Assembly: GCF_018861045.1 (NCBI RefSeq) | Contig: NZ_JAHKQJ010000005.1 | Coordinates: 310,001 to 374,000, forward strand | Direction of reading: 5' to 3' | DNA: 64,000 nt | DNA from: Octadecabacter sp. B2R22 | Lineage (GTDB): Bacteria > Pseudomonadota > Alphaproteobacteria > Rhodobacterales > Rhodobacteraceae | Part shown: piece after piece, positions 1 through 64,000 of the stretch | Position numbering within the stretch: position 1 is the stretch's first letter | Layout of the letters: each line of letters starts with the position of its first letter | Position numbers and translations under genes: made by a program | Notes under the pieces: model-generated | Database searches by the model: none | What the model was told of the DNA's origin: nothing | Seen by the model: only the letters and a program-made list of their open reading frames with translations

Positions 1-213
1 GCCCAAGCCCAATTGCACACCGGTCGGCAGCACTGTGCCATCAGACGCATTTATCGTTCCCGGCCGTTGCAACTGTTGATAATGCAAATCGGCAAACTCG
101 GCGCGGCGCGTGTTGTATCCGGTCGTGCTCATGTTGGCGAGGTTATTGGAGATAACCTCAACTCGGGTTTGTTGTGCGGCCATACCGGCGGCTGCAATTC
201 TTAGGGCGCGCAT
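1..213 (-). CDS. flgG: Flagellar basal-body rod protein FlgG (partial, N-terminal 71 codons)
   Basis: Only the N-terminal 71 codons are inside the window; the gene runs off the left edge. The protein starts MRALRIAAAGM and carries the rod/hook family motif NNLANMSTTGYNT near residues 23-35. FlgG forms the distal rod, which crosses the periplasm. The ATG at 213 has an AAGGAGG ribosome site 7 bases upstream. It follows flgF by about 20 bases and is the last visible gene of the flgB-flgC-fliE-fliQ-flgF-flgG run. FlgG rather than FlgF is inferred from its order after flgF. Confidence 0.9.
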   Translation of the reverse strand, partial: MRALRIAAAGMAAQQTRVEVISNNLANMSTTGYNTRRAEFADLHYQQLQRPGTINASDGTVLPTGVQLGLG

Positions 214-234
214 GAGGCTGCCTCCTTATTGGGA

Positions 235-951
235 TCACTTGCCAAGCGCACGAATGGCGCTCCTAATTCGTTCGTCTTCTTTGTCGATGAAGCTTTGGCC
301 GAGTTCATAGGCGCGCTGAACCTCGATCATTCGAGACACTTCCAGCACTGGATTCACGTTGGATTCTTCCAAGAACCCCTGCAGCATCCGGCCCGTTAAC
401 GCAGGTTCATGTCCCTCATCGGCGCGGAAACGAACGCCGTCTTCGCGCACTAAGCCTGACAGGCTTACGGGTGTAACAAGGCCAACTTGAGCGACGGGTT
501 GGCCCCCTGCGCTGACAGTTCCATCCGGCGCAATTCCAACAGGTCCGGCCCCCTGCGGCACGAACACTGGCGCACCGCCTGCGTCGAGAACACGGAAGCC
601 TTCAGGCGTTACAAGATCGCCGTTTTCATTGGGGGTGAATGCGCCCGCACGTGTCAGGCGTTCACCCGCCGGAGTTTCAATGAGGAAGAATCCTTCTCCC
701 TCGATTGCCAAGTCAAATGATCCGCCCGTCTGCATCAAGCCGCCCTGATCCGCATGGGTTTCTCGAACCGATGCCGTCGCCATTGAAAGAGAAGGATCAT
801 CGGGTCCAAGTGCCGTAACGTGCTCTGCGAAAATCACACCTTCGCTTCGAAAGCCGGTCGTGTTCATGTTGGCGAGGTTATTGGCGACCACGCGCATTTC
901 ATTCATTAAACCAGACTGCCGCGTCAATGCCGTATATGTTGCATTTTCCAT
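235..951 (-). CDS. flgF: Flagellar basal-body rod protein FlgF
   Basis: 238-residue member of the flagellar rod/hook family. The N-terminal motif VANNLANMNTTGFRSEGV sits at about residues 22-39, and the C-terminal motif NVNPVLEVSRMIEVQRAYE is typical of this family. FlgF forms part of the proximal rod. The start ATG lies three bases past the fliQ stop, and its AGGAGG site is inside the last codons of fliQ, so the two are probably translationally coupled. Its length and its place directly before flgG favour FlgF over FlgG. Confidence 0.92.
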   Translation of the reverse strand: MENATYTALTRQSGLMNEMRVVANNLANMNTTGFRSEGVIFAEHVTALGPDDPSLSMATASVRETHADQGGLMQTGGSFDLAIEGEGFFLIETPAGERLTRAGAFTPNENGDLVTPEGFRVLDAGGAPVFVPQGAGPVGIAPDGTVSAGGQPVAQVGLVTPVSLSGLVREDGVRFRADEGHEPALTGRMLQGFLEESNVNPVLEVSRMIEVQRAYELGQSFIDKEDERIRSAIRALGK

Positions 952-954
952 GAA

Positions 955-1221
955 TTAGCCTCCTGCGATGATTGGAACGAGAGTGTTTTGAAAGAAACCA
1001 ACGAGCGTTTCAGTCATGAATCCCATAGTGATCCAGAAAACGCCGACGATAGCCGCGAGCTTAGGAACAAAAGTCAGGGTCATTTCCTGAATTGAGGTTA
1101 AGGCTTGGAACAAGCCGACCGTTAAGCCCGTAATCAAAGCGACGACCAAGATCGGCATCGACACGAGTGTCGCCGTCCAGAGGCCTTGCCTCAGCGTGTC
1201 ATAGAAGAGTGTGTCTTCCAT
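955..1221 (-). CDS. fliQ: Flagellar biosynthesis protein FliQ
   Basis: 88-residue inner-membrane protein with two hydrophobic segments, about residues 17-40 and 54-76, and the family pattern LVSMPILVVALITGL followed by QALTSIQEMTLTFVPK. FliQ is part of the FliPQR export gate of the flagellar type III secretion system. Length matches the family. It begins two bases after the fliE stop codon and is followed by flgF with a three-base gap, so it sits inside one basal-body operon. Confidence 0.95.
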   Translation of the reverse strand: MEDTLFYDTLRQGLWTATLVSMPILVVALITGLTVGLFQALTSIQEMTLTFVPKLAAIVGVFWITMGFMTETLVGFFQNTLVPIIAGG

Positions 1222-1222
1222 A

Positions 1223-1510
1223 TCAGACAGGCATCCTCAGAATCTCTTGGTACGCCTCTACGACCTTGTCCCGAACGGTAACAGCGGTTTCGACGGCCAG
1301 CTCTGTTTGGGCCAGCGCCTGAACCAAAGCGTGCGGATCCGCGTCACCTGTCATCGATGCCATGGCTGTCTTTTCGCCAGATTGCAGTGTCTCGACGAAA
1401 CCCGCCATGGCTTGTCCGAAAGCTGATCCTTGAGAATCGGATGGAGAGGGTGCCGTTGCTGGCCTGTTCGCGGCATAGGCGCGCGCGACGAATGTTGGTT
1501 GAACTTCCAT
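1223..1510 (-). CDS. fliE: Flagellar hook-basal body complex protein FliE
   Basis: 95-residue protein whose C-terminal half is recognisable as FliE: DPHALVQALAQTELAVETAV, a KVVEAYQEILRMPV end, and a FVETLQSGEKTAM segment before it. FliE joins the MS ring to the proximal rod at the base of the flagellum. The N-terminal 30 residues are low-complexity and variable, as usual in the family. It lies between flgC and fliQ in the same operon, with an AAAGGGG site eight bases before its ATG. Confidence 0.92.
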   Translation of the reverse strand: MEVQPTFVARAYAANRPATAPSPSDSQGSAFGQAMAGFVETLQSGEKTAMASMTGDADPHALVQALAQTELAVETAVTVRDKVVEAYQEILRMPV

Positions 1511-1524
1511 AATAGGTGCCCCTT

Positions 1525-1917
1525 TTATCTACGTAGAATGTCCATCAGGGACGTCGACATTTGTCGAACCTGATCGAACAGTTTCAGATTGGCCTCATAG
1601 CTACGCTGCGCCTCTCGGGCGTCAGCGATTTCAATGAGGAGATTGACGTTGGACCCTTCGTAATTGCCGTTGTCGTCAGCCATCGGATGCGAAGGATCGT
1701 AAATTTCATTAAGAGGTGTCTGATCCAATTGGACACGACCGGTTTCAACGAGACCGCTGTCTTGCCCAGCCTCGACAATAGACTGAAAACTAACCGTTTT
1801 GCGGTGGTACCCCGGCGTGTCGACATTCGCGATGTTCTCGGAGACGTGGCGCAAACGTGCGGCTTGCGCGCGCATGCCACTTGCCGTCACCCTCATCGCG
1901 TCAGAAAAATCAGCCAT
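1525..1917 (-). CDS. flgC: Flagellar basal-body rod protein FlgC
   Basis: 130 residues, the usual FlgC length. The N-terminus has the rod motif HVSENIANVDTPGYHRKTV (about residues 24-42), and the C-terminus has GSNVNLLIEIADAREAQRSY, the family helix that packs the axial structure. FlgC is a proximal rod component. Its GGAGGTAG ribosome site overlaps the stop codon of flgB, which argues for coupled translation of the two. Confidence 0.95.
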   Translation of the reverse strand: MADFSDAMRVTASGMRAQAARLRHVSENIANVDTPGYHRKTVSFQSIVEAGQDSGLVETGRVQLDQTPLNEIYDPSHPMADDNGNYEGSNVNLLIEIADAREAQRSYEANLKLFDQVRQMSTSLMDILRR

Positions 1918-1919
1918 TT

Positions 1920-2303
1920 CTACCTCCGTCCAATGCTCATGCGCACCACATCCAGCGAATGCTTATAGATCGCGAGCGCACGGTTATGTTCGCGTTGCAC
2001 CTCAACGGCATTGATCATTTCTTGTTCAAGAGAAACGGAGTTTCCGTTTGGCGATGCCTCGGCGTCTGTGAAATCAGTCGAAGGTGTTAGGGATGAACCG
2101 TTGACGTCCATGTGTCCGGCTCGCGTCGTTCTCATCTCACCCGCTGAGCTATTTTCATAGCTGTCGGCAAAGGACTCCATCGTTTGCGCACGATAGTTCG
2201 GTGTGTCGGCGTTTGCCATGTTGGCAGCCGTCACGGCCTGTCGTGCGCCTGCATGACGCGCCATTGCATAAGATGTCTGAAACAGGTTCAGGTTAGTAAA
2301 CAT
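1920..2303 (-). CDS. flgB: Flagellar basal-body rod protein FlgB
   Basis: 127 residues from the ATG at 2303. I chose this start over one nine codons upstream because GAGGGAGAAG sits just before it and the protein then begins MFTNLNLFQTSYAM. The motif ANMANADTPNYRAQTM (about residues 28-43) is the rod-protein signature. FlgB is the first proximal rod protein and heads the minus-strand operon flgB-flgC-fliE-fliQ-flgF-flgG. The gene diverges from fliI across about 84 bases, which should hold both promoters. Confidence 0.94.
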   Translation of the reverse strand: MFTNLNLFQTSYAMARHAGARQAVTAANMANADTPNYRAQTMESFADSYENSSAGEMRTTRAGHMDVNGSSLTPSTDFTDAEASPNGNSVSLEQEMINAVEVQREHNRALAIYKHSLDVVRMSIGRR

Positions 2304-2387
2304 CGGGGCTTCTCCCTCGAGTGGCTTCAACTAAGCCTTAAGGATGATTCCCTAAGAATTGGTTGTCACGACCACAGCGGGGATAGA

Positions 2388-3704
2388 ATGACAGAAGAAA
2401 TATTTGCTCAGATGGGCGCATCACTCAATCGCGTATCGCTCTCGCGGCCTGTTGGTGAAATTAGCGAAATAGCTGGGGGGGCAGTACAGATTCGTGGTTT
2501 GTCCGCTTATGGGGCAGTCGGGGACCGGATCAGAGTCATTGGACATGAACTGACTGGTGAAATTGTCCGAGTTGGCGGAATGCGACTTGATGTTATGATG
2601 GATGGGTCGACTGAAGGATTAGGCGCCAATGCCAAGGTGGTTCTGTTGCCCCGCCCTGCACTTGCCCCTCACGCCGGATGGATAGGGCGAGTGGTGGATC
2701 CGGACGGACAACCTTTGGATGGCCGGCCCCTTTTGCCAGGAGTTGAACCACGCAGAATTGACATAGCGCCTCTTCCAGCGGCCTCACGGCGCGGGTTGGG
2801 TGCGCGTTTGGCTACTGGTTTTGCTGTCTTCGATACTATTCTGCCAATTGTCCGTGGCCAAAGAATTGGGCTTTTTGCTGGGTCTGGCGTAGGCAAATCC
2901 ACCCTACTGGCGACGCTTGCTAAAAAGGTTGATGCAGATGTTATCATCATTGGCCTTGTCGGTGAGCGGGGTCGTGAACTTCGGGAATTCGTTGAAAAGT
3001 CCCTTGGGCCCGATGGGATGGCACGCAGTGTCATCGTCGCGGCGACATCAGATCGTGCACCGCAAGTGCGCCGCAGGTGCCCGCAAGTCGCCACCACTGT
3101 TGCCGAATTCTTCCGGGATCAAGGTTTGCAGGTCTTATTGCTAATCGACAGTGTTACCCGTTTCGCTGAAGCGCATCGTGAGGTCGCAGTCGCCGCAGGT
3201 GAAACAGCCAATTTGCGCGGGCATCCCGCGTCTACACCAGCTGCTATCGCAGGGCTCTGTGAACGTGCTGGCCCAGGCAAAGATGAAACCGGAGACATTA
3301 CCGCAATCTATAGCGTGCTGGTTGCGGGGTCTGACATGGAAGAACCCGTCGCCGATATGTTGCGCGGTGTGCTGGACGGTCATGTTGTGTTAGATCGAAC
3401 AATTGCCGAACGTGGTCGGTTTCCGGCGATCGATGTCACGCGCTCTGTTTCCCGTTCGCTCCCTGACGCTGCCAATGCTGCGGAGAACAAGCTTATTGCG
3501 TCCGCAAGACGGCACATGGGCGCCTACGCACAAGCTGAGTTGATGATTCAATCGGGCCTATATGCGAACGGGTCAGATCAGAAGATCGACGATGCGATAG
3601 CGACACACGATGCCTTGGAAAACTTCATTGCCATGCAAAGTGATCACGGGATTGTCGGTGCTTTTCGTATGCTACAAAGAGCCCTTCAGATTGGTGGAGC
3701 TTAA
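2388..3704 (+). CDS. fliI: Flagellum-specific ATP synthase FliI
   Basis: 438-residue F1-beta-like ATPase that energises unloading of substrates into the flagellar type III export gate. Walker A GLFAGSGVGKST is at about residues 161-172. Further ATPase features are the VGERGREL segment and the Walker B region LLLIDSVTRFAEA. The C-terminal ENFIAMQS region is the expected end. I place the start at ATG 2388, since upstream codons would run into flgB. It is alone on the plus strand, diverging from flgB, and its last four bases overlap the convergent DUF1217 gene. Confidence 0.95.
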   Translation: MTEEIFAQMGASLNRVSLSRPVGEISEIAGGAVQIRGLSAYGAVGDRIRVIGHELTGEIVRVGGMRLDVMMDGSTEGLGANAKVVLLPRPALAPHAGWIGRVVDPDGQPLDGRPLLPGVEPRRIDIAPLPAASRRGLGARLATGFAVFDTILPIVRGQRIGLFAGSGVGKSTLLATLAKKVDADVIIIGLVGERGRELREFVEKSLGPDGMARSVIVAATSDRAPQVRRRCPQVATTVAEFFRDQGLQVLLLIDSVTRFAEAHREVAVAAGETANLRGHPASTPAAIAGLCERAGPGKDETGDITAIYSVLVAGSDMEEPVADMLRGVLDGHVVLDRTIAERGRFPAIDVTRSVSRSLPDAANAAENKLIASARRHMGAYAQAELMIQSGLYANGSDQKIDDAIATHDALENFIAMQSDHGIVGAFRMLQRALQIGGA

Positions 3705-4498
3705 CCTTGTTGCAGCAGGCTTAACGCAATTGAAGCACCAGAAGTCATGGCTGAGTTCGCCTCAATCTCTGTCCGCAACATATAGAGACGGGTCATTTTC
3801 TCTTGGTTCTCTGCAGAGGCGAGCTCAGAAAACTGATCTGTGCCAAACGTCGCCTTTGCACGACTCTGAAACTGCTCAAGCTGTTGATCAAGATCGAGTG
3901 CGGCAAAACTGTCTGAGAACCCAAAGGCCGTATCAAAGACGCTCCGTAGTGCAGCATTCCCCATCATTCCAAACCATTGGCCGTCATTGGTGCTCGACGC
4001 TTCGATGACATCGGCGATCGCAGTTTCGGCATTCATTGCAAGGCGCATGTCGTTGTCTTGCTCTCCAACGGCGGCTTCAAACTGTTTGGCCTCATATCGA
4101 TCGATGATGTCATCTGCAAAGTACGAAAGTGAAGTTTTGGGTAGATCGCCTAAAGTTCCAAACCCGAATGCTTCACTAAATGCTGCATAGCGGCTGTCCG
4201 ATAATTTGTTGGCCAGGGAATCAGAGTCTTCGGTACCTTCTTCCAAGATTTTTTTGATGAAGAACGTGTTGTCGATATCGTCATCCAACCCAAACGCGCC
4301 CAACGCCACACCCAGCAGCTCCCGATCGTTGACGAGATCTTCTGCTGTTGTGATCTCCCCTATCTTTTCGCGGAAATTGTCGGTCGCTCGAACTACCGTT
4401 GCGCTTTCGTTAAAAACCGCACGCTGGCTGTCGGCTGTCCGTTCAAGGAACAGCCAACCTGCATAGCCCGATAGAGGAATGACCGGTTGAAACGTCAT
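3701..4498 (-). CDS. DUF1217 family flagellar-locus protein
   Basis: 265 residues beginning MTFQPVIPLSGYAGWLFLER. The sequence, rich in Asp, Glu and Phe and with repeated DxxLxxxxLxAFGLxxD patterns (about residues 55-75) and a SRYAAFSEAFGFG segment, is what I know as the DUF1217 family found in flagellar clusters of Rhodobacterales and relatives. Its molecular role is not established. The ATG overlaps the flbT stop (ATGA), so it is the third gene of flaF-flbT-DUF1217. Its 3' end overlaps fliI by four bases on the other strand. Confidence 0.8.
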   Translation of the reverse strand: MTFQPVIPLSGYAGWLFLERTADSQRAVFNESATVVRATDNFREKIGEITTAEDLVNDRELLGVALGAFGLDDDIDNTFFIKKILEEGTEDSDSLANKLSDSRYAAFSEAFGFGTLGDLPKTSLSYFADDIIDRYEAKQFEAAVGEQDNDMRLAMNAETAIADVIEASSTNDGQWFGMMGNAALRSVFDTAFGFSDSFAALDLDQQLEQFQSRAKATFGTDQFSELASAENQEKMTRLYMLRTEIEANSAMTSGASIALSLLQQG

Positions 4499-4905
4499 GA
4501 TAATCTCGGCTGAGTTGCAAGCAACCGCCCCTCTCTTGGCAATAGTCCACGAAGTCGTTTTAGACCGCGATAAAACTCGTCTTCGTTGAATGCGTCAGTG
4601 GCATCTGACAAGAGTTTGCGGCTGTCATCATCCGTCAATGCTTGACTTAACTGTTCGACGCCGCGCATCAATTGGAGCCGTGCTTCGTCAGGCTCCGCGT
4701 CGCCAGATAAGATCAACTGTGCGATATAGCAGACCCTTCGGACCGGGGTATTGACCTCATCCGGGCGAATAGCGTCGCGAAGACGAAGAATGTTTGCATT
4801 CGGTGTCAGGATTGAAAGGCGGGACCTGCGGTCTCCATTTTCGATGACGGCACCATTTACGAGCACCCGTTCTTTGGGGCCGAGTTTCAGAACCAGTCCA
4901 GACAT
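4495..4905 (-). CDS. flbT: Flagellin mRNA regulator FlbT
   Basis: 136-residue FlbT protein: GLVLKLGPKERVLVNGAVIE at the N-terminus, then PNANILRLRDAI and PVRRVCYIAQLILSGD. In Caulobacter, FlbT binds the flagellin mRNA 5' leader and promotes its decay until the hook is complete; the same role is inferred here. Its start shares one base with the flaF stop (TGATG) and its stop overlaps the DUF1217 start (ATGA), so the three are translationally coupled. Flagellin lies just upstream on the same strand. Confidence 0.93.
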   Translation of the reverse strand: MSGLVLKLGPKERVLVNGAVIENGDRRSRLSILTPNANILRLRDAIRPDEVNTPVRRVCYIAQLILSGDAEPDEARLQLMRGVEQLSQALTDDDSRKLLSDATDAFNEDEFYRGLKRLRGLLPREGRLLATQPRLS

Positions 4906-5279
4906 CAGTTTTCCTTCCGAGGGTTCAGGCCGCGCATCATTGCTGTGTTTATTTCAATAAGTGGCTTAATATCGGCCTCCCCTTTTAGGACCTTACGAGA
5001 GTGGAAGGTTGTAAACTCAGCTAAATAGAAAATGCGGGCTCTTAGGTCCTTGGTGAGTCCGTTTTCATCATCCGTGACTTGCGCAGCGAGGTGCGTCCAG
5101 ACGGCGCGATTGGCTTGGACGGCTTCGGCGAATGCGGGAAAACCGGATGGTAAATGGCCAGCGGTGGTCGTGAGCCTGCTTGTGACTTCGCTGAAAAGCT
5201 GATGCTCGGCTGATCGGCCGCTGCGAAACGGAGAGGTCTTGTGCCCATAAGCTTGACGGGCTTGATCTATGATATTCAC
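4905..5279 (-). CDS. flaF: Flagellar biosynthesis regulator FlaF
   Basis: FlaF family, about 124 residues from a GTG at 5279 (N-terminus NIIDQARQAYGH). I prefer this GTG because AAAGGA lies six bases before it; the ATG at 5312 falls inside a hairpin. Motifs include ELLSEVT-like FSEVTSRL, NRAVWTHLAAQV and ARIFYLAEFT with HSRKVL. FlaF acts with FlbT in flagellin synthesis and secretion. The ribosome site can pair within a small GTCC-CGAAA-GGAC hairpin, so translation may be modulated. Confidence 0.88.
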   Translation of the reverse strand: MNIIDQARQAYGHKTSPFRSGRSAEHQLFSEVTSRLTTTAGHLPSGFPAFAEAVQANRAVWTHLAAQVTDDENGLTKDLRARIFYLAEFTTFHSRKVLKGEADIKPLIEINTAMMRGLNPRKEN

Positions 5280-5307
5280 GTCTTGTCCTTTCGGGACGGA
5301 AGGATAT

Positions 5308-5333
5308 TTCACACGACTTTGCCGTGTGGTGAA
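5308..5333. other. Hairpin in the flagellin-flaF gap
   Basis: TTCACACG and CGTGTGGTGAA form an eight-pair stem with one bulged base around a seven-base loop. It lies between the terminator-like hairpin behind flagellin and the GTG start of flaF, so it would be in the flaF leader. Role unknown. Confidence 0.5.
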
Positions 5334-5338
5334 TAAGC

Positions 5339-5370
5339 GTCTGAGGCGCCGAGAGGCGCCTCAGACTTTT
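5339..5370. terminator. Terminator-like hairpin behind flagellin
   Basis: A perfect 12-bp inverted repeat, GTCTGAGGCGCC and its complement, closes a GAGA loop nine bases past the flagellin stop. The T-run (TTTT) is on the plus-strand side; reading the minus strand gives GCTTATTC instead, so termination of flagellin transcripts may be partial and could let some transcription pass into flaF. Confidence 0.75.
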
Positions 5371-5374
5371 GGAC

Positions 5375-6646
5375 TTATCCGAACAGTGACAAGATCGACT
5401 GTGGGGACTGGTTAGCAATGGACAGGGATTGGATGCCCAGTTGCTGCTGCACTTGCAACGCCTGCAGACGAGCGGATGTTTCTTCCATATCCGCATCAAC
5501 CATAGAGCCGATACCAGACGTCAGGCTGTCAGAAAGGTTACTAATAAAGTCAGCCTGGGTCTCCAGGCGTCCTTCGACAGAACCAAACGCTGCTGCTGCA
5601 TCAATCGCACCATCGAGCATATTTTCAATCTCAGAAAGAGCACCGGCAGCGTCATTGACAACATCGATGTTTTCCAAGCCAGCCAAAGCGCCGGACCCTC
5701 GTGAAACACCATATTCAACGGCGATGTTTGCTTCACTTGTCAGGTTCTCGATTGTCAGCGTCCCAGCGGTCGACAGATCAAAGGAGAAATCGTCAGTGGA
5801 CAGACCTGCGTTTTGCATTGCGTCTTTTAGGCCTGTTGCAACAGACGCATCGGTGTCGCCTTCGCTGATGCGATAGGTGCCTTCGATGTCACCGATCTTG
5901 AGTGACACTTCATCGCCGACAACAAACCCGTTGATCACTGTATCGTCAACGCCAGCTGTGCTCGCCTTGAGTGCACTTCCCCCAGAAGCGGCGCCAGACG
6001 TATCCAGGAACGTGAAGCCGGTAATATCAACGTCATCAGCACCGCCGCTCGCAGCCAAAGTGGCGACACTTGCGCTACCCGTACCTGTACCAGCCGTGAT
6101 ATCAAGGCCAGCAGATGTAGACAGGTTTTGTGTGTCAACGCCGATTGAGCTGGCGGAAACGGTGCCAGAGCTGTCGCGATCAAGCGAAGACAAGACATCA
6201 ATACCAGTGTTGCCGTTTGTATTTGTGCCGGTGTTTGATCCGTCAACAAGGTTTTGTCCGTTGAACTGGGCCGCGCCAACCACGGATTTGATCTGCTCAG
6301 TCAATGCGGAGATGTCGTCCTGAAGTTTAGAGCGATCAACGTTTTCTTCTTGAGCAGCAACGATCTTGCCTTTGATGTCAGTCAATAGGTCAGTGACTGT
6401 TTCAGAAGCGTTACGTGCAACAGCGACAGTAGATTCGCCAAGGCTCAAGCTATCGGAGATTGCCTTGAAGCCCTTAACGTCGCTTTCCATGGTTTTGGAG
6501 ATCGACCAAACGGCGGCGTTGTCTTTCGCGCTGGAAACTTCCTTACCTGTCGAAATGACAGATTGGGTGCTGGTCAGGTCGTTGTTGATGGATTTAAGTG
6601 TCTGAAGCGCAACCATTGCGCTGTTGTTAGTCAGAATACTGGACAT
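5375..6646 (-). CDS. fliC: Flagellin
   Basis: 423-residue flagellin, the filament subunit. The N-terminal D0/D1 helix begins MSSILTNNSAMVALQTLKSI and the C-terminal helix ends QSILSLFG. The middle (about residues 135-320) is Gly/Ser/Thr/Asp-rich and forms the surface-exposed variable region, giving a longer protein than the roughly 280-residue flagellins of some relatives. The AGGA site lies 9-10 bases before the ATG. The neighbouring FlbT and FlaF probably control its mRNA. Confidence 0.96.
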   Translation of the reverse strand: MSSILTNNSAMVALQTLKSINNDLTSTQSVISTGKEVSSAKDNAAVWSISKTMESDVKGFKAISDSLSLGESTVAVARNASETVTDLLTDIKGKIVAAQEENVDRSKLQDDISALTEQIKSVVGAAQFNGQNLVDGSNTGTNTNGNTGIDVLSSLDRDSSGTVSASSIGVDTQNLSTSAGLDITAGTGTGSASVATLAASGGADDVDITGFTFLDTSGAASGGSALKASTAGVDDTVINGFVVGDEVSLKIGDIEGTYRISEGDTDASVATGLKDAMQNAGLSTDDFSFDLSTAGTLTIENLTSEANIAVEYGVSRGSGALAGLENIDVVNDAAGALSEIENMLDGAIDAAAAFGSVEGRLETQADFISNLSDSLTSGIGSMVDADMEETSARLQALQVQQQLGIQSLSIANQSPQSILSLFG

Positions 6647-6855
6647 GTTTTGGGGTCCTATAAGTTGAAGGGCGCGTTTTGCGCCAGATTTTCAAGAACC
6701 AACCCTTTTGGATTGGAAGGGACGCCATTCTGACGGAAGCTGGACCAACTGGCGGTCAGCGCCACCCAACTCGGGTGCAAGGCCAACATGCCCTGTGTCT
6801 CCTAACGTGGACTTAACGACACTGGGGCATTTTCGTGCGTTTTTATTTCAATTTT
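6647..6855. other. Flagellin upstream region
   Basis: About 209 bases between flagellin and the FlgN-like gene, both on the minus strand. It must hold the flagellin promoter and the mRNA leader on which FlbT would act. I looked for a -24/-12 sigma-54 site with correct GG/GC spacing and did not find a convincing one. A GGCGC-AAAA-CGCGCC imperfect repeat lies around 6672-6685. Confidence 0.4.
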
Positions 6856-7191
6856 CTAGAAACGACGCTCTGTTTTTGCGGGTTGTTGAGTGATTGTTGT
6901 CGCTTTTCCAGATCGGTCATAGCTTGACAGCCTTTGTCGTGCGGCGCGTTGGTTGGCGAGTGCTGTTAGGACATTGGAAACACCGTCGCGTGCCGCAGCC
7001 AGCAACGTAGTATTCTGTGCAAGTGCCCCTGAGAGCGCCGCCAGCTCGTGACGATCTTCGGGTCCTATATTCTGGGAAAGCTCGATTTTCTCTTCCGCAA
7101 GGGTTTCAACCGTCGCAAAATCACCAGTCAAAAGAGCCGCCCGTTCGGCCTCTAGAATCATCTTCAATCTTAGAACTGCGCGCTTAGTCAT
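6856..7191 (-). CDS. FlgN-like flagellar chaperone candidate
   Basis: 111-residue, mostly helical and charged protein, with a heptad-like N-terminal half (LRLKMILEAERAALLTGDFA, then VETLAEEKIELSQNI). Small helical proteins of this kind next to rod-binding proteins are usually FlgN-type chaperones for hook-filament junction proteins. I infer that role from size, composition and context; there is no strict sequence motif. Its start overlaps the end of the rod-binding protein gene by eight bases, so the two are coupled. Confidence 0.6.
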   Translation of the reverse strand: MTKRAVLRLKMILEAERAALLTGDFATVETLAEEKIELSQNIGPEDRHELAALSGALAQNTTLLAAARDGVSNVLTALANQRAARQRLSSYDRSGKATTITQQPAKTERRF

Positions 7192-7459
7192 GGGATGTCG
7201 CGATCATTGCGTCAAATAACGATTGGGCCAGGCCGATGCCGCCTGCCTGCGTCATTTGTTTGGCTTGCTCTTCACGGAGGAACGATGCGAATTGGTCTTC
7301 ACCGGCGCCTCCACCAAATGCGTCAGGTGTTTGTCCAACCCCTGCCGACTTTAGCATCTCAGACAGGAATTGAGTTTCTAGCGACTGCGCAACGTCCATG
7401 AGCTGGGCTGCGCGGTCCTCCGAAATCGGGGGCGAGGTTTGGGATGCCAGTATTTCCAT
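7184..7459 (-). CDS. Rod-binding protein, FlgJ N-terminal-like
   Basis: 91 residues from ATG 7459; the longer reading frame upstream overlaps the start of fliK and has no better ribosome site. The core SLETQFLSEMLKSAG with GGGAGEDQFASFLREEQAKQM and GGIGLAQSLFDAM matches the rod-binding domain of FlgJ. The muramidase domain found in enteric FlgJ is absent, as is common in alphaproteobacteria, where a separate lytic enzyme is used. It should help cap and assemble the rod in the periplasm. Confidence 0.85.
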   Translation of the reverse strand: MEILASQTSPPISEDRAAQLMDVAQSLETQFLSEMLKSAGVGQTPDAFGGGAGEDQFASFLREEQAKQMTQAGGIGLAQSLFDAMIATSHD

Positions 7460-7570
7460 TCTGAAACTCCGATGTTGACAATTTTTCCTACCATTAGGGG
7501 GTAGCGGTAAAGATTGAGTAAGCATCTGTGCGTTAGACCTCGTCTCAATATAACGAGTTCGGAGAAGCCG

Positions 7571-9115
7571 ATGTATCAACATGAAAGCCAAGGTTTAGGA
7601 TTGTCGCCCTCAGTGGCGGGCACAACTTTGCAACATGACAACGGACAGCAGGCGCAAAATGACAGCGATCCGCTGATGGTTTTCGCTCAGGTTATGGCAG
7701 AACAGGACAGCGGTGCCTCTTCGTCAAAGGCAAAGTTTACGCCAATTCCGACGCCGCTCATGTCCCATGAGGCACAAAATGTTGCCGAAGACGAAGAGGG
7801 CAAGCCTGAAATGGCCAGCGTTCGGGAGACTGAACGCGATGAGAATTTGGACCAGACTCAAACAAAAACGGGCCGATCTGAACGGAATCCAGATGTTGAC
7901 CTTGTCGATAATGAGTCAGGTTATGAAAAGGTCCAGCCAATTCCGATGGAAGGGGCCATGCCCAGCGACGCGGTAAGACAGAAGTCGTTGGACGTATCTG
8001 ACGGGTTGCCTCGTGAAACGCTGGTAAAAACAATAGGCGAGGTGGGTTCGGTCCCGCTCAATCGTTCAGAGCAGCCTGTCCAACCTGAACCGTTAACCGG
8101 CACGCCGGCATCCCGGGCTGAAGGGCAAGGGGTGCCAAAAGAACAGCATGCCGAGAAACTTGAATGGCCAATCCTGTCTCCAAAAGCGGGAGCGATTGAA
8201 ATGAAGGTGGATCCGATAGTCGATCGCCCCTCTTCAGGATCTGCAGTTCCGGCGGACACAAAAGACGCGTTACTTGCGACCACCGAAAAGCCGACTGTCG
8301 GTATTTCTGATGGACCGAAGCTACTGCCTTTTGCCCGCGCTGAAACACGCTCTTTATCGCCAAGGTTGAATCCAGCCAGTTCGCAGGTGCCGAATCAAAT
8401 CAGGGCATCACCTGCATCAGAGAATGCGAACCACCCGAAAGAAGCACCTTCGCGACAAGTGCTCAACCAAGCAATCGACAACGGGTCAAAAGCGCATGCC
8501 AATAACGTATCAACAGTGAGACCTGCGAGGGAAGTCGCGCCCAGTATCGCGCCAAATGGAGCTTCAGCCCCTCAAGTTTTCAGTGCCTCAGCGCCGCTAT
8601 TTGAAATGGCTGGACCGCAATACGCTGGCCTGTTGGAGATCGGAGTAATCGAAAGTGGAATTCCGGTCGGCAGTACGGCGGCATTGGAAACGCACACCGC
8701 AAACACCGTAACGCCAAGCCGGGCCCGCGCGATACAGATTGCGGCGCAAATCGCGACTGTTGCCGCGCAATCAGGTGGGGGCACAACAGAGATTGCTCTC
8801 AATCCCGAGGAACTCGGCCGTGTCAAGATGACGCTTACAAGTACGGACGCGGGGCTTTCCGTTTCAGTTTTAGCAGAGCGCCCTGAAACTGCGGACCTGA
8901 TGCGGCGAAATATCAACGATCTGATTCGCGAGTTTCAGGATCTAGGCTACGAGTCTTTGGAGTTTTCATTCCAAGACCAGTCGCCGGGGTCCGATCGATC
9001 TGATCAGGATGATCAGGCTTACCCACCCAACAGTAGCGATTCACCACAGGCAGATCGCACCACCCTAGTTCACATTCAGCCCGCAACTTCTGGCGGGCTT
9101 GACCTCAAACTCTAA
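7571..9115 (+). CDS. fliK: Flagellar hook-length control protein FliK
   Basis: 514 residues from ATG 7571, which has GGAG before it. Residues 1-370 are low-complexity, polar and probably disordered. The C-terminal domain (about residues 395-480), with TTEIALNPEELGRVKMTL and LIREFQDLGYESLEFSF, is the conserved Flg_hook domain that switches export specificity once the hook is long enough. It overlaps nothing, and flgD starts 13 bases after its stop, so the two form an operon. Confidence 0.92.
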   Translation: MYQHESQGLGLSPSVAGTTLQHDNGQQAQNDSDPLMVFAQVMAEQDSGASSSKAKFTPIPTPLMSHEAQNVAEDEEGKPEMASVRETERDENLDQTQTKTGRSERNPDVDLVDNESGYEKVQPIPMEGAMPSDAVRQKSLDVSDGLPRETLVKTIGEVGSVPLNRSEQPVQPEPLTGTPASRAEGQGVPKEQHAEKLEWPILSPKAGAIEMKVDPIVDRPSSGSAVPADTKDALLATTEKPTVGISDGPKLLPFARAETRSLSPRLNPASSQVPNQIRASPASENANHPKEAPSRQVLNQAIDNGSKAHANNVSTVRPAREVAPSIAPNGASAPQVFSASAPLFEMAGPQYAGLLEIGVIESGIPVGSTAALETHTANTVTPSRARAIQIAAQIATVAAQSGGGTTEIALNPEELGRVKMTLTSTDAGLSVSVLAERPETADLMRRNINDLIREFQDLGYESLEFSFQDQSPGSDRSDQDDQAYPPNSSDSPQADRTTLVHIQPATSGGLDLKL

Positions 9116-9128
9116 TAGGACACCAACT

Positions 9129-9782
9129 ATGGAAATCAGCTCAGTCGCAACTTCGGCCTCTTTTGTGCCGACCACTGAAACGTCGGAAGCGGTCATTTCA
9201 TCTGACTTCGAGACATTCTTGAAAATGTTGACCGTTCAAATGGAAAATCAAGACCCTCTCAACCCAACGGATTCGGCGGAGTATGCCCAACAATTGGCGA
9301 CTTTCTCCGGAGTTGAACAGGCTGTGTTGACCAACGAACTTCTGACTTCGATGATGGTGCAGATGAATACGTCTGGTATGGCGCAGATGGCTGATTGGGT
9401 CGGCAATGAGGCCCGCGTCGCCGCACCCGCCCATTTTGACGGGAGCCCCATTACGATTGCACCAAATCCTGCCGCGGTTGCCGATACAGTTGAACTGGTC
9501 GTCTACGACGAATCTGGTGACGAAGTGCAGCGGACGGCGCTCCCGCTTTCGGCCGATCCCGTCGAATGGGCAGGGACGTCAACGGATGGCACGCCTTTTC
9601 CAACGGGCACTTACACCTTCAACGTTGAGAGTTTTTCCAATGGTGAAGTCATCTTGAATGAAACGGCAGACGTCTACGCTCGGGTGAATGAAGTACGCAG
9701 CGAGAATGGCGAGTCTGTATTGATCCTCGAAGGAGGTGTTGCTGTATTGGCGTCCGATGTCAGTGCATTGAGGGAGGGCTGA
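9129..9782 (+). CDS. flgD: Flagellar hook capping protein FlgD
   Basis: 217 residues from ATG 9129, 13 bases after fliK, with TAGGA upstream. The N-terminal signature FETFLKMLTVQMENQDPLNP (about residues 28-47) and QQLATFSGVEQAV define FlgD. The middle carries the FlgD immunoglobulin-like domain (ELVVYDESGDEVQ; GTYTFNVESFSNGE). FlgD forms the cap under which hook subunits polymerise. It ends immediately before the convergent ubiB stop. Confidence 0.95.
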   Translation: MEISSVATSASFVPTTETSEAVISSDFETFLKMLTVQMENQDPLNPTDSAEYAQQLATFSGVEQAVLTNELLTSMMVQMNTSGMAQMADWVGNEARVAAPAHFDGSPITIAPNPAAVADTVELVVYDESGDEVQRTALPLSADPVEWAGTSTDGTPFPTGTYTFNVESFSNGEVILNETADVYARVNEVRSENGESVLILEGGVAVLASDVSALREG

Positions 9783-11315
9783 TCAGTTCATGAAAGCGAT
9801 CAGGGCAGCCGCCGCTGAGGCCATTCCAGCCCCCAACAGAACCCAAGCAACAGCAGCATATGGCCGTTGACGGGGCGGGGCTGGGGGCTCTTCGCCAAGG
9901 CGTATCAAAGCGGCCTCTGCCAGCGCTGGAAGACGAGGCCCAAACCGCGCCAAAACCCGCGCGGTCTTGGTCAGGTCGTCTATCATCGCTCGTGGGCCAA
10001 TGCTGTCTTTGATGTAGTTTTCCACGACCGGCTTCGCCGCATCCCAGATGTTCATTTGCGGATCGAACGTTCGCGCAACACCTTCGACGACAACCATAGT
10101 GCGTTGAAGAAGGATCAGTTCGGTTCTGGTTTCCATGCCAAACCGTTCCGTTACCTCGAACAAATAGGACAGCAATCGCGCCATAGAAATCTGTTCGGCG
10201 TTCATACCGAAAATGGGTTCGCCAACAGCGCGCAATGCCCGTGCGAATTCATTCACATCACGATCCGCTGGAACGTAACCCGCCTCAAAATGCACCTCGG
10301 CGACGCGGTTATAGTCGCGGCGGATAAAGCCAAACAAGATCTCGGCATAGACACGGCGGGTGTACTCGTCCAAGTGGCCCATGATCCCGAAATCATAGGC
10401 TATGATGTCACCGTTGGCGGCGATCTTTAGATTCCCGTGATGCATGTCCGCATGAAAAAACCCATCCCGTAAAGCATGGTTCAAGAACAGTTGAAGTACA
10501 CGTTGGGACAGTTCTGTGAGGTCATGACCCGCCGCTGCAATATCGTCCACGTCGGCGGCGTTGATCCCCTCCGCCCAATCCAGGGTCATCACGCGCCGCG
10601 CTGACAGCCCCCACCGGATACCGGGCAAGGCAAATCCTGCGTCGTTTTCCGTGTTTGCCGCAAATTCAGATGCTGACGCACTTTCCAGACGGAGATCGAG
10701 CTCGCTCACAACGACGCCTTCGAAATGTTCGATCACATCAAGAGGGCGCAATCGACGCGACGACGGCGAAAACGTGTCGACTACGGACGCGATGAGGTAA
10801 AACGCATCAATGTCGCGCTGGAATGCCTTTTCAATCCCGGGCCGAAGCACCTTTACGGCAACTGGTTCACCGCTCTCGCGAATTCGCGCTTTGTGGACCT
10901 GCGCGATCGAGGCGGCGGCAACAGCTTCTGAGAATTCGTCAAACACTTCATCCACACGAATGCCGAGTTCTTTCTCGACCTCGGCTTTAGCGACCTCAAC
11001 CGGAAAGGGGGGCAATTTGTCTTGCAAGACGCGGAGCTGCACGGCGAGTTCCGTGCCTACAACATCTGGTCGAGTCGAAAGAATTTGCCCAAATTTGATG
11101 TAGGCTGGCCCGAGCGCCTGCAACGCCCGTGTCACGGGCGGCAATCCAGTATCACCTTTCAACCCGAGCCACTGAAACGGCCAGACGAGGGTTCGAATGG
11201 CAACACGCGTGATCTTTGGCGCATCAGCGGCATCCATAATCACCTTCATCGCACCGGTTCGTTCTAGCGTTGCGCCAGTGCGGATCAATCGCAAAATATT
11301 GTGTGGGCCGCGCAT
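9783..11315 (-). CDS. ubiB: Ubiquinone biosynthesis protein UbiB (ABC1/ADCK kinase-like)
   Basis: 510 residues from ATG 11315 (MRGPHNILRLIRTG), one base after the ubiE stop. It shows the atypical kinase features of the UbiB family: the KFGQ motif (YIKFGQILSTRPD), the Ala-rich loop AAASIAQVHKA, a Lys in VAVKVLRPG, HADMHHGNLKI and YDFGIMG. The C-terminus ends with a hydrophobic segment, probably a membrane anchor. UbiB is needed for ubiquinone synthesis; its exact reaction is still debated. Forms an operon with ubiE. Confidence 0.94.
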   Translation of the reverse strand: MRGPHNILRLIRTGATLERTGAMKVIMDAADAPKITRVAIRTLVWPFQWLGLKGDTGLPPVTRALQALGPAYIKFGQILSTRPDVVGTELAVQLRVLQDKLPPFPVEVAKAEVEKELGIRVDEVFDEFSEAVAAASIAQVHKARIRESGEPVAVKVLRPGIEKAFQRDIDAFYLIASVVDTFSPSSRRLRPLDVIEHFEGVVVSELDLRLESASASEFAANTENDAGFALPGIRWGLSARRVMTLDWAEGINAADVDDIAAAGHDLTELSQRVLQLFLNHALRDGFFHADMHHGNLKIAANGDIIAYDFGIMGHLDEYTRRVYAEILFGFIRRDYNRVAEVHFEAGYVPADRDVNEFARALRAVGEPIFGMNAEQISMARLLSYLFEVTERFGMETRTELILLQRTMVVVEGVARTFDPQMNIWDAAKPVVENYIKDSIGPRAMIDDLTKTARVLARFGPRLPALAEAALIRLGEEPPAPPRQRPYAAVAWVLLGAGMASAAAALIAFMN

Positions 11316-11316
11316 A

Positions 11317-12063
11317 TTAGAGCTTCCAACCAGAATGTAAGCAGGCGATCCCAAGGCTAAGGTTGCGATACTTTGCGTTGTCGAAGCCTGCGGTCTTTAC
11401 CATCTCAAGAAAGGTATCTTGATCCGGGAACTTGCGGATCGATTCCACGAGATACTGATAGCTGTCCCGGTCGCCGGTAATGACCTGACCCATCACCGGA
11501 ATGGCGTTGAACGAATACACATCGTACATCTTTTGCAGGATGTCGTTGGGGATCTTGTTAAACTCCAGAACCATCAATCGGCCCCCTGGTTTCAACACAC
11601 GATAGGCTTCGTTCAGGGCTTCTTGCGGGCGTGTGACGTTTCGAATGCCAAAACTTATCGTGTAAACATCAAAGGTATTGTCCTGAAACGGGAGCGCCAT
11701 GGCATCGCCGACGATCCAGTCTAAAGAGTCTTCTTGTCGCGCCGCTTCCGCACGTTTGCGTCCTTCAACCAGCATTGGCTCGGTAAGGTCCAAAACCGTT
11801 GCATGGGCATTACCCGCCCGTTTTAGAAACCGGAAAGAGATGTCGCCAGTGCCACCAGCAACATCAAGCAACTTTTGCCCAGCGCGCGGAGCCAACCAAT
11901 CCATCATCGCATCTTTCCAAACGCGGTGGATGCCAAGGCTCATGGCGTCATTCATGACGTCGTATTTACTAGCCACACTTGAAAAAACGCCCTGAACAAG
12001 GCCCGCCTTGTCCCCTTCGGGCACTGTTTCAAAACCGAAATGGGTTGTCTGATCGTCAGTCAT
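11317..12063 (-). CDS. ubiE: Ubiquinone/menaquinone methyltransferase UbiE
   Basis: 248-residue class I SAM methyltransferase. The SAM-binding motif [15 protein letters not shown] (about residues 65-79), then [20 protein letters not shown] and [14 protein letters not shown], are UbiE hallmarks. It C-methylates the benzoquinone ring of the ubiquinone precursor. I start it at ATG 12063, after which [20 protein letters not shown] reads as the typical N-terminus. It diverges from mutM across about 98 bases and is followed directly by ubiB. Confidence 0.96.
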
Positions 12064-12161
12064 TGCAGGCCACCTTGCGTTGCGTATCTCGCAGATATAG
12101 CGTCCATCCCTCAGATACAAATGGCCAAATTATCGCGGCCAATTCATTGCTGGATGTGCAG

Positions 12162-13013
12162 ATGCCCGAATTACCCGAAGTCGAAACCGTCCGCCGGGGG
12201 CTCGCCCCTTCAATGGAAGGGCACGTCATCACCCGTGCGGACGTTAATCGCCCAGATCTGCGCTGGCCTTTTCCTGATAGTATGGCGGCGCGGCTTTCGG
12301 GCGCCAAAGTCACGGGGCTGCGCCGTCGGTCCAAATACATTCTTGCGGACTTGGACACGGGCGAAACGCTGATTATTCACCTTGGCATGTCAGGCAGGAT
12401 GACGGTTTCTGGTGACCCGTTGGGGCAATTCCATCATGATCATCCGGCACCGGAAAAACATGACCACGTGGTGTTTCATATGGCCAATGGCGCGCGGGTG
12501 ACGTTCAACGACGCGCGGCGGTTCGGGGCTATGGACCTGGCGGAAACGGCACAGCTCGAAGAACATTGGTTGATCAAGCCCATCGGCCCGGAACCGCTCG
12601 GGAATGATTTCAACGAATCCTATCTGATCGCAGCGCTTTCAACGCGCAACACGCCCATAAAAACGGCGCTTCTTGACCAGCACGTTGTTGCGGGGCTTGG
12701 CAATATTTACGTCTGCGAAGTCCTGTTTCGAGCAGGGATTAACCCCAAACGCAAAGCCCGCGATCTGTCAGATAAGCGAGTCGCGTCTCTTGTTCCAATT
12801 ATCCGTGACGTGCTTGCAGAGGCCATAAACGCAGGGGGATCATCCCTTAAGGATTACCGCCAAGCGGACGGTGAACTCGGCTATTTTCAGCATGGTTTTC
12901 AAGCGTATGACCGTGAGGGACATCCATGCCAAACTTACGGATGTACCGGCAAAATTTCTCGCATCACTCAATCAGGGCGTTCAACATTCTACTGCCCGAA
13001 ATGCCAAAGATAG
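12162..13013 (+). CDS. mutM: Formamidopyrimidine-DNA glycosylase MutM (Fpg)
   Basis: 283 residues beginning [14 protein letters not shown], with the catalytic N-terminal Pro and Glu right after Met. It carries GMSGRM, the helix-two-turn-helix segment with [20 protein letters not shown], and a C-terminal zinc finger of type CxxxxC...CxxC (CQTYGC; CPKC). It excises 8-oxoguanine and formamidopyrimidines. The start is fixed because the second residue must be the Pro nucleophile. It diverges from ubiE and precedes an enoyl-CoA hydratase gene. Confidence 0.97.
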
Positions 13014-13076
13014 CTTGAATGCGCCGCAGGCTTTGGTAACCCTGAACATTCACGACAGCAGCCGGAGCGCTCTCAA

Positions 13077-13853
13077 ATGGCCTATGAAACTATCATTGTC
13101 GACATTAACGATGGCATCTCACTTATCACGCTAAACCGCCCCGATGCGCTAAATGCGCTGAATTCTCAGCTGTTGGGCGAACTTGCGGATGCTTTGGAGG
13201 CTGCTGACAAATCGGACAAAGTCCGCTGTATCGTGATTACTGGATCCGACAAGGCGTTTGCCGCTGGCGCTGACATCAAGGAAATGGCCGAAAAGTCATT
13301 TGTGGACATGTATGTCGAGAACTTCTTTGGCGACGAAGCCGACCGATTCTTGAAAGTTCGTAAACCGATCATTGCTGCCGTTGCGGGATATGCGCTGGGC
13401 GGTGGCTGTGAACTTGCCATGATGTGCGATTTCATTATCGCCGCGGAAACAGCCAAGTTCGGCCAGCCAGAAATCAACCTTGGTGTTATTGCTGGCATCG
13501 GCGGAACCCAACGACTGACACGCTTTGTCGGGAAATCGAAATCGATGGACATGCATTTGACGGGTCGGTTCATGACCGCCGAAGAAGCCGAGTCATCTGG
13601 CCTTGTCAGCCGAGTTGTACCGGCCAAAAAACTCAAAGAAGAAGCGATGGCCGCTGCCGGAAAGATCGCTGAGAAATCGCTCCTCGCGACCATGGCCGTG
13701 AAAGACACCGTGAACCGCGCGTATGAAACGACGCTCGCTGAAGGCATCAACTATGAACGTCGCATGTTCCAGTCCTTGTTCGCCACAGAAGACCAATCCG
13801 AGGGTATGGCGTCTTATGTCGAGAAACGCGAACCGCAGTTCCGCGACAAATGA
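13077..13853 (+). CDS. Enoyl-CoA hydratase
   Basis: 258-residue crotonase-family protein. The oxyanion-hole motifs [11 protein letters not shown] (about residues 59-69) and [14 protein letters not shown] (about 101-114) are intact, and both catalytic glutamates are present in GGGCELAM and [10 protein letters not shown]. It should hydrate trans-2-enoyl-CoA in fatty acid oxidation. CGGAG lies about nine bases before the ATG. It follows mutM on the same strand and meets the SHMT-like gene tail to tail with one base between. Confidence 0.92.
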
Positions 13854-13854
13854 T

Positions 13855-15168
13855 CTAGTTAATGTAGTGCAGCTCATCGAAGGTCTGACGCCAGTCGCGA
13901 ACTCGGGTCGCCATGGCTGAAGGGTCATTGCTGCCCAGTGCCTCGGAAATCAGATCGGCCATTTGGTCAACGTGCTGCATGTCGATACCCCATCGTACCA
14001 ACTCCGGCGTGCCAATCCGAAGCCCGTTCATATCCCCATCAACGGGATCAATCGGCAGCCCGATCCCGCAGGCCAAGAATCCCGCCTTTCGCAATTGTTT
14101 GGACGCGGTCTGGCCACCACCATAGGCTGCCGCTCGAACGGCGAACTGATGGCTCGATGTGGCACCTTGTGCTGTTTCAAACACCGGAACGCCGCGCGCC
14201 GTCAGCCCAGCCGCCAGCCCTTGGGCGACCTCGATCATCTTGGCCGCGTAGGCCTGCCCATGGTCGCGCCAGTCCAGCATCGTCACTGCCAAAGATGCCG
14301 ACTTTGCTGCGTCAAAATTGGCGGTCATCCCCGGAAAGGCGATCGCATCAAACCGTTCTGCCATTTCTGCATCATTGGTGACGATCAACCCGCTCGCTGG
14401 ACCGCCGAGGCTTTTGTAGGTGGACATCGTCATAAAATGCGCACCCTCTGCCAGTGGATCCCGCCAAGCTTTTCCGGCAATGATCCCGCACTGGTGGGCG
14501 GCGTCAAACATCACCTTCGCACCCACGGCATCCGCCACAGCGCGAATCTCTGCAACGGGGTGTTCAAACAAGTTCAAACTTGATCCGACCGTGATCAGTT
14601 TCGGGCGTTCCCGTTCCGCTAAAGCCAACAGGGCCTCAGCGTCGATAGTATAGCCATCCGCCAGCGCAGGAGCCTCAACAATCCGCAGGCCATACAGACC
14701 CGCACATCCGGCCAGATGGTGCGTGACGTGTCCGCCAATCGAGGCGGGCGGAGCAATGATTGTATCACCCGCTTTGCAAGTCGCCATGAAACCGTAAAGG
14801 TTTGCAATCGCGCCAGATGGGACACGGATTTCGGCAAAATCGGCGTCAAAGACCTCAGCACATAACGCGGCTGCAAGGACTTCGATTTCTTCGATCGCCT
14901 CCAGCCCCATTTCATACTTGTCGCCTGGGTAGCCAAGTGACGGCCGCGACCCAATGCCAGACGCTAGCATCGCCTCAGCGCGTGGGTTCATGACGTTGGT
15001 CGCTGGATTCAAGTTGAAACAGTCGCTTTCATGGATGTCGCGGTTCTCGACGGCCGAAGCCTCCAATCTTGCCATTATGTCCTTCGATGACCAGCTCGCA
15101 TATCGTGCAATATCCTGCACCCGTGTTTCGCAGCCCTCAGGCACCCAGTTTCGTTTCGCTATACGCAT
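13855..15168 (-). CDS. Serine hydroxymethyltransferase-like PLP enzyme
   Basis: 437 residues from ATG 15168, which has GGAG seven bases upstream; a GTG lies one codon earlier. The fold-type I pattern of SHMT is clear: NPATNVMNPRAEAMLASGIG, GYPGDKYEMG, FDAAHQCGIIAG and the PLP-lysine segment MSTYKSLGGPASG. That segment differs from the canonical SHMT version (TTHKTLRGPRGG), so I think this is a paralogue acting on another beta-hydroxy amino acid, for example as an aldolase or 2-methylserine-type enzyme. The substrate is unknown. Divergent from a LysR regulator. Confidence 0.75.
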   Translation of the reverse strand: MRIAKRNWVPEGCETRVQDIARYASWSSKDIMARLEASAVENRDIHESDCFNLNPATNVMNPRAEAMLASGIGSRPSLGYPGDKYEMGLEAIEEIEVLAAALCAEVFDADFAEIRVPSGAIANLYGFMATCKAGDTIIAPPASIGGHVTHHLAGCAGLYGLRIVEAPALADGYTIDAEALLALAERERPKLITVGSSLNLFEHPVAEIRAVADAVGAKVMFDAAHQCGIIAGKAWRDPLAEGAHFMTMSTYKSLGGPASGLIVTNDAEMAERFDAIAFPGMTANFDAAKSASLAVTMLDWRDHGQAYAAKMIEVAQGLAAGLTARGVPVFETAQGATSSHQFAVRAAAYGGGQTASKQLRKAGFLACGIGLPIDPVDGDMNGLRIGTPELVRWGIDMQHVDQMADLISEALGSNDPSAMATRVRDWRQTFDELHYIN

Positions 15169-15268
15169 CACTGTTCTCCAAATCTCTCACCGGGATCATG
15201 GGGCCACTTTCCAAGTTGCGCAAAGCAGATTACCACGAAGTTGAGTTTAGAAAACCTAAGGCTAGTTA

Positions 15269-16144
15269 ATGGCAGTCTCACCGCCTCGCCCCAAGGGCCC
15301 ACCCTTGAATAGCCTGCGCGCATTCGAGGCAGCGGCACGTCTTTGCAGCTTCTCCGCCGCGGCCGATGAACTTGGCGTCACTGCGGGCGCAATTTCGCAG
15401 CATATTCGAACGCTCGAAAATTGGACGGAGACACCTTTGTTTGAGCGACGCGCTCAAGGTGTGGTTCTGACGTCCGAGGGCCGTCGTTTGCTGCCGGACT
15501 TTACACAGGCCTTCGATGCCATGGGCCAAGCGGTACGTGGGTTGCGTGGTTTGTCAAAGGATCGGACAGTTTCTATCGCGGCGCTGCCAAGTGTGGCGCA
15601 GCTTTGGTTGCAACCGCGCTTGGGCCTGCTTCGCGCTGCGTTGCCGGGTGTTAGCGTTTCAGTCGCGGCACTCGAAACCCCTCCGAACCTAGACCGAGAA
15701 CTGTTTGACCTGACATTCTACATGCGTGACCCAGCCGATTGCACAAATGGCATTACACTTGCTCGGGATACGCTCGCCCCGGTTTGCAGTCCCACCCTTG
15801 CCGCGCGCCTGTCCCAGCCAAGAGACCTCGAAGATGAAACGCTTTTGCATGATGAAGTCTGGGCGGCGGACTGGAGCGTTTGGGCGAACGCCACGGGAAC
15901 GCCACTCTCTCGTTTGGATGCAGGTCCGCGGTTCTCTCTTTATGCGATGGCGGTCGCAGAGGCTAAGGAAGGAGCGGGTGTGTTGATTGGCCATTCCGCG
16001 TTGATCACCGCAGCTTTGGACAGCGGTGAGTTGGTCCAGCCGTTCGGTCAATCCGTCGCTAGCCCCTTTTGCCTTGTGGCAGAGGTTGCAGATGGACCTG
16101 AAGCTGACGCCATTCGGGCTGCTCTCGGAAGTCTCACCGTCTGA
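15269..16144 (+). CDS. LysR family transcriptional regulator (GcvA-like)
   Basis: 291 residues. The N-terminal winged helix spans about residues 14-70 (PPLNSLRAFEAAARLCSFSA, AADELGVTAGAISQHIRTLE, FERRAQGVVLTSEGRRL), followed by a LysR effector-binding domain. The N-terminal sequence resembles GcvA-type regulators. It diverges from the SHMT-like gene across about 100 bases, the usual arrangement for a LysR protein controlling its neighbour; the inducer would then be an amino acid, by inference only. Confidence 0.88.
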   Translation: MAVSPPRPKGPPLNSLRAFEAAARLCSFSAAADELGVTAGAISQHIRTLENWTETPLFERRAQGVVLTSEGRRLLPDFTQAFDAMGQAVRGLRGLSKDRTVSIAALPSVAQLWLQPRLGLLRAALPGVSVSVAALETPPNLDRELFDLTFYMRDPADCTNGITLARDTLAPVCSPTLAARLSQPRDLEDETLLHDEVWAADWSVWANATGTPLSRLDAGPRFSLYAMAVAEAKEGAGVLIGHSALITAALDSGELVQPFGQSVASPFCLVAEVADGPEADAIRAALGSLTV

Positions 16145-16302
16145 TCAAGCAAATGGATGTTTGCAAAACGCCTCCAGTGCACCTATACGCGGCGCTGAAA
16201 TGCGCGTGATGCCCGCTTAGGCTCGAATCAATCTTGGTGAAAACCTGTGGGTTGCGTGCGTTAAAGATATTGAACAAACGAACCCGAAAGAGACTGATTA
16301 CA

Positions 16303-16566
16303 ATGGCAAATACTCCACAAGCTAAGAAGCGCGCACGTCAGAACGAAACCCGCTTTCAAGTCAACAAAGCACGTCGCTCCCGTATCCGCACTTTCTTGCG
16401 CCGCGCGGAAGAAGCAATCGAATCTGGCGACAAAGAAGCAGCTGCAGCCGCAGTTCGCGCTCTCCAGCCTGAATTGATGCGTGGCGTTACCAAAGGCGTT
16501 TTCCACAAGAACACAGCGGCTCGTAAGATGTCCCGCCTCGTGTCTCGCGTAAAATCAATCGGATAA
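16303..16566 (+). CDS. rpsT: 30S ribosomal protein S20
   Basis: 87 residues beginning [17 protein letters not shown], basic throughout, with the S20 signature [19 protein letters not shown] near the C-terminus. S20 binds 16S rRNA in the small subunit body. The ATG at 16303 is set by this conserved N-terminus. It is followed by an intrinsic terminator and then dnaA, an order I recall as common in Rhodobacterales. Confidence 0.98.
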
Positions 16567-16570
16567 TTTT

Positions 16571-16588
16571 AGAATCGTTACCGATTCT
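16571..16588. repeat. Short inverted repeat with two GANTC sites behind rpsT
   Basis: AGAATCG and CGATTCT form a perfect seven-base inverted repeat around TTAC, just after the rpsT stop. Both arms contain a GANTC sequence, the target of the CcrM methyltransferase in alphaproteobacteria. Confidence 0.6.
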
Positions 16589-16603
16589 TAGTTGACCTAA
16601 AGT

Positions 16604-16636
16604 AAGGCGATCCAGACGGGTCGCCTTTTCTTTTTT
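16604..16636 (+). terminator. Intrinsic terminator of rpsT
   Basis: AAGGCGA and TCGCCTT form a seven-bp stem around a ten-base loop, followed by TTCTTTTTT. It stands 38 bases after the rpsT stop on the same strand. Confidence 0.85.
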
Positions 16637-17090
16637 CAGTTACATTTTTGCCCGCCGGCAACTTACTTTTTGTTGAGATTCAACGGCTGGCCAGATTCGT
16701 TTCGCGGCTACGCCTGTCAAGACCATCAACACTGTTGAAATCACGATCTCTCGGAGGCTAGTTTCACTGAGCGATTCATTTCGTTCCTGGGGGAACGTGG
16801 GACACTCGGACAAGAACTTGCGCTAAGTTTGCATGAAGCAAACGGGCAGTTGGAACTTTGTGCGGCACGCTGGCGAATGCATATGGGTGGGAACCTAGCA
16901 GTCGCGAGCATGACCCATGTTATCTACGATGACAGCCGTCTTCGACGGTCAATGCCGTATGCTCAAAGGTACGTGCGGCCTGTGCCAGTTTGGTACGGTG
17001 TCAGCTCGTTAACCCAAGGAACGCGATAGTCCAAGAACAAGCGGTTTTAACCGCCATGTATAGTGCTGGTACGGGACAAACGGGGAAAAT
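16637..17090 (+). promoter_or_regulatory. dnaA upstream region with clustered GANTC sites
   Basis: About 454 bases with no convincing gene. Counting from the rpsT stop there are five GANTC sites, at 16572, 16583, 16677, 16694 and 16773, against less than one expected in 205 bases. GANTC is the CcrM methylation site, and in Caulobacter such a site lies in the dnaA promoter. I found no TTATCCACA DnaA box; the nearest is TTATCTACG near 16920. So this is a likely regulatory region for dnaA, not a demonstrated origin. Confidence 0.55.
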
Positions 17091-18431
17091 ATGACGGACG
17101 CAAATTGGGATCAGGTTAAGGCGGACATGCGGGCAGCTGTCGGCGCAGGGAACTACAAAAGCTGGATTGAACCCCTGTCTCTCCTGACTACTGATCAAGG
17201 CGTCGCCCGTGTAGGTGCCCCAAATCTTTTCGTTGGTGATTACGTCGGTAAGACCTACGGCGATCAAATCATCTACCACCTAAACCGTCAGGGCCTGTCA
17301 GTTCAGCGGTTGGCATTTGAGGTCGCCGGTGCGGCGAAGCCAGCGGTGAACAACATACCAAAAAGCACGCCTACAAAACCTGCCAACACTCAGGCAGACG
17401 CGAGCCCCGATCAGCGTTTCACATTTAATAACTTCGTCATCGGCAAACCGAACGAACTTGCTCACGCTGCGGCCAAACGCGTCGCCGAAGGTGGCCCGAC
17501 GACTTTCAATCCGCTGTTCCTGTATGGTGGTGTTGGTTTGGGTAAGACCCACTTGATGCATGCAATCGCCCATGAGCTTGGCGAACGCCGCCCCGATCTC
17601 AACGTGCTCTACATCTCAGCGGACCAGTTTATTTATCGTTTCATCTCTGCCCTGCGGGATCGCAAGATGATGGACTTCAAACAGCACTTCCGGTCTGTCG
17701 ACATTCTGATGGTGGATGACATTCAGTTCCTTGAGGGCAAGGAATCGACGCAAGAAGAATTCTTCCACACCTTCAACGCACTTGTGGATCAGAATAAGCA
17801 ACTCATCATTTCTGCGGACCGCGCACCTGGTGAGATCCGAGACCTGAGTGAGCGGATCAAGTCACGTCTACAGTGTGGTCTGGTAGTTGATTTGCACCCG
17901 ACTGACTACGAACTGCGCCTCGGTATTTTGCACGCAAAACAAGAGAACTACGTCAACGTCTATCCGGGTGTTGAGATTGCAACAGGTGTTCTTGAATTCC
18001 TTGCGCACCGTATTTCGTCAAACGTCCGTGTTTTGGAAGGCGCGTTGAACCGCCTTTACGCACTCGCATCCCTTGTGGGGCGCACCGTTACTGTTGAAAT
18101 GGCCCAAGACTGCTTGTCCGACATTTTGCGCGCGTCTGATCGCAAGCTCACAATCGAAGAAATTCAACGCAAGGTGTCCGAGCATTTCGATATTCGCCTT
18201 TCGGATATGCTTGGCCCGAAGCGCACGCGCAGCCTAGCGCGCCCTCGTCAGATGGCGATGTGGCTGTGTAAACAGCTGACAAGCCGCTCGCTGCCGGAAA
18301 TCGGCCGTAAGTTTGGCAAACGTGATCACACGACGATCATGCACGGGGTCCGTAAAATCGACGAACTGCGCCAATCTGACAGCCAAATTGCCGACGATCT
18401 GGAAATGCTGCGCCGCGCCCTCGAAGACTAG
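17091..18431 (+). CDS. dnaA: Chromosomal replication initiator protein DnaA
   Basis: 446 residues. Domain I (about 1-75) is followed by a short linker with Pro and Thr, then the AAA+ domain with Walker A GGVGLGKTH (about 146-154), Walker B ILMVDDIQFLEG, and a sensor II region. The C-terminal DNA-binding helix-turn-helix carries KRDHTTIMHGVRKI. DnaA binds origin boxes and opens the duplex. It is followed at 18512 by dnaN, in the order typical of bacteria. Confidence 0.98.
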   Translation: MTDANWDQVKADMRAAVGAGNYKSWIEPLSLLTTDQGVARVGAPNLFVGDYVGKTYGDQIIYHLNRQGLSVQRLAFEVAGAAKPAVNNIPKSTPTKPANTQADASPDQRFTFNNFVIGKPNELAHAAAKRVAEGGPTTFNPLFLYGGVGLGKTHLMHAIAHELGERRPDLNVLYISADQFIYRFISALRDRKMMDFKQHFRSVDILMVDDIQFLEGKESTQEEFFHTFNALVDQNKQLIISADRAPGEIRDLSERIKSRLQCGLVVDLHPTDYELRLGILHAKQENYVNVYPGVEIATGVLEFLAHRISSNVRVLEGALNRLYALASLVGRTVTVEMAQDCLSDILRASDRKLTIEEIQRKVSEHFDIRLSDMLGPKRTRSLARPRQMAMWLCKQLTSRSLPEIGRKFGKRDHTTIMHGVRKIDELRQSDSQIADDLEMLRRALED

Positions 18432-18511
18432 GCATAAAGCCCTTGTAGATGGGCTGAAATCCGCTAGTTTTGGCGTCCGACCATTGCGGCACCACTATCG
18501 GAGACAGGGCC

Positions 18512-19630
18512 ATGAAACTCAGCATCGAACGCGCAACACTGCTCAAGGCCGTGGCACAAGCCCAGTCGGTTGTGGAGCGGCGTAACACGATCCCGATCCT
18601 TGCCAACGTCTTGATCGAAGCCGAAGGCAACGAAGCTACGTTCCGCGCGACGGATCTTGACATTGAAGTCGTGGACAAAGCACCTGCGCAGGTCGAACGG
18701 GCAGGGGCCACCACGGTTTCCGCCGTTACCCTGAACGAGATTGTACGCAAGCTGCCTGACGGTGCCTTGGTCACCCTGACTGAGGACAGCGCGTCTGGTC
18801 GCCTCACAATCGAGGCAGGCCGTTCCAACTTTAGCCTCGCGACACTGCCCAAAGAAGACTTCCCTGTAATGGCGACGTCTGACTATGCGGCGAATTTCTC
18901 ATGCCCAGCTCCGACGCTGCGCCGTCTCTTTGACAAATCCAAGTTTGCGATCAGCACCGAAGAAACCCGTTACTACCTCAACGGTGTTTACATGCACGTG
19001 TCCGACGCCGATGGCGGCAAAGTTCTACGCTGCGTGGCAACGGACGGCCACCGCCTTGCCCGTATCGACGCGGAACTCCCAGAGGGTGCAGAGGCCATGG
19101 CGGGTGTGATTGTCCCGCGGAAAACCGTGGGCGAACTGCGCAAGTTGCTTGATGATGACGAAATGAAAATCGCGGTCTCCGTTTCTGAGACAAAAATCCG
19201 CTTTGCGACGCCCGACATTACGCTGACGTCTAAGGTCATCGATGGCACATTCCCCGACTACACGCGCGTCATCCCGCAAGGGAATACACGCAGGATGGAA
19301 GTGGATGCTGCCGAGTTCGCTAAGGCCGTTGATCGTGTGGCGACTGTTTCTTCCGAACGTTCCCGTGCGGTAAAGCTGCAGCTCGACGAAGACCGCCTCA
19401 TCCTTTCCGTCAATGCGCCTGATAGCGGTGCCGCTGAAGAAGAACTCGCCGTTGCCTACGGTGATGAACGTCTCGAAATCGGCTTCAACGCGAAATACCT
19501 GCTCGAAATTGCCAGCCAAGTGGATCGCGAAAACGCGGTCTTCATGTTCAACTCATCCGGCGATCCGACCCTGATGCGCGAAGGTAACGACACCAGCGCC
19601 GTCTACGTGGTCATGCCAATGCGCGTGTGA
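18512..19630 (+). CDS. dnaN: DNA polymerase III subunit beta (sliding clamp)
   Basis: 372 residues beginning MKLSIERATLLKAVAQAQSV, with three repeated clamp domains. Recognisable segments are RNTIPILANVLIEA (about 24-37), RCVATDGHRLARIDAE and the C-terminal AVYVVMPMRV. It forms the dimeric ring that tethers the polymerase. I start it at ATG 18512 because the conserved N-terminus begins there. It is 80 bases after dnaA and precedes recF by 54 bases. Confidence 0.98.
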   Translation: MKLSIERATLLKAVAQAQSVVERRNTIPILANVLIEAEGNEATFRATDLDIEVVDKAPAQVERAGATTVSAVTLNEIVRKLPDGALVTLTEDSASGRLTIEAGRSNFSLATLPKEDFPVMATSDYAANFSCPAPTLRRLFDKSKFAISTEETRYYLNGVYMHVSDADGGKVLRCVATDGHRLARIDAELPEGAEAMAGVIVPRKTVGELRKLLDDDEMKIAVSVSETKIRFATPDITLTSKVIDGTFPDYTRVIPQGNTRRMEVDAAEFAKAVDRVATVSSERSRAVKLQLDEDRLILSVNAPDSGAAEEELAVAYGDERLEIGFNAKYLLEIASQVDRENAVFMFNSSGDPTLMREGNDTSAVYVVMPMRV

Positions 19631-19671
19631 CACCGCACATAAATTGAGTATTTCAAGCGCAACGAAACAGG

Positions 19672-19699
19672 AGGGCCGCAGATAATGTCGGCCCTTTTT
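19672..19699 (+). promoter_or_regulatory. Terminator-like hairpin enclosing the recF start codon
   Basis: AGGGCCG and CGGCCCT form a seven-bp GC-rich stem around a ten-base loop that contains the recF ATG, and the stem runs into TTTTT. The GGAGGG ribosome site lies in the left arm. The element could end transcripts from dnaN or mask the recF start, so it may lower RecF output. Role inferred from sequence only. Confidence 0.55.
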
Positions 19700-20794
19700 C
19701 TGTCTTCATTGACGCTGTCCCATTTCCGATCCCACAAACGCGCCAAACTGGACCTCGATGGCCGGCCCGTTGCGATCTATGGCCCCAATGGTGCGGGTAA
19801 GACCAATATCATCGAGGCTGTATCGATTCTGTCCCCTGGACGAGGTCTGCGCCGTGCAAGCTCGCAGGACATGACACGTCGTCCCGAAGCGCTGGGCTGG
19901 AAGGTGACGGCAGACCTCACTTCGATCAACCAGCATCATGAGATCGAAACATGGTCCGAAGGTGGGGCGTCACGTCAGACCAAGATCGACGGCAAAGCGG
20001 CTGCTCAGGTGGCGCTAGGGCGCATTGGGCGCGTGCTTTGGCTGATCCCTGCAATGGACCGTCTATGGATTGAAGGCGCAGAAGGGCGGCGGCGCTTTCT
20101 GGACCGTGCAACGCTCTCGTTTGAACCGTCCCACGCCGAAACCGTCCTGACGTATGAAAAGGCCATGCGGGAACGTAACCGCCTGCTGAAAGATATGGTG
20201 CGGGATGCCCACTGGTATGCCGCCCTAGAACGCCAAATGGCCGACGCTGGTGCAAAGATTCATCGCAACCGCATGGATGCCCTTCTGCTTCTGGCAAACG
20301 CGCAGGCCGCGGCTGAAACAGCCTTCCCGTCTGCGCTCCTTGATCTGACACATGCGGACCCCGCCTGTGATGCTCCCGATGACCCAAACGCGTTGCTTGC
20401 CGCGCTCGAGGGCAGTCGCCAACGCGACATGGCCGCTGGCCGGACCTTGATTGGCCCGCACCGTGCGGATCTTAGCGCGGTTTACGCGGCAAAAGATGTG
20501 CCAGCGAAAGACTGTTCAACGGGTGAGCAGAAGGCGCTGCTCATCTCGCTTATTTTAGCAAACGGACGCGCCTTGGCTGATGATTTCGGTGCGCCGCCAA
20601 TCTTGTTGTTAGACGAAGTCGCAGCGCATTTGGATGCCAGTCGGCGCGATGCGCTTTATTCAGAGATCACGGCGCTTGGCGCGCAAGCCTTTATGACCGG
20701 GACTGGGCCGGAGTTGTTCGAAGAACTCGGCGAGGCGGCACAGGACGTCTACGTCACGGACGAAAGCGGTGTTTCGCAAGTCAGCCAAACTTGA
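19685..20794 (+). CDS. recF: DNA replication and repair protein RecF
   Basis: 369-residue SMC/ABC-type ATPase. Walker A GPNGAGKTNIIEA is at about residues 34-46, the signature region is STGEQKALLISLILA, and Walker B is PILLLDEVAAHLD. RecF loads RecA at gapped DNA with RecO and RecR. The start sits inside a hairpin (19672-19699) that also holds the ribosome site. Between dnaN and gyrB, as is usual. Confidence 0.96.
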   Translation: MSALFLSSLTLSHFRSHKRAKLDLDGRPVAIYGPNGAGKTNIIEAVSILSPGRGLRRASSQDMTRRPEALGWKVTADLTSINQHHEIETWSEGGASRQTKIDGKAAAQVALGRIGRVLWLIPAMDRLWIEGAEGRRRFLDRATLSFEPSHAETVLTYEKAMRERNRLLKDMVRDAHWYAALERQMADAGAKIHRNRMDALLLLANAQAAAETAFPSALLDLTHADPACDAPDDPNALLAALEGSRQRDMAAGRTLIGPHRADLSAVYAAKDVPAKDCSTGEQKALLISLILANGRALADDFGAPPILLLDEVAAHLDASRRDALYSEITALGAQAFMTGTGPELFEELGEAAQDVYVTDESGVSQVSQT

Positions 20795-20825
20795 CGAAAC
20801 TGCCTATAAAATATGCCTGTTAAGC

Positions 20826-20854
20826 GTGACAATCCGCGCCAAAACTCTTATAAA
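20826..20854 (+). promoter_or_regulatory. Sigma-70-type promoter of gyrB
   Basis: GTGACA, a 17-base spacer and TATAAA match the -35 and -10 consensus at five of six positions each. They lie 29 bases before the gyrB ATG. This suggests gyrB has its own promoter as well as read-through from recF. Confidence 0.65.
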
Positions 20855-20867
20855 ATCATAGGAATAA

Positions 20868-23300
<2,433 letters not shown>

Positions 23301-23302
23301 AC

Positions 23303-23479
23303 ATGCTCTATTGGGCCGTAAGTATCAGCGCTGCACTTTGCGCGACGCTGATACTGCGGGCCTTTGGTCCGTCACCAACTGGCTTGATGACCTTCGCCAT
23401 CGCAGCGCTTTTGTTCTTTGGCATCCGCTATGTGATGTTCATGGCTCTTGTGGCGCTCGATAACCGCAAAAGCCGTTAA
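23303..23479 (+). CDS. Small membrane protein behind gyrB
   Basis: 58 residues, beginning MLYWAVSISAALCATLIL and ending ALVALDNRKSR. Two hydrophobic segments, about residues 4-18 and 30-50, flank a short FGPSPTG turn, and the end is basic, as expected for a two-pass inner-membrane protein. It starts two bases after the gyrB stop, so it would be translated from the gyrB transcript. It overlaps the 3' end of the convergent aminotransferase by four bases. Function unknown; I do not recognise a family. Confidence 0.55.
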   Translation: MLYWAVSISAALCATLILRAFGPSPTGLMTFAIAALLFFGIRYVMFMALVALDNRKSR

Positions 23480-24726
23480 CCCTCGTCCAAGACCTGCGCC
23501 ATCACACCCAAGAACCGCGCGACTTCAGCCTCGCTGTTGTAGTGGCACATCGACACCCGCACGGCGGAAGACTGCCCCAAGGGGTTCAGGATATTACCGC
23601 TATAGTGGTCAGCCTTGCGCACATGGGTGCGAACACCTTCCGCGTTCAGCGCATCAACAATATCCGCCGCCGGAACGGTTTCAGCCCAAAAACATACCAA
23701 CCCCTCACGCGCGGGGTTGTCCACACCACCAACAATGGTGACCCCCTTCATCTCGGCCAACCCCTTTAGGTTGCCCGTACCGTGCAGCATCGCATCCGTT
23801 AGCGCCTTTTCCTGAATCTTTATCGCAGCTCCTGCATCTTCAATCCGGCCGCGTCGTGTCTCGGATAAGCCAACCTGCCCACCAAGCCAATCAAAGTAAT
23901 CCACGACGTCATGGAACGTCGCATAAGCGCCCGTATCGCGCGTGCCGAATTCCCAATTAGCTTCTGGCCCATCAATCAAATTTTCTGGGCCCAAAGCCGT
24001 CAGGCGGTCACTCACCCAAGCCACTCCGTACCCATGACGAGAGAACACTTTGTAGGGTGACACAACGTACCCATCGACGCCCGCAGCCTCTAGGTCGACC
24101 AAGCCATGTGATGCATGCTGAATGCCGTCCGCAATGATAAAACACTCCGGCGCAACGGCGCGGATCGCAGCACAGATTGCATTCAAATCCATCGCCATCC
24201 CAGTCACCGGCGACGTATGCAAAATCGTGGCGACTTTTGTGTCCGGTGTAACGACTTTCGCGTAGGCCTCAGCCGTGACCAGCCCCAACGCGTCATCATG
24301 CGAAACGCGACGGTAATCCCGCCCCAGCTTATCCGCCCAATGCGCCATCGCTGAACATGATGCAGGATGCTCGACAGTCGAGCCGATCAAAACGCCCCCA
24401 TCAGTGCCCGCAATTGCAGTTCTAATCAGACGGAAAAGCAATTCAGTACCGCTCTCCCCAACGATAACCTGCCCGCCTGTGACGTTGAACCAATCGCTGG
24501 CAGCGGCCTTAGCCTCTTTGATGATATCGACCAACGCCAAAGACGCGATGTTTGCGCGCCCTTGGTTGTCGGGAATGGCTGCGAACCGCGCCGAAGTCTC
24601 AACCACAGAGTTCAGCGTCAACGCACCACCCGCATTCTCGAAAAATACCCTCGGCCCATTAAAAGGGCAGGCATCAACATGGGCGAATTTACCGCGGATT
24701 TCTGAAAGTAGGTCGGCGTTGATCAT
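23476..24726 (-). CDS. Class V aminotransferase, cysteine desulfurase-like (VC1184-type)
   Basis: 416-residue fold-type I PLP enzyme. FFENAGGALTLNSVVE near the N-terminus, GSTVEHPASCSAMAHWA, HTSPVTGMAMDL and the PLP-lysine segment GYVVSPYKVFSRHGYG match the cysteine desulfurase-like subfamily rather than IscS or SufS proper. No Suf or Isc gene is nearby, so an Fe-S role is not indicated. Its substrate is unknown. It is the last of four consecutive minus-strand genes. Confidence 0.8.
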   Translation of the reverse strand: MINADLLSEIRGKFAHVDACPFNGPRVFFENAGGALTLNSVVETSARFAAIPDNQGRANIASLALVDIIKEAKAAASDWFNVTGGQVIVGESGTELLFRLIRTAIAGTDGGVLIGSTVEHPASCSAMAHWADKLGRDYRRVSHDDALGLVTAEAYAKVVTPDTKVATILHTSPVTGMAMDLNAICAAIRAVAPECFIIADGIQHASHGLVDLEAAGVDGYVVSPYKVFSRHGYGVAWVSDRLTALGPENLIDGPEANWEFGTRDTGAYATFHDVVDYFDWLGGQVGLSETRRGRIEDAGAAIKIQEKALTDAMLHGTGNLKGLAEMKGVTIVGGVDNPAREGLVCFWAETVPAADIVDALNAEGVRTHVRKADHYSGNILNPLGQSSAVRVSMCHYNSEAEVARFLGVMAQVLDEG

Positions 24727-24788
24727 GGTAAGTCTCCTTACGAAGACTTCATCTCAAACAAGCGCCCAATGCCAGCACAAACGTGCGC

Positions 24789-25103
24789 CTACAGGTCAAT
24801 CATTTCCGCAACTTCAACGGACCCGCTGCCATCAACAACCATCGGATTGTTCTTCGCATGAGCGCAAGCTTCTGCATAGTCGGTCGCCTGAATTACCGTG
24901 TAACCGGACACCGGGTTTGGGCCGCCGGTCTCGACATGGCCATCCGCACTAACGGTATGGGATTGTCCGACAGGTGCACCACCATCAACCGTCGCGGCCC
25001 CCATGGATTCATACCAAGCGCCCCACGCGGCCATGGCTTTCGCACCCTCTTCGGGCGTTTCAGGCATTCCGCCGCCGTGATAAACGAATAAAAACTTAGG
25101 CAT
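24789..25103 (-). CDS. YCII-related domain protein
   Basis: 104 residues beginning MPKFLFVYHGGGMPETPEEG and ending SVEVAEMIDL. The ferredoxin-like YCII fold is recognisable from the FLFVYHG start, a middle WGAWYESMG and the Asp/Asn-rich CAHAKNNPMV segment. Relatives are often small enzymes or regulators of unknown role. An alternative Met five codons upstream is less likely, given the conserved MPKF start. Same strand as the neighbouring aminotransferase and trhO, with a gap of about 60 bases to each. Confidence 0.8.
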   Translation of the reverse strand: MPKFLFVYHGGGMPETPEEGAKAMAAWGAWYESMGAATVDGGAPVGQSHTVSADGHVETGGPNPVSGYTVIQATDYAEACAHAKNNPMVVDGSGSVEVAEMIDL

Positions 25104-25164
25104 TTCAGATCCTCCCAATCATGAAAGTCCGAGTGAACACCCGATCACCTGAGTCGCACAAGCT

Positions 25165-26076
25165 CTAGCCTGCAGCAGGCCCCACATGGGTTTCGCCGCG
25201 CGCGGCGGACAGGGCGATCTGTTTCTGGCGTTCACGAAACCGGTTCTTATCAGACTCACTCGTTTCGCCAGCGCACTGATGACACGATACGCCCAGCTCG
25301 AACTCGGGACGTTTCTGGTCTTCGGAAAGCAGCGGTCGACGACAGGCGTAGCACAAATGATGGGGTCCCTCTTTTAGCCCATGACCGACGCTGACCCGTG
25401 CATCAAAAACGAAACATTCGCCATCCCATGTGCTGTCTTCCTGCGGCACCTCTTCAAGGTATTTCAGGATGCCACCCTTCAGATGGTAAACGTCATCAAC
25501 GCCCTGACCAATCAGGTAGTTCGTAGATTTTTCACATCGGATGCCGCCCGTGCAAAACATTGCAATACGTTTGTTGTGAAAGCGCTCTTTGTTGGCTTCC
25601 CACCATGCGGGGAATTCACCAAAGGACTTCGTTTCAGGGTCTATTGCACCATCAAACGTCCCAATCGCGACTTCATAGTCATTGCGCGTATCGATCACGG
25701 CCACGTCTGGCGAGGTGATTAATGCGTTCCAGTCTTCGGGCGCCACGTAGTTCCCGACGCTCGCAGTTGGGTCTACATCCGGTTGACCCATCGTCACGAT
25801 TTCACGTTTGATACGCACCTTCATCCGGTTAAACGGCGGCACGCTTGCGGTGCTTTCCTTCCATTCGAAATCTGCGCAGCCGGGCAGCCCACGGATATGC
25901 GCCAAAACCGCGTCAATCCCCGCGCGTGGGCCAGCGATTGTGCCGTTGATCCCCTCACGGGCCAACAGCAAAGTTCCCATGACATCCCCAGCCGCACAAA
26001 CGGCAGCCAGCGGACCCTTCAAAGCAGCGGGATCATCAAATGAGGTAAAATGGTAGAGTGCGGCAACTGTATACAT
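25165..26076 (-). CDS. trhO: tRNA uridine(34) hydroxylase TrhO (rhodanese, UPF0176)
   Basis: 303 residues. The N-terminus ([13 protein letters not shown]...[16 protein letters not shown]) is the UPF0176 acylphosphatase-like part, and the rhodanese domain carries the catalytic cysteine in [16 protein letters not shown] (about residues 180-195). Several later Cys residues (CYACRRP; CHQCAG) look like a zinc-type pattern. TrhO makes 5-hydroxyuridine at tRNA position 34, an O2-dependent step. I start it at ATG 26076. Upstream on the same strand is the flavodoxin-like gene. Confidence 0.92.
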
Positions 26077-26122
26077 AGCTATCCAATTAAAGTCGTCATT
26101 CTGAGAGCGCAAGCGGCTACAT

Positions 26123-26659
26123 CTATTGTGGTCCTGCGCTTAACCAGCGGTCCAAAACTTCACTGAGCCCGCGCCAATCCGTATATTCATGGTCAACGCC
26201 CAATTCCGCGTCTGGGTCCTTCTCGGCGATGATCCGTCGCATTATGAACTTGGTGAACAAGTCATACTCTGATGGGAGGTAGGCCCCCGCGATATGGGCA
26301 ACTTCATTTGGCGCCCAGCCCGTGGCTTGTTCAAAATCCGAGACAATACGGCTTAAGCCCCGCCAGTCATCCGAGTCATGACCGCCCGCCGCCAGCGACA
26401 CTGATAGAAACAATGACGGAACTGTCTTCAGCGCTTTAGCACTGTCGGATACAAAATCTGTCAAAGATGCTTGATAGTGTCCCGCATGGACGGATGCGAC
26501 AAAAACTGCCCGATCAAATCGGCCAAGGTCCAAGCCATCAGCATCGACAAGAGACATGAGCTCTACCGTGTTCCCCGTATCAACAAACCGATCAGCAGCC
26601 CACTGCGCAACCTTGCGAGAGTGTCCTTGGGTTGTAGCATATCCGATGAAAACTTTCAT
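26123..26659 (-). CDS. Flavodoxin-domain protein (HemG-like)
   Basis: 178 residues from ATG 26659. The N-terminal [22 protein letters not shown] gives the FMN phosphate-binding loop (ATTQGHS), and [20 protein letters not shown] together with the Asp/Trp-rich [11 protein letters not shown] segment resembles HemG-type protoporphyrinogen oxidases. Other genes of heme synthesis are not next to it, so the assignment stays at flavodoxin-domain level. It diverges from pncA across 156 bases. Confidence 0.8.
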
Positions 26660-26815
26660 ATCAGGTGCTCCCCTTGGTTCCACGTAGTCTCATTCCTACA
26701 TTTGACCCTCATGCTAACGTGATGATGCGAGGGCTTCTTTGACCGACGTCAAATCCCGTTGCACGCGCTGCCTCAATCCGTAGTCTGAGCGCAACTTAAC
26801 CTGTCGGAGTCTCGA

Positions 26816-27409
26816 ATGTCCCACGCCCTTATTGTCATCGATGTCCAAAACGATTTCTGCCCAGGCGGCGCGCTCGCTGTCGCAGGCGGGAACGATATCG
26901 TCTCCCCAATTAACGCACTCATGGCTGATTTCGACGCAGTTATCTTGACGCAAGACTGGCATCCAGCGGGACACAGCTCGTTCGCAACCACTCACTCGGC
27001 GGATCCAATGAGCGTCATCGACATGCCCTACGGTCCGCAAGTGCTTTGGCCGGACCATTGCATCCAAGGCAGCGAAGGCGCAGCTTTTCACCAAGATCTC
27101 AACGTTGACGCTGCAGACATGATTATCCGCAAAGGCTACAATCCGGCAATCGACAGCTATTCCGCATTTTTTGAGAATGACCACACGACGCCGACGGGTC
27201 TGACGGGATATTTAAATACGCGCGGCATCGACACCCTTACATTGATGGGGTTGGCGACAGATTTCTGCGTGAATTATTCCGCTGTGGATGCCGCAAAGCT
27301 CGGCTTCAACGTCACTGTACGCACCGACCTTTGCCGTGCAATTGATTTTGATGGCAGTTTGGCGGCTGCTGTAGATGCAATGAAAACCGCGGGCGTCGAC
27401 GTCGTCTGA
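26816..27409 (+). CDS. pncA: Nicotinamidase PncA
   Basis: 197-residue cysteine hydrolase. The catalytic triad is visible: Asp in LIVIDVQNDFCPGG, Lys in IIRKGYNP, and Cys in MGLATDFCVNYSA. The metal-binding Asp and His are in TQDWHPAGHSSF. It converts nicotinamide to nicotinate in the Preiss-Handler NAD salvage route; the next enzyme, PncB, is encoded at 32344. It diverges from the flavodoxin-like gene and meets the rhodanese gene tail to tail. Confidence 0.95.
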   Translation: MSHALIVIDVQNDFCPGGALAVAGGNDIVSPINALMADFDAVILTQDWHPAGHSSFATTHSADPMSVIDMPYGPQVLWPDHCIQGSEGAAFHQDLNVDAADMIIRKGYNPAIDSYSAFFENDHTTPTGLTGYLNTRGIDTLTLMGLATDFCVNYSAVDAAKLGFNVTVRTDLCRAIDFDGSLAAAVDAMKTAGVDVV

Positions 27410-27410
27410 T

Positions 27411-27860
27411 CTAGCGACGAAGAGACACCAACCGATAAGCGGCCTGCGCCTCTTCCGATGTGATCAGCGGTAATCCTCGCTCAATCCAGCCGGCGCCGCG
27501 GGTATTGCCGATCATTCCCTCAGAGACGTCAATAACATCAGGAAACCCGTTTTCGGCAAGAATAGACACTACATATTCAGTTCGCCCACCCGTAGCGCAG
27601 ATCAACCCAACGGGCACTCCTTGGTTGGCATTCAACAGGCTCGTGATTTTTCCGGCGAACTCGGGGCTGTGCATTGTCAAAGCAAGCGCGCCTTCAGCAA
27701 CGCCTGTTTCAGCCCATTCGCCTGGGCTGCGAATGTCGATCAGGATCATTTCATCGTTGCGCACGGCCTCAAAGGCATCCGGCGCGGACATAATATTTGG
27801 TTCTGCGGCAAGCGGTACTGCGGCAACGATTGAAACGGCAAAAATGGCAGCTCTGAGCAT
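27411..27860 (-). CDS. Exported rhodanese-like protein
   Basis: 149 residues from ATG 27860; AGGAG stands eight bases before it. Residues 1-19 (MLRAAIFAVSIVAAVPLAA) form a signal peptide, so the protein should be periplasmic. A single rhodanese domain follows, with DIRSPGEWAETGVAEGALAL and the active-site loop LICATGGRTEYV containing the cysteine. Sulfur acceptor unknown. It lies between pncA and a universal stress protein gene. Confidence 0.85.
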   Translation of the reverse strand: MLRAAIFAVSIVAAVPLAAEPNIMSAPDAFEAVRNDEMILIDIRSPGEWAETGVAEGALALTMHSPEFAGKITSLLNANQGVPVGLICATGGRTEYVVSILAENGFPDVIDVSEGMIGNTRGAGWIERGLPLITSEEAQAAYRLVSLRR

Positions 27861-27965
27861 CCACTCAACTCCTAAACATACAGCGGTTTGAGCAGTCTTC
27901 GCATCTAAGGGCATGCACCGTCAAAGGCTGAGACGTCACAACACCGAGAGCGCGCAACCGTTAGC

Positions 27966-28370
27966 TTAGCGGATCACATGGACCGAACAAGGTGCATGTC
28001 GCACTACGCGTGATGCTGTTGATCCGATGAAGATGTCGGTGAATCCCAGTTTGTGAGACGCGATCACGATGCAATCGATACTATGTTCTTTGGCATAGGT
28101 ATCAATCGTGCGGGCCGCATGGCCGTGTAGTAGGACAGCAGATGCACCAGGCAATTCGGCTGCAGCTTTACCCAACTTTTCCTTCGCGGTTTCGTAGGAC
28201 TTGTCCAACACGTCCTGTCGAATTTCTGCAGTGACAAAATCTGGTATGTCTTCGACCACATGGATGATCGTAACTTTCGCCCCCTCATCCGCGAGCGTAC
28301 GGGTCAATTCGAATGACGCTTCATGGCCTCCGTCATCCAGCATGATTGGAACAAGAATATTCTTATACAT
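27966..28370 (-). CDS. Universal stress protein (UspA family)
   Basis: 134 residues beginning MYKNILVPIMLDDGGHEASF. The C-terminal ATP-binding pattern GxxGxxxxG(S/T) is represented by HKLGFTDIFIGSTASRVVRHAPCSVHVIR. This fits the single-domain Usp fold. The exact stress role cannot be read from sequence. The start is the ATG at 28370, with AGGGAGA about nine bases upstream. Confidence 0.93.
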   Translation of the reverse strand: MYKNILVPIMLDDGGHEASFELTRTLADEGAKVTIIHVVEDIPDFVTAEIRQDVLDKSYETAKEKLGKAAAELPGASAVLLHGHAARTIDTYAKEHSIDCIVIASHKLGFTDIFIGSTASRVVRHAPCSVHVIR

Positions 28371-28491
28371 TGCGGTGTCTCCCTTTGAATACTTCAAGAA
28401 CGTACTTATTGATAACCGCAGGTCCGCGGGTCAGCCTTGAGGCAGATCAATACGGTTTTTCATTATACTCAGCGACACGAGGCTAACTCAG

Positions 28492-29202
28492 GTGCAAAAT
28501 CTTTCACGTTTCGACATGCGAGCCGTTGCGTCACTTTTGGTGGCGGCCGCTTTGTTCTGGGCGGTTTCAAGTCAGCTTTACTACTGGATTGTGGATGCCT
28601 TGTCCCTTGAACGAGGTTACGACGAAGCCCCATTTCTGTTTGCAGCCTATTATCTGGCGTGGGCCTGTTTTGCAGCGTTCTGGTTTCGAGAGCCCTTGTT
28701 CAGGAAATTAGACGCGAGACAGGCCTCGTATAAAGCGGCGATCATGTTGCCGATGATGATGGTGCTTGGGGTCTATGTAACGGTTGTCTTGCCGATGTTG
28801 CCTGAGGTTTCGGTAGACCTCGCACCACAAAACCCGCCGGAATTCATGTTTGCATCCGCGTGGTATTACCTGCCGAAGTCAGCCGACATTCTTTTTCAAC
28901 AGGTGCTTATTGCCGCAATGATCTTCGCTATGGCACGTCAGAATATAAAATTAAGGTATATCGCGCTCGCCATGGCGGTCCTGTTTGGCGGGTATCATCT
29001 CACACTTGGCTTCGACGGATTCACGACCCTGTACGTTGCGCGTTTCACTCTCTCGGCGACAGTTTTTGGGTTTTTCGTTCCTTACTTATACCTGAAAGCC
29101 CGTTACGGGTTTCAGTGGGCATACGGGATGCATTGGTCGTTCTATGCGGTCGATGCCACCATCACGCATTTCGTGCTCGGTGGTGCTGCGGTCTCTGCCT
29201 GA
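28492..29202 (+). CDS. Multi-pass membrane protein of unknown family
   Basis: 236 residues from GTG 28492. The GTG has GAGG eight bases before it, while the next ATG (28516) has no ribosome site. About six hydrophobic segments are visible (near residues 10-28, 46-62, 82-102, 131-148, 153-171 and 174-196), with Tyr and Trp enriched at their borders. I do not recognise the family. It is divergent from the Usp gene and convergent with xylB. Confidence 0.7.
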   Translation: MQNLSRFDMRAVASLLVAAALFWAVSSQLYYWIVDALSLERGYDEAPFLFAAYYLAWACFAAFWFREPLFRKLDARQASYKAAIMLPMMMVLGVYVTVVLPMLPEVSVDLAPQNPPEFMFASAWYYLPKSADILFQQVLIAAMIFAMARQNIKLRYIALAMAVLFGGYHLTLGFDGFTTLYVARFTLSATVFGFFVPYLYLKARYGFQWAYGMHWSFYAVDATITHFVLGGAAVSA

Positions 29203-29208
29203 CAATAT

Positions 29209-30645
29209 TCAGTTTGGACCACGCGTTTTGAACGTTTGATATGCGGCTTCATAAGCATCGACCATTCTGGCATCGGGCATAACTGTCATGTCCACTTTGG
29301 GGGGAGTCATCACCACAGAAACATCCGCACCGGTCGCGGCACAGATACCAAGTCGCGCGGCGCCCAGTGCGGCGCCGAACTCACCCCCGGCAGGTAAATC
29401 AAGCGGCAGATTAAAGACAGTCGCGATCAACGATACCCAATACTCGGACTTTGCACCGCCGCCTATGGCAAACAGTCTTTGGGGGGCGGCGCCGACGGAA
29501 CGCAAGGCCTCCAAACTGTCGCGCAGCCCAAACGCGACACCTTCTAGAACGGCCTGCGTCATGTCTTCTTGCGTGGTGTCATGGGACAACCCGTCAAACG
29601 ACCCCCGTAAGCTGGTGTCGTTGTGCGGGGTCCGCTCACCTGCCAGATAGGGAAGAAAATGGGCCGCTGCAGGTGCGCGCAATGACGTCCCCAAGGCCCC
29701 CGAAAGCTCAGCAGGTGAGCGCCCTGTGATCCGCCCCCACCAGTTCAAACTGTCCGTTGCCGACAGCATCACACCCATCTGATACCAATGATCTGGCACC
29801 GCATGACAGAACGTATGTACCGCGGTCGCAGGTGACGGCGCACAGCGATCCCGCGCACATAAAACGACACCCGAAGTCCCCAGCGACACGAACCCAACGC
29901 CGTCGTCCAACGCACCGATCCCGCAGGCCGCCGCCGCGTTGTCTCCGGCACCACCGGCTACAACCACATCAGGCCCGACGCCCCATCGCGCGGCAATATC
30001 CGCCCGCAAAACGCCTGCATGCTGAGCCCCTTCAACCAGCTTTGGCATCTGCGAACGTGCCATGCCGCTGGCCGATAACAAAGACTCTGACCAGTCACGC
30101 CCAGCCACGTCCAACCAAGACGTTCCTGCGCTGTCTGACATGTCTGCCACGCGCTCCCCGGTGAGAGCGAAATTCATGTAACCAGCGGGCAACATTACCG
30201 TCTCAACCTGTTTGAAAATCTCAGGCTCATGCATGGCCAGCCACACCAGTTTCGGCGCAGTGAACCCTGCAAAAACGATGTTGCCCGATAGATCACGTAC
30301 GCCGTCAACCTTATCCAGCGCCTCCGCTTCACCGTGGGCGCGTGTGTCGTTCCACATGATACAGGGGCGCAAGACGTCTCCGGAAGTATTCAACACTACC
30401 GCTCCGTGCATATGGCCGGACACTCCGATGCCGCGCAGTTCGGAAAACGCCGGGTATTCTTCCCGAACTTCGGCAACTGCGCTTTCTAACGCTGCCACCC
30501 AATCGCTAGGGGATTGCTCTGACCATCCATCATGGGGCCGCTGCGTGACGTATCCGCGCTCCGCGGTGGCCAAGACGTCTCCGGCTTCGTCAATCAGCAA
30601 AAGCCGAAGCCCCGAAGTCCCCAAATCAATTCCGAGAAAGCTCAT
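29209..30645 (-). CDS. xylB: Xylulokinase
   Basis: 478-residue FGGY kinase. The N-terminal nucleotide loop FLGIDLGTSGLRLLLID, the GVSGHMHGAV segment, MWNDTRAHGEAEAL, the Asp in AGGAGDNAAAACGIG, and FAIGGGAKSEYW are characteristic of xylulokinases. It phosphorylates D-xylulose. No xylA, transporter or regulator of xylose use is adjacent, so the source of xylulose is unclear. It begins about 85 bases before the DUF2269-like gene on the same strand. Confidence 0.9.
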   Translation of the reverse strand: MSFLGIDLGTSGLRLLLIDEAGDVLATAERGYVTQRPHDGWSEQSPSDWVAALESAVAEVREEYPAFSELRGIGVSGHMHGAVVLNTSGDVLRPCIMWNDTRAHGEAEALDKVDGVRDLSGNIVFAGFTAPKLVWLAMHEPEIFKQVETVMLPAGYMNFALTGERVADMSDSAGTSWLDVAGRDWSESLLSASGMARSQMPKLVEGAQHAGVLRADIAARWGVGPDVVVAGGAGDNAAAACGIGALDDGVGFVSLGTSGVVLCARDRCAPSPATAVHTFCHAVPDHWYQMGVMLSATDSLNWWGRITGRSPAELSGALGTSLRAPAAAHFLPYLAGERTPHNDTSLRGSFDGLSHDTTQEDMTQAVLEGVAFGLRDSLEALRSVGAAPQRLFAIGGGAKSEYWVSLIATVFNLPLDLPAGGEFGAALGAARLGICAATGADVSVVMTPPKVDMTVMPDARMVDAYEAAYQTFKTRGPN

Positions 30646-30728
30646 CCAGTGTCCCTTGCTTGATGCTCATGGCACCAAACCACAGCCACAGTCGGTTGCA
30701 AAGAAGCGTCAGTCCGACACTCGATTTT

Positions 30729-31193
30729 TCAGGCAGCGGGCCTGCGTTCTCTGAATAGCTTTGGCTTGAAATGGCCAAGGATCAATTCCAATGCCAACGG
30801 GATCGCGTTTGACGCCCCGACCATTGCCTCGCGGCCCTCAAGAGCATGAAACGCATCCATGTCTCCGGCCAGGGCAAGCGCGCGTAACTCCGGCATCATG
30901 GGCACAAGGAAGACGAAAGCGTTGATCGTCAGGAATGCCATCAGAACGGCTTTCACCTTCATCCAGTTTCCACGCTCGTTGTAGACGAAATATAGGACCA
31001 AGTCGCAGATCACCTTGGCCGCAAGGCCGGGCAGTATCAGGATATAAGCGCTAAGTTCTTTGTAGGTGTAAACAGTGTAGGCGGTTTCAGCATCGGGCGA
31101 TCCGACAACCGCACCCATCACAATATGCGAAGCAATGCCACCAACATAAAAGATCGCGGCCAGCTCATTGATGAAGGTTACAAGCCGATACAT
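30729..31193 (-). CDS. DUF2269-like integral membrane protein
   Basis: 154 residues with four predicted membrane segments, about residues 6-28, 47-70, 80-98 and 124-142. The N-terminal LAAIFYVGGIASHIVMG and C-terminal AIPLALELILGHFKPKLF look like small DUF2269-type membrane proteins. Its start shares a base with the stop of the cytochrome b561 gene (TAATG), so the two are coupled. A role with the cytochrome, such as quinone or proton handling, is inference. Confidence 0.65.
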   Translation of the reverse strand: MYRLVTFINELAAIFYVGGIASHIVMGAVVGSPDAETAYTVYTYKELSAYILILPGLAAKVICDLVLYFVYNERGNWMKVKAVLMAFLTINAFVFLVPMMPELRALALAGDMDAFHALEGREAMVGASNAIPLALELILGHFKPKLFRERRPAA

Positions 31194-31732
31194 TACTCAC
31201 CGCCAGTCCGATTGCCAAACCACATACGGCTGAACAGCCGGTCTTTTCGGCCATACTGGTGATACAGTCCCGCAATAACATGCGCGGCGATCAGCAGCCC
31301 CAACACTAACGCAATCGTTCCGTGTGCTTTGCGCGGCCCGAACTCAAAAAAGCTTTCCGGAAGGGGCGCGCCTGATCCGCCGAAGACGATATCAGGCAAG
31401 CCTGCCATCTTAGCCATTGCGATGCCGGATGCGCATAGCGCAAAGACCAAAAGGTAGAACACCCAATGGGCGGCCTGCGCACCCTTGTTGAGCAACCCAT
31501 TCCCAATGTCGGCATGAGGAGGCTTTGCAGACCGCAACCGAATGACCAGTCGGATTACCATCAAACCCAAGATGACCAGCCCCATGGTCATATGCATGCG
31601 CAACGCCGTAAGCTTGAACGGGTCGTCATTTGCAGTTTCCGATAACACCTGAGACCCCATGATAAGACCTGCGATAATCATGAGCGCCAACAACCAATGC
31701 AACACCACAAGGGCGGGGTGATAACGTGTCAT
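31193..31732 (-). CDS. Cytochrome b561-type membrane protein
   Basis: 179 residues from ATG 31732, after an AAGGAGA ribosome site. The pattern YHPALVVLHWLLALMIIAG (His near residues 4 and 11) and two later His in the region VLGLLIAAHVIAGLYHQYG fit the four-helix cytochrome b561 fold with bis-His heme sites. It probably moves electrons from quinol to a periplasmic acceptor. Its promoter region carries a palindrome (31765-31778) next to a divergent MarR gene, suggesting repression. Confidence 0.88.
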   Translation of the reverse strand: MTRYHPALVVLHWLLALMIIAGLIMGSQVLSETANDDPFKLTALRMHMTMGLVILGLMVIRLVIRLRSAKPPHADIGNGLLNKGAQAAHWVFYLLVFALCASGIAMAKMAGLPDIVFGGSGAPLPESFFEFGPRKAHGTIALVLGLLIAAHVIAGLYHQYGRKDRLFSRMWFGNRTGGE

Positions 31733-31764
31733 ATTCGATCTCCTTCTTGCTAGGAATTCATTAA

Positions 31765-31778
31765 GTTGCAAATGCAAC
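31765..31778. promoter_or_regulatory. Candidate MarR operator between cytochrome b561 and MarR genes
   Basis: GTTGCA-AA-TGCAAC is a perfect inverted repeat with a two-base spacer, in the gap between divergent genes. A second, looser pair of half-sites (GCAAA and TTGCA) lies within 31782-31800. MarR regulators often bind such palindromes near their own promoter. Binding is inferred. Confidence 0.55.
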
Positions 31779-31828
31779 AATAGCAAATGAAATAATTGCA
31801 TCTAGGTATTTGAGTGCTAAGAGAACGC

Positions 31829-32281
31829 ATGAAGTTTGATCTTTCCAAGACGACCCGACACACCCGCACCAACAGTTTCGGTTGGATGTTCCAGCGCATC
31901 GCAGGGCAGTTTATGGTGGAGATGAAGAAACAGTTGGCACCGTTCGACCTGACAATTGAACAATTCGCGGCTCTCATGACGGTGATGGAACATGATGGCG
32001 TGACACAACGTCAGATTGGCGAGCATATTTCGATGCCTGCCTACGCCATCAGCCGCGCCCTCGATCATCTAGAAAAGATCGGCTTTGTCGAACGGGTCGC
32101 CCATCCGACATCTCGCCGCGCCGTTCATGTTGTCGTGACACCTCGTGCCAAAGACATCGCCCCGCAAATCTTTGGCGTTGTCGATCGCGTCAATGACGAG
32201 CTGATCGGTATCCTGGATGACGGGCAAACCGACACCCTGCGCCTCCTGCTTCAGTCCCTTTTGAGGGCACCAAAACCCTGA
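31829..32281 (+). CDS. MarR family transcriptional regulator
   Basis: 150 residues from ATG 31829; I prefer this to a GTG at 31814 because AAGAGA precedes it. The winged helix spans about residues 35-105, with DLTIEQFAALMTVMEHDG, RQIGEHISMPAYAISRALDH and VERVAHPTSRRAVHVVVT. It diverges from the cytochrome b561 operon, which it probably represses along with itself. Its ligand is unknown; MarR proteins commonly sense phenolic or oxidative signals. Confidence 0.88.
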   Translation: MKFDLSKTTRHTRTNSFGWMFQRIAGQFMVEMKKQLAPFDLTIEQFAALMTVMEHDGVTQRQIGEHISMPAYAISRALDHLEKIGFVERVAHPTSRRAVHVVVTPRAKDIAPQIFGVVDRVNDELIGILDDGQTDTLRLLLQSLLRAPKP

Positions 32282-32343
32282 GCGCACTTTACCGCAACGC
32301 GCTCCTTTGCTCTAACGGGTTCTAGCCACAAGGAAACCTGCAC

Positions 32344-33636
32344 ATGGTAGATATCGCCACCCGCGTCTGGAACCACAAATGGAAGATCGACCCGATCGTC
32401 CGGTCCCTCATCGACACGGACTTTTATAAGCTCCTGATGTGCCAATCCGTGTTCCGCAACAAACCGGACACGCAGGTCACGTTTTCCTTGATCAACCGTA
32501 CCAAATCCGTGCGCCTTGCAGATCTGGTGGACGAGGGCGAATTGCGCGAACAACTCGACCACGTCCGCTCCCTGTCGCTGTCACGCGGCGAAAGCACATG
32601 GATGCGCGGCAATACGTTCTACGGCAAACGCTCCATGTTTAGCCCTGAATTCATGGACTGGTTCGAAAACCTGCGTCTGCCGCCGTATCACCTTGAAAAA
32701 CGTGACGGCCAATATGAGCTGACGTTCGAAGGCAGCTGGCCCGAAGTCATGCTCTGGGAAATCCCTGCCCTCGCCATCATCATGGAACTGCGCAACCGCG
32801 CCGTACTGGGCACAATGGGCAGGTTTGAACTCAAAGTCCTCTATGCCCGCGGCATGACCAAACTCTGGGAGAAGGTCGAAAAACTGCGCCCTCTCGAAGG
32901 CCTTCGCGTCGCAGACTTCGGCACCCGTCGTCGCCATTCATTCCTTTGGCAGGACTGGGCCGTGCAAGCCATGCAGGAAGGTCTGGGCAACAGCTTCATC
33001 GGGACCTCAAACTGCCTGATCGCCAAAAACCGCGAGGTCGAGGCCATCGGGACCAATGCCCACGAACTGCCGATGGTCTACTCCGCCCTCGCCAAAACCG
33101 ACGAGGCGCTGTTTCAGGCCCCCTATGACGTGCTGGCCGACTGGCAGGACGAACACGACGGCAACCTGCGCATCATCCTGCCCGACACCTACGGCACCCA
33201 AGGCTTCCTTGATAACGCCCCCGACTGGCTTGCGGGCTGGACAGGCATCCGCGTGGATTCCGGCGACCCCGCAACAGCCGCCGAGACCGCGATCAAATGG
33301 TGGGAATCCCGTGGCGAGGACCCGCGCAAAAAACTGGTGATCTTCTCAGACGGTCTGGACGCCGACAAAATCGTAACGCTGCATGAGCAATTCAAAGGCC
33401 GCTGCCAAGTCAGCTTCGGTTGGGGCACCATGCTCACCAACGACTTCAAAGGCCTGACGGCAGGCGACACCCTCGCCCCGTTCTCCCTCGTCTGCAAAGC
33501 CATATCCGCCAACGGCTCCCCCACCGTCAAACTCAGCGACAACCCCAACAAAGCCATGGGGCCTGAGGTGGAAATCGAACGGTATAAAAGGGTGTTTGGT
33601 GTTGGAGAACAAGAACGGGTGGAGGTTGTGGTTTAA
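32344..33636 (+). CDS. pncB: Nicotinate phosphoribosyltransferase PncB
   Basis: 430 residues. Characteristic parts are LIDTDFYKLLMCQSVFR near the N-terminus, the active-site histidine region DFGTRRRHSFLWQDWAV, FIGTSNCLIA, and the phosphoribosyl-binding VDSGDPA. It converts nicotinate to nicotinate mononucleotide with ATP, the step after PncA. The codon use and GC content (63% in 33121-33180) are like the surrounding chromosome. An accessory cassette starts just downstream. Confidence 0.95.
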   Translation: MVDIATRVWNHKWKIDPIVRSLIDTDFYKLLMCQSVFRNKPDTQVTFSLINRTKSVRLADLVDEGELREQLDHVRSLSLSRGESTWMRGNTFYGKRSMFSPEFMDWFENLRLPPYHLEKRDGQYELTFEGSWPEVMLWEIPALAIIMELRNRAVLGTMGRFELKVLYARGMTKLWEKVEKLRPLEGLRVADFGTRRRHSFLWQDWAVQAMQEGLGNSFIGTSNCLIAKNREVEAIGTNAHELPMVYSALAKTDEALFQAPYDVLADWQDEHDGNLRIILPDTYGTQGFLDNAPDWLAGWTGIRVDSGDPATAAETAIKWWESRGEDPRKKLVIFSDGLDADKIVTLHEQFKGRCQVSFGWGTMLTNDFKGLTAGDTLAPFSLVCKAISANGSPTVKLSDNPNKAMGPEVEIERYKRVFGVGEQERVEVVV

Positions 33637-33692
33637 CACTTTCGCAACGAAACTCCTGCGAGAATGAACGATGGTGAGTCAGAATTGCCACA

Positions 33693-33720
33693 TTGAAAAG
33701 CCATTTTTCAGTGCTATTCT
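33693..33720 (+). promoter_or_regulatory. Promoter with embedded inverted repeat ahead of the antitoxin-like gene
   Basis: TTGAAA (33693), a 16-base spacer and TATTCT (33715) form a sigma-70-type promoter. Within the spacer TGAAAA-GCCAT-TTTTCA (33694-33710) is a perfect six-base inverted repeat. MerR-type proteins bind in this place, so autoregulation by the following protein is plausible. Confidence 0.55.
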
Positions 33721-33744
33721 TTGATAAGGAGACCCGTCGAAAGT

Positions 33745-34380
33745 ATGGCCAAGAACCACGACAATGTAATTTCTGCTTTTTCCGACGAGCAAACCGCTCG
33801 ATTGGTAGGGCTTTCTGTTGCCCAGCTTCGGAATTGGGATCGCACTGGGTTTTTCGTTCCGTCGCTAGCGGCAGAAAATCGGAGAAGCGCATTTAGCAGA
33901 GTCTATACATTCGCTGACTTGCTGTCGCTCCAAGTTCTCAAGACTTTGCGCAAAGATATGGGGTGTTCTTTGCAGCACCTTCGCGATGTGAAGATCAAGC
34001 TGAAGCAACTTCCCGATGCGGGCTGGTCGCAATCGACCCTTTACGTTCTGGGGAAACGTGTTGTTTTCAAAGATCCAGACAACGACGAGTTTTATGAACC
34101 AGTCGATAATCAGAAGGTGTTCAAGATACCACTTCACGTGGTTCGGTCAGACATGAAGTCTGCCGTTCGGGGGCTGTGGAAGCGAAATGACGATGATGTA
34201 GGTAAGGTCGCAAACACTCGGCGTGTCGTGCACAATAAGGCGGTATTCTCAGGAACACGTATAACTGTTCAGTCGGTTATAGATTTTTGGGAAGCAGGGT
34301 ACTCTGAAGACCAAATTCTTGCCGAATTCCCAACTTTGTCGATGGCCGACGTTTCATCCGCAATAGAGGATGCCGCGTAG
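33745..34380 (+). CDS. MerR-type HTH and DUF433 protein, antitoxin-like
   Basis: 211 residues with two parts. Residues about 10-80 are a MerR-like winged helix (ARLVGLSVAQLRNWDRTGFF, AFSRVYTFADLLSLQVLKTL). Residues about 160-211 match DUF433: VVHNKAVFSGTRITVQSVID and ILAEFPTLSMADVSSAIE. DUF433 proteins are commonly paired with PIN-like toxins. It overlaps the PIN-like gene by 11 bases. The ATG at 33745 is 13 bases from the only good ribosome site, so translation may be weak. Lower GC than neighbours suggests transfer. Confidence 0.75.
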   Translation: MAKNHDNVISAFSDEQTARLVGLSVAQLRNWDRTGFFVPSLAAENRRSAFSRVYTFADLLSLQVLKTLRKDMGCSLQHLRDVKIKLKQLPDAGWSQSTLYVLGKRVVFKDPDNDEFYEPVDNQKVFKIPLHVVRSDMKSAVRGLWKRNDDDVGKVANTRRVVHNKAVFSGTRITVQSVIDFWEAGYSEDQILAEFPTLSMADVSSAIEDAA

Positions 34381-34783
34381 TTTGAGTTCACAGTTACAAC
34401 TTAGGGTATTTCTAGACGAAGGTGTGCCTGACGGAGTTGGGAGAGAATTCGCGAATGCAGGCCACGAAGTTATTTACCTTAGAGAAGCCATTAAAACCGG
34501 ATCAGCCGATGACTTAGTGGCAGTCGCCGCTAACGCAAACGATGCCATTCTTGTCGCTTGCGATGGCGACATGAAATCTATGGTGAAAAAATATGGTGTT
34601 TCAAAAAGTAGAACACCTGATCTGAGCCTCATTAAGATCACGGTCAAATCAAAAGTTCATGCATCTCCGCGGGTACGCGAAGCTATGACCCTGATTGAAC
34701 ATGAATGGTCTTACGCTCAAAAGAAAAAAGCACGACGCCTCTATATCGAGATTAAAGACTCCGTTATTCGAAGTATGCGTTAG
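34370..34783 (+). CDS. PIN-like DUF5615-type protein, candidate toxin
   Basis: 137 residues. The N-terminal LRVFLDEGVPDGVGREFANA and middle DDLVAVAANANDAILVACDG match the Mut7-C/DUF5615 PIN-like fold, where early Asp and later D residues form the metal site of an RNase. The C-terminus (about 95-137) is long and basic. It sits behind a DUF433 protein with overlapping frames, the arrangement of a type II toxin-antitoxin pair. GC drops to 37% in 34561-34620. Toxicity is inferred. Confidence 0.7.
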   Translation: MPRSLSSQLQLRVFLDEGVPDGVGREFANAGHEVIYLREAIKTGSADDLVAVAANANDAILVACDGDMKSMVKKYGVSKSRTPDLSLIKITVKSKVHASPRVREAMTLIEHEWSYAQKKKARRLYIEIKDSVIRSMR

Positions 34784-34787
34784 TAAC

Positions 34788-34912
34788 TCACTCCACCTTC
34801 CCCCGCAACGCCTTAACCTCCCCGCGTTTCTTCTTCGCATCCACGCGTCTGCGTTTTTGGTTCTGGGACACGCGAGTCTTTACCCGTCGTTTCGGGGCCA
34901 CCAGTGCGCACG
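34788..34912 (-). pseudogene. Fragment of a second arfB (3' end only)
   Basis: The minus strand encodes ALVAPKRRVKTRVSQNQKRR and continues to a TGA at 34790. This matches the C-terminal end of intact arfB (36113-36532) through RVDAKKKRGEVKALR. The DNA is about 88% identical over 105 bases (34803-34909 against 36131-36237), with no gaps. An in-frame TGA and unrelated sequence stand just upstream, so there is no start and no GGQ domain. It looks like a leftover from recombination with DNA of a relative. Confidence 0.8.
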
Positions 34913-35018
34913 TCCATCAGCAGATAATTCTCGCGCGGCGACACAATGAATCGCCGCTGCCCCTATCATTCCTAGCCGCGTAGCTTAAGGGAAGGTGGAC
35001 CCATGCGGAGAATGAATG

Positions 35019-35531
35019 ATGACGACGCCCCAAACTATGCCGGACCTGATCGCGGCCTCGAAAGCCGAAGCAAAGATATCCGAAGATCAAATTCTGGCAC
35101 TTCGCGCCGAATTGAACGGGCAGGCCGAATCCAAAGCCCAAGCCGAAGACCTTCGCGCGGCCTATCTCGCGCTTGAAGCAGCCGCCGTTGATAGCTTCAC
35201 GTTATTCGAGGCGCGCATGCAACATCATTTCAAACGGGGTCCTTTTTCACGAAAGTTGAAATCAGCTCTCATGGAGGCGGGCCACACTGACCTCGCGGAC
35301 AGGCTTCATAAGTACTATCTGGCGATCAACGTGCTCAAACACGGAACGGGCGCGAGCTATAGGGAATTGCTTAACACGCGGACCCATACTTTCCGTGTAA
35401 AGCCCGCCGAAAGCGGCGCATCACAAGAAGAAAACGCGCCTTCAAGTCTTATCGATATTGAAGTGCCGGGCTTCTTTGAAGGCCTTGCCGACACACTCCT
35501 TGAGGCGCATCGGTTTCTTGAGAAACGATAG
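35019..35531 (+). CDS. Hypothetical helical protein
   Basis: 170 residues from ATG 35019; another ATG one codon upstream and one in a different frame are close, and GGAG at 35007 fits 35019 best. The protein is mostly helical with many Ala, Glu and Leu; residues about 15-55 could form a coiled coil. I recognise no family. It lies between the arfB fragment and trmL. Codon use is like the core chromosome, unlike the cassette to its left. Confidence 0.6.
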   Translation: MTTPQTMPDLIAASKAEAKISEDQILALRAELNGQAESKAQAEDLRAAYLALEAAAVDSFTLFEARMQHHFKRGPFSRKLKSALMEAGHTDLADRLHKYYLAINVLKHGTGASYRELLNTRTHTFRVKPAESGASQEENAPSSLIDIEVPGFFEGLADTLLEAHRFLEKR

Positions 35532-35608
35532 TTCCCAAGCGTAGCTCAAGAAATATAGACGGCCCGCTGCGAATGCAGCTTCCTCAAACAAAAAAGTCGA
35601 AACACCCT

Positions 35609-36082
35609 ATGTCTGAACCGCGCATGAAGATCGTTTTGGTGACACCAGAAATTCCATACAATACGGGTGCCATCGGGCGGACCTGTGTTGCCTTGAATCT
35701 GGAACTGATTTTGATCAAGCCTTACGGGTTTTCTCTAGATGAGAAAGCAGTGCGGCGGGCCGGAACGGATTACTGGCAATATGTTAACCTGAGTGAATAC
35801 GACAGTTGGCAAGATTTTCTACTGGCGCGAAACCCTCAGCGCGAAGACCTGTTCTTTTTCGAAGAGACGGGTGCGCAAACCCTTTACGATGCTGATTACC
35901 AACAGGACGGATATTTGGTCTTCGGTTGTGAATCCAAAGGCCTGCCACTGGAAATCTTAGATGAGATGGAAGACCGGGTTTTCAGCCTGCCGATGCTTGA
36001 TACACGCGTCCGGTCGTTGAATTTGGCGAATGTCGCGACAGCGGTGATTTATCAAGCCATGCGGACACAACTGGGTGGATAA
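35609..36082 (+). CDS. trmL: tRNA (cytidine(34)-2'-O)-methyltransferase TrmL
   Basis: 157-residue SPOUT methyltransferase. VLVTPEIPYNTGAIGRTCVA near the N-terminus and GCESKGLPLEILDEME plus LNLANVATAVIYQAMRT at the C-terminus form the knotted SAM site of the TrmL group. It 2'-O-methylates position 34 of tRNA-Leu species. I start it at ATG 35609, but ATG 35624 (MKIVLVTPE) is also possible. It converges with arfB. Confidence 0.92.
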   Translation: MSEPRMKIVLVTPEIPYNTGAIGRTCVALNLELILIKPYGFSLDEKAVRRAGTDYWQYVNLSEYDSWQDFLLARNPQREDLFFFEETGAQTLYDADYQQDGYLVFGCESKGLPLEILDEMEDRVFSLPMLDTRVRSLNLANVATAVIYQAMRTQLGG

Positions 36083-36112
36083 GTGCGATCCTTGGCAAGA
36101 CGGATTACCGAT

Positions 36113-36532
36113 CTAGATCCCCGGCCCCTTCCGCAAGGCCTTAACCTCGCCGCGTTTTTTCTTCGCGTCCACCCGTTTGCGTTTCTGGTTCTGGGACACG
36201 CGCGTTCTAACCCGTCGTTTCGGAGCCACTAAAGCCGCGCGGATGAGTTCTGCCAATCGCTCGCGGGCTAGTTCGCGGTTCCTTGCTTGGGATCGCGTAT
36301 CTTGCACAAAGATCACCACCGCGCCGTCACTTGTCCATTTCCTCCCTGCCGCGCGGCGTAGGCGGGTTTTGACAGGCCCTGTCAGCGCAGGGGATCGTTC
36401 AGCCTCGAACCGTAGCTCGACAGCCGTGCTCACCTTGTTAACGTTCTGGCCACCCGGACCAGAGGCGCGAACGAAATGTTCCGTCAGCTCCCAATCGGCA
36501 ATCTCAATACTATCGTTGATCCATAATCCCAT
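36113..36532 (-). CDS. arfB: Alternative ribosome-rescue factor ArfB (YaeJ)
   Basis: 139 residues with the peptide-release GGQ motif in VRASGPGGQNVNKVSTAVEL (about residues 22-41) and a strongly basic tail (RTRVSQNQKRKRVDAKKKR) that enters the mRNA tunnel. ArfB releases nascent chains from ribosomes stalled at the ends of broken mRNAs. The last 37 codons exist a second time at 34788-34912 as a degraded copy. Downstream is trmL, convergent. Confidence 0.94.
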   Translation of the reverse strand: MGLWINDSIEIADWELTEHFVRASGPGGQNVNKVSTAVELRFEAERSPALTGPVKTRLRRAAGRKWTSDGAVVIFVQDTRSQARNRELARERLAELIRAALVAPKRRVRTRVSQNQKRKRVDAKKKRGEVKALRKGPGI

Positions 36533-36586
36533 GCGGGGGGTTTACCACGTCTTGCGCCTACGAACAGCCACTGGGTTTTTGACATG

Positions 36587-36621
36587 AAAAAGGGCTATTC
36601 CCAGCGATAGGAATAGCCCTT
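36587..36621. terminator. Strong intrinsic terminator
   Basis: AAGGGCTATTCC and GGAATAGCCCTT form a 12-bp perfect stem around an eight-base loop. On the minus strand it continues as a T-run of about six, so it ends transcripts of the tiny ORF and of yhhQ. The symmetry allows it to act on arfB-strand traffic too. Confidence 0.85.
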
Positions 36622-36629
36622 CGAAAGTT

Positions 36630-36758
36630 CAGGAGGTGATGCCGGTTAGAGGGTCTCACCTATCGAATTACGTGCCCAAGGGCTGCCTTAGACGCGCGCC
36701 TCCATAGTTGTCCCGACATGTACCACTTCTATCTTTCTCGACACTGGATCACCTCCTG
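36630..36758 (-). repeat. 11-bp inverted repeat spanning a tiny ORF
   Basis: CAGGAGGTGAT at the 5' end of the minus-strand transcript (36758-36748) is perfectly complementary to ATCACCTCCTG (36640-36630). One arm is the Shine-Dalgarno of the tiny ORF at 36688-36744, so pairing would hide it. The terminator follows 9 bases after the right arm. Confidence 0.75.
36688..36744 (-). CDS. Candidate 18-residue peptide with an exceptional Shine-Dalgarno
   Basis: A GTG at 36744 begins an 18-codon frame (MSRKIEVVHVGTTMEARV if GTG is read as Met), ending in TAA at 36690-36688. The ribosome site AGGAGGTGATCC (36757-36746) is complementary to all 12 bases of the usual 16S rRNA tail, far more than normal, and lies one base before the GTG. 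An 11-bp inverted repeat can sequester it and a strong terminator follows. I do not recognise the peptide. It could be a small regulatory peptide, a leader, or a ribosome-binding decoy RNA. Confidence 0.45.
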   Translation of the reverse strand: MSRKIEVVHVGTTMEARV

Positions 36759-36825
36759 TTCATTGTTTCGCCTAAGGACAGGTTGGCACAACTTCTGGGG
36801 ATTACCAAAGATTTTTTCACAACAT

Positions 36826-37461
36826 TTATGTGACGCGTTGTAAGCGCCCCACAATTAGGCGGAATGGTACGAGGGCGATCAAAGCGATAATCAGCTTCAC
36901 GCCCCAGTCGGCCACGGCCAGTGTGACCCATAGTGGTGCGTCCGGTCCGCTCAGCAGGAATGGAACACTGTCCCAAGCCCAAGAGACTTCACTATCTGCC
37001 GCCGCGCCAAATGACACGAAGCTGCTGAAGGCGATGGTAAAGAACAATGCAGTGTCGATGGTGGAGCCGATTAACGTGGACGCAAGTGGCGCCTTCCACC
37101 AAGTCCCGTCGCGCAAGCGTTGGAAGATCGCAACATCGATCAGTTGCGCGGTAAGGAAGGCCACGGCAGAGCCGATTGCCACGCGCAGAGCCACGGCAGG
37201 GAATTCATAACCGTCACCTTGGATCATGATCTGGCTGCCGATCAGTGAGCAGATTACACCGACGATGAAGCCGATAAACACCACGCGACGCGCAGGCCCC
37301 GCACCATAAACGCGGTTCATTAGGTCAGTCACAAGAAAAGCGAGCGGGTAGGTGAATGCACCCCATGTGAGCAATCCATCGAGGATTAGGAACTGCACAA
37401 GGATGTTTGATGCCACCACGACGATGGCCATGGCGATTACGCCAGGAAGAAGTTTGGTCAT
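36826..37461 (-). CDS. yhhQ: Queuosine precursor transporter (YhhQ/VUT family)
   Basis: 211 residues from ATG 37461; a TTG seven codons upstream is less likely. Five to six hydrophobic segments are visible, with the family core ILDGLLTWGAFTYPLAFLVT and DLMNRVYGAGPARRVV near residues 25-55. YhhQ imports 7-deazaguanine precursors of queuosine, a modified base at tRNA position 34. No queuosine biosynthesis genes are seen in this window. The transcript continues into the tiny ORF region. Confidence 0.9.
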   Translation of the reverse strand: MTKLLPGVIAMAIVVVASNILVQFLILDGLLTWGAFTYPLAFLVTDLMNRVYGAGPARRVVFIGFIVGVICSLIGSQIMIQGDGYEFPAVALRVAIGSAVAFLTAQLIDVAIFQRLRDGTWWKAPLASTLIGSTIDTALFFTIAFSSFVSFGAAADSEVSWAWDSVPFLLSGPDAPLWVTLAVADWGVKLIIALIALVPFRLIVGRLQRVT

Positions 37462-37516
37462 TTTATCAATCCGTTTTGACAAGGTAGTCGGACACTTGGC
37501 CCTTCAGAATAAAGGA

Positions 37517-37539
37517 CGCCGCCCTAATGAGGGGCGGCG
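37517..37539. terminator. Terminator-like hairpin between mepA and yhhQ
   Basis: CGCCGCCC and GGGCGGCG form an eight-bp stem with a seven-base loop, followed on the minus strand by CCTTTATTC. It lies 23 bases past the mepA stop. Confidence 0.6.
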
Positions 37540-37561
37540 CCGAACTTGTCAAACGTATTGT

Positions 37562-38503
37562 TCATTGGCTTGCTGCGACAGTCAGACACTGGCTCGGAAG
37601 GCGTGCCATCGTGGCGGGCCCCCTTGGTGTGCTGGGTGTGGAACTTGCGGGTGGCGGTGGTGGCGGGTTCAAGATGTTGTTTACCCAAGTTTGTGCATCT
37701 GCACATCCGTCACCGGCAGGCGGCGGCGCTTGGTTTTCACAATCGCTTTGGCCGGCAGGGCAGCTTAGGCGGACGTGGAAATGGTAATGATGTCCCCACC
37801 AAGGCCGGATCTTATTGAGCCACGACCGATCTCCCGTCTCCCAATTACACATCGCTACTTTGGCGCCGGGAAACACAAAAATCCGAGCGACGCGGTCATC
37901 GCTGGCTGCAGCACGCAGCAATTGCATGTGCTGTTCGGTCCAGCTGGAGTTCGTGTAAGCACCCCGTTCGCGGCGCATGGAAATCGAAGACAGGTTTTCA
38001 CGCTCGGTGCGGCTGAGGTCGAGCCGGTCTGGCTGTAGCATCCAGATATCAACGTCCAATCCAATCTGGTGAGACGCGTGGCCAGATAGCATTGGGCCAC
38101 CACGTGGTTGGCTCATGTCGCCTACATAGAGGCCTTCCCAATCGGGTAAAGTCGCGGCAAACCGGCTTAGGTCCTGAACGTAGTCAACCAAAGTTGGCTG
38201 ACCCCAGTTGCGGTTACGAGACAAGCGCATCGCCTGCCACGTCGGCCCGGTTTCTGCCAATTGCTCGGCGCCCGCTTGGCAACCACGCGCATAACCACCA
38301 AAGCTTTCGCTGCGTTGGTTAGAGGCAACAGGGATATGGCCAAACACCTCTTTGGCGACACGGGTGTCGTTTGCGTTCTGCGTCGAAATCGTTGCTGCAG
38401 GGCGCGTATCCTCGGGCGCTGCGCGGCTCACATCCGAATTGCGGCAACTTGCCGTAAAGCAGAGTGCGGCAATCACAATACCGGTTCTGACTAGGTTGGC
38501 CAT
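37562..38503 (-). CDS. mepA: Penicillin-insensitive murein endopeptidase MepA, lipoprotein
   Basis: 313 residues. The N-terminus TGIVIAALCFTASCRN has a lipobox ending in Cys at about residue 20, so it is probably an outer-membrane lipoprotein. The zinc and catalytic motifs of MepA are present: SGHASHQIGLDVDIWM (about residues 138-153) and WWGHHYHFHVRLSC (about 231-244). It cuts peptide cross-links of peptidoglycan. The C-terminus has a Pro-run (NPPPPPPASS) and about 40 residues beyond the domain. Its start overlaps the MFS stop by 13 bases. Confidence 0.93.
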   Translation of the reverse strand: MANLVRTGIVIAALCFTASCRNSDVSRAAPEDTRPAATISTQNANDTRVAKEVFGHIPVASNQRSESFGGYARGCQAGAEQLAETGPTWQAMRLSRNRNWGQPTLVDYVQDLSRFAATLPDWEGLYVGDMSQPRGGPMLSGHASHQIGLDVDIWMLQPDRLDLSRTERENLSSISMRRERGAYTNSSWTEQHMQLLRAAASDDRVARIFVFPGAKVAMCNWETGDRSWLNKIRPWWGHHYHFHVRLSCPAGQSDCENQAPPPAGDGCADAQTWVNNILNPPPPPPASSTPSTPRGPATMARLPSQCLTVAASQ

Positions 38504-39870
38504 TCGTCTCGATCTCCTTCGGGGTTAACCCACCATAACAATACAAGCCCACATAGAAAGAGGAAGATGACTGGCAGGAAACCCAACTGAGTGTTCCCAG
38601 TCATCCAAGTGAACAACGTAATCCCTGCGGGCGCGAGGAAGGCCGTTGCTTTGCCGGAGAGTGCAAATAACCCGAATGCCTCAGCGGGGCGATCAGGATG
38701 CGTATGACGTACCATCATGGAACGGCTGGCCGAATAGACGGCCCCACCAGCGCCACCGATTACCGCGCCACAGACGTAGAATATTGTGTCGGGCAGTGTG
38801 GAATCCGCGGCCAGTGGAACCCAGAATAGCTGTTCCCGTGACATTCCGACAATGGTGATGCTCACCAAAATCAAGAACCAGACGGACACGCGGATCACAG
38901 GTTTTGGTCCGAAACGTCTGTCCGCTAATCCCGCCAGCCAAGTTGTGATCGCAGCGGCAATCGCGGCAACGACGCCAAAGACACCGATTTTGGTAATGCC
39001 CCAATCCAGAACAAGCGCAGCATATACCCCGCCAAAGGCATAAAGCGCATTCAAGGCGTCGCGGTAAAACATCGACCCGATGAGGAAGTTCAAAAGGCTT
39101 TTGCGTTCCTTCACGCTCTTTAGTGTCTGCCAAAGATCACCGGCGACAGCGCGGAATTGGGTGGATTTCCCACCTGCCTTTGGATCATCCCGCACCCACA
39201 GAAAGAATGGGATCATAAAAACGGCATACCAGATCGCGATAAAGGGCCCTGCAAATCGCGTGCCTTCTTTTTCGTCTGGGTTAAGCCCGAATGGAGGCTC
39301 AAGCCCCACGAAAATTGTACGCCCGTTGTCTTGTTCAACAAACAGCAGCAACATAAGCGCCAAAGCAACCACACCACCCCAATACCCGAATGCGGCGCCA
39401 GATCCGCTGATGCGGCCAACTTCGTCTTTGGATCCAAGGCTGGGCAGGATGGCATTAATGAAATTCAAAGCAGATTCCGCTGCGATGAAGGCGACAAAGA
39501 ACAAGACCAACACGAGGTAAAGCGCATTGGCATCGGGCGTTAGCATCCATGTCGACGTCGATGCGACCACGAACAGCACTGAAAAGAAAGCGATCCACGG
39601 GATTTTACGCCCTGAGTTATCTGCAAATGCACCAAGAAACGGCGCGGTAAAGGCGATGACCAATCCGGCGATGGTTTGTGCAGCGGACCATGTTCCGGTT
39701 GCGTGGGCTTTCGCCGCCTCTTCATCGAGGCCAGTTCCAATGAAGTACTGCGCGGCAACCGTCGCAAAATAGGGACCAAATACGAACGTTAGGCCAAGCG
39801 TATAAAAAGGCTGCGCAGCCCAATCAAAGGCCATCCACCCCCAAATGCGTTTCTTAGATACAGTTGCCAT
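38491..39870 (-). CDS. MFS transporter, UMF1/Atg22 type
   Basis: 459 residues from ATG 39870; AAGGGAA precedes it. About twelve membrane helices are visible. The N-terminal WGWMAFDWAAQPFYTLGLTF and VFGPYFATVAA, together with APFLGAFADNSGRKIPWIAF in the loop, match the UMF1 family related to yeast Atg22. Substrate unknown, possibly amino acids. The 3' end overlaps the mepA start, so the two are co-transcribed. Confidence 0.88.
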   Translation of the reverse strand: MATVSKKRIWGWMAFDWAAQPFYTLGLTFVFGPYFATVAAQYFIGTGLDEEAAKAHATGTWSAAQTIAGLVIAFTAPFLGAFADNSGRKIPWIAFFSVLFVVASTSTWMLTPDANALYLVLVLFFVAFIAAESALNFINAILPSLGSKDEVGRISGSGAAFGYWGGVVALALMLLLFVEQDNGRTIFVGLEPPFGLNPDEKEGTRFAGPFIAIWYAVFMIPFFLWVRDDPKAGGKSTQFRAVAGDLWQTLKSVKERKSLLNFLIGSMFYRDALNALYAFGGVYAALVLDWGITKIGVFGVVAAIAAAITTWLAGLADRRFGPKPVIRVSVWFLILVSITIVGMSREQLFWVPLAADSTLPDTIFYVCGAVIGGAGGAVYSASRSMMVRHTHPDRPAEAFGLFALSGKATAFLAPAGITLFTWMTGNTQLGFLPVIFLFLCGLVLLWWVNPEGDRDEWPT

Positions 39871-39932
39871 TGATAATTCCCTTTTCCCTAAGCGCGATAA
39901 GACAGGGAAAGCGATGAACTGGCAATGCCGCT

Positions 39933-40475
39933 TTACGTCGGGTTCAACTCTGGCGGCCAAGTTCTGGTTGCTTCGGCGTCAATCCAGTTTTTAACCCACT
40001 CGGCGGGTTCGGGGCGTGGATCTGAAATTCCCATTGCATCGAGCAAAACTTCTGTCGGAACTGCGCGACCTTTTTCAACAACGGCCGTGCGGAACAACAC
40101 ATGGCTGGCACAGGTGCCGTCTTTCTTGAACATGCCCTGTTCAATGTAGACGAATCGTTCATCCCACGTGGCGATTTTCGTGCGGGTCTCATATTTTTCA
40201 AACGGAGTAATCCGCTTGCGGTAACGGATTGACGTGCCCGCAACAGTCAGTCCCCACCGCTTTTTTTTGAGCAGCGCCCAAAGACCCATCCGTACGGCAG
40301 CCTGAAACCGCCCCATTTCATAAAGCGTCAGAATACGGCCGTTGTTCATTTCTGCGAAAATATCACAATCGACCAAACGACAACGGTGCTGGGACACGTG
40401 CATGTCCAGCGGGTTCATCGGGGGCATTTTACGGGCTGCGAACAAAGTCCAGCCAAGTCGAATAAATGGGTACAT
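39933..40475 (-). CDS. Acyl-CoA thioesterase-like hotdog protein
   Basis: 180-residue protein with a 4HBT-type hotdog fold. VDCDIFAEMNNGRILTLYEM has the family's Asp and Asn near residues 36-45, and GLTVAGTSIRYRKRITPFEK follows. The domain is close to the THEM6 group. A substrate is not evident. It lies between the MFS gene and a divergent YggT gene. Confidence 0.8.
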   Translation of the reverse strand: MYPFIRLGWTLFAARKMPPMNPLDMHVSQHRCRLVDCDIFAEMNNGRILTLYEMGRFQAAVRMGLWALLKKKRWGLTVAGTSIRYRKRITPFEKYETRTKIATWDERFVYIEQGMFKKDGTCASHVLFRTAVVEKGRAVPTEVLLDAMGISDPRPEPAEWVKNWIDAEATRTWPPELNPT

Positions 40476-40587
40476 GCAACCTAAAGACGTCTAAGTGACG
40501 TGCACGTCAAGTATTGACGCTACGGAAGGTTATTGCCCTTTTGCGTTTGTATGCTTACCTCAGCCCAAACCAATTCAAGGACTCATC

Positions 40588-40875
40588 ATGGTATCCATTA
40601 TTCAAATCCTTCTCATGGTCGTCGGCGTCCTGCGCATGTTCATCATCGCGCATTTCATCATGTCATGGCTGATCCAGTTCCAAGTCCTCAACATTCGCCA
40701 GCAATTCGTCGCGCAAATTTGGTACGGTCTGAGCCGCCTGTTAGAACCTATCTACGGGCCGATCCGTCGTATCCTACCGCAAATGGGCGGGATCGACTTG
40801 TCGCCATTGGTGGCGCTTCTGGGTCTCGAAGCGGTCCGCATTGTCTTAACCAATCAACTGATCGCTTTCTCCTAA
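40588..40875 (+). CDS. YggT family membrane protein
   Basis: 95 residues with two hydrophobic segments (about 2-30 and 64-88) and the YggT signature LSRLLEPIYGPIRRILPQMG. I start it at ATG 40588. Related proteins are inner-membrane and often near cell-division or osmotic genes; the role is unclear. It precedes recQ by 75 bases on the same strand. Confidence 0.88.
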   Translation: MVSIIQILLMVVGVLRMFIIAHFIMSWLIQFQVLNIRQQFVAQIWYGLSRLLEPIYGPIRRILPQMGGIDLSPLVALLGLEAVRIVLTNQLIAFS

Positions 40876-40949
40876 GGCTTGCCCCCAACCCTGTGCTGTG
40901 ATTCTTTGCGCTCAAACGAGCAATAAAACAAACACACAGGTTTCTTGGA

Positions 40950-42983
40950 ATGAGCGCTGCCACGCTTTTACGTGATGTCTTTGGCTTTGACGGTTTCCGT
41001 CCGGGCCAACAAGAGATCGTTGAAGCCGTGACAGACGGCAAGAACACGCTTGCCATCATGCCAACTGGCGGTGGCAAGTCGCTGTGTTTTCAGCTGCCAG
41101 CACTGGTGCGTGACGGTGTGACCGTCGTGATTTCCCCGCTGATTGCCCTTATGCGCGACCAAGTGCGCGGCCTTCGCGAAGCAGGCGTCGTCGCGGGGGC
41201 TTTGACCTCTGGTAACACCGAAGAAGAAACCGATGAAGTTTGGCGCAACCTTGAAAACGGCACGTTGAAACTTCTCTATATCGCGCCTGAACGTCTGGCA
41301 TCGAATGGTGCACAGCGAATGTTGCGTCAGGCGGGGGTGTCGATGATCGCCGTGGATGAAGCGCACTGTGTGTCGCAATGGGGCCATGATTTTCGACCGG
41401 ACTACCTGCGGATCGGGGAGCTGCGCCGGGACCTCGACGTGCCACTGGCCGCCTTCACGGCAACCGCGGATGCCGAAACGCGTGACGAAATCGTAGCAAA
41501 ACTGTTTGGAGACCAACCGCCGGAAATCTTTCTGCACGGTTTTGATCGCCCAAATATCCACCTCGCGTTTGCCGCCAAAGATGGCCCGCGCGCGCAAATC
41601 TTGCGCTTTGCTGCAGCGCGCAAAGATCAAGCCGGCATTGTCTATTGCGGCACCCGCGCCAAGACCGAGACCCTCGCCAGGGCGTTGAGTGACCAAGGCC
41701 ACACCGCCTGCTACTACCACGGAGGGATGGAGGCTGACGATCGTCGCATTGTTGAACGTCGTTTCCAACAAGAAGACGGGTTGATCGTCTGCGCCACCGT
41801 CGCCTTTGGCATGGGGATCGACAAACCCGATATCCGTTGGGTTGCCCATGCGGACCTGCCGAAATCGATCGAGTCCTACTATCAGGAAATCGGGCGTGCA
41901 GGTCGCGATGGCGATCCCGCTGAAACGCTCACCCTGTTTGGCCCAGACGATATCCGCTACCGTCGCCAACAGATCGACGAAGGCCTTGCACCGCCGGAAC
42001 GACGAGAGGCCGACCACGGCCGCCTCAACGCTCTTCTCGGCCTTGCCGAGGCGCTGAAATGTCGCCGCGTGAATCTCCTGTCCTATTTCGGCGAAGACCC
42101 CGCGCCCTGTGGAAACTGCGATCTCTGTGACAAACCCGCCGATGTCTTCGATGGTACGACACCCGTACGAATGGCTCTTTCCGCCGCGCTGCGTACTGAT
42201 GAACGGTTCGGGGCAGGGCATCTGATCGATATTCTCCTCGGGAATATGACCGACAAAGTACGACAGTGGAACCACGACGAACTGCCGACCTTCGCTGTCG
42301 GCAAAGACTATTCCCGCGTGCAATGGCAGGCCATCTTCCGCCAGATTATGGGCCATGACCTGATGCGCCCTGATGCCGAACGCCACGGAGCCTTGCGGAT
42401 GACGCAAAAGGCCCGCCCTATCTTGCGGGATGAGGCCAAGATCGACCTGCGCCGCGACACGATCAAAGCCGCAAAATCCGGACCAAAGGTCAAACAAATG
42501 GTGTCCGAGGAAGACGCCCCCTTACTGTCCGCGCTAAAGGCCAAACGCCGTGCCTTTGCAGAACAGCTCGGTGGCCCCGCCTACATCGTTTTCAATGACC
42601 GTACCCTGATAGAAATGGCCGAAAAGCGGCCTACCAACCTCGATGAAATGGCACGCATTGGCGGCGTTGGCACCAAAAAGCTCGACAGCTATGGCTCGGC
42701 CTTTCTTGAGGTCATCAATGGCGAGGCCGAGGCGCTCCATCCGCAGCGCCAAAAACTCGCAGGGCGAACCGAAGGCTCGATCTATGACCGTCTGCTCGAA
42801 GTGCAGGCCGATCTATCTCGCGGACCGGAAGGAACAGATAAACCGATGTCTTGCACCGCGTCACAACTGGCCAAGGTTGCCAGCCAGAAACCCTCCGACG
42901 AAGCCGCAATCGCCCGTGTGCTCGGCGAGCGCCACGCTGATCGGTTTGGTACTGCGTTTCTTGAAATTTTGCGCGATGTCTAG
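40950..42983 (+). CDS. recQ: ATP-dependent DNA helicase RecQ
   Basis: 677 residues. Helicase motifs: Walker A IMPTGGGKSLCFQLPAL (about residues 36-52), DEAH in IAVDEAHCVSQWGHDFRPDY, motif VI YYQEIGRAGRDGDPAE. The zinc-binding segment CRRVNLLSYFGEDPAPCGNC with CDLC follows, then a winged helix and a C-terminal HRDC domain. RecQ unwinds 3'-5' in recombination and replication restart. Full-length. It precedes yaaA. Confidence 0.96.
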   Translation: MSAATLLRDVFGFDGFRPGQQEIVEAVTDGKNTLAIMPTGGGKSLCFQLPALVRDGVTVVISPLIALMRDQVRGLREAGVVAGALTSGNTEEETDEVWRNLENGTLKLLYIAPERLASNGAQRMLRQAGVSMIAVDEAHCVSQWGHDFRPDYLRIGELRRDLDVPLAAFTATADAETRDEIVAKLFGDQPPEIFLHGFDRPNIHLAFAAKDGPRAQILRFAAARKDQAGIVYCGTRAKTETLARALSDQGHTACYYHGGMEADDRRIVERRFQQEDGLIVCATVAFGMGIDKPDIRWVAHADLPKSIESYYQEIGRAGRDGDPAETLTLFGPDDIRYRRQQIDEGLAPPERREADHGRLNALLGLAEALKCRRVNLLSYFGEDPAPCGNCDLCDKPADVFDGTTPVRMALSAALRTDERFGAGHLIDILLGNMTDKVRQWNHDELPTFAVGKDYSRVQWQAIFRQIMGHDLMRPDAERHGALRMTQKARPILRDEAKIDLRRDTIKAAKSGPKVKQMVSEEDAPLLSALKAKRRAFAEQLGGPAYIVFNDRTLIEMAEKRPTNLDEMARIGGVGTKKLDSYGSAFLEVINGEAEALHPQRQKLAGRTEGSIYDRLLEVQADLSRGPEGTDKPMSCTASQLAKVASQKPSDEAAIARVLGERHADRFGTAFLEILRDV

Positions 42984-43034
42984 ACCTTCACCGCAAACGC
43001 ACTATCTATTTCCTACCCAATCAAAGGCCATCCC

Positions 43035-43808
43035 ATGCTGACTGTCATTTCGCCCGCCAAATCCCTCAACACAGACCCCGTGTCCGTTGAGGTGAGCGCG
43101 CCAGACTTCCAGAAAGAAGCAATCAGCCTCGCTAAGACATCCCGCAACCTCACGCTTGGTGGGCTGAAGGACCTCATGTCGATTTCCGATGATCTAGCCA
43201 AACTGAACCGTGACCGTTTCAAAGCCTTCGCAGATGTGCCCATGGCCGATCAAACCAAGGCAGCTGCGTTTATGTTTGATGGTGACACGTACCAAGGGCT
43301 AGAGGTCAAAACACTTGGCGAGGACGACTTGTCTTATGCGCAAAATCACTTGCGTATTCTGTCTGGCCTTTACGGCCTTCTGCGCCCCCTCGACGCGATC
43401 CAGCCCTACCGTCTGGAAATGGGCAGCCGACTGAAAACCCGTCGCGGCAAGAACCTTTATGACTACTGGGGCACGACGATTTCCAAGGCGTTGAATGAGC
43501 TTGGTGAGGCGCAGAATACGGACACACTCGTCAATTGCGCGTCCCAAGAATACTTTGGCGCAGCGGACACCAAAGCACTGAAGCTAAACGTCATTACGCC
43601 CGTGTTCATGGAGGTCAAAGATGACCGCCCACGTATCGTCAGCTTTTTTGCCAAGCGTGCACGCGGGGGCATGGCGCGCCATGTCGTCGAAAACCGCGTC
43701 ACGACGATGGACGGTTTGCGGGACTTCGGGGCAGGTGGTTATGTCTATGACGCCGATCTCAGCGAAGACAATAAACCAGTGTTCCTGCGCGACTATCCTA
43801 CCGCTTAA
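43035..43808 (+). CDS. yaaA: Peroxide stress protein YaaA
   Basis: 257 residues. The N-terminal MLTVISPAKSLN, the loop FKAFADVPMADQTKAAAFMF, GDTYQGLEVKTL and the YGLLRPLDAIQPYRLEMGSR segment define the YaaA (DUF328) family, which lowers free iron and limits DNA damage under peroxide. It follows recQ by 51 bases. Its stop overlaps the thiolase stop by four bases on the other strand. Confidence 0.95.
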   Translation: MLTVISPAKSLNTDPVSVEVSAPDFQKEAISLAKTSRNLTLGGLKDLMSISDDLAKLNRDRFKAFADVPMADQTKAAAFMFDGDTYQGLEVKTLGEDDLSYAQNHLRILSGLYGLLRPLDAIQPYRLEMGSRLKTRRGKNLYDYWGTTISKALNELGEAQNTDTLVNCASQEYFGAADTKALKLNVITPVFMEVKDDRPRIVSFFAKRARGGMARHVVENRVTTMDGLRDFGAGGYVYDADLSEDNKPVFLRDYPTA

Positions 43809-44980
43809 ATACGTTCGATTGCCACCGCGATGCCCTGACCGCCACCAATGCACATGGTGATTAACGCGCATTTGCCGCCGGTCCGTTCCAACTCGTACAT
43901 TGCCTTTACAGTGATGATTGCGCCGGTCGCACCCACGGGATGACCAAACGCAATTGCGCCGCCATTCGGGTTCACCTTCGTTGGATCAAGGCCGAGTTCT
44001 TTGTTCACGGCAAGCGCCTGAGACGCAAAGGCCTCATTGCTTTCGATGACATCGAAATCGCCAACCGATAGCCCGGTCTTGGCCAACAGGTTTTTAACCG
44101 CAGGCACGGGGCCGATCCCCATGACTTCGGGCCGCACGCCGGCATGGCCGTAACCCAAAACGCGGAACTTTGGTGTCAGCCCTGCTTTTTCGGCGGCGTC
44201 AGCGGTGGCCAGGACCACAGCCGCAGCCCCGTCGTTGATGCCGGACGCATTGCCCGCCGTGACAGTTCCGTCTTTTTGGAAAACAGTGCGAAGCCTACTC
44301 AAGGCCTCAAGCGTCGTCGCTTTTGGATGTTCGTCGCGCTGAAACTGCACGACCTCTCGGCGTTTTTTCACCTCAACCGGAACGATCTGCTCGTCGAAAT
44401 ATCCAGCCTCGATGGCAGCCGCTGCACGGTTTTGGGATTCGAGCGCAAAGGCATCTTGATCCTGCCGCGTGACCTTATGCTCGTCAGCTACGTTCTCAGC
44501 AGTGACACCCATATGCCCCGTTCCAAACGGACAGTTTAGGGCTCCGAGCATCATATCTTTGCCAACCACATCGCCCATTTTGGCACCCCAACGGGCATCG
44601 GGCAAAATGTAAGGAGAACGGCTCATGTTTTCTGCGCCACCGGCCAGACCAAATTCCGCATCGCCGAGGGACAGCGACTGAACAACAGAAATAATCGCCT
44701 GAAGGCCAGAGCCGCACAAACGGTTCACGTTCATAGCAGGAACTGTATTGGGGACACCCGCCTGCATCGCAGCCACGCGGCTCAAATACATGTCGCGCGG
44801 CTCGGTGTTGATGGCGTGGCCGAAGGTCACTGTGCCGATCTGCCGCGTGTCAACTCCGCCGCGTTCCATCGCCGCTTTGGCGACCGTCGCACCAAGGTCA
44901 ATTGGCGCGACACCGGCAAGGCTTCCACCAAAGGCGCCAATAGCAGTCCGTGCTCCGGACAAGATTACGATCTCTGACAT
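43805..44980 (-). CDS. Acetyl-CoA acetyltransferase (thiolase)
   Basis: 391 residues from ATG 44980. The active-site Cys is in MNVNRLCGSGLQAI (about residue 88), the His in FGHPVGATGA, and the second Cys in ITMCIGGGQG at the end. It condenses two acetyl-CoA units to acetoacetyl-CoA, reversibly. No phaB or phaC is adjacent, so it may serve polyhydroxybutyrate or fatty acid metabolism. The next gene upstream is a small hypothetical. Confidence 0.94.
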   Translation of the reverse strand: MSEIVILSGARTAIGAFGGSLAGVAPIDLGATVAKAAMERGGVDTRQIGTVTFGHAINTEPRDMYLSRVAAMQAGVPNTVPAMNVNRLCGSGLQAIISVVQSLSLGDAEFGLAGGAENMSRSPYILPDARWGAKMGDVVGKDMMLGALNCPFGTGHMGVTAENVADEHKVTRQDQDAFALESQNRAAAAIEAGYFDEQIVPVEVKKRREVVQFQRDEHPKATTLEALSRLRTVFQKDGTVTAGNASGINDGAAAVVLATADAAEKAGLTPKFRVLGYGHAGVRPEVMGIGPVPAVKNLLAKTGLSVGDFDVIESNEAFASQALAVNKELGLDPTKVNPNGGAIAFGHPVGATGAIITVKAMYELERTGGKCALITMCIGGGQGIAVAIERI

Positions 44981-45062
44981 GGTATGTTCCCCCGTTACTT
45001 CGGGGCAACCTATCTGGCGACGGCCGTCTGCCAAGACTTACGTTGCGACCGTCGCCCGAAAT

Positions 45063-45227
45063 TCAAAGAACCTGACGATTGGCAACGGTCAAATCGCGCG
45101 TTTCGTCCGCGCCCGTCAGCAACGTCCAAATTCTGAACATCGACATCCGATCGCTCATCTGGTCGATCGCGTCATCATGCGTTTCTTGCAGTTTTAGAAC
45201 AGGAACAGTTTGGTTCGTATTGGTCAT
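45063..45227 (-). CDS. Small hypothetical protein
   Basis: 54 residues from ATG 45227 (MTNTNQTVPVLKLQETHDDA), with AAGGGTAAA upstream. The end reads RMSMFRIWTLLTGADETRDL followed by TVANRQVL. No family recognised. Same strand as the thiolase but separated by about 80 bases; divergent from the ABC exporter operon. Confidence 0.5.
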   Translation of the reverse strand: MTNTNQTVPVLKLQETHDDAIDQMSDRMSMFRIWTLLTGADETRDLTVANRQVL

Positions 45228-45380
45228 TGGCACTTTACCCTTTTGGCAATCTAATTGGATCGCCCCCACATGAAAGAGAATGTGCCGCAGCCCTTTACCA
45301 ATTCCTTAACTCGCGTTGGGGCCTTAGAGATGATTTAACTTAATCGAGTTTCCAAATGGCCTAAAGTTGGACTGAGCCCT

Positions 45381-46037
45381 ATGTTGTTGCGCGTTACTGA
45401 CCTCGTCAAAACTTATCCTGCGCCTGATGGTATCTTGCCGATATTGCAGGGTATCAATATGACCTTGGAAAAGGGTGAAACACTGGCGCTGACAGGGGAA
45501 TCTGGTAGCGGCAAAAGCACTTTGCTGCATCTGGTTGGAGGACTAGATCAACCGGACAGCGGAACGGTTGAATTGGAAGGGCAAGACATCGGTGGCCTGG
45601 ATGACGCTGGCCGTGCAGCGGTTAGACGCGACAAAGTTGGCGTGGTGTTTCAGCAGTTCAATTTGATTCCATCGCTAAGCGTCGCGGCGAACATTGAATT
45701 CCAAGCGCGATTAAGCGGGCGCGAAAACGCCGAATGGACCCAAGACTTGGCCGCACGCATGGGCCTTTCGGATCAGCTATCGAAATACCCAGAACAACTG
45801 TCGGGTGGTCAACAACAGCGTGTCGCGATTGCGCGCACATTGGCGGCACGACCTGCACTTATCCTTGCGGATGAACCCACAGGAAATCTGGACGAGGCCA
45901 CCGCCGATACCGTCTTGGACCTGATGCTATCCCTCGCTGCAGAAACAGAAGCCGCGATGTTGATGGTCACCCATTCCGAACGACTGGCCGCAAGAATGAG
46001 CCGCCGCATGCATTTGCGCAGCGGACGCATCGCATGA
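45381..46037 (+). CDS. ABC transporter ATP-binding protein (LolD/MacB-like)
   Basis: 218 residues. Walker A GESGSGKST (about residues 39-47), Q-loop VVFQQFNLIPSLS, signature LSGGQQQRVAIAR and Walker B ALILADEPTGN are all present. The family usually powers FtsX-type permeases such as LolCDE or MacB. Its stop overlaps the permease start (ATGA), so the two are coupled, and an Att-like lipocalin follows. Confidence 0.94.
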   Translation: MLLRVTDLVKTYPAPDGILPILQGINMTLEKGETLALTGESGSGKSTLLHLVGGLDQPDSGTVELEGQDIGGLDDAGRAAVRRDKVGVVFQQFNLIPSLSVAANIEFQARLSGRENAEWTQDLAARMGLSDQLSKYPEQLSGGQQQRVAIARTLAARPALILADEPTGNLDEATADTVLDLMLSLAAETEAAMLMVTHSERLAARMSRRMHLRSGRIA

Positions 46038-48418
46038 CGAAAGCGGGCCTTCAGGCGCTCCTGTCTCATTGGAGGCGCAATCCGATGCAGCTGTTTACGT
46101 TGGTCGTCGGGTTGTCGTTGGCGACGGCTTTGTGGTCTGGCGTACAGGCCGTCAACGCCGAAGCCCGCGCAAGCTATGATGCCGCCGCCGAAACCTTGGG
46201 CGAAGGGCAATTCGCTCAGATTACATCGCCAACTGGGGAAATCGCGCAGAATGACTATATCCGCCTGCGCCGTGCGGGTTGGCTCGTGAGCCCAATCGTG
46301 CAGGGCCGCCTAGATGGAGTGCTAGTTATCGGGTTGGACCCTCTCACGTCCCCCAGTGGCATGGGCGGTCCTGATTTGGGCGAGGAAGGGTTTGCCGTAG
46401 ACTCTTTGGTGGGCGGGGCCGTGCTTGGCCAACAATCGACTCTCGATCGCTTCAACGCTGAAAATGTAAATGAAATCGCAACTCCTGACGTCGCGCCGGA
46501 CTTGCTTCTGACAGACGTCGGCACCGCACAACGGCTGCTCGGCCGAGAGGGTATTATTGATCGGATGATTGTCGCGCCCCAACAACCGATCAGACAGCTG
46601 CCGTTGCAGCAGGTCGCGCCCAACTTGGACCTGCGCGAACCGCAATCGGGTTCTGATGTCGCCCGTCTGACGGATAGTTTCCACCTCAACCTTACGGCGT
46701 TCGGGCTGCTGTCATTTGCAGTTGGTATCTTCATTGTTCATGGCGCAATTGGCCTCGCGTTTGAACAACGCCGCCCGATGATACGAACCCTTCGCGCGCT
46801 GGGCTTTCCACTGCGCCGCTTGATGGTCTTGATTGCGGCAGAACTCTTGATGATCTCGCTCATGGCAGGGGCCATCGGTGTTGGCCTCGGGTATGTTGTT
46901 GCGGCCGCACTTTTGCCTGACGTTGCAGCGACGTTGACCGGCCTTTATGGCGCGTCCGTGTCCGGTACTTTGCAATTGCGACCAGAATGGTGGTTGTCGG
47001 GCCTCGCGATTGCGGTTGGGGGCACAGGTTTGGCATCGGCTGCATCTTTATGGAAACTGTCCCGCATGCCACTGCTGGCCTCGGCGCAACCACGCGCATG
47101 GGGCATGCGAGCTGTCGCGGCGCGGGTGTGGCAGGCTGGGCTGGCCGTCACGCTGCTGTTGACCGCATTGGTCTTGGGATTGATCGGGGGCGGCCTCATT
47201 GCGGGGTTCGCGATGCTTGCCACCCTGTTGGTGGGCGCAGCGCTCGCGTTGCCCGTGATCCTTGACCGCCTGTTGGCATTCGGCGCAAAACGGGCAAAAT
47301 CAGTGATGGCCCAGTGGTTTTGGGCCGACACGCGCCAACAGTTACCGGGCCTGTCTTTGGCTCTGATGGCGTTGCTGTTGGCAATGGCGGCAAACGTCGG
47401 TGTGTCGACAATGGTCAGCAGCTTTCGAATGACGTTCACGGGCTTTCTGGATCAAAGGTTGGCGTCTGAATTTTACGTCTATGCCGATGACGCCGATCAA
47501 GCGGAACGCCTTGCTGCATATCTAGAGCCACGCGTCGATCAGGTTCTGCCAATTCAGTCTACAACGCAGGATGTAAAAGGGATGCCGTCCGAGATTTACG
47601 GCCCAACACCGCATTCGACCTATCGTGACAATTGGGTGTTCTTGCAATCGACACCGGATGCTTGGGCGCAAATCGAAACCGCCCAAGGCGCAGCCATAAA
47701 CGAGCAATTGGCCCGACGCATGGGGATCGAAATCGGAGATGAGATTACCTTGGCGGACGAAGCTTTCCCAGTGCTTGGCATCTATGGGGATTATGGAAAC
47801 CCCATCGGTCAAGTGATCGTAACACAAACTGCGTTCGCGGCGTTGTTTCCAGATGTTCGCCCAGAAAGGTTTGGGCTGAGAATGGACCCTGCCAACGTGC
47901 CTGCACTGGCACAGGACCTGCGCGATGCATTTGGATTGGCCGATGACAACATGGTCGATCAGGCGGGCATCAAGGCATTTTCGCTTGCCGTTTTCGACCG
48001 CACGTTCACGGTTACGGGCGCATTGAATGTGTTGACGCTCGCGGTTGCGGGTTTCGCAATTTTGATGAGTTTGCTCACCCTTGCGACTATGCGTCTACCG
48101 CAACTTGCACCGGTTTGGGCGCAAGGGGTCACGCGGGCGCGATTGGGACAACTCGAAATCATCCGCGCGGTTCTATTGGCACTGCTGACGGCTGCTTTAG
48201 CACTGCCACTTGGCCTCGCTTTGGCGTGGACGCTGCTGGCGGTCGTAAACGTCGAAGCGTTTGGCTGGCGATTGCCGATGTTCCTGTTCCCGTTGGACTA
48301 CTTACGTCTGGCGGTGTTTGCCGTCGCTGCCGCAGTTCTGGCGGCACTTTGGCCTGCACGAAAACTCGGCCGAACGAAACCCGCCGAACTGCTCAAGGTG
48401 TTTTCCAATGAACGCTAA
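46034..48418 (+). CDS. FtsX-like ABC permease, two-domain
   Basis: 794 residues, a large FtsX/LolE-type permease. Membrane segments cluster in three places: one near residues 17-35, a block at about 225-455, and a C-terminal block at about 660-790. The parts between, for example about 40-220 and 460-640, are periplasmic. Two FtsX domains in one chain suggest fusion of two half-permeases. It starts within the ATPase stop and overlaps the secreted lipocalin gene by 11 bases. Confidence 0.88.
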   Translation: MTKAGLQALLSHWRRNPMQLFTLVVGLSLATALWSGVQAVNAEARASYDAAAETLGEGQFAQITSPTGEIAQNDYIRLRRAGWLVSPIVQGRLDGVLVIGLDPLTSPSGMGGPDLGEEGFAVDSLVGGAVLGQQSTLDRFNAENVNEIATPDVAPDLLLTDVGTAQRLLGREGIIDRMIVAPQQPIRQLPLQQVAPNLDLREPQSGSDVARLTDSFHLNLTAFGLLSFAVGIFIVHGAIGLAFEQRRPMIRTLRALGFPLRRLMVLIAAELLMISLMAGAIGVGLGYVVAAALLPDVAATLTGLYGASVSGTLQLRPEWWLSGLAIAVGGTGLASAASLWKLSRMPLLASAQPRAWGMRAVAARVWQAGLAVTLLLTALVLGLIGGGLIAGFAMLATLLVGAALALPVILDRLLAFGAKRAKSVMAQWFWADTRQQLPGLSLALMALLLAMAANVGVSTMVSSFRMTFTGFLDQRLASEFYVYADDADQAERLAAYLEPRVDQVLPIQSTTQDVKGMPSEIYGPTPHSTYRDNWVFLQSTPDAWAQIETAQGAAINEQLARRMGIEIGDEITLADEAFPVLGIYGDYGNPIGQVIVTQTAFAALFPDVRPERFGLRMDPANVPALAQDLRDAFGLADDNMVDQAGIKAFSLAVFDRTFTVTGALNVLTLAVAGFAILMSLLTLATMRLPQLAPVWAQGVTRARLGQLEIIRAVLLALLTAALALPLGLALAWTLLAVVNVEAFGWRLPMFLFPLDYLRLAVFAVAAAVLAALWPARKLGRTKPAELLKVFSNER

Positions 48419-49442
48419 AATCATAACCCTTCTCCTGCTTCCTTTAACGGCATCAGCCCAAGGCTTTGCAGGTTTGGGAACTGGGAGCGGCGCATTCGAA
48501 ACCCCTGAACGACCCGCGATTTTTGATTTTCCGACGGACTATGGTCCACACACCGACTTCCGCATCGAATGGTGGTATTTAACGGCCAACCTCCAAGCAG
48601 AAGACGGAACGCCCTATGGGCTGCAATGGACGTTGTTCCGCTCCGCGCTGGCGCCGGTTGAGGGGGAAAGCTGGTCTTCACCACAATTCTGGATGGGGCA
48701 CGCTGCCGTTACCACGCCTGACGCGCATTTCGTGACAGAACGCCTTGCACGTGGGGGTATTGGCCAAGCAGGGGTAAACGCCGATCCGTTCGAAGCGTGG
48801 ATAGATGATTGGCAACTTGTCGGGACAGATTTTGACACTCTAGAGATGACCGCCAGCGGCCCTGATTTCGCCTATGACATGGGGCTCACGGCGCAGGGTC
48901 CTTTGGTATTTCACGGCGATGCTGGATACTCCGTGAAATCCGAACAGGGGCAAGCCAGCTATTATTACTCGCAGCCGTTCTACGACATTTCTGGCAGGCT
49001 TACTCTGCCCGACGGCGAAGTCGAGGTTACGGGGCAGGCGTGGCTTGATCGTGAATGGTCTTCGCAACCACTGTCCGACAATCAAACGGGGTGGGACTGG
49101 TTTTCGCTGTCTCTCGACACTGGAAAACTTATGGGATTCCGTTTGCGCCAAACGGATGGCAGCTACTACACGTCAGCGACTTGGATCGCGCTGGATGGCA
49201 CTGCGACCGCCTATGGGGATGGCGCGTTTGTGGCCGAACCTGTTGCGACAACAGACGTGAATGGCCGCGAGATTCCGACAATGTGGACCGTTCGTCTTGA
49301 TGCCCAAGGAGTGGACGTTGATGTCTATGCGTTGAACCCGCAGGCGTGGATGGACACGTCTATACCTTATTGGGAAGGTCCGATTATTGTTGAAGGATCC
49401 CACACTGGCCGCGGTTACCTCGAAATGACAGGCTACGACTGA
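48408..49442 (+). CDS. Secreted lipocalin-like protein (AttH/CrtC-type)
   Basis: 344 residues from ATG 48408. Residues 1-17 (MNAKIITLLLLPLTASA) form a signal peptide. Typical family segments are TDFRIEWWYLTANLQAEDGT, QWTLFRSALAP, WMGHAAVT, and EWSSQPLSDNQTGWDWFSL. The fold is the lipocalin-like AttH domain, also found in CrtC. It is the third gene of the ABC operon, so it probably receives or carries a hydrophobic substrate in the periplasm. Substrate unknown. Confidence 0.85.
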   Translation: MNAKIITLLLLPLTASAQGFAGLGTGSGAFETPERPAIFDFPTDYGPHTDFRIEWWYLTANLQAEDGTPYGLQWTLFRSALAPVEGESWSSPQFWMGHAAVTTPDAHFVTERLARGGIGQAGVNADPFEAWIDDWQLVGTDFDTLEMTASGPDFAYDMGLTAQGPLVFHGDAGYSVKSEQGQASYYYSQPFYDISGRLTLPDGEVEVTGQAWLDREWSSQPLSDNQTGWDWFSLSLDTGKLMGFRLRQTDGSYYTSATWIALDGTATAYGDGAFVAEPVATTDVNGREIPTMWTVRLDAQGVDVDVYALNPQAWMDTSIPYWEGPIIVEGSHTGRGYLEMTGYD

Positions 49443-49510
49443 CACATCGCTGGCGCAGGTGTGATGACATGTCTCTCGCGTAGCACGGCACCCCACGCTA
49501 AGAAAACATT

Positions 49511-51643
49511 ATGAAACAATCGATCCCATTCACCCGTGACCTCGTCTTTGTTGGCGGAGGGCACACTCATGCTCTTGTCCTGCGGTCATGGGGGATGAAT
49601 CCCTTGCCCGGTGTACGGCTGACCGTCATCAATCCGGGTCCAACGGCGCCCTATTCGGGGATGTTACCGGGGTTTGTCGCGGGCCACTACACGCGCGATG
49701 AATTGGACATTGATCTGGTGAAACTCGCACGGTTCGCTGGCGCGCGTTTGATTGCAGGTAAGGCAAGCGCCATTGATCCTATAGCCAAGACCATCACAGT
49801 GCCAGATCGCCCGCCTATCGCATATGATGTGGCCGCGATTGATGTTGGCATAACGTCTGAAATGCCACGCCTTGCGGGGTTCACGGAACACGGCATTCCC
49901 GCGAAACCGTTAGGTATTTTTGCAAGCCGTTGGGATTCGTACCGAGAAACCGCAACTGCACCCAAAGTCGCCGTTATCGGCGGCGGTGTCGCAGGGGCGG
50001 AACTCGCCATGGCGATGGCCTATGCCCTGCGCGAAAAATCCCCAGAAGTGTCTCTGATTGATCGCGGCGAAGTCCTTGACGGGTTTGATGCACCCGCCCG
50101 CAATCGGTTGATGGCAGCCTTGGAAGAGTTGAACGTAACGTTGGTCGAACATGCTGACGTCGTCGAGGTTTTGGCCGATGCAGTTCGGCTATCGGACGGG
50201 ACTTTGGTCGCGTCGGATTTTACCACAGGGGCGGCTGGCGCTCGTCCTCATGATTGGGTCTCAGACATTGGGTTGGATCTGCACGACGGGTTCCTGACGG
50301 TTGGCCCAACATTGGAAACATCCGACCCCAGTGTTTTTGCCGTAGGGGACTGCGCGCACCTGTCTCATGATCCGCGCCCAAAGGCTGGCGTTTTTGCCGT
50401 GCGCGAGGCGCCCTACCTGTTCGACAACCTGCGCGCCCGATTGTCTGGCGGCAAGATGCGGCATTATCATCCGCAAAAAGATTACCTGAAACTCATCTCA
50501 TTGGGTGGCAAAGAAGCCCTTGCCGAAAAACTCGGGACGGCCCGACGGGGTGCGATGTTGTGGAAATGGAAAAACCACATAGATCGCAAATTCATGACCC
50601 AGTTCGACACGCTCCCGAATATGGAACAACCCCTTCCGACCCGAGTGGCGGATGGCGTTAAAGACGCGACAGGTAATGCGCCACTTTGTGGCGGTTGCGG
50701 TGCGAAGGTCGGGCGTGATGCACTACAAAACGCGCTGTCTGAACTGCCAGAAAGCCACCGCTCCGATGTATCCCGCCTTGCCGGAGACGATGCCGCAATA
50801 CTGAGCATGGGCGACACCCGACAGGTTCTGACGACAGACCACCTGAGCGCGGTCACGGATGACCCCGTCACCATGGCCAAGATCGCAACGATTCACGCGC
50901 TGGGCGATATCTGGGCGATGGGCGCGGACCCGCAAGCTGCGGTTCTGTCTTTAACTTTGCCGCGCATGACATCTGACCTACAGCAACGAACAGTGTCCGA
51001 AATTACTCAAACCGTTGCACAACAGCTGAAAGACGCAGGTGCGACACTTGCTGGCGGGCACACCACGATGGGTGATGGCATGACCATTGGCCTGTCAGTC
51101 ACGGGCCTGTGTGAGCGTGACCCGATCACGCTGGCGGGTGCGAAACCGGGCGATGTCTTGGTTCTTACCAAACCTGTTGGGTCCGGCACGATCCTTGCGG
51201 CGGATATGCAGCGCCGCGCACGTGGCGACGATGTGCTGGCCTGCCACCAGACCATGATGCAGCCCCAAGGTGACATCGCGCAACTGCTGCGTGGCGCAAA
51301 CGCAATGACGGATGTGACGGGCTTTGGGCTGGCTGGGCACTTGGCGGGGCTGTGTGCTGCGTCCGGCGTCGGGGCGACTGTTCAACTTTCAGACGTTCCC
51401 TTGATGCTCGGCGCGTTGCATTTGGCCGAGGACGGCATCCGCTCAACGATCTATCCAGACAACCGCAATGACCCGCGCATAACGGCCCCCGATACGCCCC
51501 ACGCGGCGTTGATGTTTGATCCGCAGACCTGCGGCGGATTGCTTGCCTCTGTGAATACGGAACGGGCCGAAGACTTAGCCGCCAACCACAAGGTTTGGAT
51601 TATCGGCAAGGTCGTAGATGGTAGCGGTGTGACGTTCAGCTAG
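49511..51643 (+). CDS. selD: Selenide water dikinase SelD with N-terminal FAD oxidoreductase
   Basis: 710 residues with two domains. Residues about 1-375 form an NDH-2-like oxidoreductase: FAD loop VGGGHTH (14-20), NAD(P)H loop VIGGGVAGAE (155-164), and FAVGDCAHL (276-284). Residues about 388-710 are SelD, with the catalytic Cys and Lys in PLCGGCGAKVGRDAL (C393/C396, K399). SelD makes selenophosphate. The fusion suggests that a redox step, perhaps reducing selenium, feeds SelD. It converges with mnmH, overlapping by eight bases. Confidence 0.92.
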   Translation: MKQSIPFTRDLVFVGGGHTHALVLRSWGMNPLPGVRLTVINPGPTAPYSGMLPGFVAGHYTRDELDIDLVKLARFAGARLIAGKASAIDPIAKTITVPDRPPIAYDVAAIDVGITSEMPRLAGFTEHGIPAKPLGIFASRWDSYRETATAPKVAVIGGGVAGAELAMAMAYALREKSPEVSLIDRGEVLDGFDAPARNRLMAALEELNVTLVEHADVVEVLADAVRLSDGTLVASDFTTGAAGARPHDWVSDIGLDLHDGFLTVGPTLETSDPSVFAVGDCAHLSHDPRPKAGVFAVREAPYLFDNLRARLSGGKMRHYHPQKDYLKLISLGGKEALAEKLGTARRGAMLWKWKNHIDRKFMTQFDTLPNMEQPLPTRVADGVKDATGNAPLCGGCGAKVGRDALQNALSELPESHRSDVSRLAGDDAAILSMGDTRQVLTTDHLSAVTDDPVTMAKIATIHALGDIWAMGADPQAAVLSLTLPRMTSDLQQRTVSEITQTVAQQLKDAGATLAGGHTTMGDGMTIGLSVTGLCERDPITLAGAKPGDVLVLTKPVGSGTILAADMQRRARGDDVLACHQTMMQPQGDIAQLLRGANAMTDVTGFGLAGHLAGLCAASGVGATVQLSDVPLMLGALHLAEDGIRSTIYPDNRNDPRITAPDTPHAALMFDPQTCGGLLASVNTERAEDLAANHKVWIIGKVVDGSGVTFS

Positions 51644-52685
51644 CGGCAATCGCTTCGGCGATTTGGCAGGCCAAAACCTCTCGTCCCGCTTCGCCCAAGT
51701 CGGTCACAGTGAACCGTTCCAGCACCTGCGCCCCATGTCGCGCCCGCGACGCGCGATAACTCGGGTCGTAGTGGTCTTCCATAAGCGCGCGCGCCAAGCC
51801 TTCGAGGTCACCGCCATCTAGCAATGCGCGCCATCCATCAACCAACCCACCGCGATGCCGACGCAAGATTTCCAGCTTGGAGATCATAGTTTCGCGGTTT
51901 GCACTCATGTCGGCATAGGCCTTCGCCAGATACCGCGCCCGAGCATCTAATGGTGCATCTATCTCTATCCGCGGCGCGGCCTTCATCGCAGTCCACAACG
52001 CGGGCGGAATAATGCGCGCTCCGATCTTGCTGCTTTCGGCCTCGATAATCACAGGGCGCGACGGATCAAACCCTGCCAAAGCAGAGGCCAGCGCAGTCTC
52101 GAAAGCCTTCTGCGATGGTTGCCCGCCCTCCATCGCCCCCAGCAGTGACCCGCGATGGTTTGCTAATCCTTCGAGGTCCAAAGCCTGCACGCCACCTGCG
52201 CCGAGAAGACGGAGTATTTCCGTTTTCGCGGTGCCAGTGTTGCCGTCGAGCAAGATAATACGATGGGTCAGTTCATCCGTATAAAGAGCATCGTAGACCA
52301 AGCGTCGAAACGTCTGATATCCGCCTTCAACGACTCCGGCGCGCCACCCGATCTGGGTTAGGATGGAGGCAAACGATCCGGATCGCTGACCACCACGCCA
52401 ACAATATACCAAGGGACACCATCCGCCGTCTTTCTCGGCCAATGGACCAATTAGATGATCCGCCACATTGCGTGCGACCATCGCCGCCCCAAGTTTACGG
52501 GCGTTGAAGGGCGTATCTTGCACAAAGATCGTGCCGATTTCAGCCCTTTGATCGTTCGAGAGTGCGGGCAAATTAATAGCGCCCGGCACGTGGTCTTCAG
52601 CAAACTCCGCAGGAGAACGAACATCAATAACAGTGTCGAACCCATGGTTCAGCATGTCCGACAAAGTGGCGAAACTGGTTTTCAT
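51636..52685 (-). CDS. mnmH: tRNA 2-selenouridine synthase MnmH (SelU)
   Basis: 349 residues. The N-terminal rhodanese domain has the active Cys in CPLVYCWRGGQRSGS (about residues 90-104). A P-loop, LLDGNTGTAKTEILRLLG (about 145-162), opens the C-terminal domain. MnmH replaces the sulfur of 2-thiouridine at tRNA position 34 with selenium from SelD, encoded next to it on the other strand. No selA or selB is present in the window. Confidence 0.95.
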   Translation of the reverse strand: MKTSFATLSDMLNHGFDTVIDVRSPAEFAEDHVPGAINLPALSNDQRAEIGTIFVQDTPFNARKLGAAMVARNVADHLIGPLAEKDGGWCPLVYCWRGGQRSGSFASILTQIGWRAGVVEGGYQTFRRLVYDALYTDELTHRIILLDGNTGTAKTEILRLLGAGGVQALDLEGLANHRGSLLGAMEGGQPSQKAFETALASALAGFDPSRPVIIEAESSKIGARIIPPALWTAMKAAPRIEIDAPLDARARYLAKAYADMSANRETMISKLEILRRHRGGLVDGWRALLDGGDLEGLARALMEDHYDPSYRASRARHGAQVLERFTVTDLGEAGREVLACQIAEAIAAS

Positions 52686-52730
52686 AAGACTTGCTTATCC
52701 GACCAGCTCTCTAGTCGAAAGCGGATAGCG

Positions 52731-53519
52731 TTAAGGACGCAAAGGACCACGCCCGTCTTCGTCTAGCGTGAACCAGTTGCCATTCTCACAGACCGCGGGA
52801 ACCAACACACGTCCGTAGCCTGCACCGGCATCCAGATTGATCCGGTTGCCGTGGTGCTTCGGGAACTCAAGCGCCGTGTGACCATGCACAACAACTGCAC
52901 CGTGATCCGCTTCGCTTTCCAGCCAGCCGTCCCGTATCCACGTCAGGTCGGCCTCGTCCTGTTGGTCCAATGGAATACCCGGACGGATGCCGGCGTGCAC
53001 AAAGATATGGCCATGGGCTTGATGCATGCGCGGCTGCGTTTCGATCCAATCCAAGTGCGCCTGCGGAATCCTGTCTCGCGCGGCCTCTAGCAATTCAGCC
53101 AACAACTCAGGCGGAGTCGGATCTAATCCTTCCCGCAATAGGGTGTCCATACCACCACCCGCTGGGTGCTTGAATTCGGGCAGTTCAACATAAGACGCCA
53201 AAGTATTCACACCGCCAAGACGGTGATGCAGCCAACCTTTTCCGGACAAGATATGTGCATCATTCACGATGCCATGGGTCATAAACCGCCAGAACATGAG
53301 ATCGTGGTTCCCGATCAAACAGGTCCAGGGTTTACCCGCTGCTTGCCCGTCCATGAGACGCTGAATAGCCCCGTTACTGTCAGGGCCGCGATCTACGTAG
53401 TCGCCGAGAAAAACGATAGGCGCGTCTGCGCCGCCGTCTGCTTCGATCAGGGCAAGCGCACGCTCGAGCTGATCGGAAAATCCGTGGATGTCACCAATGC
53501 AATAAAACATGCGCGCCAT
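52731..53519 (-). CDS. Metallophosphoesterase (PPP-type)
   Basis: 262 residues. The metal-binding motifs GDIHG (residues 9-13), GDYVDRG, GNHD and a later GH in VVVHGHTALE are all present, as in PPP phosphatases and the ApaH group. Substrate cannot be read; serine/threonine protein phosphatase and dinucleoside tetraphosphatase are both possible. Its start at 53519 has an alternative ATG three codons in. It follows a hairpin behind serA on the same strand. Confidence 0.88.
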   Translation of the reverse strand: MARMFYCIGDIHGFSDQLERALALIEADGGADAPIVFLGDYVDRGPDSNGAIQRLMDGQAAGKPWTCLIGNHDLMFWRFMTHGIVNDAHILSGKGWLHHRLGGVNTLASYVELPEFKHPAGGGMDTLLREGLDPTPPELLAELLEAARDRIPQAHLDWIETQPRMHQAHGHIFVHAGIRPGIPLDQQDEADLTWIRDGWLESEADHGAVVVHGHTALEFPKHHGNRINLDAGAGYGRVLVPAVCENGNWFTLDEDGRGPLRP

Positions 53520-53526
53520 ATGACAG

Positions 53527-53555
53527 GGGCCGCCCCTGATTACGAGGGGCGGCCC
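53527..53555. terminator. Terminator-like hairpin behind serA
   Basis: GGGCCGCCCCT and AGGGGCGGCCC form an 11-bp perfect stem around a seven-base loop, 33 bases past the serA stop. There is no clear T-run on the minus strand, so termination efficiency is uncertain. Confidence 0.6.
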
Positions 53556-53587
53556 AAAATTGTCATTAGACTGTTGCGTTGTCGCGA

Positions 53588-55186
53588 TTACGCGACGTCA
53601 AAAGACAGCGGTTTCACCTGCGTGAACATGCCTGTGGCCTCGAGTTCTTTAAGCGCTGTAGCTGGAACAGGTGCATCAACATAAAGCAACGCGATTGCCT
53701 CGCCGTTCGCTTCAGAACGACCAAGCGTAAAGTTCGCGATGTTTACGTCGTGCTTGCCCATAGTCTGACCCAATGTGCCGATGATGCCCGGAACGTCTTC
53801 GTTGGTCGTGTAAACCATATGCGCACCAATTTCGGCGTCGATGTTGATGCCTTTGATCTGGATGAAACGTGGCTTGCCATCGCTGAACACTGTGCCCGCG
53901 ATAGAACGTTCGCGCTTGTCAGTTACGACAGTCACTTTGACGTAACCGTCGAATGCGCCAGATTTATCCTGCTTGGTTGTGGAAATCTGAATGCCACGCT
54001 CTTTTGCGATGACAGGCGCGCTGACCATGTTGGTGTCAGGGTTGGCCTTTTTCATGATGCCCGCAAGAACAGCAGCTGTCAGTGCCTTTAGGTTCATTTC
54101 GGAAACGGAACCGTCGAACATGATGTTGATCGCCGTGATCGGTTCATCTGTCATCTGACCCGTGAAGTTACCGAGGTGACCGGACAGGTCGATCCATGGC
54201 CCCATGATCTTGGCTTCTTCTGCTGTGACGGATGGCATGTTCAGCGCGTTGGTGACGGCACCTGTCATCAGATAGTCGGACATTTGTTCCGCCACCTGAA
54301 GGGCCACGTTTTCCTGCGCTTCGGTTGTTGCAGCACCGAGGTGCGGCGTAACAACGACGTTTGGCAAGTTGAATAGCGCGTTCTCTTTCGCAGGCTCTTC
54401 TGCGAATACGTCAAACGCAGCACCTGCCACGTGGCCGGATTTCAACAGGTCAGCCAAAGCGACTTCGTCAACCAGACCACCACGGGCACAGTTGATGATA
54501 CGCACGCCTTTTTTGGTTTTGGCAAGGTTTTCAGCGGATAGGATGTTTTCAGTCACGCCCGCAATGAACGGTACGTGCAGCGTGATGAAATCAGACTTAG
54601 CCAACAGCTCTTCAAGCTCAACTTTTTGAACGCCCATCTGGTCGGCTTTTTCTTCGCCAAGGTAGGGGTCGTAGGCCATGACTTTCATTTTCAGGCCACG
54701 GGCACGGTCACAGACGATCCCGCCGATGTTACCTGCGCCGATCACGCCCAGTGTTTTACCTGTCAGCTCGACACCCATGAATTTGGACTTTTCCCATTTG
54801 CCAGCGTGCGTAGATTCAGACGCTTCTGGAATTTGACGCGCAACCGCGAACATCATCGCAATCGCGTGTTCAGCTGTTGTGATCATGTTGCCGAACGGTG
54901 TGTTCATGACAATGATACCAGCCTTAGAAGCAGCTTCTTTGTCGACGTTATCCGTACCGATACCAGCACGCCCGATAACTTTCAGGTTCGTGGCTTTTTC
55001 GATCAACGCAGCAGTCGCTTTGGTAGCGGAGCGGATCGCAAGGCCATCGTATTGGTCGATTACAGCGGCCAGCGCGTCTTTGTCTTTGCCAAGGTCCGGC
55101 ATGAAGTCGACATCAACGCCGCGATCGCGGAAGATTTGAACGGCGGTTTCAGACAGTTTGTCAGATACGAGTACTTTAGGGGCCAT
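53588..55186 (-). CDS. serA: D-3-phosphoglycerate dehydrogenase SerA
   Basis: 532 residues, the long form of SerA. The dinucleotide-binding motif GVIGAGNIGGIVCDRARGLK is at about residues 145-164, with the catalytic Arg in RIINCARGGLVDE and the His in VVTPHLGAATTEAQ. A middle domain and a C-terminal ACT domain (about 455-532, GIIGTLGQTMGKHDVNIANF) provide likely serine feedback. It makes the first committed step of serine synthesis. It follows serC after 64 bases with a hairpin in between. Confidence 0.97.
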   Translation of the reverse strand: MAPKVLVSDKLSETAVQIFRDRGVDVDFMPDLGKDKDALAAVIDQYDGLAIRSATKATAALIEKATNLKVIGRAGIGTDNVDKEAASKAGIIVMNTPFGNMITTAEHAIAMMFAVARQIPEASESTHAGKWEKSKFMGVELTGKTLGVIGAGNIGGIVCDRARGLKMKVMAYDPYLGEEKADQMGVQKVELEELLAKSDFITLHVPFIAGVTENILSAENLAKTKKGVRIINCARGGLVDEVALADLLKSGHVAGAAFDVFAEEPAKENALFNLPNVVVTPHLGAATTEAQENVALQVAEQMSDYLMTGAVTNALNMPSVTAEEAKIMGPWIDLSGHLGNFTGQMTDEPITAINIMFDGSVSEMNLKALTAAVLAGIMKKANPDTNMVSAPVIAKERGIQISTTKQDKSGAFDGYVKVTVVTDKRERSIAGTVFSDGKPRFIQIKGINIDAEIGAHMVYTTNEDVPGIIGTLGQTMGKHDVNIANFTLGRSEANGEAIALLYVDAPVPATALKELEATGMFTQVKPLSFDVA

Positions 55187-55215
55187 GATTTTGGTCCTTT
55201 GAATATAGGGGAGGG

Positions 55216-55238
55216 TCGGGGCCATGCGGCGGCCCCGA
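55216..55238 (-). other. Hairpin between serC and serA
   Basis: TCGGGGCC and GGCCCCGA form an eight-bp stem around seven bases. It lies in the serC-serA gap, 30 bases before the serA start. It may be an attenuator or mRNA-stability element; there is no T-run. Confidence 0.45.
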
Positions 55239-55250
55239 AACTATGTATGA

Positions 55251-56390
55251 TTAGGCTGCGATTTCGGCCTGAAATGCCCAGTCGAGCCACGGCAACATCG
55301 CTTCGATGTCGGACGTCTCAACAGTAGCGCCACACCAAATGCGAAGGCCTGCTGGGGCATCGCGGTACGCACCAACGTCCAATGCAACACCTTCGGCCTC
55401 AAGCCGTTTCGCAATCGCTTTGGCGAATGCTGCGCCATCTTCGATACGGTCATCCGTAAACTTCAGGCAAACGGAAGTGTTCGAACGGGTCGCTGCGTCA
55501 ACGGCAAGGTTGTCGATCCAGCTGCGCGTCGCACAAAAGTTCCAGATCGCCTGTGCGTTCGCATCAGCGCGCATCCGCAAAGCATCAAGCCCGCCCAGCG
55601 ATTTCGCCCAGTTCAACGCGAACAGGTAATCTTCAACACAAAGCATGGAAGGCGTGTTTATTGTCGCACCTGTAAAGATGCCGTCGATCAGCTTACCGCC
55701 TTTGGTCATGCGAAAGATCTTCGGCATGGGCCAAGCAGGCGTATAGGATTCAAGACGTTCAACAGCGCGTGGGGACAGGATGATCATCCCGTGCGCGGCT
55801 TCGCCGCCCATGACTTTCTGCCAAGAGAAAGTCGTCACATCCAGTTTGTCCCACGGCAGGTCCTGTGCAAAAGCAGCGGACGTCGCATCGCAAATGGTCA
55901 GACCAGCGCGGTTGGCGGGGATCACATCGCCGTTTGCTACGCGAACGCCGGATGTTGTGCCGTTCCAAGTGAATACGACATCTTGGTCGTAGTCCAAAGC
56001 CGCCATGTCAACGATATGACCATAGTCGGCCACATGTTCGGACGCTTCGATTTTAAGTTGCTTAACAACGTCGCTGACCCAGCCAGCGCCAAAGCTTTCC
56101 CATGCAACCATCTGCACAGGGCGTTCGCCCAAAAGGGACCACATCGCCATTTCCATCGCACCTGTGTCAGACGCGGGCACAATGCCGATCTTGTAATCTG
56201 CAGGAATGCCGAGCACTTCACGAGTGCCTTCGATTGCTGCTTTCAATTTGTCTTTGCCGACAGCCGCGCGATGGGACCGGCCCAAAGGGGCGTCCTGCAA
56301 AGCGTCGAGTGACCATGTCGGGGGTTTGGCACAGGGGCCAGAGGAGAAACGCGGGTTAGCCGGCCGCGTTGCCGGTTGTTGAGTAGCCAT
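55251..56390 (-). CDS. serC: Phosphoserine aminotransferase SerC
   Basis: 379 residues from ATG 56390. The long form of SerC is recognised by [20 protein letters not shown] near the N-terminus, [20 protein letters not shown], and the PLP lysine in [16 protein letters not shown]. It transaminates 3-phosphohydroxypyruvate. AAGGA lies nine bases before the start. The 5' leader resembles the known serC RNA motif. The gene precedes serA and diverges from serB. Confidence 0.96.
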
Positions 56391-56392
56391 TG

Positions 56393-56510
56393 CTGGTATC
56401 CTTACAGATAAATGCCCTTCGTTGGGGAAGGGTGTCCCACCGCCGCGTCTAAGGGGTTGGGTGCGCTTGGGCAACAGCAAACATAAGTTTTTAGAAAGAT
56501 CGGGTTGCGG
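56393..56510 (-). promoter_or_regulatory. Candidate serC leader RNA
   Basis: The serC leader has a CCCTTC-CCCAAC-GAAGGG hairpin (56415-56432) and a further upstream CCCA/TGGG pairing, just before the AAGGA site of serC. A conserved serC RNA motif is known upstream of serC-serA operons in alphaproteobacteria. I could not compare it with the covariance model, so the match is provisional. Confidence 0.45.
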
Positions 56511-56567
56511 TTTGGCTCTAAGCAGGGTTTTTGAGGCCGCAACTGCACGCTAACAGAAAGATCGCCC

Positions 56568-57434
56568 ATGTTTGTTGTCACCTTGATTGCCAAAGCTGGC
56601 GCTTTGCAGCCTGCCCTCGTCGAATCGCTGCGTAATGCGTGGGGCGGGCAATCCGCTCAGTGGCTGGCAGCGGATGAAGCGGCAGAATTTGCCATGGAGC
56701 AAACGCCGGACAACGGGCCGCAAGTCTGGAGTGACCTGCAAGAGCAATCCGTTGATCTTGTGATCCAACCGTTCACTGGTCGGCGTAAGAAGATGCTACT
56801 CGCCGATATGGACAGCACCATGATCCAGCAGGAATGCATTGATGAGTTGGCTGACGAGGCTGGCGTTGGTGCCCATGTGGCTGACATCACGGCCCGCGCC
56901 ATGAACGGAGAGTTGGATTTTGAATCCGCGATTGACGAACGGGTCGGGCTGCTCAAAGGGCTAGACGAAAGCATCATCGATCACGTGTTGAAAACACGGA
57001 TCAGTTACATGCCCGGCGGCCGCGAATTGGTGCAAACGATGAAGGCCAATGGCGGTTTCAGTGCGTTGGTGTCTGGCGGGTTTACGGCCTTCACCGCGAA
57101 AGTCGCTGCTGAACTTGGCTTTGATGAAAACCGCGCCAACACCCTCGAAATTTCTGGTGGGACTCTTTCTGGGAAGGTCGTGCGACCAATCCTTGGACAG
57201 CAGGCCAAACTTGATGCACTGGGCGAAATCACGACGCGCCTCGGCATTACCGCAGACGATGTGATTGCCGTCGGTGACGGGATGAATGATCTGCTGATGC
57301 TTTCAAATGCGGGCACAGGTGTCGCGCTGCACGGCAAGCCCGCCTTGCAAGAAAAGTGTGACGTGCGGATTAATCATGGTGACCTCACCGCACTGCTTTA
57401 CCTGCAAGGCTATGCCAAAACGGAATTCGCTTAA
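56568..57434 (+). CDS. serB: Phosphoserine phosphatase SerB
   Basis: 288-residue HAD phosphatase. The DxDST motif reads MLLADMDSTMIQQECIDELA (about residues 76-95), with SALVSGGFTAFT and the acidic GDGMNDLLML later. An N-terminal extension of about 70 residues precedes the HAD fold. It removes phosphate from phosphoserine, the last step of serine synthesis. It diverges from serC-serA and its stop overlaps ribH by four bases. Confidence 0.96.
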   Translation: MFVVTLIAKAGALQPALVESLRNAWGGQSAQWLAADEAAEFAMEQTPDNGPQVWSDLQEQSVDLVIQPFTGRRKKMLLADMDSTMIQQECIDELADEAGVGAHVADITARAMNGELDFESAIDERVGLLKGLDESIIDHVLKTRISYMPGGRELVQTMKANGGFSALVSGGFTAFTAKVAAELGFDENRANTLEISGGTLSGKVVRPILGQQAKLDALGEITTRLGITADDVIAVGDGMNDLLMLSNAGTGVALHGKPALQEKCDVRINHGDLTALLYLQGYAKTEFA

Positions 57435-57868
57435 GCGGCCAACGCGTTTCGCGTCTTACCAATAGTCAACGCGGCTTGTGCGGCTTCGCGGCCCTTTTCA
57501 ACAAAGTGGTCGCGATAGATTGCGTTGTGGTGATCTGTTTCTTGGTAGTGGTGCGGTGTCAGCGAAACCGACAAAACGGGCACGCCTGTATCAAGGCTGA
57601 CGCGCATCAAACCATCAACAACGGCAGCCGCAACGAAATCATGTCGGTAAATGCCGCCATCCACGACGAAGGCCGCGCAGGCAATCGCCGCATAGCGACC
57701 CGACTCGGCGAGGTCTTTGGCAACCAAGGGCATCTCAAACGCGCCGGGCACATCAAAAACGTCAATTTGGGATGCGGGGATAAGTTCGCAAAATCCATCA
57801 TAAGCACGATCCACGATATCAGCGTGCCATTGTGCCTTTATAAAGGCGTAGCGTGGGGCGATTGTCAT
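57431..57868 (-). CDS. ribH: 6,7-dimethyl-8-ribityllumazine synthase, RibH2 type
   Basis: 145 residues. RYAFIKAQWHADIVDRAYDG at the N-terminus, FDVPGAFEMPLVAKDLA, AAFVVDGGIYRHDFVAAAVV and VPVLSVSLTPHHYQE match the RibH2 (Brucella type) rather than the RibH1 form. It makes the riboflavin precursor lumazine. An FMN riboswitch precedes it. A second ribH would be expected in the rib operon elsewhere. AAAGGAG stands six bases before the ATG. Confidence 0.95.
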   Translation of the reverse strand: MTIAPRYAFIKAQWHADIVDRAYDGFCELIPASQIDVFDVPGAFEMPLVAKDLAESGRYAAIACAAFVVDGGIYRHDFVAAAVVDGLMRVSLDTGVPVLSVSLTPHHYQETDHHNAIYRDHFVEKGREAAQAALTIGKTRNALAA

Positions 57869-57889
57869 TAGGGTCTCCTTTCCCGATTA

Positions 57890-57905
57890 CCACGCGATTG
57901 CGTGG
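57890..57905 (-). other. Hairpin ahead of the ribH ribosome site
   Basis: CCACGC and GCGTGG form a six-bp stem around four bases, about 13 bases before AAAGGAG. It may be the expression-platform hairpin of the FMN riboswitch. No T-run follows, so control at translation is more likely than termination. Confidence 0.5.
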
Positions 57906-57963
57906 GTGACATATCACCTCGGGGCAAAGAATCGCTGCGCAGGCGGAAACCACACGCGCACCG

Positions 57964-58103
57964 AAGCTCTCTCTCATCCGGACTATGACCGTCGGCTCTG
58001 GAATTTCACCAGTATCTGCTGACCAATGGGAATCCCGAAGGGAAACCCGTTGCGCTCGCGGGCTATAACCGCCGGTGGGGAATTACACCCCGCCCTGAGA
58101 ACA
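57964..58103 (-). ncRNA. FMN riboswitch (RFN element)
   Basis: The minus strand shows conserved pieces in order: CTCAGGGCGGGGTG, AATTCCCCACCGGCGGT, AGCCCGCGAGCG, GGTCAGCAGAT, TGGTGAAATTCCAGAGCCGAC and AGTCCGGATGAGAGAGAGC. Together they make up the six-helix FMN aptamer. It stands ahead of ribH only, about 95 bases from its start, and should switch ribH off when FMN is plentiful. Confidence 0.96.
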
Positions 58104-58129
58104 ATTTCTATGTGACGGATTCGTCTCGA

Positions 58130-59122
58130 TCAGGCAAGTGCGACGCTGGGGCGCATATCGCCCGTTACCAGACCGGCGAAATTCTTCAGGTCAGGATTGC
58201 GGTATTGTTTTACCAGCGGGTCATTGGGGTCCAACACACCCAGCTTGCACAGGATTGCCGCCATCGCACATTCAGAGGCGCGGGTCGTGCCGTCCATGAT
58301 CTTCAACGCGACACCGATCTTTGCTTCAGGCAGAATCGCAATAAAGAACCCTTCGGCGCCAGTCTTGACCGCCGCCTTGCCTTTGGCGGCGCGCATCAAA
58401 TGAAAACAGGCACGATCCGTATTCGACACCAAATCAGGGTGGGCCATCATCGCATTCCGAAGCCGGACCATTGCGGACCCTCGGGTGCTGCTGTCATCGG
58501 CCTTGGCAAATGTCGCCATAGCGCGGGCCATACCGTGAACCGTGCTGGCGTGGTTCGGCGCAGAACAGCCATCAATACCCCAATTAGGTGATGTTTCTTC
58601 TACCAGTTCTTCGACGACCTGTTTGATGCCCACCTGCAAAGGGTGGTCCATCGCAACGTAATCCGGCCCCCAGCCATTCGCCTTAACCATCGTCAAGAAG
58701 CCGCAGTGTTTGCCGGAACAGTTGTTGTGATACTTACAAGCACTTGCGTCGGACTTGATCAGCTCTTTGCTGGCGGGCTTGTCGGCGGGCCACTGTGGAC
58801 CACAGCAAAACGCATCATCGTCCAACTCAAGGTCTTTCAACCAGTTCTGAACACGGTCCGTGTGAATAGCTGCGCCTGAATGTGACGCGCAAGACAATGC
58901 CAACTGTTCAGTCGTCAGGCCAAACCGATCCGCGACGCCGCTTTCGACCAAAGGCAGCGCCTGTAGCATTTTGGCGCTGGATCGAGGGTAGGTAATGTAC
59001 TCTGGGTCGCCCCATGCATGCAGGATATCGCCACTTTGGTCGACCACAACCGCATGCCCTTGATGGACAGATTCAAGCATTCCACCACGCCAAAGTTCAA
59101 CAAGATCGACTGGATTTGACAT
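58130..59122 (-). CDS. L-asparaginase II (Rhizobium etli AnsA-like)
   Basis: 330 residues from ATG 59122. SNPVDLVELWRGGMLESVHQ, CASHSGAAIHTDRV, CCGPQWP and the NNCSGKHCGFL segment (a Ser/Lys and Cys pattern) match the R. etli AnsA-type asparaginase, a family unrelated in fold to E. coli AnsB. It hydrolyses L-asparagine to aspartate and ammonia. It lies upstream of the FMN riboswitch on the same strand, so its transcript may reach ribH. Confidence 0.88.
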   Translation of the reverse strand: MSNPVDLVELWRGGMLESVHQGHAVVVDQSGDILHAWGDPEYITYPRSSAKMLQALPLVESGVADRFGLTTEQLALSCASHSGAAIHTDRVQNWLKDLELDDDAFCCGPQWPADKPASKELIKSDASACKYHNNCSGKHCGFLTMVKANGWGPDYVAMDHPLQVGIKQVVEELVEETSPNWGIDGCSAPNHASTVHGMARAMATFAKADDSSTRGSAMVRLRNAMMAHPDLVSNTDRACFHLMRAAKGKAAVKTGAEGFFIAILPEAKIGVALKIMDGTTRASECAMAAILCKLGVLDPNDPLVKQYRNPDLKNFAGLVTGDMRPSVALA

Positions 59123-59309
59123 GAAACTCTCCGAATGGGCGGCAATCCGCACAAATAATAGGGGACAAAGGGCTTTCCCAATTGGGCAAAAACTTGCTAA
59201 TGCTGTAGCTATCGAGTTGAAACCGCTCATTCTAGTCGAAAAGGTACCCGCTAGAGGTGCTAGGCAGATAAGAGCAACCTGAGGCACGGACAGCTTGGAG
59301 GCTGTATTT

Positions 59310-59852
59310 ATGATTTCAAAGATTAATTTCGCGCGGAGTGTGACCGCTGGCGTAGTCGCGATGCTAACACTTGGCACCAGCGCAATCGCGCAAGAGGCCA
59401 GTTCTAACCGCGTGGCCGCAAACACTGATTGGTCAGTCTTCGTTGAAGAAAACCCAACTGAATGCTGGGCGGTTTCCGCCCCGAAAGAAACAGTAAACTC
59501 ACGCGATGGGCAGGTTGTATCTGTGCGCCGTGGTGAGATTTTGTTGTTCGTGTTCTACCGCCCTGGTGCGGGTGTGAACGGGCAGGTGACATTCACAGGC
59601 GGTTATCCGTTTGCTGGCGGATCCACAGCTGAATTGGACATTGGCGGCACCACGTTCGAGCTTTTCACCGAAGGTGAATGGGCGTGGCCTGCAACACCAG
59701 AAGACGACGCACGTATTGTGGCAGCGATGAAACGCGGTTCTGCGGCGACGATCTCTGCGCGATCCGGCCGCGGCACAGTTACACGTGACACGTTCTCATT
59801 GCTTGGCTTTACGGCTGGCGTTGAAGAAGCCGCGAACCGCTGTTCCAGCTAA
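59310..59852 (+). CDS. IalB-family (invasion-associated locus B) protein
   Basis: 180 residues. Residues 1-28 (ARSVTAGVVAMLTLGTSAIA) make a signal peptide. The mature part has NTDWSVFVEENPTECWAVSA and GVNGQVTFTGGYPFAGGSTA, typical of the IalB family of periplasmic proteins. The role in free-living species is unknown. The ATG 59310 has GGAGG eight bases upstream. Followed by a strong hairpin and then rlmN. Confidence 0.85.
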   Translation: MISKINFARSVTAGVVAMLTLGTSAIAQEASSNRVAANTDWSVFVEENPTECWAVSAPKETVNSRDGQVVSVRRGEILLFVFYRPGAGVNGQVTFTGGYPFAGGSTAELDIGGTTFELFTEGEWAWPATPEDDARIVAAMKRGSAATISARSGRGTVTRDTFSLLGFTAGVEEAANRCSS

Positions 59853-59874
59853 ATCGCTAAGCTATGCAATTTGA

Positions 59875-59907
59875 GTGAGGCCGGTTTTCTTTGGAAACCG
59901 GCCTCAC
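59875..59907. terminator. 13-bp hairpin between the IalB-like gene and rlmN
   Basis: GTGAGGCCGGTTT and AAACCGGCCTCAC form a perfect 13-bp stem around a seven-base loop, 22 bases after the stop. The tail is GTCTTATAT, only weakly T-rich. Confidence 0.7.
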
Positions 59908-59947
59908 GTCTTATATAGGGCCTCAAACCCCACTGGAGTCGATTCTC

Positions 59948-61132
59948 ATGGAACCGCAAGCGCCCATCACCCAAGACGTCATGACGATTAAACGTGTTCT
60001 GCCCGAAGGCGGCCCCGTGAACATCGTCGGCCTGACCCGCGATCAGCTTCGCGATGAGTTGATTGGCCTTGGCGTGAAGGAGAAACAAGCAAAGATGCGG
60101 GTGAACCAAATCTGGGCTTGGCTGTACCATTGGGGCGTGCGTGACTTTGATGTCATGACGAACCTGTCCAAAGACTTTCGCGTCACCTTGGCCGAGCATT
60201 TCAAGATCGAACTGCCCGAGGTTGTGACGCGCGAAGTGTCTTCAGATGGCACACGTAAATACCTTGTTCGCATCGCGGGCGGTCATGAGGTTGAGGTTGT
60301 CTATATCCCCGAAACCGATCGCGGCACGCTGTGCATCTCATCCCAAGTGGGTTGCACGCTGACGTGTAGCTTCTGTCATACGGGCACCCAGAAACTCGTT
60401 CGTAATCTGACGGCAGGTGAAATCATCGGTCAGGTCATGTTGGCTCGCGATGATTTGGGCGAATGGCCAGAGGCTGGTATCAGTACTGCTGACCAAGGCC
60501 CCCGTCTGTTGTCCAACATTGTTCTGATGGGCATGGGCGAACCGCTGTATAATTTCGAAAATGTTCGTGATGCGATGAAAATTGCGATGGACCGTGAAGG
60601 CATCGCCTTGTCGCGTCGCCGTATCACACTGTCGACCTCTGGTGTTGTACCTGAAATCGCCCGCACCGCAGACGAAATCGGCTGCCAACTGGCGGTCTCC
60701 TTCCATGCAACGACGGATGAGGTGCGCAACAAACTCGTGCCGATCAACAAACGTTGGAACATCCAAGAACTGCTCGCAGCACTTGCTGCCTACCCGAAAG
60801 TCAGCAACTCGGAACGCATTACGTTCGAATATGTGATGCTAAAGGATGTGAACGACAGCGATGAAGACGCGCGCCGTTTGGTGGAGCTGATCAAAGGCAT
60901 CCCTGCCAAGATCAACCTGATCCCATTCAACGAATGGCCCGGTGCGCCGTATGAACGGTCTACCAACAACCGCATCAAGGCGTTTGCGGATATCGTTTAC
61001 AATGCGGGCTATGCGTCCCCAGTTCGCAAACCACGTGGCGAAGACATTATGGCGGCCTGTGGTCAGCTCAAGTCAGCCACCGAACGGGCCCGAAAGTCGC
61101 GTAAAGAGATAGAAGCGGACGCTGGCCTGTAA
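59948..61132 (+). CDS. rlmN: 23S rRNA/tRNA adenine C2-methyltransferase RlmN
   Basis: 394 residues from ATG 59948. The radical-SAM motif [11 protein letters not shown] (CxxxCxxC, about residues 137-147) and the flanking [13 protein letters not shown] are characteristic, as is the C-terminal [12 protein letters not shown] with the catalytic Cys. It methylates A2503 of 23S rRNA and A37 of some tRNAs. GGAG lies nine bases upstream. Convergent with the LOG-family gene. Confidence 0.96.
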
Positions 61133-61150
61133 GCCAGCGCCTCGTTTCTT

Positions 61151-61993
61151 TTAACGACCGGGGATTACACCGCGCTTTTCGCCAGCGCCTTCCCAATTTT
61201 CCAACGCCTCGATGGCTTCTTCAGCGGTTTCAACGAACTTGAACAGCTCAAGGTCATCCGCTGAGATCGTTCCGGCATCTGCCAAAGCATCCCAGTTGAT
61301 AATGGTCTCCCAAAAGTCACGGCCGAACAGCAAGAACGGAACCCGTTCCATGCGACCGGTCTGAATGAGCGTCAGGGCTTCGAACGTTTCATCCAAGGTC
61401 CCGAAACCGCCGGGGAAGACGGTGACCGCCTTGGCGCGCATCAAGAAATGCATCTTGCGGATCGCAAAGTAGTGGAAATTGAAACACAGCTCAGGCGTCA
61501 CATATTCGTTCGGGGCTTGTTCGTGGGGCAACACGATGTTGAGCCCGATGGACTTACCACCAGCATCAATAGCGCCACGGTTTCCGGCCTCCATCACACC
61601 GGGGCCACCACCTGTAACGATTACGTTCTCATGGCTTTCGCCCGTTTCCGTCATCAACTTGGCGAACTTGCGCGCTTCTTCGTAGTACTTGGACAAATCG
61701 GCCAGCGTTTTGGTGCGTGCACTGTCTTTGTTTGCTGGTGCAGGGATGCGCGCTCCGCCGAACATCACGATGGTCGATTCGATCCCTTGTTCGTCCAGCA
61801 TCAATTGCGGCTTCAGCAGTTCTAATTGCAGGCGGACAGGGCGCAATTCATCGCGGCACAGAAAATCAGGGTCGGCAAACGCCAGCGCATAGGCAGGCGA
61901 CCGCGTTTGTGGCGTGTCTGGTACTTGAACCGCTTCGGCGCGGTCTTGCTTGCTGTCGCGCAACGGATGGCGGCGGTGCGGATCGTCTTTCAT
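61151..61993 (-). CDS. LOG-family (TIGR00730) Rossmann-fold protein
   Basis: 280 residues. The LOG motif PGGFGTLDETFEALTL (about residues 195-210) and the preceding GGGPGVMEAGNRGAIDAGG match proteins that release cytokinin-like bases or hydrolyse nucleoside monophosphates. A polar N-terminal extension of about 50 residues is unusual for the family. Function beyond nucleotide hydrolysis is open. It diverges from the dehydratase gene across about 83 bases. Confidence 0.9.
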   Translation of the reverse strand: MKDDPHRRHPLRDSKQDRAEAVQVPDTPQTRSPAYALAFADPDFLCRDELRPVRLQLELLKPQLMLDEQGIESTIVMFGGARIPAPANKDSARTKTLADLSKYYEEARKFAKLMTETGESHENVIVTGGGPGVMEAGNRGAIDAGGKSIGLNIVLPHEQAPNEYVTPELCFNFHYFAIRKMHFLMRAKAVTVFPGGFGTLDETFEALTLIQTGRMERVPFLLFGRDFWETIINWDALADAGTISADDLELFKFVETAEEAIEALENWEGAGEKRGVIPGR

Positions 61994-62076
61994 TGGGCTG
62001 CTCCCTCAATCTTGTTGTTCGCGTTGGCAATTTAGTGGCAGGTTGGCCGGACATTGTCCAACCAAAGGCCAAACAC

Positions 62077-62988
62077 ATGCCCGTCACCTCCGCTGACATT
62101 TCCAACGCCGCAGACCGCATCAAAGGTTACGTTCATGAAACCCCATCCATGCGCTCGGACAGCTTTGGGCTGCCGCTGCAGTTCAAGCTCGAACACACGC
62201 AGGTGACAGGGTCCTTCAAGGCCAGAGGCGCGTTTAACTCGATCCTGACTGCCGATGTGCCACCTGCAGGAATTGTTGCGGCCTCTGGCGGCAATCACGG
62301 TGCAGCTGTCGCCCACGCCGCAACAGCGCTTGGCCACGATGCTCATATTTTTGTGCCCGAGTTTGCGGGTCCTGCAAAGATCGATGTGATCCGGCAGACC
62401 GGTGCAAACCTTCATATCGTCAAAGGCGCCTATTCTGATGCCGCTGCCGCCGCCACGGCACACAAAAACGAAACCGGAGCATTGGATATTCACCCCTATG
62501 ACGCACCAGCGACGATTGCGGGGCAGGGCACCTGTTTCAAAGAATGGGAAGAACAGGGGCTCGACGCAGATACAGTCATCATCGCAATTGGCGGGGGCGG
62601 TTTGATCAGCGGGGCGCTGACATGGCTGAAAGGGCGCAACATCATCGGTGTCGAAACGCAGACAACCAATTCCATGCACGCGGCACTTTCCAACGGATCA
62701 GAGACGGACATCGAAGTCTCGGGTATTTGTGCCAATGCGCTGGGCGCAAAGCGGATCGGAAGCTTGCCCTTCGGAATTGCGAAGGCCAATGACCTTTCTA
62801 CTGTACTGGTGACGGATGACGCAGTCGCCCAAGCCCAAAAACAGATTTGGCAAAACCTTCGTCAGTTGGTTGAACCAGCGGGCGCTGCGGGTGTCGCAGC
62901 GGTCCTGTCCGGCGCCTACAAACCTTCAAAAAATGAAAAGGTCGCGGTGCTGTTATGTGGCGCAAACCCGGCGCCGATACCTATTTAA
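62077..62988 (+). CDS. Serine/threonine dehydratase
   Basis: 303 residues from ATG 62077. The PLP lysine is in TGSFKARGAFNSIL (about residues 43-56), followed by ASGGNHGAAVAHAA and the glycine loop AIGGGGLISGALTW (about 170). This fits fold-type II dehydratases that turn threonine or serine to 2-oxo acids. It lacks the C-terminal regulatory domain of biosynthetic IlvA, so a catabolic role is likely. It precedes dapD. Confidence 0.9.
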   Translation: MPVTSADISNAADRIKGYVHETPSMRSDSFGLPLQFKLEHTQVTGSFKARGAFNSILTADVPPAGIVAASGGNHGAAVAHAATALGHDAHIFVPEFAGPAKIDVIRQTGANLHIVKGAYSDAAAAATAHKNETGALDIHPYDAPATIAGQGTCFKEWEEQGLDADTVIIAIGGGGLISGALTWLKGRNIIGVETQTTNSMHAALSNGSETDIEVSGICANALGAKRIGSLPFGIAKANDLSTVLVTDDAVAQAQKQIWQNLRQLVEPAGAAGVAAVLSGAYKPSKNEKVAVLLCGANPAPIPI

Positions 62989-63051
62989 TTGCTCAACCGT
63001 GGCCCTCGCGCTATTGGAGCCTCAAACATAACGCATCCGAAAGGGACCATC

Positions 63052-63879
63052 ATGTCCAACGCTCAACTGGAAACCGCAATCGAAGCAGCATGGGACGCAC
63101 GTGATACCATCACAACGTCCACGCAAGGCGAAGTTCGCGAAGCGATCACCGATACTATGAACGCGCTGGACAGCGGTAAGCTGCGCGTGGCGGAAAAGCT
63201 GGAAAATGGCGACTGGCACGTGAACCAGTGGGCGAAAAAGGCTGTCCTTCTGTCGTTCCGCCTGAACGACATGGCGATGATCGAAGGGTCTAACGGCAAC
63301 GGAAGCTGGTGGGACAAAGTGCCGTCCAAATGGGAAGGCTGGGGCGACAACGAATGGAAGGCGGCAGGTTTCCGCGCGGTGCCGGGTTCTATCGTTCGCC
63401 GTTCTGCTTACGTCGCGCCAGGCGTGGTGCTGATGCCATCCTTCGTGAACCTCGGTGCATATGTCGACGAAGGTTCCATGGTTGATGGCTGGGCAACAGT
63501 TGGGTCCTGCGCACAGATCGGCAAAAATGTTCACCTCTCCGGCGGTGTCGGCATCGGTGGTGTTCTTGAACCAATGCAAGCTGGCCCAACAATCATCGAA
63601 GACAACTGCTTTATCGGTGCGCGTTCCGAAGTCGTCGAAGGCTGCATCATCCGCGAGGGGTCCGTGCTGGGCATGGGCGTGTTCATCGGCCAATCCACCA
63701 AGATCGTGAACCGTGAAACCGGCGAGGTCTTCTACGGCGAAGTGCCGCCCTATTCTGTTGTGGTTGCGGGCTCCATGCCGTCCAAGAACGGCGTTAACCT
63801 GTATTGCGCCGTGATCGTGAAAACCGTCGATGAAAAGACACGCTCCAAAACGGGCATCAACGATCTGCTGCGCGATTGA
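63052..63879 (+). CDS. dapD: Tetrahydrodipicolinate N-succinyltransferase DapD
   Basis: 275 residues from ATG 63052, with AAGGGA upstream. The left-handed beta-helix repeat region (about residues 120-240) is seen in [40 protein letters not shown] and [17 protein letters not shown]. It succinylates tetrahydrodipicolinate in lysine and diaminopimelate synthesis. N-terminal helices are complete. No other dap gene is in the window. Confidence 0.96.
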
Positions 63880-63901
63880 TCCTCAGCCGAGCACTAGCTA
63901 A

Positions 63902-63920
63902 GGCCCGCATCGCGCGGGCC
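63902..63920. terminator. Hairpin behind dapD
   Basis: GGCCCGC and GCGGGCC form a seven-bp stem around five bases, 22 bases after dapD. There is no T-run. It could serve dapD and a possible convergent gene. Confidence 0.55.
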
Positions 63921-63927
63921 GAGCGCC

Positions 63928-63999
63928 CTAGTTGGTTGGCGGCATGGGCCCCTGTGGGGTTTGATGCCGCCTGCCTCGTTCTTGCGTTTGCTGTGTTGT
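63928..63999 (-). CDS. Possible C-terminal end of a gene running off the window
   Basis: On the minus strand a frame enters from the right edge and ends at TAG (63930-63928), reading QERGRRHQTPQGPMPPTN at its end. A polar, Pro-rich tail next to a convergent hairpin is plausible for a protein end, but only 23 residues are visible, too few to identify. Confidence 0.25.
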   Translation of the reverse strand, partial: TTQQTQERGRRHQTPQGPMPPTN

Positions 64000-64000
64000 A

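Follow-up and report, generated by a model that had tools for sequence, protein, structure and literature searches.

The minus strand of the 64,000-nt stretch of Octadecabacter sp. B2R22 DNA analysed here (the window) carries a compact, terminator-ended unit whose 5' part is complementary to the 3' tail of 16S rRNA. Judging from sequence and predicted structure, it is best explained as an alphaproteobacterial RNA in its Rhodobacteraceae form, CC2171 (Rfam family RF01867) being one branch of that RNA. By the codon and pairing statistics given below, what is conserved is the RNA rather than the peptide encoded within it. The favoured reading, to which about an even chance is given, is that of a stand-alone, structured and bistable RNA that would face the ribosome and engage 30S subunits through the 16S tail.

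Layout of the locus and its match to the 16S rRNA tail

The features of the unit are listed in Table 1. The segment CAGGAGGTGATCC starts at 36758 (-) and includes the 12-mer AGGAGGTGATCC (36757-36746), and the terminator, with the hairpin arms AAGGGCTATTCC and GGAATAGCCCTT, closes with five T in a row at 36587 (-). A sequence-only reading of this DNA had described the arrangement of 12-mer, GTG, 18-codon frame, ATCACCTCCTG and terminator, and all coordinates were confirmed from the sequence. Its further claim of a compact, self-contained unit also holds. A simple promoter and terminator scan called no promoter and no terminator at this locus, so that the terminator call rests on sequence and fold.

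Only two CAGGAGGTGAT sites occur in the 64 kb (0.01 expected), namely the 11-mer and its inverted copy, and two such sites were found in 0 of 100 shuffles. The 12-mer occurs a single time in the whole genome sequence of the organism. No 16S copy of it was found in the genome sequence searched, from which the 16S end of the organism is thus absent. The predicted fold of the window RNA reaches -74.2 kcal/mol compared with -53 ± 4.3 kcal/mol for shuffles (z -4.9), and an 11-bp lock on the Shine-Dalgarno site is present in the minimum-energy structure.

Table 1 Features of the RNA unit and the following gene (window coordinates)
Feature	Position	Strand	Basis or remark
Whole RNA unit, about 184 nt	36589..36772	-	5' end approximate, inferred from model match; RF01867 alignment 36592-36768, model positions 1-159 of 159; match to own model R1 with 134.4 bits, E 7e-32, the window copy itself being one of the 52 sequences behind R1
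Block complementary to the 16S 3' tail, AACAGGAGGTGATCC (in most relatives GAAAGGAGGTGATCC)	36746..36760	-	
Start codon GTG	36742..36744	-	start-codon spacing kept in relatives
18-codon frame VSRKIEVVHVGTTMEARV, TAA stop	36688..36744	-	sequence; frame length kept in family
P1a 5' strand GAAAG (codons 3-4)	36733..36737	-	partner 36627-36623
P2 hairpin, CAGC loop, stop codon inside the 5' arm	36674..36693	-	fold, family counts, covarying stem
ATCACCTCCTG, strand locking the Shine-Dalgarno site 36758-36748	36630..36640	-	fold, site counts, family lock
P1a 3' strand CTTTC, immediately 5' of the terminator	36623..36627	-	pair counts in alignment A2
Intrinsic terminator hairpin and T run	36587..36621	-	sequence and fold
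arfB	36113-36532	-	ATG at 36532, about 55 nt past the terminator

The part of the block that forms its core does not vary. The RF01867 matches gave 79 loci, of which five lack the core (L201, L202, L203, L209, L211) and two are duplicates. AGGAGGTG is unvarying in all 72 remaining core-bearing loci, for which GGAGGTG was required and the preceding A was not. Counted from the first G of GGAGG, the distance to a start codon (ATG, GTG or TTG) is exactly 12 nt in 70 of these 72 and 11 nt in the other two (L190, L200). Since the pattern searches fix core and start codon, invariance was judged on the model-derived loci only.

Among relatives, the commonest block is GAAAGGAGGTGATCC(AG). The 16S tails of two family members (L334 and L335) are GGCTGGATCACCTCCTTTCT and read GCGGCTGGATCACCTCCTTTCTAAGG at the 16S end, so the block can pair with the entire single-stranded tail. 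In 246 of 270 loci, the 16S tail is matched gaplessly over 15-18 nt, mostly 15-17 nt; many of the loci had been found by a pattern fixing 13 of the matching bases, and the 272 rows of this analysis comprise the 270 loci and two spurious second sites (L224, L254). The window copy has one mismatch to the tail complement (AACAGG for GAAAGG). Its duplex with the 16S tail has a computed energy of -25.9 kcal/mol; across the 142 mechanical window ORFs of at least 100 aa, the best duplex reaches -20.7 kcal/mol and the median is -12.1 kcal/mol. The earlier suggestion that the site is under selection for something besides ordinary translation is supported.

The seven available 16S or 16S-like tails are too alike for testing compensatory change with the rRNA. 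Changes in the outer block (positions 7-11) are wobble-compatible in 32 cases and broken in 18, transitions being commoner anyway, and the GATCC extension is broken in the family members L025, L030, L190, L197, L198 and L200. In an Azospirillum and two other genomes (L281, L189, L078), the same long Shine-Dalgarno block precedes ORFs of about 56-59 residues that have signal-peptide-like starts.

Family membership and spread

When 5 kb were searched against Rfam with E values up to 1 allowed, RF01867 (CC2171, a Caulobacter sRNA) was the sole match; its E value is 6.5e-5 for this length and 5.2e-6 for 401 bases. The name CC2171 probably goes back to Landt et al. 2008, where it was reportedly introduced. 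The unit, which the sequence-only reading had not recognised, is thereby placed as a relative of a catalogued RNA. The covariance match runs end to end (1-159) and includes the 5' Shine-Dalgarno block, the start codon, the outer helix and the terminator, with several outer pairs marked non-standard or unaligned. The 5' block AAGGAGGUGAUCCAGUGUC agrees but for one base, and both RNAs pair their start-proximal codons with the strand preceding the terminator. They differ in that the window has P2 and the lock, whereas Caulobacter-type sequences have P2 in 0/56 and the lock in 6/54 (3.4 expected). Because its score of 35.3 bits does not reach the gathering score of 75, the window unit is not filed as a certified RF01867 member.

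At E 1e-3, the RF01867 model finds matches in 40 of 61 relatives and 66 of 289 class genomes, mostly under the cut-off: the gathering score is exceeded in just 1/61 and 10/289, respectively, and at least five of the listed matches are not this RNA. Model R1, which was built from 52 family sequences, finds the RNA in 183 of 199 Rhodobacteraceae genomes at E 1e-3 or better, at one place per genome in 180 of the 183. A second R1 match in the organism's own genome (C3, E 2.8e-4) was rejected, as it consists mainly of a terminator after a gene and is without the block.

The exact pattern AAAGGAGGTGATCNNDTG is found in 64/289 class genomes and 84/396 phylum genomes, and all of these 84 are inside the same family or class. 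The same pattern read backwards, used as a control, occurs once in the 396 phylum genomes. A pattern scan of named genomes gave at least 119 stretches; the 80 that are listed belong to alphaproteobacteria of several orders or to MAGs labelled only Proteobacteria. Genome G048 is the only one with the exact pattern twice, and its two copies (L003 and L168) are one Caulobacter-like (MSHCH...) and one of the sphingomonad type (MSHGS...). The lineage groups used throughout (Rhodo, VSHC, EQP etc.) were defined by peptide regular expressions and not by taxonomy.

According to excerpts of PMC5596092, MH_s33 of Mesorhizobium huakuii appears under RF01867, its sequenced length being 215 nt, and RNA-seq products were obtained for 34 of 35 predicted sRNAs, among which MH_s33 is counted because only MH_s6 lacked them. 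Within the excerpted open-licence literature, RF01867 also appears in a table of families with revised structures. No function for RF01867/CC2171 was found in the excerpts of open-licence PMC papers that name the accession.

Helices, Shine-Dalgarno lock and reading frame

Codons 2-9 pair with the pre-terminator strand (P1) at a mean of -16.2 kcal/mol in 241 sequences. Controls give about -10.9 kcal/mol with partners swapped between lineages, -11.4 to -11.9 kcal/mol with shuffled codons and -10.4 kcal/mol with an internal segment. The set goes back to 271 rows, the spurious L254 row among them; 11 are without a terminator, and the other 260 were reduced by three that were spurious or belonged to different genes and by 16 repeats. 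The pairing uses different letters in different lineages and is clear in six of seven groups, Bradyrhizobium being the weak one (native -10.0 vs shuffled -9.5). Taken singly, only 90 of the 241 sequences pair better than 95% of the shuffles made from them.

In the family alignment A2, P1a (GAAAG/CTTTC) is paired in 91.8% of cells and four of its five pairs have changes on both sides, while the GGAG of codons 6-7 is paired with the CUCC strand, also part of P1, in 100% of cells and is nearly invariant. For P1 and P2 together, 92.8% of A2 cells are paired (slid versions at most 66.9%) and 83 cells are changed on both sides, compared with 29.6 ± 7.8 in shuffles; leaving out two rows whose sequences recur in the model gives 92.8% and 80. 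These counts lean towards the two helices because the aligning model already contained them. Alignment A1 was made without the model and gives 87.0% paired cells (slid versions at most 66.4%) and 48 both-side changes vs 11.7. It started from 59 family sequences with a terminator, of which 56 rows were under the length limit and 52 were aligned; L014, L028, L029 and the spurious L224 row were left out by hand.

P2 is a hairpin of the form G-CA(A/G)N-C, which shuffles produce at about 1%. It is present in 48/59 Rhodobacteraceae, 17/17 Mesorhizobium-type, 18/21 'EQP' and 10/44 other sequences, and in none of the 56 Caulobacter-type ('VSHC'), 46 sphingomonad and 17 Bradyrhizobium sequences (0/119). 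Its loop region reads EQP within the frame in some lineages; in Rhodobacteraceae the hairpin lies across or after the stop codon, and in L106 it is out of frame. Two further segments, GUCGG(R)ACA in the frame (36717-36713) and CUAACCG before the lock strand (36645-36641) (-), are strongly conserved in the family, and each of the five pairs of a GUCGG/CCGAY-type pairing is found in 56-59 of 60 family sequences.

The sequence-only reading had proposed that the ribosome site can be locked by the 3' part of its own transcript. The best fold of the window RNA agrees with this, and so does the family: an anti-Shine-Dalgarno 7-mer, from a list chosen after the sequences were seen, occurs in 52/57 Rhodobacteraceae RNAs (2.4 expected). 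It also occurs in 15/15 Bradyrhizobium sequences (1.0 expected), there inside the frame, and at or near chance in five other groups. The unpaired probability of the core is 0.01 in Rhodobacteraceae (57 sequences), 0.11 in Bradyrhizobium and 0.23-0.38 elsewhere, with 0.31 for shuffled sequences; beyond the first two groups, locking of the core hardly or not at all exceeds that of the shuffled controls.

Unguided, RNAalifold on A2 chooses the lock GGAGGU/ACCUCC over P1 and masks the start codon in a hairpin, UCCAGUGUC/..UUGGA. Two lock positions vary, and 30 of the 33 changes there preserve pairing through wobble. The downstream CACCTCC had been read as an anti-Shine-Dalgarno strand, and it can lock the site; this is not its only predicted pairing, as in relatives it also pairs with the GGAG of codons 6-7. 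A single CUCC strand thus serves the lock and P1, and the two folds are mutually exclusive. The window RNA no longer has the GGAG of codons 6-7, and its lock has lengthened to 11 bp; the close kin L019 is alike.

Loci of the Bradyrhizobium type (L120-L129, L251, L261) have a 14-residue frame, VSxxKRCHLAGIAR, that is almost frozen in nucleotides. It contains TCACCTC and CTGGGATC, resembling the 16S tail, so that the lock is placed unlike that of Rhodobacteraceae. The sphingomonad locus L163 has a perfect 16S-tail mimic, GGATCACCTCC, downstream of the frame; in the sphingomonad group, any anti-Shine-Dalgarno 7-mer is found in just 2/39.

A free-standing, terminator-ended unit with variable neighbours (by crude ORF calls, among the loci listed) could also be a conventional trans-acting sRNA, whose GGAGG-rich block or P2 loop would pair with other RNAs, e.g. 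CCUCC-rich sRNAs or mRNAs, the 16S match being a side effect. The conservation of a CAGC-type loop in several lineages fits this explanation, but three groups do without P2, and such pairing requires neither the conserved match length nor a start codon at initiation spacing. It is regarded as unlikely.

The frame itself is well kept. Of 60 further family sequences, 58 have a frame of 18 codons, one has 20 and one has 12; once the two sequences repeating model rows are removed, the count is 56 of 58. Start and stop are kept in frame in this set, as expected for a small protein, and TAG, TGA and TAA stops are all in use. The 60 sequences were chosen by the model alone, with L348 and L387 repeating A1 sequences; frame counts on the Rhodo group and A1 are biased because both require the 18-codon frame. 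Retention of the stop by chance has a probability of about 2e-4 under independent columns (relatedness ignored), and the absence of earlier stops is weakly unexpected (0.04). The conservation check in relatives proposed in the sequence-only reading found both frame and lock kept.

These counts, together with a start codon in 72/72 core-bearing loci, would suit a small mRNA or dual-function RNA whose active product is an 18-residue peptide made from a very strong initiation site, and according to excerpts of Schrader et al. 2014 (PMC4117421), two earlier Caulobacter ncRNAs are translated. However, an excess of variation at third codon positions is absent. The mean entropies at positions 1, 2 and 3 are 0.93, 0.95 and 0.90 in 57 distinct family ORFs, 0.78, 0.77 and 0.67 in the 58 distinct 18-codon ORFs of the further family set, and 0.81, 0.84 and 0.61 in 39 sphingomonad ORFs. 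As third positions are no freer than the others, the conservation points to the RNA and not to the peptide. Of the single changes, a slightly larger share is synonymous in the true frame than in the two others, both in the further family set (0.38 vs 0.30 and 0.27) and in the first (0.36 vs 0.31 and 0.25), but in sphingomonads the true frame is the lowest (0.24 vs 0.41 and 0.42), and codon-level purifying selection was not found in these sets. In addition, peptides are unlike between lineages in sequence and length (14 to about 36 residues), P2 shifts relative to the frame, and the conserved frame segments track base pairing. The regulatory peptide offered as one option by the sequence-only reading is accordingly not supported, and a peptide as the active product is considered quite improbable.

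The gene upstream of the unit belongs to Pfam Vut_1 and is taken to be yhhQ; the downstream gene has a Pfam RF-1 domain and is presumably arfB, a ribosome rescue gene. yhhQ is near the RNA in 57/59 Rhodobacteraceae-group loci and in no other group (the 60th 'Rhodo' neighbour row being the spurious L224). arfB lies downstream on the same strand in 52 of these 59 loci and occurs in 0 of 59, 50, 17 and 17 rows of four other groups (within loci of 3-8 kb), and its proximity may reflect shared ancestry or a functional link. It is found upstream on the other strand in five loci of other groups (L086, L094-L096 and L257), including a Hyphomonadaceae MAG. No downstream gene common to the class, as expected for an attenuator, was found, and an attenuator of a conserved gene was rejected because the neighbours vary between lineages (both by crude ORF calls, among the loci listed). 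A cis leader or attenuator controlling the downstream gene, here arfB, is therefore very improbable in spite of the closely following arfB of the Rhodobacteraceae group, as downstream genes vary and, among the loci listed, frequently run in the opposite direction (Mesorhizobium and Bradyrhizobium are examples), and the terminator is retained in the predicted fold of the window RNA.

In three loci (L225, L255 and L327, namely Bosea, a Methylobacterium MAG and one more), the RNA immediately precedes members of a single gene cluster, and the member in L255 has RNB, CSD2 and S1 domains (RNase R-like). In the Caulobacter-type locus L090, a partial tmRNA gene lies about 1.2 kb from the RNA, probably by chance. 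A link to tmRNA was rejected, since ARAGORN gave no tmRNA over 60 loci (the partial one in L090 was missed); the same run gave tRNA-Gly in five Bradyrhizobium loci.

Proposed mechanism and relation to known systems

As a stand-alone bistable RNA, the unit would offer in its 5' part a complement of the 16S 3' tail at initiation spacing from a start codon. In one predicted fold, the pre-terminator strand would pair with codons 3-4 (in relatives also 6-7), leaving the 16S-binding block free. In the other, that strand would pair with the Shine-Dalgarno core, the start codon would be placed in a small hairpin and the block withheld. The free form would most likely bind 30S subunits via the 16S tail, whereby the RNA could track free 30S subunits or keep hold of them. 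The other option of the sequence-only reading, a ribosome-binding small RNA, matches the favoured one. What the sequences show is the complementarity, the copy number, the pairings, the missing conservation of the peptide and the possibility of a lock; expression in this organism, binding to 30S subunits, in vivo switching and an influence on ribosomes are inferred.

The short frame would be translated rarely or just as part of the gating, the peptide being immaterial. Given that start codon, 18-codon frame and stop are kept, the unit is probably built for initiation and perhaps for a brief stretch of translation, even though its peptide is unconserved. The same observation counts against a reading as RNA only, since translation itself may matter.

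A more specific and rather doubtful proposal is that the RNA caps the loose 16S 3' tail, including its last UUUC, on free 30S subunits and could shield the 16S 3' end from RNase R, while the tail mimic of Rhodobacteraceae and Bradyrhizobium would mask the RNA until 30S subunits compete. According to excerpts of PMC10901742, RNase R attacking 30S subunits degrades the anti-Shine-Dalgarno sequence first. If capping were true, the anti-Shine-Dalgarno sequence would be hidden, favouring leaderless or Shine-Dalgarno-less mRNAs, and the 16S 3' end could be protected from this nuclease.

Among known systems, the extended Shine-Dalgarno sites of Staphylococcus aureus are alike in that the helix with the anti-Shine-Dalgarno sequence reaches beyond the core and that some precede short ORFs; they are described for many mRNAs (excerpts of PMC13009471). 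The present unit, in contrast, has about one site per genome, mostly of 15-17 nt, within a structured RNA whose peptide is not conserved. Another likeness is rnTrpL of Sinorhizobium, a leader-peptide RNA with trans function, which is also a small RNA with a very short ORF; it is a leaderless mRNA and a tryptophan attenuator (excerpts of PMC10117765), whereas the present unit has a leader and no class-wide fixed downstream gene.

A wider analogy is provided by 6S RNA. It is a widely conserved structured RNA that acts on RNA polymerase by imitating its substrate. The comparison is an analogy only, as the partner here would be the ribosome instead of RNA polymerase, and the sequences were compared only through the Rfam scan.

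Measured against the open-licence literature, several aspects seem to be new: the 16S-tail complement as the invariant core, the reach of the RNA beyond the Rfam model, the missing peptide conservation and the lineage-specific lock. Caution is advisable wherever a small protein has been annotated at this locus.

An RNA present in nearly all family genomes (183/199) and recognisable in several orders thus comes without a published job in the open-licence papers found. With the 16S-tail complement as its best-conserved portion, it connects a small RNA to the ribosome in a concrete and testable way. In Caulobacter, only 24.6% of coding sequences have a Shine-Dalgarno site, according to excerpts of PMC4117421. 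With many alphaproteobacterial genes lacking such sites, an RNA that engages the anti-Shine-Dalgarno sequence could shift which mRNAs are read.
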